From the NCBI GenBank assembly GCA_024228115.1, contig JAAETT010000694.1, positions 1 through 33,944 on the forward strand: a stretch of DNA of 33,944 bases, written 5' to 3'. The notes below the pieces were generated by a model. That model was not told the DNA's origin and did no database searches. It saw only the letters and a list, made by a program, of their open reading frames with translations. The stretch is from a bacterium. GTDB taxonomy: Bacteria; Myxococcota_A; UBA9160; UBA6930. A program made the translations under genes and the position numbers. Below are positions 1-33,944 of the stretch, one piece after another. Position 1 is the first letter of the stretch, and each line of letters opens with the position of its first letter.

Positions 1-133
1 AAGCACACTCCGCATTCGCGCCACGGAATGGGCATCGACCACCCAAAACGAGATCCGTCAGCGTCAATCGCCGCGCGGCACGCTGAAACATTGGAAAGCC
101 AGCTTCTCAGCCAACTTTCGTGCATAGTTCAGG
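1..133. other. Left edge, no assigned gene
   Basis: I recognise no complete gene here. On the minus strand an ATG at 91 opens a frame of 30 codons that runs off the left edge. It has only a weak purine-rich stretch before it and no family I recognise, so it may be the start of a further leftward gene or chance. No repeat or RNA structure was seen. Confidence 0.3.
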
Positions 134-706
134 CTAGTGGGAGGCGACAAGGCCGGCTCCCATCGCCGCAGTGATCCAGGCGTAGGGCAGATTCGAAATA
201 GCGGCACATACGACGAATCGGGTCGATCCAATCTCCGCCACACCTGCGAGCACATTCACGAGATGGAACCCGAACGGAAGCTGGCGACCCACGATGAGAA
301 AGACAGGATGGCCCACTGGAAAGCGGCTCAGCCAGCGCGGAAACCTCCCCATACCGGCGCTTGCCTCGATTCCGCGTGTCCCACGGCGCACCAGCGTGAA
401 TTCGAGGACCGCGCCGCACCACCATCCGAGCCAACTGCAGGCAGCTCCGAGCCACAGGCCGTAGACGGCTCCGTTGGCCAGGCCAACCATCTCGGATGGA
501 AACGGAGTGGCCGAGAGCACGACGTGGATCGGGATCGAGACTAGGGGTGCCCGCGGGCCGAGGCGTAGCAGGAAGGCTTCAGCGCCCGTCGCCTCGATGA
601 ATCGCCAGCTGACGAATGCAACCGCGAGGACAGCACCGATCTGGAGCGCAGTTCCGCCAGGAGAGGAGAGCCTCAGTCGCTTTCCTTCCTCCGTCCGATC
701 AAGCAT
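134..706 (-). CDS. TVP38/DedA-type (VTT domain) membrane protein
   Basis: Integral membrane protein of the SNARE-associated/VTT (TVP38/TMEM64, DedA-like) group, about 190 aa. Visible features are a hydrophobic segment near residues 18-37, a glycine-rich re-entrant stretch (ANGAVYGLWLGAA), the family signature RQLPFG followed by LAGV, and a C-terminal hydrophobic helix. I chose the ATG at 706. The longer reading frame overlaps the upstream gene and its extra N-terminus is Arg-rich and out of character. The start lies 20 bases after the stop of the dehydratase large-subunit gene, so it is probably the last gene of that leftward operon. Family members act in membrane lipid or ion homeostasis; the substrate here is unknown. 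Confidence 0.7.
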   Translation of the reverse strand: MLDRTEEGKRLRLSSPGGTALQIGAVLAVAFVSWRFIEATGAEAFLLRLGPRAPLVSIPIHVVLSATPFPSEMVGLANGAVYGLWLGAACSWLGWWCGAVLEFTLVRRGTRGIEASAGMGRFPRWLSRFPVGHPVFLIVGRQLPFGFHLVNVLAGVAEIGSTRFVVCAAISNLPYAWITAAMGAGLVASH

Positions 707-726
707 CAACGGTTTCGCCTGCACGG

Positions 727-1878
727 CTAGAAGACGGGCCCGACCGTCTTGATCGCGAAGAGCTCCGTCTCGGTCCGCTCTGGAGCCGTCCGCTCTCCGC
801 TCGCGACCCGCTTCACGAGCTCGATCAGTTCGGCGCCACAAGCATCGAGACTCATTCCGTCCGCGATCCGGCCGGCATCGAAATCCATGTCGTCAGGCAA
901 CGCCCGGAAGAGCTTCGTATTGCTGGCGACCTTCACGACGGGTGCAATCGGCGAGCCCGCCGGCGAGCCGCGGCCTGTCGTGAAGAGCACAATCTGCGCG
1001 CCGCCCGCGATCATCCCGGTGATCGAGAAGATGTCCGAACCCGGCGCATCCATCACGCAGAGCCCACGGGTCGTGGGGCGATCTGCGTACTCGACCACCT
1101 CCCGGATCGGCGTCGAACCGCCCTTCTTGATGCAGCCCAGCGACTTCTCCTGGATGCTCGACAACCCACCCGCCTGGTTCCCGGGCGAGATCACCGTATG
1201 AGCCAGCGGCCCGAGTTCGCGCTTCACGAGCGCGGCATGTTCGCCGAGCAATCCGAGCAGCTTCTCGCGCACCTCGTCGCTGGCGCAGCGTTCGGCGAGG
1301 ATGGGCTCGGTTCCCAGAAACTCCGTCACTTCCGAGAGGATCACCGTCCCACCTCTTTCGACGACCCAGTCGGCCGCCCTTCCGAGGCTCGGGTTGGCCG
1401 TGAGCCCGGAGAAACCATCGGAGCCCCCGCATTCCATCGCGATGCAGAGATGCTCGAAGCCCACCTCCTCACGCTCTTCACTGGCAGCTGCGTCCAGCAA
1501 TCCTCGTGCAATTTCTACACCCTTCGCGATCGCCTTCGGCGTCCCCCCACATTGTTGAATACCGATCCACTCGACGGAACGTGCTCCGCGTGCCCGCGAA
1601 GCTACGAGTTCGGCCTTCAGTACTTCGCATCCGAGCCCGACCAGGAGAACGCCCGCAACATTCGGGTGGTCCGCCACGTTGGCCAACGTGCGCAACGTGG
1701 CGGGAAGATCCTGCGGCCCTCGCCCGCAGCCCTCGATATGCGTGACGGTCTTCACTTCGGGAAGAGCCCGGCCGATGTGGTCGACCACCGAATTGGCGCA
1801 ACTCACGGAACTCATCACCACCACGTGATTGCGAACACCGACGCGGCCGTCCGCACGGCGGTATCCCATGAAACCCAT
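727..1878 (-). CDS. UxaA/SuyB-family dehydratase or sulfo-lyase, large subunit
   Basis: 383 aa catalytic domain of the altronate/galactarate dehydratase family, which removes water, or sulfite in the SuyB branch, from sugar acids or (2R)-sulfolactate. It opens with the family signature GYRRADGRVGVRN at residues 5-17 and contains QQCGGT, ECGGSD and a C-terminal block typical of UxaA, including GNQAGG. The start is fixed by a strong ribosome site (GGGGAGGTGACC) directly before the ATG. That site lies in the last codons of the SAF-domain gene, with only two bases between that gene's stop and this start. In E. coli UxaA the SAF and catalytic domains are one chain; separate chains of about 90 and 380 aa are typical of sulfolactate sulfo-lyase SuyA/SuyB and some altronate dehydratases. 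The substrate is undecided. Confidence 0.8.
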   Translation of the reverse strand: MGFMGYRRADGRVGVRNHVVVMSSVSCANSVVDHIGRALPEVKTVTHIEGCGRGPQDLPATLRTLANVADHPNVAGVLLVGLGCEVLKAELVASRARGARSVEWIGIQQCGGTPKAIAKGVEIARGLLDAAASEEREEVGFEHLCIAMECGGSDGFSGLTANPSLGRAADWVVERGGTVILSEVTEFLGTEPILAERCASDEVREKLLGLLGEHAALVKRELGPLAHTVISPGNQAGGLSSIQEKSLGCIKKGGSTPIREVVEYADRPTTRGLCVMDAPGSDIFSITGMIAGGAQIVLFTTGRGSPAGSPIAPVVKVASNTKLFRALPDDMDFDAGRIADGMSLDACGAELIELVKRVASGERTAPERTETELFAIKTVGPVF

Positions 1879-1880
1879 GG

Positions 1881-2147
1881 TCACCTCCCCACTGCTTCGA
1901 GGTTGTGGGTATGAACCCAATCGCCCGGAGTGATCGCCTCGCCCGCGGTTCCAATCGGAACCCCGTACTTCCGAATCGCAGCGCCGGGCGCGATCTGTTC
2001 GATGGCCACCTTGTGGCCCACGGGCAACTCCTGACCGACGATCACCGAGCATTCCGCCGCCCACACCACCCGTTTCCCCGGAGGCACGGCACGCAACAAC
2101 GTCACAACGTTGTCGGACGGATCGATGAGCAAGGCATTTGGCTTCAC
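1881..2147 (-). CDS. SAF-domain small subunit of UxaA/SuyA-type dehydratase
   Basis: 88 aa protein matching the N-terminal SAF domain of altronate dehydratase and the SuyA subunit of sulfolactate sulfo-lyase. It starts MKPNALLIDPSDNVVT and has the conserved GHKVA segment near residue 44 and YGVPIGTA near residue 61. The start is GTG at 2147, preceded by GAGGAG at a suitable distance. It is translationally coupled to the large subunit two bases downstream. In the family this domain sits beside the catalytic domain and helps bind the substrate. The divergent AraC gene probably controls the pair. Family confidence is high; substrate is unknown. Confidence 0.8.
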   Translation of the reverse strand: MKPNALLIDPSDNVVTLLRAVPPGKRVVWAAECSVIVGQELPVGHKVAIEQIAPGAAIRKYGVPIGTAGEAITPGDWVHTHNLEAVGR

Positions 2148-2240
2148 GGCTTGGACTCCTCGAGCGCGCAGACTTCCTCGGACCCACGAGAGCGCCGGCC
2201 TGGAGCTCGGGAACCGACGTCCTGTGATGCAACCCTAGAG

Positions 2241-2254
2241 CGAGCACCTGCTCG
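2241..2254. promoter_or_regulatory. Perfect inverted repeat, possible operator
   Basis: CGAGCA-CC-TGCTCG, a 14-base perfect inverted repeat between the dehydratase pair and the divergent AraC gene. Its position suits an operator for either direction. AraC proteins more often use direct repeats, so assignment to this regulator is uncertain. Confidence 0.3.
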
Positions 2255-2324
2255 AGACATCCCGCCGCGTGCGGAAGGACATCGCATTTCGTGCGTTCTC
2301 GCTCCGTGAGATAGACTCACCGAA

Positions 2325-3146
2325 ATGATGTACCAGCCGCTCAACGTGCCGAGGCAGCTGGACGGACGGATCCACCTCGAGGACTTCTCGAACCCCGTCT
2401 GGGGGCAGCTCATTCGCCGCCACGCGCATCGCTTTCTCGAAGTCCATCTGCTGGTGCGCGGCAAGGCAGTGATGGTCATCCGAAACCAACGCGTCGATCT
2501 GCCCAGCGGGTCGCTCTTGTGGCTTCCGCCCGAAACGGAACACCTCACACTCGAGGCCTCCGCGGGGTTGCGACGTTGGCACCTCTGCATGCGCACGCCC
2601 TCAGCTCGACGCATATTGGCTCCGGGCGAGGCGGCCGCCCTGCTCTCCCGGCGCAAGCCCACACCCTGCGTGCAGCTTGGAAGGGCGGAGTTGCGAGACC
2701 TCGGGGGTATTTTCGCAGGAGTCGGAGAGCAAGTGGACAGGGCGGACGCGGTCACGAACTCCGGCCTCGCCTACGCACTCGCGCGCGCGGCCGTGGCTAC
2801 CCGCGAAGCCGAACGCAGCACCGAGCCAACCACCCTTCACCCTGGAGTGGCGCGAGCGCTTTCGCTGATGCAAGGCGACGGATTGCTCCTGGATCGCGAC
2901 GAATTGGCGGAACGCTGCGGATTGAGTGCGACCCACCTGAGTCGCCTGTTCAGCCTGGAACTGGGCCAGACGCTGCGAGACGTGCGAAACCGGAAACGGC
3001 TGGGGCGCTTCCACCAGCTCATCGATTCCGGCACCTGCCAGACCTTGACCGAAGCGGCTCTCGAGGCGGGCTTCGGCAGCTACTCCCAATTCCACCGGGT
3101 CTACCGGCACTTCACTGGCCGCAGCCCTTCCGGCCGGGAGCACTGA
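2325..3146 (+). CDS. AraC-family transcriptional regulator
   Basis: 273 aa regulator with an N-terminal cupin-like sensing domain (about residues 15-100, with HAHRFLEVHLLVRG and LPSGSLLWLPPETEH) and a C-terminal AraC DNA-binding domain (about 175-270). The domain contains both helix-turn-helix units: LDRDELAERCGLSATHLSRLF, then TLTEAALEAGFGSYSQFHRVYRHFTGRSP. It is divergent from the SAF-domain gene across 177 bases, the usual arrangement for a regulator of the adjacent sugar-acid or sulfolactate dehydratase operon. ATGATG at 2325 lacks a clear ribosome site, and a TAGACT hexamer ends only about 7 bases before it, so a very short leader is possible. Confidence 0.85.
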   Translation: MMYQPLNVPRQLDGRIHLEDFSNPVWGQLIRRHAHRFLEVHLLVRGKAVMVIRNQRVDLPSGSLLWLPPETEHLTLEASAGLRRWHLCMRTPSARRILAPGEAAALLSRRKPTPCVQLGRAELRDLGGIFAGVGEQVDRADAVTNSGLAYALARAAVATREAERSTEPTTLHPGVARALSLMQGDGLLLDRDELAERCGLSATHLSRLFSLELGQTLRDVRNRKRLGRFHQLIDSGTCQTLTEAALEAGFGSYSQFHRVYRHFTGRSPSGREH

Positions 3147-3410
3147 TGCCGCCAGGGTGTGCGGGACAAGCCGACCCGCGACCTCCCACTCCACGTCGCA
3201 GGCACCCCTTCCTGGGATGCTCATCTACAGATCACTCTGCGTCGCTTCGCAGCACTCAAATGCTAAATTCAATGGTCTGACCTGCCCGGACGAGATCGAC
3301 AGGTTCTCCGGGAATGCAGTTCTCGATGACATCCCGTTTCGGTTCGCTCCTGGGTTGCAAGCCAGCAGTTCGGCAGCCTCGCGCACGAAGAACTACCGAG
3401 GATAGACCCC

Positions 3411-4547
3411 ATGGATTCAGATTCGAAAGGCGCGCGAACGGCGCTGGTCCTCTCTGGTGGAGGCGCCCGCGGCGCGTATCAAGCCGGGGTCTTGCAAGGC
3501 TTGCGCGATCTCGGCGTGCTCGATTCCCCAGCCGTTCGTATCAATACCTTCGTCGGCTCGAGCGCCGGCGCCATCAACTCGACCATGCTCGCCGCACACG
3601 CGGCCTCGCTCTCCACTGGGATCGATGCGCTCGTCGACCTGTGGAGTGAGGTCCAGGCGAATCAGATCTTTCGTACGGACGTGCGTAGCATCGGAAGTAC
3701 CGGGGTCCGCTGGGCGTGGGATCTCACTTTTGGCGGTGCGGTGGGAGGTGTCGCCCCGAAGTCGTTGCTCGACACGTCACCCCTTCACGAGTTCCTGAAG
3801 GAGAATCTCCCCTTCGAACAGCTCGGGCATCAGATCCAGGACGGGGCGCTTCACGCGCTCGCACTTTCCGCGACGGATCTCACGACGGCGGACGGAGTCC
3901 TGTTCCTGCAAGGAAAGCCCGACATCCAGCCCTGGGAGCGCAGGCGCTGGCGCATCGAGCCCACGCGGATCGATGCGGAACACGTACTCGCATCCAGCGC
4001 CATTCCGATGCTCTTCCCATCGGTGGAAATCGACGGTCGCCATTTCGGCGACGGGTCCGTCCGCAACACGAGCCCATTGAGCCCGGCGATCAATCTGGGG
4101 GCCGAGAAGGTCATCGCCGTGAGCGTTCGCGAACCCGCACCGACGACAGCGAGGAAGCGCCGTCGCGAAGCTCCCTCCATCGCGCAGATCGCGGGCGTCC
4201 TCCTGGACGCCGTCATGCTGGACGCGATCGAGGTCGATCTCGATCACAGCGAGCGCGTGAACCGGAGCGTCACGACCTACCACTCGAACACCTCGCCGAG
4301 TTCATTCCGCAACGTCGATGTGCTGTGGATCCAACCTTCGGCGAATTTCACCGTCGTCGCCGAAGAGTTCACGCGCCAGATCCCCGCCGTCGTCCGCTAC
4401 GTCATGCGGGGCCTCGGTAGCGAAGACGCGACCCACGAACTCAGCAGCTATCTGCTCTTCGATTCGGAGTTCTGCAGCCGCCTGATCGAGATCGGCCAAA
4501 GCGACGTCGCGGCGGCGCGTGAGGAAATCGAGGCATTCTTCGCCTGA
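3411..4547 (+). CDS. Patatin-like phospholipase
   Basis: 378 aa serine hydrolase of the patatin family, which hydrolyses acyl esters of phospholipids or related lipids through a Ser-Asp dyad. The glycine-rich oxyanion motif GGGARGAYQ is at residues 16-24, the nucleophile motif GSSAG at 49-53 (Ser51), and the catalytic Asp in DGS at 214-216, where DGG/DGA is usual. There is no signal peptide, so it is probably cytosolic or peripheral. The ATG at 3411 follows a weak GAGGATAG purine stretch. It stands alone between the AraC gene (264-base gap) and the convergent flavoprotein gene. The substrate cannot be read from sequence. Confidence 0.85.
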   Translation: MDSDSKGARTALVLSGGGARGAYQAGVLQGLRDLGVLDSPAVRINTFVGSSAGAINSTMLAAHAASLSTGIDALVDLWSEVQANQIFRTDVRSIGSTGVRWAWDLTFGGAVGGVAPKSLLDTSPLHEFLKENLPFEQLGHQIQDGALHALALSATDLTTADGVLFLQGKPDIQPWERRRWRIEPTRIDAEHVLASSAIPMLFPSVEIDGRHFGDGSVRNTSPLSPAINLGAEKVIAVSVREPAPTTARKRRREAPSIAQIAGVLLDAVMLDAIEVDLDHSERVNRSVTTYHSNTSPSSFRNVDVLWIQPSANFTVVAEEFTRQIPAVVRYVMRGLGSEDATHELSSYLLFDSEFCSRLIEIGQSDVAAAREEIEAFFA

Positions 4548-4582
4548 GCCGCGCTGAGCATCACCATCCATCAAAGATTCGA

Positions 4583-6022
4583 TCAGATCTCCAGCCCCAC
4601 GACCTCTCGTGCCCGCGCCTTGTAGGCAGCCACCGGTGCCTCGGCCATCAGCATCATCTTCTGGGAGGCCAGGGAGCCCTCGGCGTGAATGGTGCAGACC
4701 TCGTGCCAGCCGGAGAAATCACTCGCCACGAGATGGCGAAGAATGCTGAAGAGCTGCATACGCTCTGCCGCGCCGTAGGGTTCGGCGCCACCCATGTAGC
4801 GCTCGAGGTAGGGCTTCAGCTCCGGATGGTTCCAATCTCGATAGGTCGGTTGGGTGACCAGAAGGCCGCCGGCGATGTCCTGGATCGCCCGCACGAATTC
4901 GTGAAACCCAGAGGCAAAGTGCATCTTGGCCATGTTGGTCAGCAGCGGCTTCGCCACGTACAGGCCCGACCCATGGAACTCTTCGGGCTCGGAGAGCGCC
5001 GCGCGGGCGAGAGCCTTGGTGGTCTCGGTGTAGCGGATCATCTCGATGTAGCGATCGCGAATGTTCGAGGCCTTTTCGATCCCGTTCGATTCCGCCGCCA
5101 GCATGGCCATTCCGGTCATGTACTCGAGAATCGGGATCTTGTAGGTCACCGCCGTGAAGCGATGGAAGGCGCTGAACCCGTAGGCCACGGCCTGGCCCAG
5201 TTGCCACTCGCGGAGCAGGAAGACGCGCTCCTTGGGGACTCGCACCTCGTCGAAGATCACCAGCGATTCCACATGTCCGCGCTTCGGCCGCGGCGTCGGG
5301 AACGACATGTCGTCCTCGTAGCGGAAGTTGGGCCGGCAGATCTGCGTGAGGCCTGGGGTATCCACCGGGATCGCAAAGGCCACCGCGTAGTCGGCCTCGT
5401 CCTCATTGAGGTTCCGGGTCGGAATGACGAGGATCTCGTCCGTGTAAGCCGATGCCGTGATGTGCGCCTTGGCTCCGGAGACCACGATCTCATCGGCGGT
5501 TTCGTCGACGACGCGCAGGTAGTAGTCCGGGCTGCTTTGCTCGGAGGGTGACTTGCTGCGGTCGCCCTTCACGTCCGTCACCGCGCCGGCCAACGAGAGA
5601 TCGTTGCGGGCGCAGTACTGACGATAGTCAGCCAGGCGCCGCGCGTAGACCTCGTTCCCCGATGCCCGGGCGACTGCCGTGAGCCCGTTCAGGATGTCCG
5701 TTCCCACATCCTTGATGAAAGGAAGCGCCCCGTCTGCGTAGTGGCAGGCGGCCGACACGAGATCGAAGCGATAGCCCACGGCTTCCAGCCGCTCGGGCAT
5801 CTCGAAGTAGCGGCTCACGTCCTCCCCGGTCTCCGGATCCTTGCCGACGGCCAGTTCCGCATGAGCGGGATCGTGAGCCATCAAGTAGTCGAAGGCCCCC
5901 GTCTCGACACCCACCTTGATGTACGGATCTTCGGTCACGTCCTCGATCTCACGACCGGCCAGATAGACCTTGCGGCCGTCTCGCAGGCCCGCTTTGTATT
6001 GCTCGGCGGTTCGAAGCGCCAT
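4583..6022 (-). CDS. 4-hydroxybutyryl-CoA dehydratase/HpaB-family flavoprotein without Fe-S ligands
   Basis: 479 aa flavoprotein of the 4-hydroxyphenylacetate 3-hydroxylase/4-hydroxybutyryl-CoA dehydratase (AbfD) family. The start at 6022 is fixed by GAAGGAGAAG just upstream; the longer frame adds 18 unrelated residues. It follows the Clostridium AbfD sequence as I recall it through many blocks: TDVKGDRSKSPSEQ (150-163), SGAKAH (182-187), DEVRVPKER (258-266), DIAGGLLVTQP. The [4Fe-4S] ligands of AbfD are mostly lost: Cys99 aligns with Pro101, Cys103 with Asp105, Cys299 with Tyr294; only His292 is kept (His287). So a classical radical dehydratase is unlikely. A flavin-only hydroxylase, dehydrogenase or isomerase on a CoA ester is possible. 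It is the last gene of a TetR/ACAD/SDR operon. No separate flavin reductase was seen nearby. Confidence 0.8.
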   Translation of the reverse strand: MALRTAEQYKAGLRDGRKVYLAGREIEDVTEDPYIKVGVETGAFDYLMAHDPAHAELAVGKDPETGEDVSRYFEMPERLEAVGYRFDLVSAACHYADGALPFIKDVGTDILNGLTAVARASGNEVYARRLADYRQYCARNDLSLAGAVTDVKGDRSKSPSEQSSPDYYLRVVDETADEIVVSGAKAHITASAYTDEILVIPTRNLNEDEADYAVAFAIPVDTPGLTQICRPNFRYEDDMSFPTPRPKRGHVESLVIFDEVRVPKERVFLLREWQLGQAVAYGFSAFHRFTAVTYKIPILEYMTGMAMLAAESNGIEKASNIRDRYIEMIRYTETTKALARAALSEPEEFHGSGLYVAKPLLTNMAKMHFASGFHEFVRAIQDIAGGLLVTQPTYRDWNHPELKPYLERYMGGAEPYGAAERMQLFSILRHLVASDFSGWHEVCTIHAEGSLASQKMMLMAEAPVAAYKARAREVVGLEI

Positions 6023-6050
6023 GGAATCTTCTCCTTCCCTAATTTCTTCT

Positions 6051-7148
6051 TCAGGTGGTGGTCTGTCGCCAGTCACCCTTGCGGATGCGCGGATCCGCCG
6101 CGTGCTTCATGAAGTAGTCGACCATCACGTCGAGATACGACTGCACCCGCGGGCACTCGACCCCGTGCTTGGCGAGGATGGGGGCGACCTGGCTCCGGTC
6201 GAACGTCGCCGAGACGTAGGAATGCTCAAAGGCTTCCCGCGGCACGCCGGTCACTTTCTCGAAGCCCGGCAGGCGTCCCATCGGACGCATCATGCCAGCT
6301 GGGAGCTTCAGCAGCGGCTTTCGCTTGCCCATCGCTGCAGACGCCAGATCGAAGAACTCGTTGTAGGTCACAGGCTCCGGATCGACGAGGTGAAACACCT
6401 TTCCGATCGAGTCTTCGTCCTCGAAGAGGTGGTAGAAAGCGTCCGCGATGAAATCGACGGGGGCGAAGTGAAAGAGGGTGTCCTTCGTATCCGGAACGAT
6501 GTAGTGCATGCCGCGGGCGATCATCCCGAGCGCGTAGTACGGCCCGTCGATCTTCTCGATGGCACCTGTCTTGGAATGACCCACGACCGTGGTGGGCCGG
6601 AGGATCACCGAGGGAATGTCGTCACGCCGTTCGCGCACGAGCTTCTCGGCCAGGTGTTTCGTCAAGTCGTAGTTGGTCTCGAACTCCTGCCCCAGGTCGA
6701 GATCGTCCTCGCGAAACGTCCCCATATGCTTGCCTGCAACGGCAATCGTGCTGGCGTATCCCAACCGCTCGAGGGACGGGAACTGCGCAATCAAGTCGAG
6801 CAGGTTTCGGGTTCCGTCCACGTTGACGCGCATCGAGATATCCCGCGGCGCCGAAAGGTTGTAGAGCGCCGCGAGATGGATGACATGGGTCACGCGCTGC
6901 TTCAGCTCATCCTGGATGGCGACCTCGAGGCCCAGGCCCGGCTCCGCGATGTCCCCGGCGAAGGCCTTCAGCCGTTTGCGTTGCTCCGGGTCGGATACCT
7001 GCTCATCCAGGTAGGCCTCGAGACGTTCCTGGAAGCGACCGTTCTCCAGCAGGTAGATGTCGCAATCTTCCTTCTCGAGATAGTGCGAGAGGATGTACCT
7101 CCCGATGAAGCCGCCGGTACCGGTGCAGAAGACTGCTTTCTCACTCAT
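6051..7148 (-). CDS. Extended SDR, thioester-reductase/acyl-CoA reductase-like
   Basis: 365 aa NAD(P)-dependent extended short-chain dehydrogenase. The nucleotide-binding motif TGTGGFIG is at residues 9-16, the acidic segment GDIAEPGLGL at 65-74, and the catalytic residues are Ser133 in YAST with Tyr160-x3-Lys164. Motif HLAALYNLSAP and the later GPYYALG...D blocks resemble thioester-reductase and fatty acyl-CoA reductase N-domains rather than sugar epimerases. It may reduce an acyl-CoA to an aldehyde/alcohol or act as a hydroxysteroid-type dehydrogenase. It lies 46 bases after the acyl-CoA dehydrogenase and 28 before the flavoprotein start, within one leftward operon. Its ribosome site (GCGAGAACC) is weak. 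Confidence 0.75.
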   Translation of the reverse strand: MSEKAVFCTGTGGFIGRYILSHYLEKEDCDIYLLENGRFQERLEAYLDEQVSDPEQRKRLKAFAGDIAEPGLGLEVAIQDELKQRVTHVIHLAALYNLSAPRDISMRVNVDGTRNLLDLIAQFPSLERLGYASTIAVAGKHMGTFREDDLDLGQEFETNYDLTKHLAEKLVRERRDDIPSVILRPTTVVGHSKTGAIEKIDGPYYALGMIARGMHYIVPDTKDTLFHFAPVDFIADAFYHLFEDEDSIGKVFHLVDPEPVTYNEFFDLASAAMGKRKPLLKLPAGMMRPMGRLPGFEKVTGVPREAFEHSYVSATFDRSQVAPILAKHGVECPRVQSYLDVMVDYFMKHAADPRIRKGDWRQTTT

Positions 7149-7194
7149 GTCGGTTCTCGCTTTGCGGTCTGCGCCCCGGAGCGGGGCAAGGTTC

Positions 7195-8373
7195 TCAGAC
7201 GAAGGCCTGGATGCCTGTCAAACGCCGCCCGATCACCAGTTTCATGATCTGGGTCGTGCCCTCTCCCGCATAGCCAAGTGCTGCATCGCGCCAATAGCGT
7301 TCCGTCCGGAAGCCCTCTTCCGTCGTGAAGCCTCGCGCGCCGTGGATGTGCATCGCAGTCTGGGTCACGCGTGCGGCGGCGTCGGCACCGAACGACGACA
7401 CCATGCACTGCTCCACGTCACAGCGCCCACCCTTGTCCATCAGGCTCGCTGTGCGGTACACGAGCAGCCGGGTGATCTCGGTATCCGTCGCCATGTCGGC
7501 GAGCATGCTCTGCACGAGTTGGAACCCGCCGATCGGCCTGCGGAACGCCTCGCGACTCTTGGCCCAGGCAATCGAATCGTCCAATGCGGCCTGCATCAGG
7601 CCGATGCCGATCGCGGCGATGTTGACGCGGAACCAGGAGCGTGCGACCAGGTTCTGGGCGTAGCCTTTGTCGGAGTCGTGAAGGAGATTGGCCACGGGCA
7701 CACGGCAATCCTCGAATTCCATCAGGCCGGTGTTTCCGGATCGCAGGCCCACGAAGGGAATGTCCTTCACCTTCCACGGGGATTCCTTCCGATCCATGAT
7801 CAGGCTGATGACCCCTTTGCGGGGATCCGCCGCGTAGGCTTCCGGGTCGGCCACCGCGGTCAGGATGCCGACGTCGGCGAGCACGCCATTGGTCTGCCAC
7901 ATCTTCTTGCCATTCACGACGTAGTGATCCCCGTCGAGAACGGCCGTGGCGTGCAGGTTCGTCTGGTCGGACCCGGCCTGTGGCTCGCTGACCATGTCGC
8001 AGGCGAGGATCTCCCCGCGAAGCGCCGGCTCGACCCAGCGGCGTCGGTGCTCGTCCGTGCCGTTCCGGGCGATCATCTCGATCACACCCGAGTGGGTATC
8101 CAGGCTCACTGCGAGAGCCGCCCACGCGCGGCCGAGCTCCTCCGCCATCACGGAGCGCTCGAGGTACGTCGAGCCGAGCCCTCCGGCCGTCTTTGGCACG
8201 AAGCACTTGTTGTAGCCGTAAGGCAGGAGCTTCTGGAAGAGTTCCACGGTTTCGGAGCGAGAAAGCGGCCCCTGGCTGTCGCGCTCGTCGGCAATCGGCG
8301 CGATCTCTGCGGAAAGGAACTCACGGAGCTCTGCCTGTCTCTTCTTCAGCGATTCGGGGAGGTCGAACGGCAT
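7195..8373 (-). CDS. Acyl-CoA dehydrogenase
   Basis: 392 aa FAD-dependent acyl-CoA dehydrogenase forming a 2,3-enoyl-CoA and passing electrons to ETF. Visible parts are the N-terminal helical domain, the FAD/substrate strand region with ACDMVSEPQAGSDQ and KMWQTNG, and a C-terminal helical domain with MHIHGARGFTTE. YAGEGTTQI carries the Glu at the usual catalytic-base position (the YEGT site of short-chain enzymes). The ATG at 8373 lies four bases after the TetR stop, preceded by AGAAGGA within the end of the TetR gene, so the two are translationally coupled. This makes it the likely direct target of that regulator. Chain-length preference cannot be told. Confidence 0.9.
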   Translation of the reverse strand: MPFDLPESLKKRQAELREFLSAEIAPIADERDSQGPLSRSETVELFQKLLPYGYNKCFVPKTAGGLGSTYLERSVMAEELGRAWAALAVSLDTHSGVIEMIARNGTDEHRRRWVEPALRGEILACDMVSEPQAGSDQTNLHATAVLDGDHYVVNGKKMWQTNGVLADVGILTAVADPEAYAADPRKGVISLIMDRKESPWKVKDIPFVGLRSGNTGLMEFEDCRVPVANLLHDSDKGYAQNLVARSWFRVNIAAIGIGLMQAALDDSIAWAKSREAFRRPIGGFQLVQSMLADMATDTEITRLLVYRTASLMDKGGRCDVEQCMVSSFGADAAARVTQTAMHIHGARGFTTEEGFRTERYWRDAALGYAGEGTTQIMKLVIGRRLTGIQAFV

Positions 8374-8377
8374 GGGG

Positions 8378-9115
8378 CTAGTCCTTCTCTCTCGGTGTGA
8401 CGACTTCGACATGGCCACCCCGGACTTCGATCTGGAGAGGCGCTTGCGCCGACGCTGCAAGTTCGGGGCTTGCGATGGCACGCAGGACCATCTCGTAGAT
8501 GGTGTCCCGGTGCTGGCAGATTCCCTTCTCGGGCCGCCCCACCAGGATCCACTGGATGGCGAGATGCTCGATGAACCCGAGCACCATGTTGCGCACGAGC
8601 GACCCATCGAGATCGGAGCGAAACAACCCGGCCTGAACGCCCTCCTCGAATGCTTCGACCACCGGCCGCGTCGTTTCCCTGATCACTTGATAGGCAGGGG
8701 ACTTCATGAAGTTGCGGTTGGCCTTGAGGGTGAGCAGAGCGACCGAGGCATAGAGCGGGTTTCGCTCGTAGAACTCGAGGAAGGCCTGGATCACGACGCG
8801 GATCTTCTCGCGCGGATCGTGAATGAACGGACGGACCGCCGAGACCCGCTCCAGCTCGCGCCGCGTGTACAGCTCGGCAATGGAGAAGAGCACGTGCTCC
8901 TTCGAATCGAAGTACTCGTAGAGGGTGGCCTCGGAGACTTCGGCCGCCTCACAAAGGGCCGCCACGGTCGTCCCCTCGTAACCGCTCTCCCCAAACAGCT
9001 CGAGGGCCGCGTCGAGGATGCGGAGCTCTCGCTCGGGGTTCCGCTTGCGCCCATTGCGGGCGCCACGGGCGCTGCGGGTCTTCTCGTCGCGAAGGCGTCG
9101 GACGGAATCGGGCAT
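8378..9115 (-). CDS. TetR-family transcriptional repressor
   Basis: 245 aa. An N-terminal TetR helix-turn-helix lies at about residues 28-75, with RILDAALELFGESGYEGTTV, EVSEATLYEYF and SKEHVLFSI. The rest is a helical ligand-binding domain of the kind that senses acyl-CoAs in FadR/PsrA-like regulators (that ligand is inference). The ATG at 9115 has an excellent ribosome site (AAAGGAGCCCC). It heads the acyl-CoA dehydrogenase/SDR/flavoprotein operon and is divergent from the enoyl-CoA hydratase operon, so it probably represses both from the 163-base gap. The longer upstream frame is antisense to the hydratase and was discarded. Confidence 0.9.
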   Translation of the reverse strand: MPDSVRRLRDEKTRSARGARNGRKRNPERELRILDAALELFGESGYEGTTVAALCEAAEVSEATLYEYFDSKEHVLFSIAELYTRRELERVSAVRPFIHDPREKIRVVIQAFLEFYERNPLYASVALLTLKANRNFMKSPAYQVIRETTRPVVEAFEEGVQAGLFRSDLDGSLVRNMVLGFIEHLAIQWILVGRPEKGICQHRDTIYEMVLRAIASPELAASAQAPLQIEVRGGHVEVVTPREKD

Positions 9116-9134
9116 GGGGCTCCTTTGCAGCCTC

Positions 9135-9163
9135 AGAATATGTGGTCGTCCCCTTGCATGCAA
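9135..9163 (-). promoter_or_regulatory. Candidate sigma70-type promoter for the tetR operon
   Basis: Reading leftward, TTGCAT (9163-9158), a 17-base spacer, then TATTCT (9140-9135), 20 bases before the TetR start. The -35 hexamer is half of a perfect palindrome TTGCATGCAA (9154-9163). The other half could serve a rightward -35 with TATACC at 9178-9183 (18-base spacer) for the hydratase operon. Hexamer matches are moderate. Confidence 0.35.
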
Positions 9164-9193
9164 TCGTTTTCCTAGTCTATACCCCAATTTTTT

Positions 9194-9209
9194 GAGTTTT
9201 ATTGAACTC
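9194..9209. promoter_or_regulatory. Candidate TetR operator
   Basis: GAGTT-N6-AACTC, a 16-base inverted repeat with perfect 5-base arms. It lies in an AT-rich patch of the divergent tetR/enoyl-CoA hydratase intergenic region, 70 bases upstream of the hydratase start. Size and spacing suit a TetR dimer. No footprint or second copy confirms it. Confidence 0.4.
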
Positions 9210-9278
9210 TTACCGCGATATAGTCTCGCTTGTCGATATCCTGACCTCGCATACTGGGGAACAGACAGGGAGGCATCC

Positions 9279-10064
9279 ATGGAGTCCTCGGTGCTCACGT
9301 GCGAAACCATTGACCGGGTTGCACGTATCACGATGCAGAACCCGCCCGCGAATGCACTGGACCCGCAGATGCTCGAGCTGCTCGAAACGACGCTTGAGAG
9401 CGTATCCGCGAGCGGGGAGGCCCGGGCCGTCGTTCTGCGCAGCGGCTGCCCGGGCTTCTTCTCGGCTGGGGATGACATCGAGCAGTTGCGCGAGATGGAC
9501 CCCGCTCTTCTCGATCTCCTGCCGCGGCTCCACCAGTTGATGGATACGCTGGAATCCTTCCCGCTGCCGACGATCGCTGCGATCAACGGCCATGCGTTGG
9601 GCGGCGGTCTCGAACTGGCCCTGGCCTGTGATCTCCGCTTCATGGGTAGCGGCTCCGGGCGCAGCGGCCTGCCCGAAGTGAGGATCGGGATGATCCCTGC
9701 GTTCGGCGGGACCCAGCGCCTACCGATCCTGATTGGAAAGGGGCGCGCTCTGGAGATGATGTTCAAGGGGCTCCAGCTGGAGCCGGAAGAAGCCGAGCGA
9801 TGCGGCCTGGTCAACGGCGTGCATCCGCAATCCGAGCTGGAGGAACGCGTGCAGGACTACGCCGCCCGCCTGGCGTGCCAGGCAACGGGTGCCATCGCCA
9901 GGATCAAGCGCTGCGTGAACACAGGCCTCTACGAGGGCTTGAAGGAGGGCCTCGCCGAGGAGCGCAAGGCCTGCGTCGACAACTTCTCTACGCCGGATGC
10001 CCGGGAGGGAATCGATGCCTTCCTCACCGGAAGGAAGCCCCATTTCACGGGCTCCCAAGGATAG
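9279..10064 (+). CDS. Enoyl-CoA hydratase/isomerase family protein
   Basis: 261 aa crotonase-fold protein adding water to 2-enoyl-CoA esters (or an isomerase/hydrolase variant). Oxyanion-hole segments are SAGDDIEQL (62-70) and NGHALGGGLELALACD (103-118). Both hydratase glutamates are present, Glu112 and Glu133 (in GLPEV), followed by GMIPAFGGTQRLP. It therefore looks like an active hydratase. The ATG at 9279 is preceded by AGGGAGG; the longer upstream frame overlaps the tetR gene and was discarded. First gene of a rightward operon with the zinc dehydrogenase (9-base gap) and CoA-transferase. Confidence 0.9.
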   Translation: MESSVLTCETIDRVARITMQNPPANALDPQMLELLETTLESVSASGEARAVVLRSGCPGFFSAGDDIEQLREMDPALLDLLPRLHQLMDTLESFPLPTIAAINGHALGGGLELALACDLRFMGSGSGRSGLPEVRIGMIPAFGGTQRLPILIGKGRALEMMFKGLQLEPEEAERCGLVNGVHPQSELEERVQDYAARLACQATGAIARIKRCVNTGLYEGLKEGLAEERKACVDNFSTPDAREGIDAFLTGRKPHFTGSQG

Positions 10065-10073
10065 GAGTGAGGA

Positions 10074-11116
10074 GTGACGAAGATCCGAAGAGCGAGGCTA
10101 CGAGAGACGGGCTTGGCCGAAGACCTCGCTATCGAGGAACTCGAAGAATCTGGCCCGCCGCTCGAGGGAGAGCAGGTCGAGACCGAAGTCGAAGCCTGTG
10201 GCGTGTGCTACCGCGACACGATCGACCGAGAAGGAGGCTTCCCGTTCATCCGGCTGCCCATCACGCCCGGACATGAGGTCGTGGGACACGTCGCCGCCAT
10301 CGGCCCCGACGTCGCGGATTGGAAACCGGGAGACCGCATCGCGACGCTGCATTGCGATTTCTGTGGAAGCTGCGCTCGCTGCCACGAAGGCGAGGAATCG
10401 ATGTGCACGGGAACCGGTGCGATGCCGGGCCTGTTGATCGACGGCGGTTATGCGACACGCATGCGCGCCCCCCAGCGGGGGTTCTTCCGGGTGCCTGAAT
10501 ACTTGCCCCCTGCATTGGCCGCCGTGATGCATTGTACCTTCGGCACGGCCTACCGCGGCCTGCAGCGCTGCGGCGGCGTGGGCTCGGAAAGCCACGTGCT
10601 CGTAACGGGCGCCAACGGTGGCGTGGGGGTCGCCGCGATCCAGGTTGCGAAGCGGCTCGGTGCCAGGGTTAGCGCCGTCATCCGCGACGAACGTCACGAA
10701 GCCTTCCTGCAGGAGCTCGGCGCCGATGTGATCATCGTGGATCCGGGCGACGGCTTTCACAAGAAGCTGAAAGAGGAGAAAGCCGACGTGGTGCTCGACT
10801 GCGTAGGCCCCCCACCTTCAACGCCTCCTTGCGATCCCTCCGGACCGGAGGCCACATGGTGGTGATCGGCAACGTCGTCCAGGAGAAGGTTTCCCTGAAC
10901 CTGGGGTACCTGGTCGCCAGCGGAGTCCAACTGCTCGGCAGCAGCGGCGCCAGCCGCCGACATATGAAGGATGTCTTCGAACTGCACACCCGAGCCCCGT
11001 TCGAAGTCCACATCCACGAGTGCCTCGACATTTCCGAGGCAGATCGAGCCCAGCGCACGGTGCGCGCGGGCGGCCTACGGGGCGTGCTCATGCCCACCCC
11101 GTCCAATGCACGGTAG
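10074..11116 (+). pseudogene. Zinc alcohol dehydrogenase/acryloyl-CoA reductase-like gene with a frameshift
   Basis: Medium-chain dehydrogenase split by a one-base shift. Frame 1 (10074-10865, GTG start after AGGAGTGAGGA) gives catalytic Cys42 and His67, structural-zinc cysteines 97, 100, 103 and 111, and the nucleotide loop GANGGVGVAAIQ. It then runs into PPPSTPPCDPSG and stops. The missing C-terminus (TFNASLRSL...GNVVQEKVSLNLGYL) continues in the -1 frame to 11116. The switch falls in the C6 run at 10808-10813; a seventh C restores a 347 aa protein, normal for the family. The restored join (PPTFNASLRSL) resembles the archaeal acryloyl-CoA reductase block TPTFDESLKSL as I recall it. Causes could be a sequencing error, a real mutation, or -1 slippage at C-CCC-CCA. 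The operon position suggests reduction of an enoyl-CoA or a related alcohol/aldehyde. Confidence 0.8.
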
Positions 11117-11138
11117 AATCGCGAAGAAGGAGAACCCC

Positions 11139-12359
11139 ATGACCTCCCCCCTGGCCGGAGTTCGCGTCGTCGAGGTAGCCAACTACGTGGCCATCCCTGC
11201 GGCGGCAACCATGCTGGCAGACCTCGGTGCGGAGGTCATCAAGGTCGAACTTCCCCCCAATGGCGAGCTCTACCGGCGATCGCGGCCGGCCTTCGCCGGC
11301 TACGACTGCGACTTCCCGGAGAACCCCGCCTTTCATATGGACAACCGCGGCAAGCGGACCTTGATGCTGGACCTCAAACGCCCCGAGGCACAAGACGCAC
11401 TGGCACGGCTCATCGACCGCTCGGAGATCTTCCTCACCAACCTGCTGCCCCGACGGCGAGCTGCCTACGGGGTCGACCACGCGAAGCTGCTCGAACGGCA
11501 TCCGGAGCTGATCGTGGGAGCGATCAACGGCTACGGCGGCGGCGGCGAGCAAGCGGACTGGCCGGCATTCGACTACACCGCCTATTGGGCACGCACCGGG
11601 ATGATGGACCTGATGCACGACGAGGGGCGTGAGCCTTCCATGATGCGCGCGGCCATGGGCGATCACGCCGCGGCCTCCAATCTGGTGTGCGGAATCCTTG
11701 CCGCCATGCGGCTGCGGGATGCAGACGGTCAGGGCCGCTACGTCGAGACGTCCCTGATGCAGACCGGCTTCCACATCCTGGGGACCGATGTCGCCACCGC
11801 ACTCGTCACCCGCGAGCCCGTCCCCCGCCACGACCGGTTGCGGCCAAACAACCCGCTCTGGAACAGCTACCCGGTAGCGGGAGGGCGCTGGCTCTTGCTG
11901 GTAATGATCGATCCGGAGCGTTATTGGCCGAAGCTCTGCAGCGCACTGGAGCGCGAGGAGCTGTTGGATGACGAGCGCTTCGCGGATCCCTTCACGCGAG
12001 TGCAGAATTCCGAAGCGCTCGTCGCGGAACTCGACGCCACCTTCGCGAAGAAGGATCTCGATGCGTGGAAACCCCTGTTGGATGCAGCGGGCCTGATCTG
12101 GGCACCGGTCAATCGCATCGACGAAGCCATCAACGATCCCCAGGCACGAGCCATGGGCTACTTCTACCCGATCGAGCACGCCGAGGCGGGAACGTTCGAG
12201 ACCGTCGCGACACCATTTCGCATCGAAGGCCAGGAGCTGGGAGCACGCAATGCGGCCTCACCAATCGCTCGGGACGGACGGGAAATCCTCAGGGAAGCGG
12301 GCTTGCACGAAAGTCAGATCAAGGATCTGCTGATCGAACCGGCTCAAGGCCCGGCCTGA
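11139..12359 (+). CDS. Class III CoA-transferase (CaiB/BaiF family)
   Basis: 406 aa formyl-CoA transferase/CaiB-type enzyme that moves CoA between carboxylic acids. The N-terminus has the family signature LAGVRVVEVANYVA and LADLGAEVIKVE (27-38). The nucleophilic Asp is Asp165 in AAMGDHAAA. The later IWAPVNRIDEAINDPQARAMGYF block is the usual C-terminal signature. The ATG at 11139 follows GAAGAAGGAGAA and begins 22 bases after the dehydrogenase C-terminal reading frame ends. It probably activates the substrate acid of the locus or recycles CoA from the product. Donor and acceptor are not predictable. Confidence 0.9.
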   Translation: MTSPLAGVRVVEVANYVAIPAAATMLADLGAEVIKVELPPNGELYRRSRPAFAGYDCDFPENPAFHMDNRGKRTLMLDLKRPEAQDALARLIDRSEIFLTNLLPRRRAAYGVDHAKLLERHPELIVGAINGYGGGGEQADWPAFDYTAYWARTGMMDLMHDEGREPSMMRAAMGDHAAASNLVCGILAAMRLRDADGQGRYVETSLMQTGFHILGTDVATALVTREPVPRHDRLRPNNPLWNSYPVAGGRWLLLVMIDPERYWPKLCSALEREELLDDERFADPFTRVQNSEALVAELDATFAKKDLDAWKPLLDAAGLIWAPVNRIDEAINDPQARAMGYFYPIEHAEAGTFETVATPFRIEGQELGARNAASPIARDGREILREAGLHESQIKDLLIEPAQGPA

Positions 12360-12375
12360 ACACAACCGCGACGGC

Positions 12376-13188
12376 CTACAGCCCGTGGTTCGGCCACTCG
12401 GGCTTCAAGTTCCCCGCCTTGAAGGCGGCGGCCCCCAGCGTATGGCTGTCGCGGCGCATGAACATGGAGATGATCATCTCCGCCTCGATCCGTAGCCGCT
12501 CCTCGAGGGTGCGACCGGGGCCCCGCAGCACGGTCTCCTTGTCGCTGCGGATGGCGCCCTGCGGCAGGGCTGCGATCTCGTGAGCCAACTCCTGGGCGCG
12601 CGCCAAGGCCTCACCCTTCGGGACGATTTCGTTGACGAGCCCGATCTGTTGGGCCTCGTTCACGCCCACTCGCCGCCCGGTGATGATCATTTCCATCGCC
12701 CGGGAGAATCCGACGATCAGGGGTAGCCGTGCCGTGAGACCATCCCCACCGACGATGTTCCATCGCCGCTCCGTCGCGCCGAACTCTGCGTTCTCCGCAG
12801 CGATTCGGATATCCGCCAGCAGGGCCGTCTCCAGACCCGCGGCGAACGCGTGGCCGTTCACTGCCGCGATGACCGGCTTGAAGATATCGACCTTGCGGGT
12901 GTAGCCGCAGGCTCCGGGCAGGCTGTAGAGCTCCCGTCGATAGCGATCGAAATCACCCAGCTCCTCGAGTTCGGATGCATCCTGAAGATCCCAGCCGGCA
13001 CAGAAAGTCGTCTCGCCTGCGCCCGTGATGACGAGGACGAAGGCGTCGTCATCGTCCCTGAAGCGCTGCCAGGCATGATGAAGCTCCTCATTCATCTTCC
13101 GGCTGATGGCGTTGCGCTGGTCGGGGCGATCGTAGGTGAGCGTGACCACGTGGTCGTCCTGCTCGTACGTAAGCGTCTCGTAGTTCAT
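12376..13188 (-). CDS. Enoyl-CoA hydratase/isomerase family protein
   Basis: 270 aa crotonase-fold protein. Oxyanion-hole segments CAGWDL (63-68) and NGHAFAAGLE (111-120) are present, as are both glutamates used by hydratases (Glu120 and Glu140 in FGATERRW). The usual GGGxE is AAGLE here, a mild change. The ATG at 13188 follows AGGGAGAAGG. It lies 34 bases after the B12-subunit gene and closes the mutase operon. It converges on the CoA-transferase with only 16 bases between stops and no terminator hairpin. A role in hydrating an enoyl-CoA before or after the rearrangement is inferred from position. Confidence 0.88.
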   Translation of the reverse strand: MNYETLTYEQDDHVVTLTYDRPDQRNAISRKMNEELHHAWQRFRDDDDAFVLVITGAGETTFCAGWDLQDASELEELGDFDRYRRELYSLPGACGYTRKVDIFKPVIAAVNGHAFAAGLETALLADIRIAAENAEFGATERRWNIVGGDGLTARLPLIVGFSRAMEMIITGRRVGVNEAQQIGLVNEIVPKGEALARAQELAHEIAALPQGAIRSDKETVLRGPGRTLEERLRIEAEMIISMFMRRDSHTLGAAAFKAGNLKPEWPNHGL

Positions 13189-13222
13189 GCCTTCTCCCTT
13201 GTCGGGGCCGGAAAACTCTCGA

Positions 13223-13636
13223 TCATTCGGCCGACCCTCGCGCCAGACGTTCGATGGTTGCGACGATCTCAGTGCTCGGGGTGGTTGGGCCAAAGGCCGC
13301 CGCAACGCCCTTGGTCTGGATCGCCCGTGCGTCGTCTGCTGTGACGACCGAACCCCCGACGACGATGGGGGCCTCGACATCCTGCTCGCGAAGCGCCGCC
13401 TGAAGTGGATCGAGAAAGTGCAGATACTCCCACGAATGGCAGGAGAGGCCGACGACGTCGACGCCTTCCTCAGCGGCGGCCCTCGCGATGTCTTCGGGCA
13501 TGTTGAAGCGGCCCAGATAGACCACTTCCATTCCGGCATCGCGTAGGAGGCGCGCCACGGCCATGGCTCCCACCTCGTGCTGATCCAGTCCGAGGATTCC
13601 GAGCAGCACCCGAATCGGTCGCATGGCGTCGGACAT
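13223..13636 (-). CDS. B12-binding small subunit of acyl-CoA mutase
   Basis: 137 aa cobalamin-binding domain of the methylmalonyl-CoA mutase type. It has the base-off/His-on motif DQHEVG (18-23) with His20 as the lower cobalt ligand, GLSCHSW near residue 63 and VVGGS near 92. Separate small subunits of this size occur in isobutyryl-CoA and 2-hydroxyisobutyryl-CoA mutases (IcmB, HcmB). Its ATG overlaps the large-subunit stop by one base (TGATG), so the two are co-translated and should form one enzyme. Confidence 0.92.
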   Translation of the reverse strand: MSDAMRPIRVLLGILGLDQHEVGAMAVARLLRDAGMEVVYLGRFNMPEDIARAAAEEGVDVVGLSCHSWEYLHFLDPLQAALREQDVEAPIVVGGSVVTADDARAIQTKGVAAAFGPTTPSTEIVATIERLARGSAE

Positions 13637-15240
13637 CAGATCGGATCCTCGAGCGATCCGAACGGGTCGGCGGGCTGGCCGTAGGCCATGCGCATGACGC
13701 CCGCCATCTCACCCATGGTGACCCCTGCCTCCGTGGCCGTGACGACGTCTCCCATCAGGTTGGCATCGCGGTCGGTGGCGCTTGCGTAGAGCGACTCGAG
13801 GGCTGCCTTCGCGCGGCCGGCATCCCTATGGGCACGATGCTCGCGAATGACGTCGATCCGCTCGCGGAAGGGCTCGATCTTTTCCTCTGCCACGTCGCGA
13901 AGCAGCAGATCCTCGTCCTCTGGAATCACATGTTCGTTGACGCCGACCTTGCGGAGCGTGCCGTCCTCCAACTCGCGGCCGTGACGCTCCATCGCCTCCT
14001 GGAAGATCCGCCGGAACCAACCCGTCTCGCAGAGATGGGCGGCGTCACCCGCCGCCTCGATCGCGCGTATCCGCTCCTCGATTCGACCCTCCATCTCGTC
14101 GGTCAGCGATTCCACGTAGTACGAGCCGGCCAGTGGGTCGGCCACCTGTGTCACACCGGTCTCCAGTTGGATGACCTGCTGCGTGCGCAGCCCGACCATA
14201 TGGGCCTCGGGGCTCGGGATCCGGTAGGCCTCATCGAACGTGGAGACTTCGATCGCCTGGGCGCTGGCCAGAGCCAGGGAGAGAGCCTGGGTGGTGCCCC
14301 GAACCACGTTGTTCACGGGCTGCTGGGCGGTGAGGGAGAGCCCCGAAGTATGCGCCGCCACGTTGACCGCCAGCGAACGCGGATCCCGGGCCCCGAACTC
14401 ATCGCGCATCATGCGTGCAAAGATCCGACGGGTGGCGCGGATCTTCGCGATCTCCTCGAAGAAGTCCATCCGACAGTTCACCAGGATGGCGATCCTCGGA
14501 GCGAAGGCGTCGATCTCGACGCCCCGTTCGAGAAGGGCTCGCACGATGCCGCGGATCTCGACGAAACCCAGAGCCATCTCCTCCACCGCATCGAGACCAC
14601 CGTCACTGATGTAGTAGGTGTCTTCGAGGAACGAGTGGAAGCGAGGCATTTCCTTGCTACAGAACGCAATCGAATCCACGGACAGACGGACGCGCAGATC
14701 GAAGGGCATATGCAGCGCGTAGCCGGTGTCCTCGCAGTAGAAGGGCACCTGGAGCACGGACCCCCGCAAGGCTGCTGGGGAGACACCCCGTTCCCTGGCC
14801 ACGCAATAGAGGCCGGCAATGGCGAATGCTGGCTGCAGGGAGTGCGAGAGCGATATCTCGTCCAGCGGAAGATCCCGATAGAGGTCACGGTAGTCATCCA
14901 GGCGACATAGCGACACGCCCTGCGTACCGACCGCGCGCACGGCGAACGGATGATCCGGATCCAGGCAAGCCATCGTGGGCGTATCCCCGATGACGTCGAG
15001 GCCCGTCTGTCCCTTCGACAGCAGATACTTGAATTGCGCGTTCGAGCGCGCGGGATCCCCCTCCCCCGAGAGTTCACGCTGGATCCATCCGCCCCGATCC
15101 TCCGGATGGGCGCGCACGCCCCGCGTGTAGGGAAAGCTACCGGGATCTCCCAGCCGTTCGTCCGACTTCCATCCTTCGAGATCGTCCGGGCCGTAGACCG
15201 GCTTCAAGGGAATTCCAGACTGGCTCTTTCGGTCTGTCAT
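13636..15240 (-). CDS. B12-dependent acyl-CoA mutase, large (TIM-barrel) subunit, atypical active site
   Basis: 534 aa substrate-binding subunit of the methylmalonyl-CoA mutase superfamily, which rearranges acyl-CoA carbon skeletons by a radical mechanism. Shared blocks are SFPYTRG (35-41), DPDHP, NCRMDFFEEIAKIRATRRIF, HTSGLSLTAQQPVNNVVR and DPLAGSYYVE. It has no fused B12 domain. By-eye comparison with remembered Propionibacterium MCM gives Tyr89 to Glu47 (ungapped from TRG to the SN pair), Arg207 to Gly173 and His244 to Tyr210. Those positions set substrate choice in MCM (Tyr/Arg), ICM (Phe/Gln) and HCM (Ile/Gln), so the substrate differs from all three. The ATG at 15240 was chosen with AGGA upstream; the longer frame overlaps the SDR. 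No MeaB-type chaperone gene is in the window. Confidence 0.88.
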   Translation of the reverse strand: MTDRKSQSGIPLKPVYGPDDLEGWKSDERLGDPGSFPYTRGVRAHPEDRGGWIQRELSGEGDPARSNAQFKYLLSKGQTGLDVIGDTPTMACLDPDHPFAVRAVGTQGVSLCRLDDYRDLYRDLPLDEISLSHSLQPAFAIAGLYCVARERGVSPAALRGSVLQVPFYCEDTGYALHMPFDLRVRLSVDSIAFCSKEMPRFHSFLEDTYYISDGGLDAVEEMALGFVEIRGIVRALLERGVEIDAFAPRIAILVNCRMDFFEEIAKIRATRRIFARMMRDEFGARDPRSLAVNVAAHTSGLSLTAQQPVNNVVRGTTQALSLALASAQAIEVSTFDEAYRIPSPEAHMVGLRTQQVIQLETGVTQVADPLAGSYYVESLTDEMEGRIEERIRAIEAAGDAAHLCETGWFRRIFQEAMERHGRELEDGTLRKVGVNEHVIPEDEDLLLRDVAEEKIEPFRERIDVIREHRAHRDAGRAKAALESLYASATDRDANLMGDVVTATEAGVTMGEMAGVMRMAYGQPADPFGSLEDPI

Positions 15241-15271
15241 GCGTCCTGTCTCCACTCGCCTCGCGTTTCGT

Positions 15272-16060
15272 TCACGAACCGGAACCGCGCAGTTCCTTGC
15301 GGCTACCCAACGTTCCGGTGTTGAGACTGAATCCACCATCGATCCGGATCTCCGCACCGTTGATGTAGCCCGCCTCGTCGGAGGCGAGAAAGGAAACCAG
15401 CGCGGCGACCTCCTGCATCCGACCGAGACGGCGGGCAGGGGTACTCACGATCGATGCGTTCCGGATCTCCGCGGGCATCGAAGCCACGGTCTCGGTCTCG
15501 ATCAAGCCGGGCAGGACGGCATTGCAGGTGATTCCATGGCGGGCGTGCTCGAGGGTGATGGACTTCGCCAGCCCCAGGAGCCCAGCCTTGCTGGCGGCGT
15601 AGCCGGCCTGACGATGCAGCCCACCGATCGCGGCCACGGAGGAGATCAACACGATCCGGCCATGGCCGGATTCGACCATTCCGGGCAGGACCGCCTGGAG
15701 CAAGTGGAAGGCGCCGCTCAGATTGACATCGAGTTCCCGGCTCCAACCCTCCGCGTGCATCTTCGTGACGGGAGCGATGTGATCGACGATGCCCGCGTTG
15801 CTGACCAGCACATCCACGACGCCAAGCGCATCGTGCGTTTGCCTCACCGCATCGCGCACCTCCTCTGGAGATGCGACATCGGCCACGACGCCAACGACCG
15901 GGAATCCTTCGGCCTGGAGATCTCCTGCCGTTTGGCTGACGGCGCCGTCGCGATCCGCCAGCGCGACCCGAGCACCTGCCTCGGCCAGACACCTGGCGAT
16001 CTGCCTACCAATTCCGCGCGCGGCACCAGTGACGAAGGCCGTTCGTCCTTCAAGGCGCAT
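15272..16060 (-). CDS. SDR-family oxidoreductase (FabG/hydroxyacyl-CoA dehydrogenase-like)
   Basis: 262 aa classical short-chain dehydrogenase. The cofactor motif TGAARGIG is at 11-18, an Asp after beta-strand 2 (ALADRD) suggests NAD(H), SNAG is at 87-90, and the catalytic residues are Ser141, Tyr154 and Lys158 (YAASK). The C-terminal INGAEIRIDGGF is typical of FabG-like enzymes. The ATG at 16060 has a strong site (GAGGGAGGGA). First gene of the leftward operon with the mutase subunits (31-base gap) and enoyl-CoA hydratase, so 3-hydroxyacyl-CoA oxidation is the likely role. Confidence 0.88.
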   Translation of the reverse strand: MRLEGRTAFVTGAARGIGRQIARCLAEAGARVALADRDGAVSQTAGDLQAEGFPVVGVVADVASPEEVRDAVRQTHDALGVVDVLVSNAGIVDHIAPVTKMHAEGWSRELDVNLSGAFHLLQAVLPGMVESGHGRIVLISSVAAIGGLHRQAGYAASKAGLLGLAKSITLEHARHGITCNAVLPGLIETETVASMPAEIRNASIVSTPARRLGRMQEVAALVSFLASDEAGYINGAEIRIDGGFSLNTGTLGSRKELRGSGS

Positions 16061-16450
16061 GCTGCGTCCCTCCCTCGGCAGGCAAGCTCAGTACCGCTGC
16101 GATGAGCCGCCGGAGCTGCTCCACCACACATTCCCGCGGAGACCGAGGCTCGCGCGCTTCCCTTCCGCCGGCGTCGCGGTGCCGAGTCCGGCCCAATCGT
16201 GTTGCCGGACTACCCGCCCCAGCGGGGTCATCTCTGAGAGCTTCAGCATGGCCGCAATCTTCCGCGAGGACGTTGTAAAGTAGATTCACTTTAGCTTTGA
16301 TTGGCCTCTGTTCCATGCGCCCGGCCGTTCGGGAGGAACGATGCTCCTCGAAGCCAAGAAAGCACCTTCACCGAACCCCGAAATTCGTCGGATTGGATCC
16401 GCCATGGCTTGCGCCGTGGCGCTTCCCGCGGCCGCTCGATAGGAAACGAC
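16061..16450. other. 390-base divergent intergenic region
   Basis: Gap between the SDR of the mutase operon (leftward) and the M24 gene (rightward). It should hold both promoters. The clearest element is the inverted repeat at 16276-16293. I saw no cobalamin riboswitch core. Two open frames cross it (one extending the M24 gene upstream, one of 88 aa on the minus strand at 16050-16316), but both are Arg/Pro-rich without a recognisable family or good start site. Confidence 0.5.
16276..16293. promoter_or_regulatory. Inverted repeat, possible operator
   Basis: TAAAGT-N6-ACTTTA, an 18-base inverted repeat with perfect 6-base arms in an AT-rich patch of otherwise GC-rich intergenic DNA, between the mutase operon and the M24 gene. 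It is the size of a dimeric repressor site. No regulator gene is adjacent, so its partner is unknown. Confidence 0.4.
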
Positions 16451-17635
16451 ATGTCACCTACCAACCCCGAAGCTACCCTTCCCGCGGCCATCACCGCCCC
16501 CCCCGGCAAGGACGAACTCGCCACGCGACTGGCTCAGGTCCAGCAACGGATGCGCGACGCCGGGCTCGATGTCTACGTGAGCTTCGACCCGGTCAACGTC
16601 TACTACCTGACCAACTTCGCCAACAACGTGCACGAGCGGCCTTTCCTCTTGCTGATCCCGCAGCAGGGCACACCCACGATCCTGGCTCCGCTTCTCGAGA
16701 CGAGCCACGTCCGGGCGCGGGCTCTCTGCGACCTGGAATACGCCACCTACTATGAGTTCCCCGCACCTGAAGGCGAGAACTGGTGGGACGTGTACGCACA
16801 GCTCATCGACGGCGGAGCACGTGTGGGCATCGAGCCGGCCATGCCGGTCGGGATCCTGGAGCGCACACCGGGGACGACGATCGTCAGCGACATCATCGAC
16901 GAGGTGCGCATCGTCAAGTCCGACTACGAGATCGGCCGCAACGTCCACGCATGCCAGGTAGTCGAGCTGGGCCACGAGAAGCTGCTCGAAGGCTCCCGCC
17001 CGGGCGCCATCGTGGGCGCTCTCTACGGAGCGGCGAGCGGAGCGATGATGGCGCGAATTCTCGCGGACATCCCGCGCGCCAACCTCATGGTGACGCGCAC
17101 GGTGGCCGCAGTCTGGCCGCCCTCCATCTCGGACGATCCGCATATCGTTCCAACCTTCGATACGCAGATCGAGGAAGCCGGGCCCCACGTCACCATCGCG
17201 GTCTGTCAGGTCGACGGCTACGGAGTCGAGCTGGAACGTACGTTCTTCCTCGGCAGCGTGCCGGAAGCTGCACGGGCCCCCTTCGATGCAATGTTCGAAG
17301 CCCGTGCACTCGCCTTCGAATTGGCGCGGCCAGGCACCGACATGGGCGCCATCGATACCGCCGTGCGCAAGCTCATCCATGATCGGGGTTACGGCGATCG
17401 CATCCTGCACCGCACCGGCCACGGCTTCGGAATCACCGGTCACGAGGCGCCCTACCTCGCTGAAGGCTACCAGCGCGATCTCGAACCGGGCATGCTGGTC
17501 AGCATCGAGCCGGGCATCTACATCCCGGGCCTCGGCGGCTTCCGTCACTCGGATACCGTGCTGATCACCGAGAGTGGTGCCCTGAGCCTGACCCACGCGC
17601 CTGAGACACTCGACGACCTGACGATTCCGCTGTAG
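16451..17635 (+). CDS. M24 peptidase-fold protein with altered metal site
   Basis: 394 aa creatinase/prolidase-fold protein, with an N-terminal creatinase-like domain (about 20-150) and a C-terminal pita-bread domain (about 165-390). HRTGHGFG holds metal-ligand His324 and SIEPG holds Glu353. The other ligands look changed: the first Asp of the DxG motif is absent (Ile249 region), the second aligns with Glu260 (ELERTF), and the last Glu of the RIED motif is Ser367 (RHSD). It may be a non-metallo C-N hydrolase like creatinase, or a relative of the DddP/DoeA groups, rather than a Xaa-Pro peptidase. The ATG at 16451 was chosen for AGGAAA seven bases upstream. It converges on the transporter gene. 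Confidence 0.8.
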   Translation: MSPTNPEATLPAAITAPPGKDELATRLAQVQQRMRDAGLDVYVSFDPVNVYYLTNFANNVHERPFLLLIPQQGTPTILAPLLETSHVRARALCDLEYATYYEFPAPEGENWWDVYAQLIDGGARVGIEPAMPVGILERTPGTTIVSDIIDEVRIVKSDYEIGRNVHACQVVELGHEKLLEGSRPGAIVGALYGAASGAMMARILADIPRANLMVTRTVAAVWPPSISDDPHIVPTFDTQIEEAGPHVTIAVCQVDGYGVELERTFFLGSVPEAARAPFDAMFEARALAFELARPGTDMGAIDTAVRKLIHDRGYGDRILHRTGHGFGITGHEAPYLAEGYQRDLEPGMLVSIEPGIYIPGLGGFRHSDTVLITESGALSLTHAPETLDDLTIPL

Positions 17636-17682
17636 TCGAGGGGAACCCGTGCGCCGCCAGGCCCCTCCGGAGCACGGCCTCG

Positions 17683-19071
17683 TCAATCGCTGAAGTCGAT
17701 GATGCCGATCCCTTTCAGGATGACCAGGAGAATCAGTACGGGCGTCACGAAGCGGATGAGGAAGGTCCAGCTCGATACGAGCAGGCCGCCATTCCCGGGA
17801 AGGGCCGAGAATCCGCTCTCGCGGTCCTGCTTCGAGAGCATCCATCCCGCAGCGACCGCAATCAGCAACCCGCCCAGGGGGAGGAGATACTTGGTGGTGA
17901 GGTTGTCCAACGTGTCGAGGACGGCCTGACCGCCACCCAGGGCTTCGGGAAGGAAGCCTGGCATGTTCAGACCGAAAGCCGAAGCGAGCCCGAGCAACCA
18001 GATCGCGAAGCCCATGCCAAGCGTGGCCCAAAGCCGCAGCACCCCGAATTCGTCGACCATGTAGGCGACCACGACCTCGAGCAATGAGATCGCGGAGGAA
18101 AGCGCCGCGAAGACGACGAGCAGGAAGAACGCCGTCGACACCAGCGCCCCGCCTGGCATTCCCACGAAGAGGCCGGGCAAGGTCGCGAAGAGCAGGCCCG
18201 GGCCCGCAGACGGCTCGAGATCGTTGCTGAAGACGACGGCAAAGATGACGGCTCCGGCCATCAAGGCGATGACCGTATCGAGCACGGCGACCCAGAAGCC
18301 ATCCCGCAGGACGTGGATCTCATCCTTCAGGTACGAGCCATAGGTGACCATGACTCCCATGCCGAGGGAGAGTGTGAAGAAGGCATGGCCGAGAGCCTCG
18401 AGTACCGCGTCGCCACTCAGCTTCGAGAAATCCGGTCTGAACAGGAAGATCAGGGACTCTCCCAGCCCACCGGTGAAGGCGACGTAGACCAACAAGATGC
18501 CGAGAATCCCGACGAGTGTCGGCATCAGGATCTTGCACGCTGCCTCGATGCCACCCTGGACACCCCGCGTGACGACGAAGATCGTGATCGCCATGAATAC
18601 GGTGTGCCAGATCGCGGCGAGGGGACCGTTCGCCACGAGGGCGCCGAAGGTCTCGCCGGCCCCTCCATTCAGCTCGAGCCCTCCGACAGAGAGCACAAAG
18701 AAATGCACGGCCCAGCCTGCCACCACGGCATAGAACGACAGGATGAGAAATCCGGTGAGCACCGCCATGGCTCCGGTGAGCCAGCTCAGCAGGGTCCCGG
18801 GCAGGCCGGCCTCTTTCGTGAGATCCCGCAAGGCTCCCAGGATGTCCTTGCCTCCTCGGCGTCCAATGATGAGTTCGGAATACATCAGAGGAAGGCCCAC
18901 CACGAGGATGCAGACCAGGTAGGTGAGGACGAAGGCACCGCCCCCGTACTCACCCGTGATGTACGGGAACTTCCAGATGTTGCCGAGGCCTACTGCGCTT
19001 CCGACGGCTGCCCACATGAAGCCGAGACGGCTGGCGAAGCCGCCGCGGGCGCTCTTGGACGATCCGTTCAT
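17683..19071 (-). CDS. Neurotransmitter:sodium symporter (NSS/SNF family)
   Basis: 462 aa inner-membrane Na+-coupled amino-acid or amine importer. The N-terminus has the family signature RLGFMWAAVGSAVGLGN then IWKFPY (TM1, about 15-41), and 11-12 hydrophobic segments follow, with the TM6 region near FTLSLGMGVMVTYGSY. Bacterial members such as LeuT carry amino acids; the substrate here is unknown. Its ATG overlaps the stop of the D-amino acid dehydrogenase-like gene (ATGA), with GGAGG upstream, so import and oxidation are probably co-expressed. Confidence 0.9.
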   Translation of the reverse strand: MNGSSKSARGGFASRLGFMWAAVGSAVGLGNIWKFPYITGEYGGGAFVLTYLVCILVVGLPLMYSELIIGRRGGKDILGALRDLTKEAGLPGTLLSWLTGAMAVLTGFLILSFYAVVAGWAVHFFVLSVGGLELNGGAGETFGALVANGPLAAIWHTVFMAITIFVVTRGVQGGIEAACKILMPTLVGILGILLVYVAFTGGLGESLIFLFRPDFSKLSGDAVLEALGHAFFTLSLGMGVMVTYGSYLKDEIHVLRDGFWVAVLDTVIALMAGAVIFAVVFSNDLEPSAGPGLLFATLPGLFVGMPGGALVSTAFFLLVVFAALSSAISLLEVVVAYMVDEFGVLRLWATLGMGFAIWLLGLASAFGLNMPGFLPEALGGGQAVLDTLDNLTTKYLLPLGGLLIAVAAGWMLSKQDRESGFSALPGNGGLLVSSWTFLIRFVTPVLILLVILKGIGIIDFSD

Positions 19072-20216
19072 CTCGGCCTCCAGGGGGTTCGGCTGCTCAA
19101 CCGTTCCGGCGATAGATCCTCTCGCGTCAACCCCAGCGCCTGCAGATCGGCTGGGAGAGACCCGTCTACGAGCAATCCGGCCGCCGCGCGGGCCGCGGCC
19201 GGAGACGTCATGATGCCGAAGCCGCCCTGGCCCGCGAGCCAGAAGAATCCCGGGCGCTCCGGGTCCATCCCGATCACCGGCGAGCGGTCGGCCACGAAGC
19301 TCCGCAAACCCGCCCAGCTCCGGCGGATGTGGTCCAACTGCAGAGTCGTCGCGCGTTGCACGCGATCCGCTGCGAGCGCCACGTCGAATTCGTCAGGCGA
19401 TGCATCGCAGGGTTCGGAAGGCGTTTCGTCGCATGGCGATGCAAGCAACTGGGCGCCCTCGGGCTTCAGATAGAATTCTTCGTCGGCATCGATCACCAGG
19501 GGCCAGGTGCGAATCTTGCTGCCCGCAGGCGGATCGAAGGTGATGGCCGTGCGCCGGAGCGGCCGCAGACCGATCGACCGAGCGCCGGCCAGGCGCCCCA
19601 TCTCGTCGCACCATGCTCCCGCAGCGTTGACGATGGCCGCTGCGCGCCAGGTCCGCCCCCCGGCATCGACCTCCCAGGCATCGCCAGCGGGCTCGATCCG
19701 TACGACATCCGCCTTCGTCGCCAGCTCACCGCCGCGGCGCCGGAAGCCGCGAAGGAACCCGTCGAGCAGGCCGGCAACGTCGATGTGCATGGCGCCCGGC
19801 TCCACCACCGCACCGGCCAGGTAGCCATCGCGCAGCACCGGACACAGCTCGCGCGCTGCGACGGGATCGACCTCCCGCAGCTCCGCGCCGGTCTCGAGCC
19901 CGTTGGCCAGAGCCCTGGCCAGACTGGCCCGCTGGTCGTCACGGCCGATCCAGAGGACCGGGTTCGGCGTCACCAGAGGGAAATCGACGAAGCCTTCGGG
20001 CGGCTGCTCCAAGAAGCCTCGCCCTGCCCGGGTGAGCCTGCCTACCGTGGCGCTCCCGTAGCTGGGTACCAGGAACGCAGCCGAGCGACCGGTCGTGTGG
20101 TGACCGGGAAGGGGCTCGCGCTCCAGCAACACCACGGAACCATGCTTCTGGAGTTCGTAGGCGGCCGAAGCACCAGCGATTCCGGCGCCGATGACGATGA
20201 AATCGTGATTGCTCAC
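19068..20216 (-). CDS. D-arginine dehydrogenase-like FAD oxidoreductase (DAO family)
   Basis: 382 aa flavoprotein with FAD motif GAGIAG (10-15), LEREPLPGHHTTGRSAA (31-47) and WAGLRSFVAD with the carboxylate-binding Arg. It follows Pseudomonas D-arginine dehydrogenase DauA almost without gaps, as I recall that sequence, keeping Tyr53 and the FYLKP block. It replaces His48 with Phe and Glu87, which binds the guanidinium, with Val. A non-basic D-amino acid or related amine is therefore more likely. Start is GTG at 20216, directly after the dipeptidase TAG stop. The product would be a 2-oxo acid plus ammonia, with electrons going to the respiratory chain. Confidence 0.85.
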   Translation of the reverse strand: MSNHDFIVIGAGIAGASAAYELQKHGSVVLLEREPLPGHHTTGRSAAFLVPSYGSATVGRLTRAGRGFLEQPPEGFVDFPLVTPNPVLWIGRDDQRASLARALANGLETGAELREVDPVAARELCPVLRDGYLAGAVVEPGAMHIDVAGLLDGFLRGFRRRGGELATKADVVRIEPAGDAWEVDAGGRTWRAAAIVNAAGAWCDEMGRLAGARSIGLRPLRRTAITFDPPAGSKIRTWPLVIDADEEFYLKPEGAQLLASPCDETPSEPCDASPDEFDVALAADRVQRATTLQLDHIRRSWAGLRSFVADRSPVIGMDPERPGFFWLAGQGGFGIMTSPAAARAAAGLLVDGSLPADLQALGLTREDLSPERLSSRTPWRPR

Positions 20217-21218
20217 CTACTTCCAGATCTCTCCACACACGCGAAGCCAGTTCTCGCCGAGAATGCCTCGGATGTCCTTCTCGCCGTATCCCCGGAGCAG
20301 CAACTCCTCGGTAATCCTCGGCGCTTCTTCGAGCTCGAGTTGCCTCATGTCGGTGTACCCACTGCCAGGAGGATACTTGTCGGGCAGCTTTGCAACGAAG
20401 GCTTCAAAGCTCGGAAGATCGTAGACATAGTCGAGCCCGAAGCCCACGTGGCTCGGCCCCACCAATTGCACCACGTGGTCGATGTGGTCCACGATGCGTG
20501 CGGGCGTCGCCCCTTCGCCACCCAGGAATCCGCTGAGACAGGTCATCCCGATCACGCCACCCTGCTCGGCACAGGCCACGATCTGGTCGTCCCATACACA
20601 ACGAGGGTGATCGCATAGCTCACGGACATTGGTATGCGAGATGATCGCAGGCGCCTGGGAAGTCTCGAAGGTCTCCATCGTGGTGCGGTAACCGGTATGG
20701 GCGCAATCGACGATCATGCCCACACGGTTCATCTCGCCAATCAGCGCTCGGCCGAACTCCGTCAGACCCGTGTCCTCTTCCACGTGGCAACCCACGCCAA
20801 CGCGGTTGGGCTCGTTGTAGGCCATGAGCGCGTGTCTCACGCCCAATCGGTAGAAGATTTCCACCCAATCCAGGTTGTCCTCGAAGGGTGCGGTTCCCTG
20901 AAAGTGGAAGCCCACCGCCAGCAGCCCCTGCTCGCGGGCTCGCGCGATGTCCGCCACGGATTCGACGAGCACGCATCGTTCCGCACGGTCCGCCACGAAG
21001 CGGCGGTAGTTGACGAGCTGCTGGGCTGCGGCGCGCAGGTCCATCCCGTCGATAGCAAGGGTGATCGATACGAAATCGAAGCCCGCCCCGGCGATCCGGT
21101 CGAAGAGGTTCTCCCTACGCTCGGCACTCCCGGGAGTGATGATGGGCTGGGTCATATCCAAGACAAGCGCATCTGCATGCAACTCCGCCGCCTCAGCAGA
21201 GATTCCCCAATCGTTCAT
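20217..21218 (-). CDS. M19 membrane-dipeptidase-family protein with altered metal site
   Basis: 333 aa TIM-barrel protein of the renal dipeptidase (M19) family. Kept metal-site residues are His174 (VDCAHTG), His195 (ISHTN) and Asp263 (GFGLDY). The N-terminal HxD pair of the usual DGHND motif is replaced (DMTQP, 21-25), and the bridging Glu of the EG motif is Gln107 (HFQGT). So at most one metal is likely, and the reaction may differ from classical dipeptide hydrolysis. The ATG at 21218 was chosen; the 12 extra residues upstream look unrelated. No signal peptide, so cytosolic. Its TAG is followed at once by the GTG of the D-amino acid dehydrogenase-like gene. Confidence 0.83.
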   Translation of the reverse strand: MNDWGISAEAAELHADALVLDMTQPIITPGSAERRENLFDRIAGAGFDFVSITLAIDGMDLRAAAQQLVNYRRFVADRAERCVLVESVADIARAREQGLLAVGFHFQGTAPFEDNLDWVEIFYRLGVRHALMAYNEPNRVGVGCHVEEDTGLTEFGRALIGEMNRVGMIVDCAHTGYRTTMETFETSQAPAIISHTNVRELCDHPRCVWDDQIVACAEQGGVIGMTCLSGFLGGEGATPARIVDHIDHVVQLVGPSHVGFGLDYVYDLPSFEAFVAKLPDKYPPGSGYTDMRQLELEEAPRITEELLLRGYGEKDIRGILGENWLRVCGEIWK

Positions 21219-21274
21219 CACCACACCTCGAAGCCCCCAGGAAGAACAGACCATACCTGCGGACGCCGCAGATT

Positions 21275-22060
21275 TCAGGGGACCCGTTCCGGCGCTGGTC
21301 GAGTCCCGTCACGCACATATTTCGATTTCAGGCCCAACGCGGGACGTTCGACCAGGATGTAGGCCAGCCAGGCGACCCCATATGAAATGGCCAGTGTGGC
21401 AGCAAACAGGCCTTCCGGATCGACGATTCGAGATGCCAGGATCAGCATCACGGGAAGGTGAAAGAGGTACTTGCTGTAGCTGAGCAAGCCCGCCAGACGC
21501 ACGAACCGCAACGCGAGAATGCGTCCGACCAGTCCCTTCGGGCGCGACACTACGTCGATCGTCAACAGACTGAAGAGGGTCAGCCACAGTTCGGGTTGCG
21601 CCCAGCCGTTGAGTGAGAACCCCGCACCCAAGCCAGGGAACAGGGGACGCCAGAAATCCACGACCATGGCGTTCGAACTCATGACGAGGAATCCGCCAAC
21701 GAACAGAGAACCCGCGGTGAGCACGACACCAGCGGGCTTGCTCCTGACCAGCGACCGAATCCGTGGCTCGTGGCTCAGTTGGCCGACCAGGACGCCGCCG
21801 AGAAAGAACCAGAAATAGAACTCCCTGGTCTCGCCAACCATCATGTCGATGAGATGCTGCTGCCGCGCGAGGTACGCCGCGACGAGGAGGGCGAACGTGA
21901 CGCCGATGCGCGCCACGCGTCCCGGTGTGAGAGCCAGGGCCCCCGCTGTAGCCGAAGATTCCGCCGTTGTTCGCCAGGGCAGGCGATGCAACCATGGCTG
22001 CAGCGAGAGTCCATCGAAGCTATCGGGTGAACATCCACACACTCTAACCTGGTAGCGCAT
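21275..22060 (-). CDS. Acyltransferase-3 (OafA-like) family protein, N-terminally truncated
   Basis: Up to 261 aa with about six hydrophobic segments. The C-terminal half matches acyltransferase family 3: LLSYSKYLFHLPVML resembles the family's YSLYLWHLPV block and YILVERPAL the YRLIEKP end. The N-terminal half, with the catalytic His and the usual RxxR/FFxLSGF blocks (full proteins are about 350-400 aa), is missing. The roughly 45 residues before GRVARIG look like non-coding translation. No frame on this strand up to the glutamate dehydrogenase gene supplies it. No ribosome site precedes the ATG at 22060. Probably a decayed remnant. An intact protein would acylate cell-surface sugars. Confidence 0.5.
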   Translation of the reverse strand: MRYQVRVCGCSPDSFDGLSLQPWLHRLPWRTTAESSATAGALALTPGRVARIGVTFALLVAAYLARQQHLIDMMVGETREFYFWFFLGGVLVGQLSHEPRIRSLVRSKPAGVVLTAGSLFVGGFLVMSSNAMVVDFWRPLFPGLGAGFSLNGWAQPELWLTLFSLLTIDVVSRPKGLVGRILALRFVRLAGLLSYSKYLFHLPVMLILASRIVDPEGLFAATLAISYGVAWLAYILVERPALGLKSKYVRDGTRPAPERVP

Positions 22061-22400
22061 CGATCGGGCGGATCTTCATTGCCTAGCGCCGCCCAGAGTT
22101 CCGGCCCCAAAACATCGAAACCCCAGTTCCAACCTCCTACGGGAACCCCGGCCTCACGAACACGCATCTTCGCGAGGATCTCCCCGAGATTGCGACGCTT
22201 CGATTCGCCGGACCTCGTTCACTGGAAGCTGGAATCGAGTTGGAATCGCCGACCCGGCTCGCGGAGCCATGAGGCGCGAGGACGCGACTACGGTAATTTG
22301 CCCCGAAGCGGAGCCGCGAAGGTGTCCTCCGCTTGCGATAGCGCGGCACGCCCCGTGCAAGACAGATCCCGTGAACACCAACCGGTGAAGGAACGCAGCC
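22061..22400. other. 340-base region upstream of glutamate dehydrogenase
   Basis: No gene is supported. It must hold the glutamate dehydrogenase promoter, but I could not place convincing -35/-10 boxes. It contains a short direct repeat TGGAATCG (22230-22237 and 22241-22248, 11-base period) and a small hairpin GCACG-CCC-CGTGC (22346-22358) 42 bases before the start codon. Neither is strong. Confidence 0.4.
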
Positions 22401-23777
22401 ATGTCGGAGCCGCACGAGATTCCCGAGGCAACGGACGAAGACCTGAACCCGTACCACATGGCCCGGGCCCAGTTCGATCAGGCCTCCGGGTATCTCCCGC
22501 ACTTGAAGACCGGGCTGATCGAGTTCTTCAAGCGACCCCGCCGCACGGTCACCGTAGAGTTCCCTGTGCTCACGGAGGACGGCGACGTGCAGATGTTCAC
22601 CGGGCATCGTGTGCTGCACAGTCGCGTCCGCGGGCCCGGAAAAGGCGGCGTCCGGTACCACCCCGAGGTCACTGCGGACGAGGTGCGCGCGCTGGCTTCA
22701 TGGATGACCTGGAAGTGCGCGGTAGCGGATGTTCCCTTCGGCGGGGCCAAGGGCGGCGTTGCCTGCAACCCGAAGGAGTTGGACGAAGCGGACCTTCGGC
22801 GCATCACGCGGCGGTACATCTCGGAACTGGGCGACTGCATCGGTCCACAGACCGATATTCCGGCGCCGGACGTGAACACCAGCGCCCAGACCATGGCCTG
22901 GGTCTACGACACGTACGAGGCACTCCATCCGGGAGCGAACAACCTGCCGGTGGTCACGGGCAAACCCCTGGATCTGGGTGGCTCGCAAGGCCGCGAGGAG
23001 GCAACGGGCCGAGGCATCCTCTACGCCACCCAGAGCGCCCTCGACGGCTGCATCCTCCCAGGCCGCAGTTCGCTCGCCGGCGCTGACGTCGTCGTCCAGG
23101 GTTGGGGCAACGTCGGCACCCACGTGGTCGATCTCTTCCGGGAGGAAGGCGCGCGGATCATCGCCGTGAGCGATTCGCAAGGCGGCATCCTGAACAAGGA
23201 GGGCCTGGATCCGGAGGCCGTTCGAGAGCACCGCCGCGAGGTCGGCAGCGTCGTCGGACTGGCCGGTACGACCACCATCACGAACAAACAACTGCTCGAA
23301 CTCCCGTGCGACATCCTCGTACCGGCGGCACTTGGCGGACAGATCCGTCGGGACAACGCACCCCGGGTCGCCGCGAAGCTGGTGGTCGAAGGCGCGAACG
23401 GGCCGACGACCCCCGAAGCAGACCAGATCCTCGCGGAGCGGGGAATCCACGTACTGCCCGACATCCTGGCCAACGCCGGCGGTGTCGTGGTCAGCTATTT
23501 CGAATGGGTCCAGAACACCGAGAACAAGCAGTGGGATCTGGAGGAGGTGCAACAGAAGCTGCACCTACGCATGACCCGCGCCACCCGTGACGTGCTGGCC
23601 AGCCAGGCGGAGCTGCAACAACGCCTGCCAGCCATCCGCGAGGCCCTCGAGGAGACCCGCGCCAAGCATCCGGTTCCAGAAGTTCCGGAGGGCGAAGTGA
23701 CGTTGCGCTCGGCAGCCTACGTGCTTGCCATCGAGCGGGTCGCCAGCGTGGCGCTGGCGCGAGGCATCTGGCCGTAG
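22401..23777 (+). CDS. gdhA: Glu/Leu/Phe/Val dehydrogenase, probable glutamate dehydrogenase
   Basis: 458 aa NAD(P)-dependent amino-acid dehydrogenase interconverting L-glutamate and 2-oxoglutarate plus ammonia. Substrate-binding lysines are in GPGKGGVR (Lys81) and WMTWK (Lys105); the catalytic Lys117 is in PFGGAKGGV. The dinucleotide domain has GSQGREEATGRG, GWGNVG and NAGGVVVSYFEW. Length and motif order fit a hexameric GDH. The ATG at 22401 follows GAAGGAACG. It could assimilate or release ammonia linked to the D-amino acid oxidation genes just to the left, though it is transcribed away from them. Cofactor preference is not settled. Confidence 0.9.
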   Translation: MSEPHEIPEATDEDLNPYHMARAQFDQASGYLPHLKTGLIEFFKRPRRTVTVEFPVLTEDGDVQMFTGHRVLHSRVRGPGKGGVRYHPEVTADEVRALASWMTWKCAVADVPFGGAKGGVACNPKELDEADLRRITRRYISELGDCIGPQTDIPAPDVNTSAQTMAWVYDTYEALHPGANNLPVVTGKPLDLGGSQGREEATGRGILYATQSALDGCILPGRSSLAGADVVVQGWGNVGTHVVDLFREEGARIIAVSDSQGGILNKEGLDPEAVREHRREVGSVVGLAGTTTITNKQLLELPCDILVPAALGGQIRRDNAPRVAAKLVVEGANGPTTPEADQILAERGIHVLPDILANAGGVVVSYFEWVQNTENKQWDLEEVQQKLHLRMTRATRDVLASQAELQQRLPAIREALEETRAKHPVPEVPEGEVTLRSAAYVLAIERVASVALARGIWP

Positions 23778-23817
23778 AGCCTCGACTCGAGAGCCTGAAC
23801 GGCAATGCGTCCATCTC

Positions 23818-23844
23818 GGGCGCGGGCTCATCACGCCCACGCCC
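23818..23844. terminator. Hairpin between convergent genes
   Basis: GGGCGCGGGC, 7-base loop, GCCCACGCCC: a 10-base stem with one imperfect pair (C-A in a rightward transcript, U-G in a leftward one). It lies 41 bases after the glutamate dehydrogenase stop, between it and the convergent hemolysin III gene. There is no U-tract, so a bidirectional structure of moderate terminator strength is the best guess. Confidence 0.4.
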
Positions 23845-23936
23845 GACGTCGATGGCATCGGCGTTGTCAGTCTTCCTTGATTCGACGTTGTCTCAGGTGT
23901 TCCTGACCGGCGGCGGACCTGATCATGGACCGCTCC

Positions 23937-24575
23937 CTAGGCAGCGCAACGCCAGACGGCCACGGCATGACAGCCACTGCCCGCCAGTACGAACAAATGC
24001 CAGATGAAGTGCCCATAGCGCAGGCGAGTCGCTGCGTAGAAGCCCACCCCAGCGGTGTAGGCGAGCCCGCCGGCCACCAGCCAGAAGAGGTCATCAGCCG
24101 GCATCCGGTCTGTGAGTGGCTTGATGGCGAGCAGGACGAGCCACCCCATCGCCAGATAGAGACCGGTCGACCAGACCGGGTGGACACGGATACCCGTCGT
24201 CTTCCACACGACGCCCGCCAATGCGAGGGTCCAGACCGCACCAAGCAGAGCCCAGCCCAGGTCCCCGCGAAGCACGCCCAGGGTAAACGGTGTGTAGCTG
24301 CCGGCGATGAACAGGTAGATCGCGGAGTGGTCGATGACACGGAAGACACGCTTGGCCGGGCCGGCGGGCAATGCGTGATAGAGGGTCGAGGCCAGGTAGA
24401 GTAGGATCATCGTGATGGCGAACACGAACGCGCCCACCACCTCTGCCATCTCACCCCGCTCCAACGCGGAAGCCGTCAGGATCGGCAGGGCCAGGACGGC
24501 CGCTACGAGTCCCAGGCCGTGGCTGATGCTATTGGCGATCTCTTCGCCCAGGGTCGATCGTTGTCGGATATTCAT
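23937..24575 (-). CDS. Hemolysin III family (PAQR-like) membrane protein
   Basis: 212 aa protein with seven hydrophobic segments, of the HlyIII/YqfA/PAQR group. Conserved family residues are SISHGLG near the N-terminus, STLYHALP, IDHSAIYLFIAGSYTPF, and HFIWHLFVLAGSGCHAVAV at the C-terminus; the Ser/His/Asp set forms a zinc-hydrolase-like site in this superfamily. Two in-frame ATGs exist (24581 and 24575). I chose 24575 because GAGGGG sits six bases before it and touches the first one. Despite the name, haemolysis is not established for most members. Confidence 0.85.
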   Translation of the reverse strand: MNIRQRSTLGEEIANSISHGLGLVAAVLALPILTASALERGEMAEVVGAFVFAITMILLYLASTLYHALPAGPAKRVFRVIDHSAIYLFIAGSYTPFTLGVLRGDLGWALLGAVWTLALAGVVWKTTGIRVHPVWSTGLYLAMGWLVLLAIKPLTDRMPADDLFWLVAGGLAYTAGVGFYAATRLRYGHFIWHLFVLAGSGCHAVAVWRCAA

Positions 24576-24688
24576 GTTCATCCCCTCAGCAAGGAGTATG
24601 CCGGATGAGAGACCACCAGCACCCTCCTCTCACTGCCTACCGAAGCGCCGAGCCTTCACCTGCAGTCGTTCTACTGCGTTCCGCGCGG

Positions 24689-25510
24689 TCAGAGCTTGTA
24701 GATACCCCGTAGGGCCCTGTCGAGAAGCGCCGATGGAACGACGCGTCGCGCAGCCACGGCCAGCCTCTGGCTCAGGGCGCCCACCGGGTACCGATTCGCA
24801 GGCGACGGGTTGGCAATGATCTTCGCCAAGGCTTCCGCGAACTCCCGGGGGTCCGCGCCGCCCTGCTCGTCTCGTTCCATCACCGCCACGGCCCGGCGAC
24901 ACGCCTCGCCGTAGGCCGAGCCTTCGCCGTTCTCGGCCGTGAAGAGGCGACTCTCCGTGAAGTCGGTCTTGAAATCACCCGGCTCGAGCAAGACCACATG
25001 GACACCGAACGTACGGATCTCCATGCGCAACGCGTCCGACATCGATTCGAGCGCGTACTTCGACGCCGAATAGAAGCCCTGGAACGGAATCGTGACGAGG
25101 CCCCCGAGCGAGCTGACATTCACGATGAGGCCCGAACCCTGGGCCCGGAGCGTGGGCAGGACAGCGCGACAGACCCGCAACACGCCGAAGAAGTTGGTCT
25201 CGAAGAGCGCCCTGGCCTCCTCGACCGACGTGTCCTCCACAGCACCTGCCATGCCAATCCCAGCGTTGTTCACGACCACGTCGATCCGGCCTTCGCGCTT
25301 CAGGATGAAATCTACCGCCCTGTCTACGGAGGCGGCGTCACCCACGTCCATCGGGATCATGAACGGCGCCGCACCGAGGTCCCCGGAATCCGGGAACTCC
25401 GCTCGGCGACTCGTTCCGTAGACCTGGTGGCCAAGCCGAGCCAGATGCTCGGCACTGGCCTTGCCGAAGCCGGCGGATGCCCCGGTGATCAGGACGACCC
25501 TGGGCGTCAT
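24689..25510 (-). CDS. Classical SDR oxidoreductase
   Basis: 273 aa short-chain dehydrogenase with cofactor loop TGASAGFG (9-16), NNAG (81-84), catalytic Ser134, Tyr147 and Lys151 (FYSASK), and FFGVLRVCRAVLP. Arg residues after beta-strand 2 (GTSRR) suggest NADP(H). The C-terminal extension (YPVGALSQRLAVAARRVVPSALLDRALR) resembles 17beta-hydroxysteroid/retinol-type SDRs acting on lipid-like alcohols or aldehydes. Last gene of the leftward FGGY/phosphatase/PLP-lyase operon, 22 bases after the lyase stop. It may reduce the aldehyde that a lyase of that type would release (inference). Confidence 0.85.
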   Translation of the reverse strand: MTPRVVLITGASAGFGKASAEHLARLGHQVYGTSRRAEFPDSGDLGAAPFMIPMDVGDAASVDRAVDFILKREGRIDVVVNNAGIGMAGAVEDTSVEEARALFETNFFGVLRVCRAVLPTLRAQGSGLIVNVSSLGGLVTIPFQGFYSASKYALESMSDALRMEIRTFGVHVVLLEPGDFKTDFTESRLFTAENGEGSAYGEACRRAVAVMERDEQGGADPREFAEALAKIIANPSPANRYPVGALSQRLAVAARRVVPSALLDRALRGIYKL

Positions 25511-25532
25511 CCCCGACTCCCGCTTCCCGGTC

Positions 25533-26966
25533 TCACCCCCGCTCCGTCGGGGGAAGGTCCTGACAGGAATCCAGGTACTTGAACAGGATTCCCTTCACCA
25601 TCTCCTGGGCTCCGGGGATCTCCGCCGGAAGGCCGCCGTAGATCGCCGCCGAGATGGGAGCCTCGTTCGGCGGATCGAGTGCGTACTTAACCGCCGCATC
25701 CAGATCCTCCGCAAATTTCTCCACCACGCCTGGTTGGGTCTGCGGCCGCGTTACGCACATATGGATCGCATTCGGATACTGCTGCCCATTGAAGCGCCAG
25801 CCGCGCTCCTTCATGAAATCATTCACATGGTAGATGTCGAAGCGATCCGAGGAGAACGAGAAGCAGAAGGTGGGCTTGCCCATCATCTTGAGCTCGGGAT
25901 GGCTGTTCACGAGGTCCTGCATCGCGAAGCTGGTCTCGAAGATCGCCTTGGCGTAACCGAGGAAGCCCTCGCGGCCCAGGCTAACCATCGAAGCCCAGGC
26001 CGACGCCAGCAAACCGCCCGATCTGCTGCCCGCGATTCCCGGCGAGTTGTACTTGCCACCGGGCCACTCCGGTGTCGCGAAATACTGATAGCGGCGCAGG
26101 GCCCGATCGCGGCACAAGAGGACCGAAGTTCCCTTCAAGCCGAACCCGTACTTATGCGTGTCGGCCGAGATGCTCGTCACGCCCGGCAAACGGAAATCGA
26201 ATACGGGGATGTCGTAGCCCAACTGCTGGCCCCAGGGCAGGATGAATCCACCCAGGCAGCCATCGACGTGCAGGCCGATGTTCCGCTCCGCGGCCAACCC
26301 GGAGAGCTCCTCGATGGGATCGATGGTGCCGTACGGGTAGTTGCCGGCGGAGCCGACGATCATGATGGTGTTCTCGTTGATCTGGTCACACACGAGATCC
26401 ACATCAACAAGCGTGCTCTCCGGATCCACTGGCACATGAATCACCTTGACGCCAAACAGGTGGGCGCCCTTCTCGAAAGCAGGATGGGCGGTCGAAGGGA
26501 GGATCATCTCGGGCTCGGTGATGCCACCTTCGGCGCGGAACTTGTCCCGATACATCAGGACCGACGTGAGGATGCTCTCGGTCCCACCCGAGGTCACCGA
26601 GCCGCAAGCCCGGGCGTCGTCGCCTTCGCCCACCGCCGCATCGGCGTTCATCATGTCGAGCGCCATCGCAGTGATCTCGCTCTCGAAACGCGTTGCGCTG
26701 GGGCAGATGTCGCGCTGCAGCGCGTTCACATGGGCGTATTCGGAGAAGACCTCGTTCAGGAACGCGTAGTGCTCCGTATCACCGCAGTACATCGTTCCGG
26801 AACACTGGCCCGTCTGCCAGAAGCTGTCCTCCTCCCCTGCAATCTCCCGAAGCTCATTCAGGATCTCCTGGCGAGGCCGGCCCTTCTCGGGGAAGCGACG
26901 GATGACGCCCAGCCGTTCGGCGTAGGGGTAGAGATCGCCCATCGGGCTCTTCTGTTCGTCTGCCAT
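25533..26966 (-). CDS. Sphingosine-1-phosphate lyase-like PLP-dependent enzyme
   Basis: 477 aa fold-type I PLP enzyme of the group II decarboxylase family, closest in motif pattern to sphingosine-1-phosphate lyase: SGTMYCGDTEHY (56-67), NALQRDICPSATRFESE (81-97), SVTSGGTESIL (123-133), His161, HVDGCLGG with Asp235, and the cofactor lysine Lys272 in SADTHKYGFGLKG. Known S1P lyases split phosphorylated sphingoid bases to an aldehyde and phosphoethanolamine. This protein lacks the N-terminal membrane helix of eukaryotic enzymes, as bacterial ones can. ATG at 26966 follows GAGGTAATACC. The operon with a sugar kinase and phosphatase suggests another phosphorylated amino-alcohol or amino-acid substrate; plain decarboxylation is possible. 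Confidence 0.82.
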   Translation of the reverse strand: MADEQKSPMGDLYPYAERLGVIRRFPEKGRPRQEILNELREIAGEEDSFWQTGQCSGTMYCGDTEHYAFLNEVFSEYAHVNALQRDICPSATRFESEITAMALDMMNADAAVGEGDDARACGSVTSGGTESILTSVLMYRDKFRAEGGITEPEMILPSTAHPAFEKGAHLFGVKVIHVPVDPESTLVDVDLVCDQINENTIMIVGSAGNYPYGTIDPIEELSGLAAERNIGLHVDGCLGGFILPWGQQLGYDIPVFDFRLPGVTSISADTHKYGFGLKGTSVLLCRDRALRRYQYFATPEWPGGKYNSPGIAGSRSGGLLASAWASMVSLGREGFLGYAKAIFETSFAMQDLVNSHPELKMMGKPTFCFSFSSDRFDIYHVNDFMKERGWRFNGQQYPNAIHMCVTRPQTQPGVVEKFAEDLDAAVKYALDPPNEAPISAAIYGGLPAEIPGAQEMVKGILFKYLDSCQDLPPTERG

Positions 26967-26999
26967 GGTATTACCTCGGTTTGCTCGCTGAGCGAGCGT

Positions 27000-27818
27000 T
27001 CAGGAGTTGAACGATTTCAGTGCGCGGCTGTGAAGCTCGCGATTGGCGGCGGCCACGACGAGGCCACCTTCCAAGGCTGGCCCGCCCTGGACGTCGGTCA
27101 CGATGCCGCCAGCGCCTTCCACAATCGGGATCAGCGGGATGATGTCGTAGGGTTCGAGACTTCCCTCGATGACCAGATCGATCTGGCCCATGGCCAGGAG
27201 GGCGTAGGAATAACAATCGCCGCCGTAGCGCATCATCCGACTCGCTGCGGCCACCCGCTCGAAGCCCATGCGGTCGCGGTCGGACACGAACATGCTCGGA
27301 TGCGTGCAATAGAGGATTGCCGCCGAAAGCCCGGTGGTGGAGCTTGTTCGTAGCGCATGCTCCTTTCCGTCTCGTCTCAGCCATGCGCCTTCCTGTGTTC
27401 CCAGGAACGTCTCCCGCAGATAAGGCTGGTGCATCACTCCGGCGAGACATTCCCGGGCGGAGGTCAGCCCGATCAGTGTCCCCCAGGCGGGAACACCGCT
27501 GATGAACGCGCGAGTCCCGTCGATCGGATCGATCACCCAGCGAAGGGGGGAATCGGACTCGACGGTCCCAGTCTCTTCGCCAAGAAACCCGTAGCCCGGG
27601 TACACGCGAGCCAGGTCGGCGCGGATCGACGCCTCGACTTCCCGGTCCGCGCAGGTCACGGGATCGAAAGCTCCTCCGGCGGCTTTGTTCGCTACCTCGA
27701 CACCCGTACGGAAGTAGCGCAAGGCGATCGGTCCGGCGGCCTCGGCGGCGGAAGCTGCTGCCTCGACGTGAGCACGAATCTCCTCCGGTGCAAGGCCCGG
27801 ATCGCCGACATCAGGCAT
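27000..27818 (-). CDS. Inositol monophosphatase-family phosphatase (HisN-like)
   Basis: 272 aa Mg2+-dependent phosphatase. Metal-binding motifs are GEETG (80-84) and DPIDGTRAFISG (97-108), and the C-terminal EPYDIIPLIPIVEGAGG carries the last Asp. The segment after DPIDGT (RAFISGVPAWGTLIGL) resembles HisN-type histidinol-phosphatases more than inositol phosphatases. The ATG overlaps the kinase stop by eight bases (ATGCCTGA), so the two are translationally coupled. Beside a kinase and a phospho-lyase-like enzyme, it more probably acts on a sugar or amino-alcohol phosphate than in histidine synthesis, since no other his gene is present. Confidence 0.85.
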   Translation of the reverse strand: MPDVGDPGLAPEEIRAHVEAAASAAEAAGPIALRYFRTGVEVANKAAGGAFDPVTCADREVEASIRADLARVYPGYGFLGEETGTVESDSPLRWVIDPIDGTRAFISGVPAWGTLIGLTSARECLAGVMHQPYLRETFLGTQEGAWLRRDGKEHALRTSSTTGLSAAILYCTHPSMFVSDRDRMGFERVAAASRMMRYGGDCYSYALLAMGQIDLVIEGSLEPYDIIPLIPIVEGAGGIVTDVQGGPALEGGLVVAAANRELHSRALKSFNS

Positions 27819-29379
27819 TCAGTGCCTCGAAGATCGGGAGGTTCTGTTCGAAGGCCCGAACGAATTGCTCGAACATCCGCTCGTAGGTGTGCTGGCTCTC
27901 GGGCCTCGGATGGTAGGTGCGACGAATCGGACAATGCTCTTCGATGTCGTCCAGCGCAACGATGCCCAACTGCTCGAACGCAAGAAACGCAGTGGCGCGG
28001 TTGTTCACGTAGCGCGCCTCTGCCAGCTGCCGAACGGGACGACCCATGACATCCGCGAGCATCTGCGACCACTCATCCGAGACCGCCCCGCCCCCAGCGA
28101 AGTTCAGCTCGCCGAACTCCCGCCCTGTGAAGGCCTCGACCTCTGGAAGCAACCAGCGCAGGTGGAAACTCACGCCTTCGAGAACAGCCCGAAGCATCTG
28201 GGCACGGGTCGTGTCGAGCGAGAAGCCGAGGAACCCCCCGCGCATGGCATCACTGGTTCTTGGAGAATGCGCACCCGTGAGCCAAGGCATGTAGATCAGA
28301 CCGCCACTTCCGGGCGGGACGGAAACCAGTGTCTTCTCGACGTTGGCGAACGGATCTTCGATCGAGTGGTCCGCCAACTCATCGCTGGCGAAGACCACCT
28401 GCTTGAGAAAGTGCTCGAGGGGCTTTGCACCGAGCCCGCATTCTGCCATCACCGAATAGCGTCCCGGAATGGGGCTCGGCATGGCCAGGATGCTGTGCTC
28501 GAGGTCGGAACCCTTCTCGTCCACGAAACCGAGGACCTGGCAAGTCGTCCCGATGTTGATGCCTCCATAGCGGCCCTGGAAGACACCGGTACCGATGGAC
28601 ACGGCGTGGGTATCGTTCACGCCAGTGAAGACCTTCGTCTCGGGAGAGAGGCCTATCTCGGCTGCAACTTCGCGCGTCAGGCTTCCAATGCACGTATTCA
28701 CCGGCACGAGTTCCGGGAGCTTGTCCAGATCGATTCCAGAGAGACCCAGGAGTTCGTCGTCATAGCGGACGGCGTCGAGCCGCCTGTTGTCCGTGAGCAG
28801 TTGGGCGAATGCAGTGCAGGGGTTCGAGGTGCAGACCCCTGTGAGCCGCGTGGTGACGTAGTCTGCCGGCTCGACGAATTTGTAGGCCCGCTCGTAGACA
28901 TCGGGCTTCTCGTGTTGAACGAACAGCATATGTGAGAGCGAATCGCTTCCAGTGGGAAGCGGCAGCATTCCGTTGATCTCGATCCAGCGAAACAACGCAT
29001 CTGGATGCCGCCCGTAGAGGGCCTGCGTGTGGGCTCCGCCGCGGGTATCCATCCATGAAATCAAGTTGGAGACGGGATGACCCCGCTCGTCGATCGGAAC
29101 GACCGAGAAATACTGGCTCGCACAACTCACCGCGAGCACGGCCTGCGCCGGAACGTCAGCCTCGTGGACGACCTGCTTGGCCGCGCTCAGGATGGCAAGC
29201 CAGACCTGCTCGGCGTCCTGCTCGAAACCCCCTTCTCCGACGTCCAGGCTCTCGACCGGCCGCACCGTGCTGGCGGCAATCGCTCCGTCCTCCCGCACCA
29301 ACGAGACCTTCGGACCGCCGGTTCCCAGATCGATCGAGAGGATGTATTGGGATTCCGGCACCGGCCTCTGGCTCCTCAT
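27811..29379 (-). CDS. FGGY-family carbohydrate kinase
   Basis: 522 aa ATP-dependent sugar or polyol kinase of the xylulokinase/glycerol kinase family. The N-domain has SIDLGTGGPKVSLV and LAVSCASQYFSVVPID...SWMDTRG. The hinge region has VFTGVNDTHAVSIGTGVF, and the C-domain GGGAVSDEWSQMLADVMGRPV, the family signature. The best start is ATG 29379. A longer frame to 29427 exists, but the predicted promoter (29423-29395) lies inside it and the extra residues are antisense to the TetR gene. The ribosome site is weak (CGGA). First gene of the four-gene leftward operon. The sugar is unknown. Confidence 0.85.
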   Translation of the reverse strand: MRSQRPVPESQYILSIDLGTGGPKVSLVREDGAIAASTVRPVESLDVGEGGFEQDAEQVWLAILSAAKQVVHEADVPAQAVLAVSCASQYFSVVPIDERGHPVSNLISWMDTRGGAHTQALYGRHPDALFRWIEINGMLPLPTGSDSLSHMLFVQHEKPDVYERAYKFVEPADYVTTRLTGVCTSNPCTAFAQLLTDNRRLDAVRYDDELLGLSGIDLDKLPELVPVNTCIGSLTREVAAEIGLSPETKVFTGVNDTHAVSIGTGVFQGRYGGINIGTTCQVLGFVDEKGSDLEHSILAMPSPIPGRYSVMAECGLGAKPLEHFLKQVVFASDELADHSIEDPFANVEKTLVSVPPGSGGLIYMPWLTGAHSPRTSDAMRGGFLGFSLDTTRAQMLRAVLEGVSFHLRWLLPEVEAFTGREFGELNFAGGGAVSDEWSQMLADVMGRPVRQLAEARYVNNRATAFLAFEQLGIVALDDIEEHCPIRRTYHPRPESQHTYERMFEQFVRAFEQNLPIFEALNA

Positions 29380-29390
29380 TCCGAAGTTGC

Positions 29391-29400
29391 TACATTTGTA
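29391..29400. promoter_or_regulatory. Candidate TetR operator overlapping both start regions
   Basis: TACA-TT-TGTA, an inverted repeat in the 23-base gap between the divergent FGGY kinase and TetR start codons. It overlaps the predicted -10 box of the kinase promoter, so a repressor bound there would block the operon and probably the regulator itself. Arms are only four bases. Confidence 0.35.
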
Positions 29401-29423
29401 CCATGTTGAAAAGCGGCGCGCAA
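29395..29423 (-). promoter_or_regulatory. Candidate sigma70-type promoter for the FGGY operon
   Basis: Leftward TTGCGC (29423-29418), 17-base spacer, TACAAA (29400-29395). Transcription would begin near 29388, leaving a leader of only about nine bases before the kinase ATG at 29379. The -35 box lies inside the first codons of the divergent TetR gene. Confidence 0.35.
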
Positions 29424-30056
29424 GCACAAGGCTCCGGACCGGGGAAACGCGGGAGCCAGAGAGGTCGGTACGCCACTGGGGTTCAACGCCGCCAGGAGTT
29501 GCTGGAGGCCGTCCTCCGCATCGTGGCGAGGGATGGCGTGGCCGCCGTGACCCACCGGGCCGTCGCGGCCGAGGCCGAGGCCCCTCTGCGGGCGACGACC
29601 TACTACTTCGCCACCAAGGAGGACATGATCCGGGACGCCTTCCGCTTCTTCGCCGAGCAGTCGATCCTTCAAATCGACGAGGCGAGCGAGCGCTATCTGG
29701 ATCGCGATGTCGGCCCCGAAGATGCGGTTTCCCTGATCTTCGAAACCATCGTTCAGGAATCTCGGAACCCCAATACCTCCTGGGCCGCCGAGTTCGAACT
29801 CATCCTCGCCATCGCTCGGGAGCCCTCCTTCGCACCGGAGTACCGTGCATTTCAAGATCGCATCGACGAAGGGCTTCAACTGGCCATGCGCCGGATCGGC
29901 TCCCACCACCCGGCGCGTGATGCACGGATCGTGCTGGCGTTCCTGCGCGGCTTCGAACTGGAGCAGCTCTCACGACCGGAACGAAAATCCTGGCAGCGCC
30001 GCATGAAGGCCGATCTCGCCGGCCTGATAGCCGCACTCATCAAGAGCAGCGGCTGA
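29403..30056 (+). CDS. TetR-family transcriptional regulator
   Basis: 217 aa regulator. After a basic, glycine-rich N-terminal tail (about 25 residues) comes the TetR helix-turn-helix at about 28-75: RRQELLEAVLRIVARDG, VTHRAVAAEAEAPLRATTYYF, TKEDMI. The pattern matches the TetR subgroup with PLRATTYYF. The ATG at 29403 is divergent from the FGGY kinase start 23 bases away. No ribosome site precedes it, and TACATT lies six bases upstream where a -10 box would give a leaderless mRNA. It presumably represses the kinase/phosphatase/lyase/SDR operon; the inducer is unknown. Confidence 0.88.
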   Translation: MLKSGAQAQGSGPGKRGSQRGRYATGVQRRQELLEAVLRIVARDGVAAVTHRAVAAEAEAPLRATTYYFATKEDMIRDAFRFFAEQSILQIDEASERYLDRDVGPEDAVSLIFETIVQESRNPNTSWAAEFELILAIAREPSFAPEYRAFQDRIDEGLQLAMRRIGSHHPARDARIVLAFLRGFELEQLSRPERKSWQRRMKADLAGLIAALIKSSG

Positions 30057-30069
30057 ACGGGCAGGCCTC

Positions 30070-30702
30070 GTGGAACCGATTCCCCAAGTCCTCAACTTCC
30101 TGGGCGTGGGCGTGTTTGCCATCTCGGGCGCACTCGCCGCGGGGCGCAAGCGAATGGACCTGTTCGGGGTCTTCGTTCTGGCGACGGTCACGGCGATCGG
30201 CGGGGGCACACTCCGAGATCTCGTTCTCGATGTAGGGCCTGTCTTCTGGGTGACCGACCCCACCTACCTCCTGGTCTGTGCGGGCGCAGTAGCACTCGCA
30301 TTCGTAGGCCGCGGAGTCCTGGCCAGGCCCCGCCAGCTACTCGAGATCGCGGACGCGGCAGGGCTCGCGGTCTTCTCCGTCCTGGGCACCGATAGCTCGC
30401 TCGCAGCGGGCTTCCATCCGCTCGTCTGTCTCCTGATGGGCGTGATTTCCGCCGTGGCTGGCGGGATGCTCCGCGACGTGATCGCTGGCGACGTTCCGCT
30501 CATCCTTCGCAGCGAGCTCTACGCGACAGCTGCCCTGGTGGGCGCTGCGACCTTCTATGGCTTCACTCTCCTTGGAATCGCCGATGGAAACGCCGCCTGG
30601 TTTGCGGCCGGCCTCGCCTTCGCGACGCGATGCGCCGCGATCCGTTGGGGGCTGACGCTGCCCGCCCTGGGCCTCCCGGAGGACAATGGCCAGGATCGAT
30701 GA
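30070..30702 (+). CDS. TRIC/UPF0126 (YadS-like) cation channel family protein
   Basis: 210 aa membrane protein with about seven hydrophobic segments in two repeats of three, each carrying the family's glycine-rich signature: FAISGALAAGRKRMDLFGV with TAIGGGTLRD in the first half, FSVLGTDSSLAAG with AVAGGMLRDV in the second. Prokaryotic TRIC homologues are monovalent-cation channels; some relatives carry amino acids. Start is GTG at 30070, 14 bases after the TetR stop, with only a short AGG upstream, so it may be co-transcribed with tetR. Confidence 0.88.
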   Translation: MEPIPQVLNFLGVGVFAISGALAAGRKRMDLFGVFVLATVTAIGGGTLRDLVLDVGPVFWVTDPTYLLVCAGAVALAFVGRGVLARPRQLLEIADAAGLAVFSVLGTDSSLAAGFHPLVCLLMGVISAVAGGMLRDVIAGDVPLILRSELYATAALVGAATFYGFTLLGIADGNAAWFAAGLAFATRCAAIRWGLTLPALGLPEDNGQDR

Positions 30703-30830
30703 CTCGCTAGCCGGACGCCCCGAGAACTCAAGGAACAACAGAATTCCTCCGAAAAGACCGTACTCGCACCCACCGAGAGGGCTCCGCCATTCCGCCTGCT
30801 TCCAGCAAAGGTCTCGTAGCCATTCAACAG

Positions 30831-31391
30831 GTGGCAATCCTCCACGGCGCGCTGGAGCAGGGCATCCTGAGCCGGGAACAGCTCGAGGTACGGCTCAGCT
30901 CGCCTGCCGTCGACCTGCTCGACGCAAAGCTCGAACCCACGCGTTGGTATCCGGCCGATGCGGTTGCCGAGCTGATCGATGCAAGCTGGGATCTCTGCCT
31001 TGGCCAGAACGTGGAACTCGCCGTCTCCGTGGGCCACACGATGTTTCGCGAGCTGAAGGAGAGCGGACGCTATCAACAGCTGGAATACGCTTCGGGGAAC
31101 CGCGAATTGGGCGAAGGCCTCGAGGCTCTCCGCCACACACGCCTGGTCGGCAGCGTCGTTCTCAACCTCTTCGATTTCCTCGAGCTCGGCTATGAGCTGG
31201 TCTCCGAGGATCCGACCGAGATCTGGATTACCTACGATCGCGCTGAGCTCTACCCCGAACTCGCGCGGTATGTGGGCCAGGGCTTCGTCCAGAAATCGGT
31301 AGAGGAGATGGGCGCTTCGCTGAACTGCTCGAGCGAGCGTGTCCGTACCGACCGTGTCCGCTACACGCTGCGGATCGATCCGGCCGGCTGA
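30831..31391 (+). CDS. Hypothetical protein, DUF2378/V4R-like
   Basis: 186 aa soluble protein without signal peptide. The pattern HGALEQGILS, LEPTRWYPADAVAELIDA near residue 34, GHTMFREL near 68 and a C-terminal beta-rich part with several acidic turns resembles the DUF2378 proteins frequent in myxobacteria, which are related to heme-NO-binding/V4R sensor folds. This is pattern memory only. GTG 30831 is the first conventional start. The same frame stays open upstream to 30711 and reads SSKGLVAIQQVAILHG, with the KG typical of DUF2378 N-termini, so the true start may be earlier at a non-standard codon. Function unknown. Confidence 0.6.
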   Translation: MAILHGALEQGILSREQLEVRLSSPAVDLLDAKLEPTRWYPADAVAELIDASWDLCLGQNVELAVSVGHTMFRELKESGRYQQLEYASGNRELGEGLEALRHTRLVGSVVLNLFDFLELGYELVSEDPTEIWITYDRAELYPELARYVGQGFVQKSVEEMGASLNCSSERVRTDRVRYTLRIDPAG

Positions 31392-31415
31392 CTCATCGGG
31401 CGCCGGCGTGAGTGC

Positions 31416-31829
31416 TCATCTCGGATCGAGCCGGATCGGAAGCGCACCCGCTCGGTCCGCATCGCCAAGGGAAACCGCGATGAAGCGATCGGCGAATCCG
31501 TACTTCTCGCGCATCAATTCGTTCACGCGATCTCTCGCCGCCGGGTCGCGGACCGGCACCGCCAGGAAGGGAGTTCGGCTGCCATCGCGCTCCGCTCGGA
31601 TCTCCGCGTTCTGCAACAAGCGCTGAACCCAACCCGAGTCTTCACCTCCCCGCACCCAGATCGCGCCCGCATCATCTACGACCCAGATGCGCGTCTCCTG
31701 GGGCTTGCCCTCGGCATCCAGTGTCTCCAACACCAGCACTTCACCGGACTCGGACGCGCCGAGCTGGGCAAGCCCCATCAGCAAGAAGAACCCGAGCACG
31801 GCTCCGATCCCGATAGCGACGATCTTCAT
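31416..31829 (-). CDS. Membrane-anchored small protein with split beta-barrel-like domain
   Basis: 137 aa. An N-terminal hydrophobic segment (residues 4-24) is a membrane anchor or signal. The soluble part (IWVVDDAGAIWVRGG, LLQNAEIRAERDG, RDRVNELMREKYGFADRFI) resembles the flavin/F420-binding split beta-barrel (nitroreductase/DUF2255-like) proteins. GGAGG six bases upstream supports the start at 31829. It is divergent from the MarR regulator, with its promoter overlapped by the double palindrome at 31852-31884, so it is the probable MarR target. The catalytic role is unproven. Confidence 0.7.
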   Translation of the reverse strand: MKIVAIGIGAVLGFFLLMGLAQLGASESGEVLVLETLDAEGKPQETRIWVVDDAGAIWVRGGEDSGWVQRLLQNAEIRAERDGSRTPFLAVPVRDPAARDRVNELMREKYGFADRFIAVSLGDADRAGALPIRLDPR

Positions 31830-31847
31830 CCCATACCTCCAAGGCGC

Positions 31848-31875
31848 TTGAATTCCACGGAATGTATTCTACATT
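31848..31875 (+). promoter_or_regulatory. Candidate promoter of the MarR gene
   Basis: TTGAAT (31848-31853), 16-base spacer, TACATT (31870-31875), reading toward the MarR gene. Both boxes overlap the palindromes at 31852-31884, as expected for autorepression. Transcription would start near 31882. Confidence 0.45.
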
Positions 31876-31884
31876 CCTGGGAAT
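31852..31884. promoter_or_regulatory. Double palindromic MarR operator
   Basis: Two copies of the 12-base palindrome ATTCCNNGGAAT (31852-31863, ATTCCACGGAAT; 31873-31884, ATTCCTGGGAAT) spaced exactly 21 bases, about two helical turns. The inner halves also form a perfect 8-base-arm inverted repeat around TTC (31859-31877). They lie between the divergent small-protein and MarR genes and cover both predicted promoters. Confidence 0.65.
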
Positions 31885-31893
31885 CTTTTTCAA
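31866..31893 (-). promoter_or_regulatory. Candidate promoter of the small membrane protein
   Basis: Reading leftward, TTGAAA (31893-31888), 16-base spacer, TAGAAT (31871-31866): five of six consensus bases in each box, the best promoter seen in the window. The -10 box lies between the two palindromes. Confidence 0.55.
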
Positions 31894-31905
31894 CCGGAGA
31901 TTATC

Positions 31906-32370
31906 CTGCGCCCGAAACGCTCGAAGGAGGAGCAGATCCTCGTCTGGATCGGCGTGATCGCCCAACTGGTGCGAAGCCGAAACAGCCAGATCGTGCAGGA
32001 GACCGATCTACCCTATCCCCAATTCGTACTGCTGCTGCATTTCTGCCACGACCCGGAACGGGAGTGGACCGTGAGCAGCCTGGCACGAGCATTCCAACGC
32101 AAACAGCCCGGCATCACGAAGACGGTTCGCCAGCTTCTGGATGGAGGCTTTCTTCGGACCCGCCCCGACAAGATGGACGCGCGCGTGAAGCACCTGCGGG
32201 TCACGCCGCGCGGCATTCGTGCACGAGATGCAGCCATGGCACGGCTGGCGCCGGTCTTCGCCGACGATTTCCGGAGCTGGAAGCAATCTGAAGTCTCGGA
32301 GCTTCACCGGCTCCTGGAACGGCTCAAGAACCACCTGGACGAGCAAAGAGATGAGCCCAACGTTTCTTGA
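31906..32370 (+). CDS. MarR-family transcriptional regulator
   Basis: Winged-helix regulator. The DNA-binding part reads YPQFVLLLHFCHDPEREWTVSSLA, QRKQPGITKTVRQLLDGGFL, and the wing RTRPDKMDARVKHLRVTPRG. The dimerisation helix extends upstream of the first conventional start: the frame is open from 31852 and reads LRPKRSKEEQILVWIGVIAQLVR, but it has no ATG, GTG or TTG before GTG 31954. I place the start at CTG 31906, six bases after GGAG, which gives 154 aa, the normal MarR length. GTG 31954 (138 aa) would cut helix 1. The operators at 31852-31884 indicate autorepression and control of the divergent gene. Confidence 0.75.
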   Translation: MRPKRSKEEQILVWIGVIAQLVRSRNSQIVQETDLPYPQFVLLLHFCHDPEREWTVSSLARAFQRKQPGITKTVRQLLDGGFLRTRPDKMDARVKHLRVTPRGIRARDAAMARLAPVFADDFRSWKQSEVSELHRLLERLKNHLDEQRDEPNVS

Positions 32371-32399
32371 TGGGCGCGCCTACCAGGCCACCCTACCGA

Positions 32400-33782
32400 T
32401 CAACTGCCGTAGCGAATGGGGTCGATCTCGAATGCCAAGCCGTCGAGAGGCTTGCCCAGTGACCGGGCATGAGCATTCGTTCCTGCCTTCTCGCTGTAGA
32501 GGCGCATCGCCGCAGCGTCGTCGAGGTGGGCGGTGTCGATTCCCAGGTGCTCGAGCAGGAGTTCGACGCGCAGCGCTTGCACCGTAGGACGATGCCAGAA
32601 AGAGGCGTTCATCTCGGTATCGCCGCGAAAGGAGCGATCTGCGACGTTCGTCGAGCCAACGGTCGCCCATGCGTCATCGACCAATGCGATCTTGGCGTGA
32701 ACATAGACATCGTGGTACCTGGCGGGGCCGGCGTTGGAGGCGATTCCTGCAAGGCAGAAGTTCTCGAAGCGGCCGAGAGCGTGAAGGGGCTCGAAGAGGG
32801 CAGCGAGCTTCGGGTTCTTGCGCGCTTCCGCGAATTGCGGATGCGCGTTTCCTGGCACCAGGAAGACGACCTCGACCCCTCGCTCGAGCGCAGCAGCGAG
32901 GCCAGCGATGATGGGCGGTGACGCGATGACCTGGTCTTCGATGTAGATCGAACGCTCGGCCGCCTCGATCGCAGCGGTATATTGATCGAGCACCGAGCTC
33001 TCGCCGGAAGCGACTGCGAACGGCTTGCCACCCGGCGTCGGATGTTCGCTCGTGTAGACCTCATGTCGAACGGTGCGTGTGATCTGGACGGGCACCTCGC
33101 CGCAGCTTGCCGTCAGATCTTCCGGAAAGTGCAGGTCGTCGCACGCGGCAGCTGCGGGCCAGGCTCCATCCTCGCGCTCGCGTTCGCTCGCCTCGTTCCA
33201 ACGCTGCACGAAATTGTGATGAACGTCCGTCGCCGACGGCCCGCGCACGCAGACATAGACATCGTGGATGTTGCCTTCATCGCGGGGTGCGTGCCCGGGT
33301 GCAACCACCGAGGCAGGATCCAGATTGATGCCTCCAACGAAGGCAGTCTCGCCGGCTGCACCGGCATCCACGAGCCAGCTCTTCTGGTGGTGGCATAGCT
33401 CGCCGGGGAGTACGTCCCAACGCGCCTTGAACCTGGAGCCCCGCGCCGCCAACGCCTGGCGCTGGGCTTCCGTCCCGAGGAAGTGGACACCCGGCATGTC
33501 GTCTTCCTGGGGCTGCGACCGCCAGAAGATCACCCGAACGTCGAGGCCTCGTTCGACGGCCCGATCGAGCACATCGAAGAGGCTGCCATTCCCGTCGGGC
33601 ATCTCGAACCCGTCCTTGAGGAAGGCCACGGTCACCCATACCGATTCGCGTGCATCGGCGACGGCTCGGAGAATGGTGCGAAAGGCCTTCTCGCCATCGA
33701 CCAGAGCCTCGACCTGATTTCCGGAACGCAGGGGGTAGGCCCCGGTCTCCACATGGGGGATATGCTGCGCGTCGCCCTTCAT
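32400..33782 (-). CDS. Phospholipase D-family protein (cardiolipin synthase-like)
   Basis: 460 aa enzyme with two HKD motifs, typical of phosphatidyltransferases or phosphodiesterases acting on phospholipids. The first is HHQKSWLVD (131-139) followed by GGIN; the second is VHAKIALVDD followed by GSTNVADRS with a downstream RGDTEMNA, near residue 380. No N-terminal membrane helices are present, unlike ClsA. I chose ATG 33782 because GGAGGAG lies directly before it; an in-frame ATG at 33821 lacks such a site. It is convergent with the MarR gene (29-base gap). The substrate could be cardiolipin precursors or other phosphodiesters. Confidence 0.85.
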   Translation of the reverse strand: MKGDAQHIPHVETGAYPLRSGNQVEALVDGEKAFRTILRAVADARESVWVTVAFLKDGFEMPDGNGSLFDVLDRAVERGLDVRVIFWRSQPQEDDMPGVHFLGTEAQRQALAARGSRFKARWDVLPGELCHHQKSWLVDAGAAGETAFVGGINLDPASVVAPGHAPRDEGNIHDVYVCVRGPSATDVHHNFVQRWNEASEREREDGAWPAAAACDDLHFPEDLTASCGEVPVQITRTVRHEVYTSEHPTPGGKPFAVASGESSVLDQYTAAIEAAERSIYIEDQVIASPPIIAGLAAALERGVEVVFLVPGNAHPQFAEARKNPKLAALFEPLHALGRFENFCLAGIASNAGPARYHDVYVHAKIALVDDAWATVGSTNVADRSFRGDTEMNASFWHRPTVQALRVELLLEHLGIDTAHLDDAAAMRLYSEKAGTNAHARSLGKPLDGLAFEIDPIRYGS

Positions 33783-33882
33783 GGTCTCCTCCAGCTTGGC
33801 GATCCTAGTGATATGATTCATAAATAAAGGGCACTATTGGACTATCCACGTTACCCTCGCGGCGAACGGCCAGAGGGGCACG

Positions 33883-33944
33883 ATGCGGGTCGCAGCCGAG
33901 ATTCACCTCAGCAAGAGCCAGCGGGCGATGCTTCAGCAATGGTC
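33883..33944 (+). CDS. Start of an IS630-type transposase (runs off the right edge)
   Basis: Twenty codons at the right edge (MRVAAEIHLSKSQRAMLQQW) match the typical N-terminus of IS630-family transposases, where MRVA is followed by a hydrophobic strand and a helix before the helix-turn-helix. AGAGGGG lies five bases upstream. The inserted element's left end would fall within 33822-33880, perhaps near GGGCACTATTGG, but the inverted repeat cannot be confirmed without the other end. Confidence 0.55.
   Translation, partial: MRVAAEIHLSKSQRAMLQQW

Follow-up and report, generated by a model that had tools for sequence, protein, structure and literature searches.

4-Hydroxybutyryl-CoA dehydratase (4HBD) is the textbook enzyme that combines a flavin with a [4Fe-4S] cluster and forms a ketyl radical. 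The 4-hydroxyphenylacetate 3-monooxygenase HpaB (TIGR02309/02310; PDB 2yyg) has the same Pfam domains and fold and no iron-sulfur cluster. HpaB proteins carry GRSPDY and TH motifs, which presumably hold residues of the phenol site. Acyl-CoA dehydrogenases (ACADs) share the superfamily fold. The catalytic base is Glu376 in the J-K loop of MCAD and a helix-G glutamate in the isovaleryl-CoA and long-chain acyl-CoA dehydrogenases (IVD/LCAD); the two positions are topologically equivalent (PMC11153573). The gamma-butyrobetainyl-CoA TMA lyase BbuA, a flavin enzyme that acts on C4 of a CoA ester and needs no cluster, sets a precedent for such chemistry and was likened to 4HBD by its authors, at about 10% identity (PMC8364193). 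The comparison with BbuA made here, as another flavin enzyme acting on a CoA ester, is by description.

The window, a stretch of 33,944 nucleotides from a bacterium of the Myxococcota_A, encodes a further member of this family. An intact open reading frame of 479 amino acids runs on the minus strand from a start codon at 6022 to a stop codon at 4583-4585; the strand was absent from the preliminary description. HpaB_N (PF11794; 1.4e-73, 248 bits) and HpaB (PF03241; 5.2e-53, 180 bits) both scored above the gathering cut-off, which assigns the protein to the HpaB/4HBD family. Acyl-CoA_dh Pfam domains were not found in it. The top PDB relatives were the Clostridium 4HBD AbfD (1u8v, E 8.4e-64) and the 4HBD of N. 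maritimus (6vjr, 5.2e-60), and all HpaB-type oxygenases ranked below. The resemblance to AbfD along the whole length, previously seen by eye, was thus borne out, including the blocks KGDR, SGAKAH, DEVRVP and DIAGGLLVT. The proposed CoA-ester operon, with an ACAD and a thioester-type SDR beside the gene, was also recovered. The order is TetR, ACAD, SDR and the 4HBD-like gene, with a divergent enoyl-CoA hydratase, alcohol dehydrogenase and CoA transferase:

4583..6022, minus strand: flavoprotein of the HpaB/4HBD family, iron-sulfur-free branch, 479 aa (open reading frame, Pfam, PDB relatives, alignment, tree)
6051..7148, minus strand: SDR of the thioester-reductase / NAD_binding_4 type, 365 aa
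7195..8412, minus strand: acyl-CoA dehydrogenase, 405 aa
8378..9100, minus strand: TetR-family regulator, its gene overlapping the ACAD start and its own start codon approximate; kept beside clade A orthologues
9279..10064, plus strand: divergent enoyl-CoA hydratase
10074..10865, plus strand: zinc-type alcohol dehydrogenase, short open reading frame; in G376 it also adjoins the hydratase (59%)
11139..12359, plus strand: family III CoA transferase (CaiB/BaiF)

The hydratase is about 60% identical to the TetR-divergent one in G100 and G104, and orthologues are also present in G376 and G384. CoA transferases also flank the branch gene in L034 and in Rhodococcus opacus PD630. Within 10074-11138, the alcohol dehydrogenase frame stops early at 10865 and its tail looks unrelated; there may be a frameshift near 10800, either genuine or from assembly. 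A methylmalonyl-CoA mutase gene near the operon (13636-15357) fits a catabolism that yields propionyl-CoA.

In 4HBD, three cysteines and one histidine ligate the [4Fe-4S] cluster. This set is incomplete in the 479-aa protein. In locally ungapped alignments, AbfD C103, H292 and C299 correspond to D105, H287 and Y294. The counterpart of C99 is P101 in the ungapped reading or A99 in the MAFFT alignment, neither of them a cluster ligand. The alignment therefore agrees with the preliminary description that three of the four ligand positions are occupied by residues other than cysteine and that His287 alone is kept. Shifted cysteines that might compensate were looked for in the alignments, and none is nearby. 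We infer a flavin-only cofactor content. Two further substitutions had been overlooked. AbfD E455, a glutamate in all rows of the alignment with the ligand set C, C, H, C, is replaced by C443 in the window protein and by Leu in clades B and C. The Ala of the AbfD HGAGS motif (about A459) is replaced by E448. The residues concerned are:

5708..5713, minus strand: K104-D105; Lys invariant, Asp or Glu at the AbfD C103 position (alignments)
5720..5722, minus strand: P101, ungapped counterpart of AbfD C99; Pro or Ile within the branch, not conserved (alignments)
5162..5164, minus strand: H287, equivalent to AbfD H292; most profile alignments place it where isovaleryl-CoA/long-chain acyl-CoA dehydrogenases have their helix-G base (alignment, profiles)
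5141..5143, minus strand: Y294, aligned to AbfD C299 and shared by all branch members (alignments)
4679..4681, minus strand: E448 of the HAEGS motif, present in every branch member; aligned to the catalytic Glu of acyl-CoA dehydrogenases (alignment, profile-profile alignment)

The same fingerprint recurs in relatives. K104, D/E105, H187, H287, Y294, E448 and K455 are invariant in all 13 full-length branch members (40-73% identical to the window protein), so the missing ligands are more than chance. At the same columns, iron-sulfur members have C, C, H, C, E455 and an Ala in place of E448. None of the 24 other homologues that are readable at the E448 column has a Glu there; the row of HpaB 2yyg ends before this column and is outside the 24. 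A class-wide profile search gave the full-length branch members scores of more than 820 bits; the best non-members stayed under 372. Clade A (71-79% identical to the window protein, the 79% member being a partial sequence) comprises Myxococcota and one Desulfobacteraceae MAG. Clade B (43-46%) belongs to the same order as the window genome, and clade C (about 40%) is located on Rhodococcus plasmids. The open-access literature search yielded no description of this branch and no characterisation of a 4HBD without ligands, of Msed_1220 or of a Rhodococcus 4HBD.

The IQ-TREE analysis recovered the branch as monophyletic, with 13 sequences from Myxococcota, the sulfate reducer and Rhodococcus plasmids (support 96/93). 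It lies outside the iron-sulfur clade (100/100) and does not cluster closely with HpaB phenol hydroxylases. With the root placed on HpaB, it forms a sister lineage to the iron-sulfur enzymes. The statement that the ligands had been 'replaced' goes too far in this respect: with the branch beside the iron-sulfur clade and the root on cluster-free HpaB, a cluster loss is not demonstrated, and a gain of the cluster in 4HBD is the alternative. Within the iron-sulfur clade, true loss apparently occurs too: L019 (G033) lacks two of the Cys, with G, S, H and C at the four ligand positions, and keeps E455. A third Cys-less group, 'EE', is supported by 100/99; this subfamily (L012, L013, L014, L017 and L020) has Glu in place of AbfD His292, and AGGG where the branch has AEGS. 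By the features tested, the 479-aa protein is neither a 4HBD nor an HpaB. Judged from its sequence, the 4583-6022 product is a member of a small, distinct flavoenzyme branch, mostly located in operons for the degradation of CoA-linked acids.

The acyl-CoA dehydrogenases provide a second comparison. The window protein is only remotely homologous to them (about 14-15% identity) and differs by its HpaB-type domains and its length of 479 aa. It has the superfamily fold, by profile and Foldseek, and the CoA-ester context in common with them. E448 is located in the motif HAEGSxxxxK. In hhalign comparisons with acyl-CoA dehydrogenases of the same genome, all runs that extended to the C-terminus aligned E448 with the catalytic Glu, although this profile alignment is partly driven by the EGS/EGT motif. 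With E448 masked, the catalytic-Glu register was recovered in one of two hhalign modes. The iron-sulfur 4HBD profile gave the same register over the full length and not with the C-terminal part alone. H287 fell on F261 of the window ACAD in most runs, and the PDB alignment pairs F261 with the Glu of the IVD LERL stretch, which we take to be IVD Glu254. By profile alignment, E448 would thus occupy the MCAD Glu376 position, with a matching EGS motif, and H287 the base position of IVD/LCAD, there as a His. AlphaFold models reached a pLDDT of 41.6 (3 alignment rows) and 57.6 (5 rows), with about 32 in the E448 region of the better one. This is too weak for active-site geometry, so that the placement of E448 is taken from the sequence profiles. 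The role of E448 could be structural. Foldseek with the weak model of pLDDT 57.6 ranked 4HBD first, then HpaB, then acyl-CoA dehydrogenases.

Gene neighbourhoods point to acyl-CoA catabolism for clade A. Other clade A loci encode a TetR regulator, an epimerase-type SDR, an SCP2-fused CoA ligase, the branch gene and an ALDH and/or SDR; the divergent enoyl-CoA hydratase occurs in four genomes. CoA ligase or transferase, aldehyde-oxidising enzymes, SDRs, enoyl-CoA hydratase and TetR are the neighbours that carry this view. An SCP2-fused ligase orthologue with both parts was not found in the window genome, which has dozens of ligase matches. In the Desulfobacteraceae MAG, an aldehyde ferredoxin oxidoreductase (AFOR) is located upstream of the orthologue in the same operon, and dsrA is encoded elsewhere in the genome. 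Clade C loci contain CoA ligases, a CaiB transferase, carboxylases, ACAD, thiolase and enoyl-CoA hydratase in sets that differ between loci. Clade B does not fit a simple catabolism. It is located beside surface-polysaccharide genes, an odd setting for a CoA-ester enzyme: an XrtA-type polysaccharide deacetylase and a GNAT in L037 and L039, a glycosyltransferase in L037, L038 and L041 and a methyltransferase in L037 and L041.

The 479-aa protein most likely works like an acyl-CoA flavoenzyme, as a dehydrogenase or double-bond isomerase, possibly as an eliminase. The more specific reading, a flavin-dependent enzyme of acyl-CoAs that lacks an iron-sulfur cluster, forms its own HpaB/4HBD branch and acts as a dehydrogenase or double-bond isomerase, is given an even chance. 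As in 4HBD and the acyl-CoA dehydrogenases, the acyl-CoA would bind above the flavin. E448 may abstract the alpha proton, possibly with help from H287, and the beta hydride would go to the flavin. The result would be an alpha,beta-dehydrogenation or a double-bond isomerisation. In the operon, an alcohol or aldehyde may be oxidised to the acid, activated to the CoA thioester and degraded by beta-oxidation-like steps. An ordinary ACAD is also present in the window operon and in two Rhodococcus loci, so the 479-aa enzyme probably performs a different step. Of the activities suggested at the outset, dehydrogenase and isomerase are favoured by the ACAD-type Glu in the profile alignments, and hydroxylase is disfavoured.

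Hydroxylation of a CoA ester or an aromatic compound with reduced flavin and O2 would require a two-component HpaB-like monooxygenase. The HpaB_N and HpaB domains are in line with this. Six matches to COX1-type haem-copper oxidases in the window genome make O2 respiration probable, and flavin reductases encoded elsewhere in the genomes could provide a distant partner. On the contig of the branch gene itself, no flavin reductase (PF01613) match was found in the window genome (G000) and seven other orthologue genomes. The GRSPDY and TH motifs are replaced by FIKDVGTD and AGAVTD. The nearest kin is 4HBD, and the scores for the NCBIfam equivalogs HpaB-1 (174 bits, cut-off 480) and HpaB-2 (129 bits, cut-off 885) are far below threshold, in agreement with the absence of HpaB-type motifs. 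The orthologue beside AFOR in a dsrA-bearing sulfate reducer also argues against a monooxygenase, which is considered unlikely.

An equally unlikely function is that of a flavin-only dehydratase or eliminase, 4HBD- or BbuA-like, on a gamma-substituted acyl-CoA. The 4HBD scaffold with its retained His would suit it, and BbuA catalyses a C4 elimination without a cluster (PMC8364193). The branch is set apart from 4HBD by the lack of an AbfD E455 counterpart and of the cluster ligands, by E448 and by its separate position in the tree; the KGDR and GAKAH blocks, the His at AbfD 292 and the CoA-ester neighbourhood are common to both. In clade A, the neighbourhood has no gene that would indicate a 4-hydroxy or 4-amino acid as the substrate.

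A mononuclear-metal flavoenzyme, with a single metal ion bound by D/E105, H287 and Y294 instead of the cluster, is less probable still. These three potential ligands, invariant apart from the D/E choice at the first, occupy three of the four cluster-ligand positions. The fourth position is variable (A/P, I, T), the invariant Lys next to D/E105 may simply form a salt bridge with it, and the models are too poor for distances. An inactive or decaying paralogue of 4HBD, as the three Cys-less ligand positions and the broken copy in a sibling genome might suggest, is very improbable: at 40-73% identity the fingerprint is invariant over Myxococcota, a sulfate reducer and Actinomycetota, and the clade A operon is conserved. 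This sibling, the same-genus genome G003, has only a 3' remnant (L043:8353-8454) with an in-frame stop; it lies next to the conserved patatin gene, which indicates that the locus was formerly present.

Tentatively, the branch may be a functional class of its own, the third in the HpaB/4HBD family. It would comprise flavin-only acyl-CoA oxidoreductases/isomerases that kept or regained the ACAD catalytic Glu on a 4HBD scaffold, possibly with one metal ion at the cluster site, and would bridge acyl-CoA dehydrogenases and radical iron-sulfur dehydratases. A natural cluster-free sister branch with an ACAD-type acid raises the questions of the purpose of the cluster and of how radical dehydration originated from ordinary acyl-CoA chemistry. 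For annotation, the ligand check shows that a 4HBD label is unsafe for calling carbon-fixation or GABA pathways; one record of R. opacus PD630 labels the branch gene as 4HBD. Viral contigs contained no branch member, only one full-length iron-sulfur 4HBD and one fragment. A full-length 4HBD relative with all four ligands (L100:1825-3270) is located close to the end of a 'viral' contig from IMG/VR and is probably host sequence.
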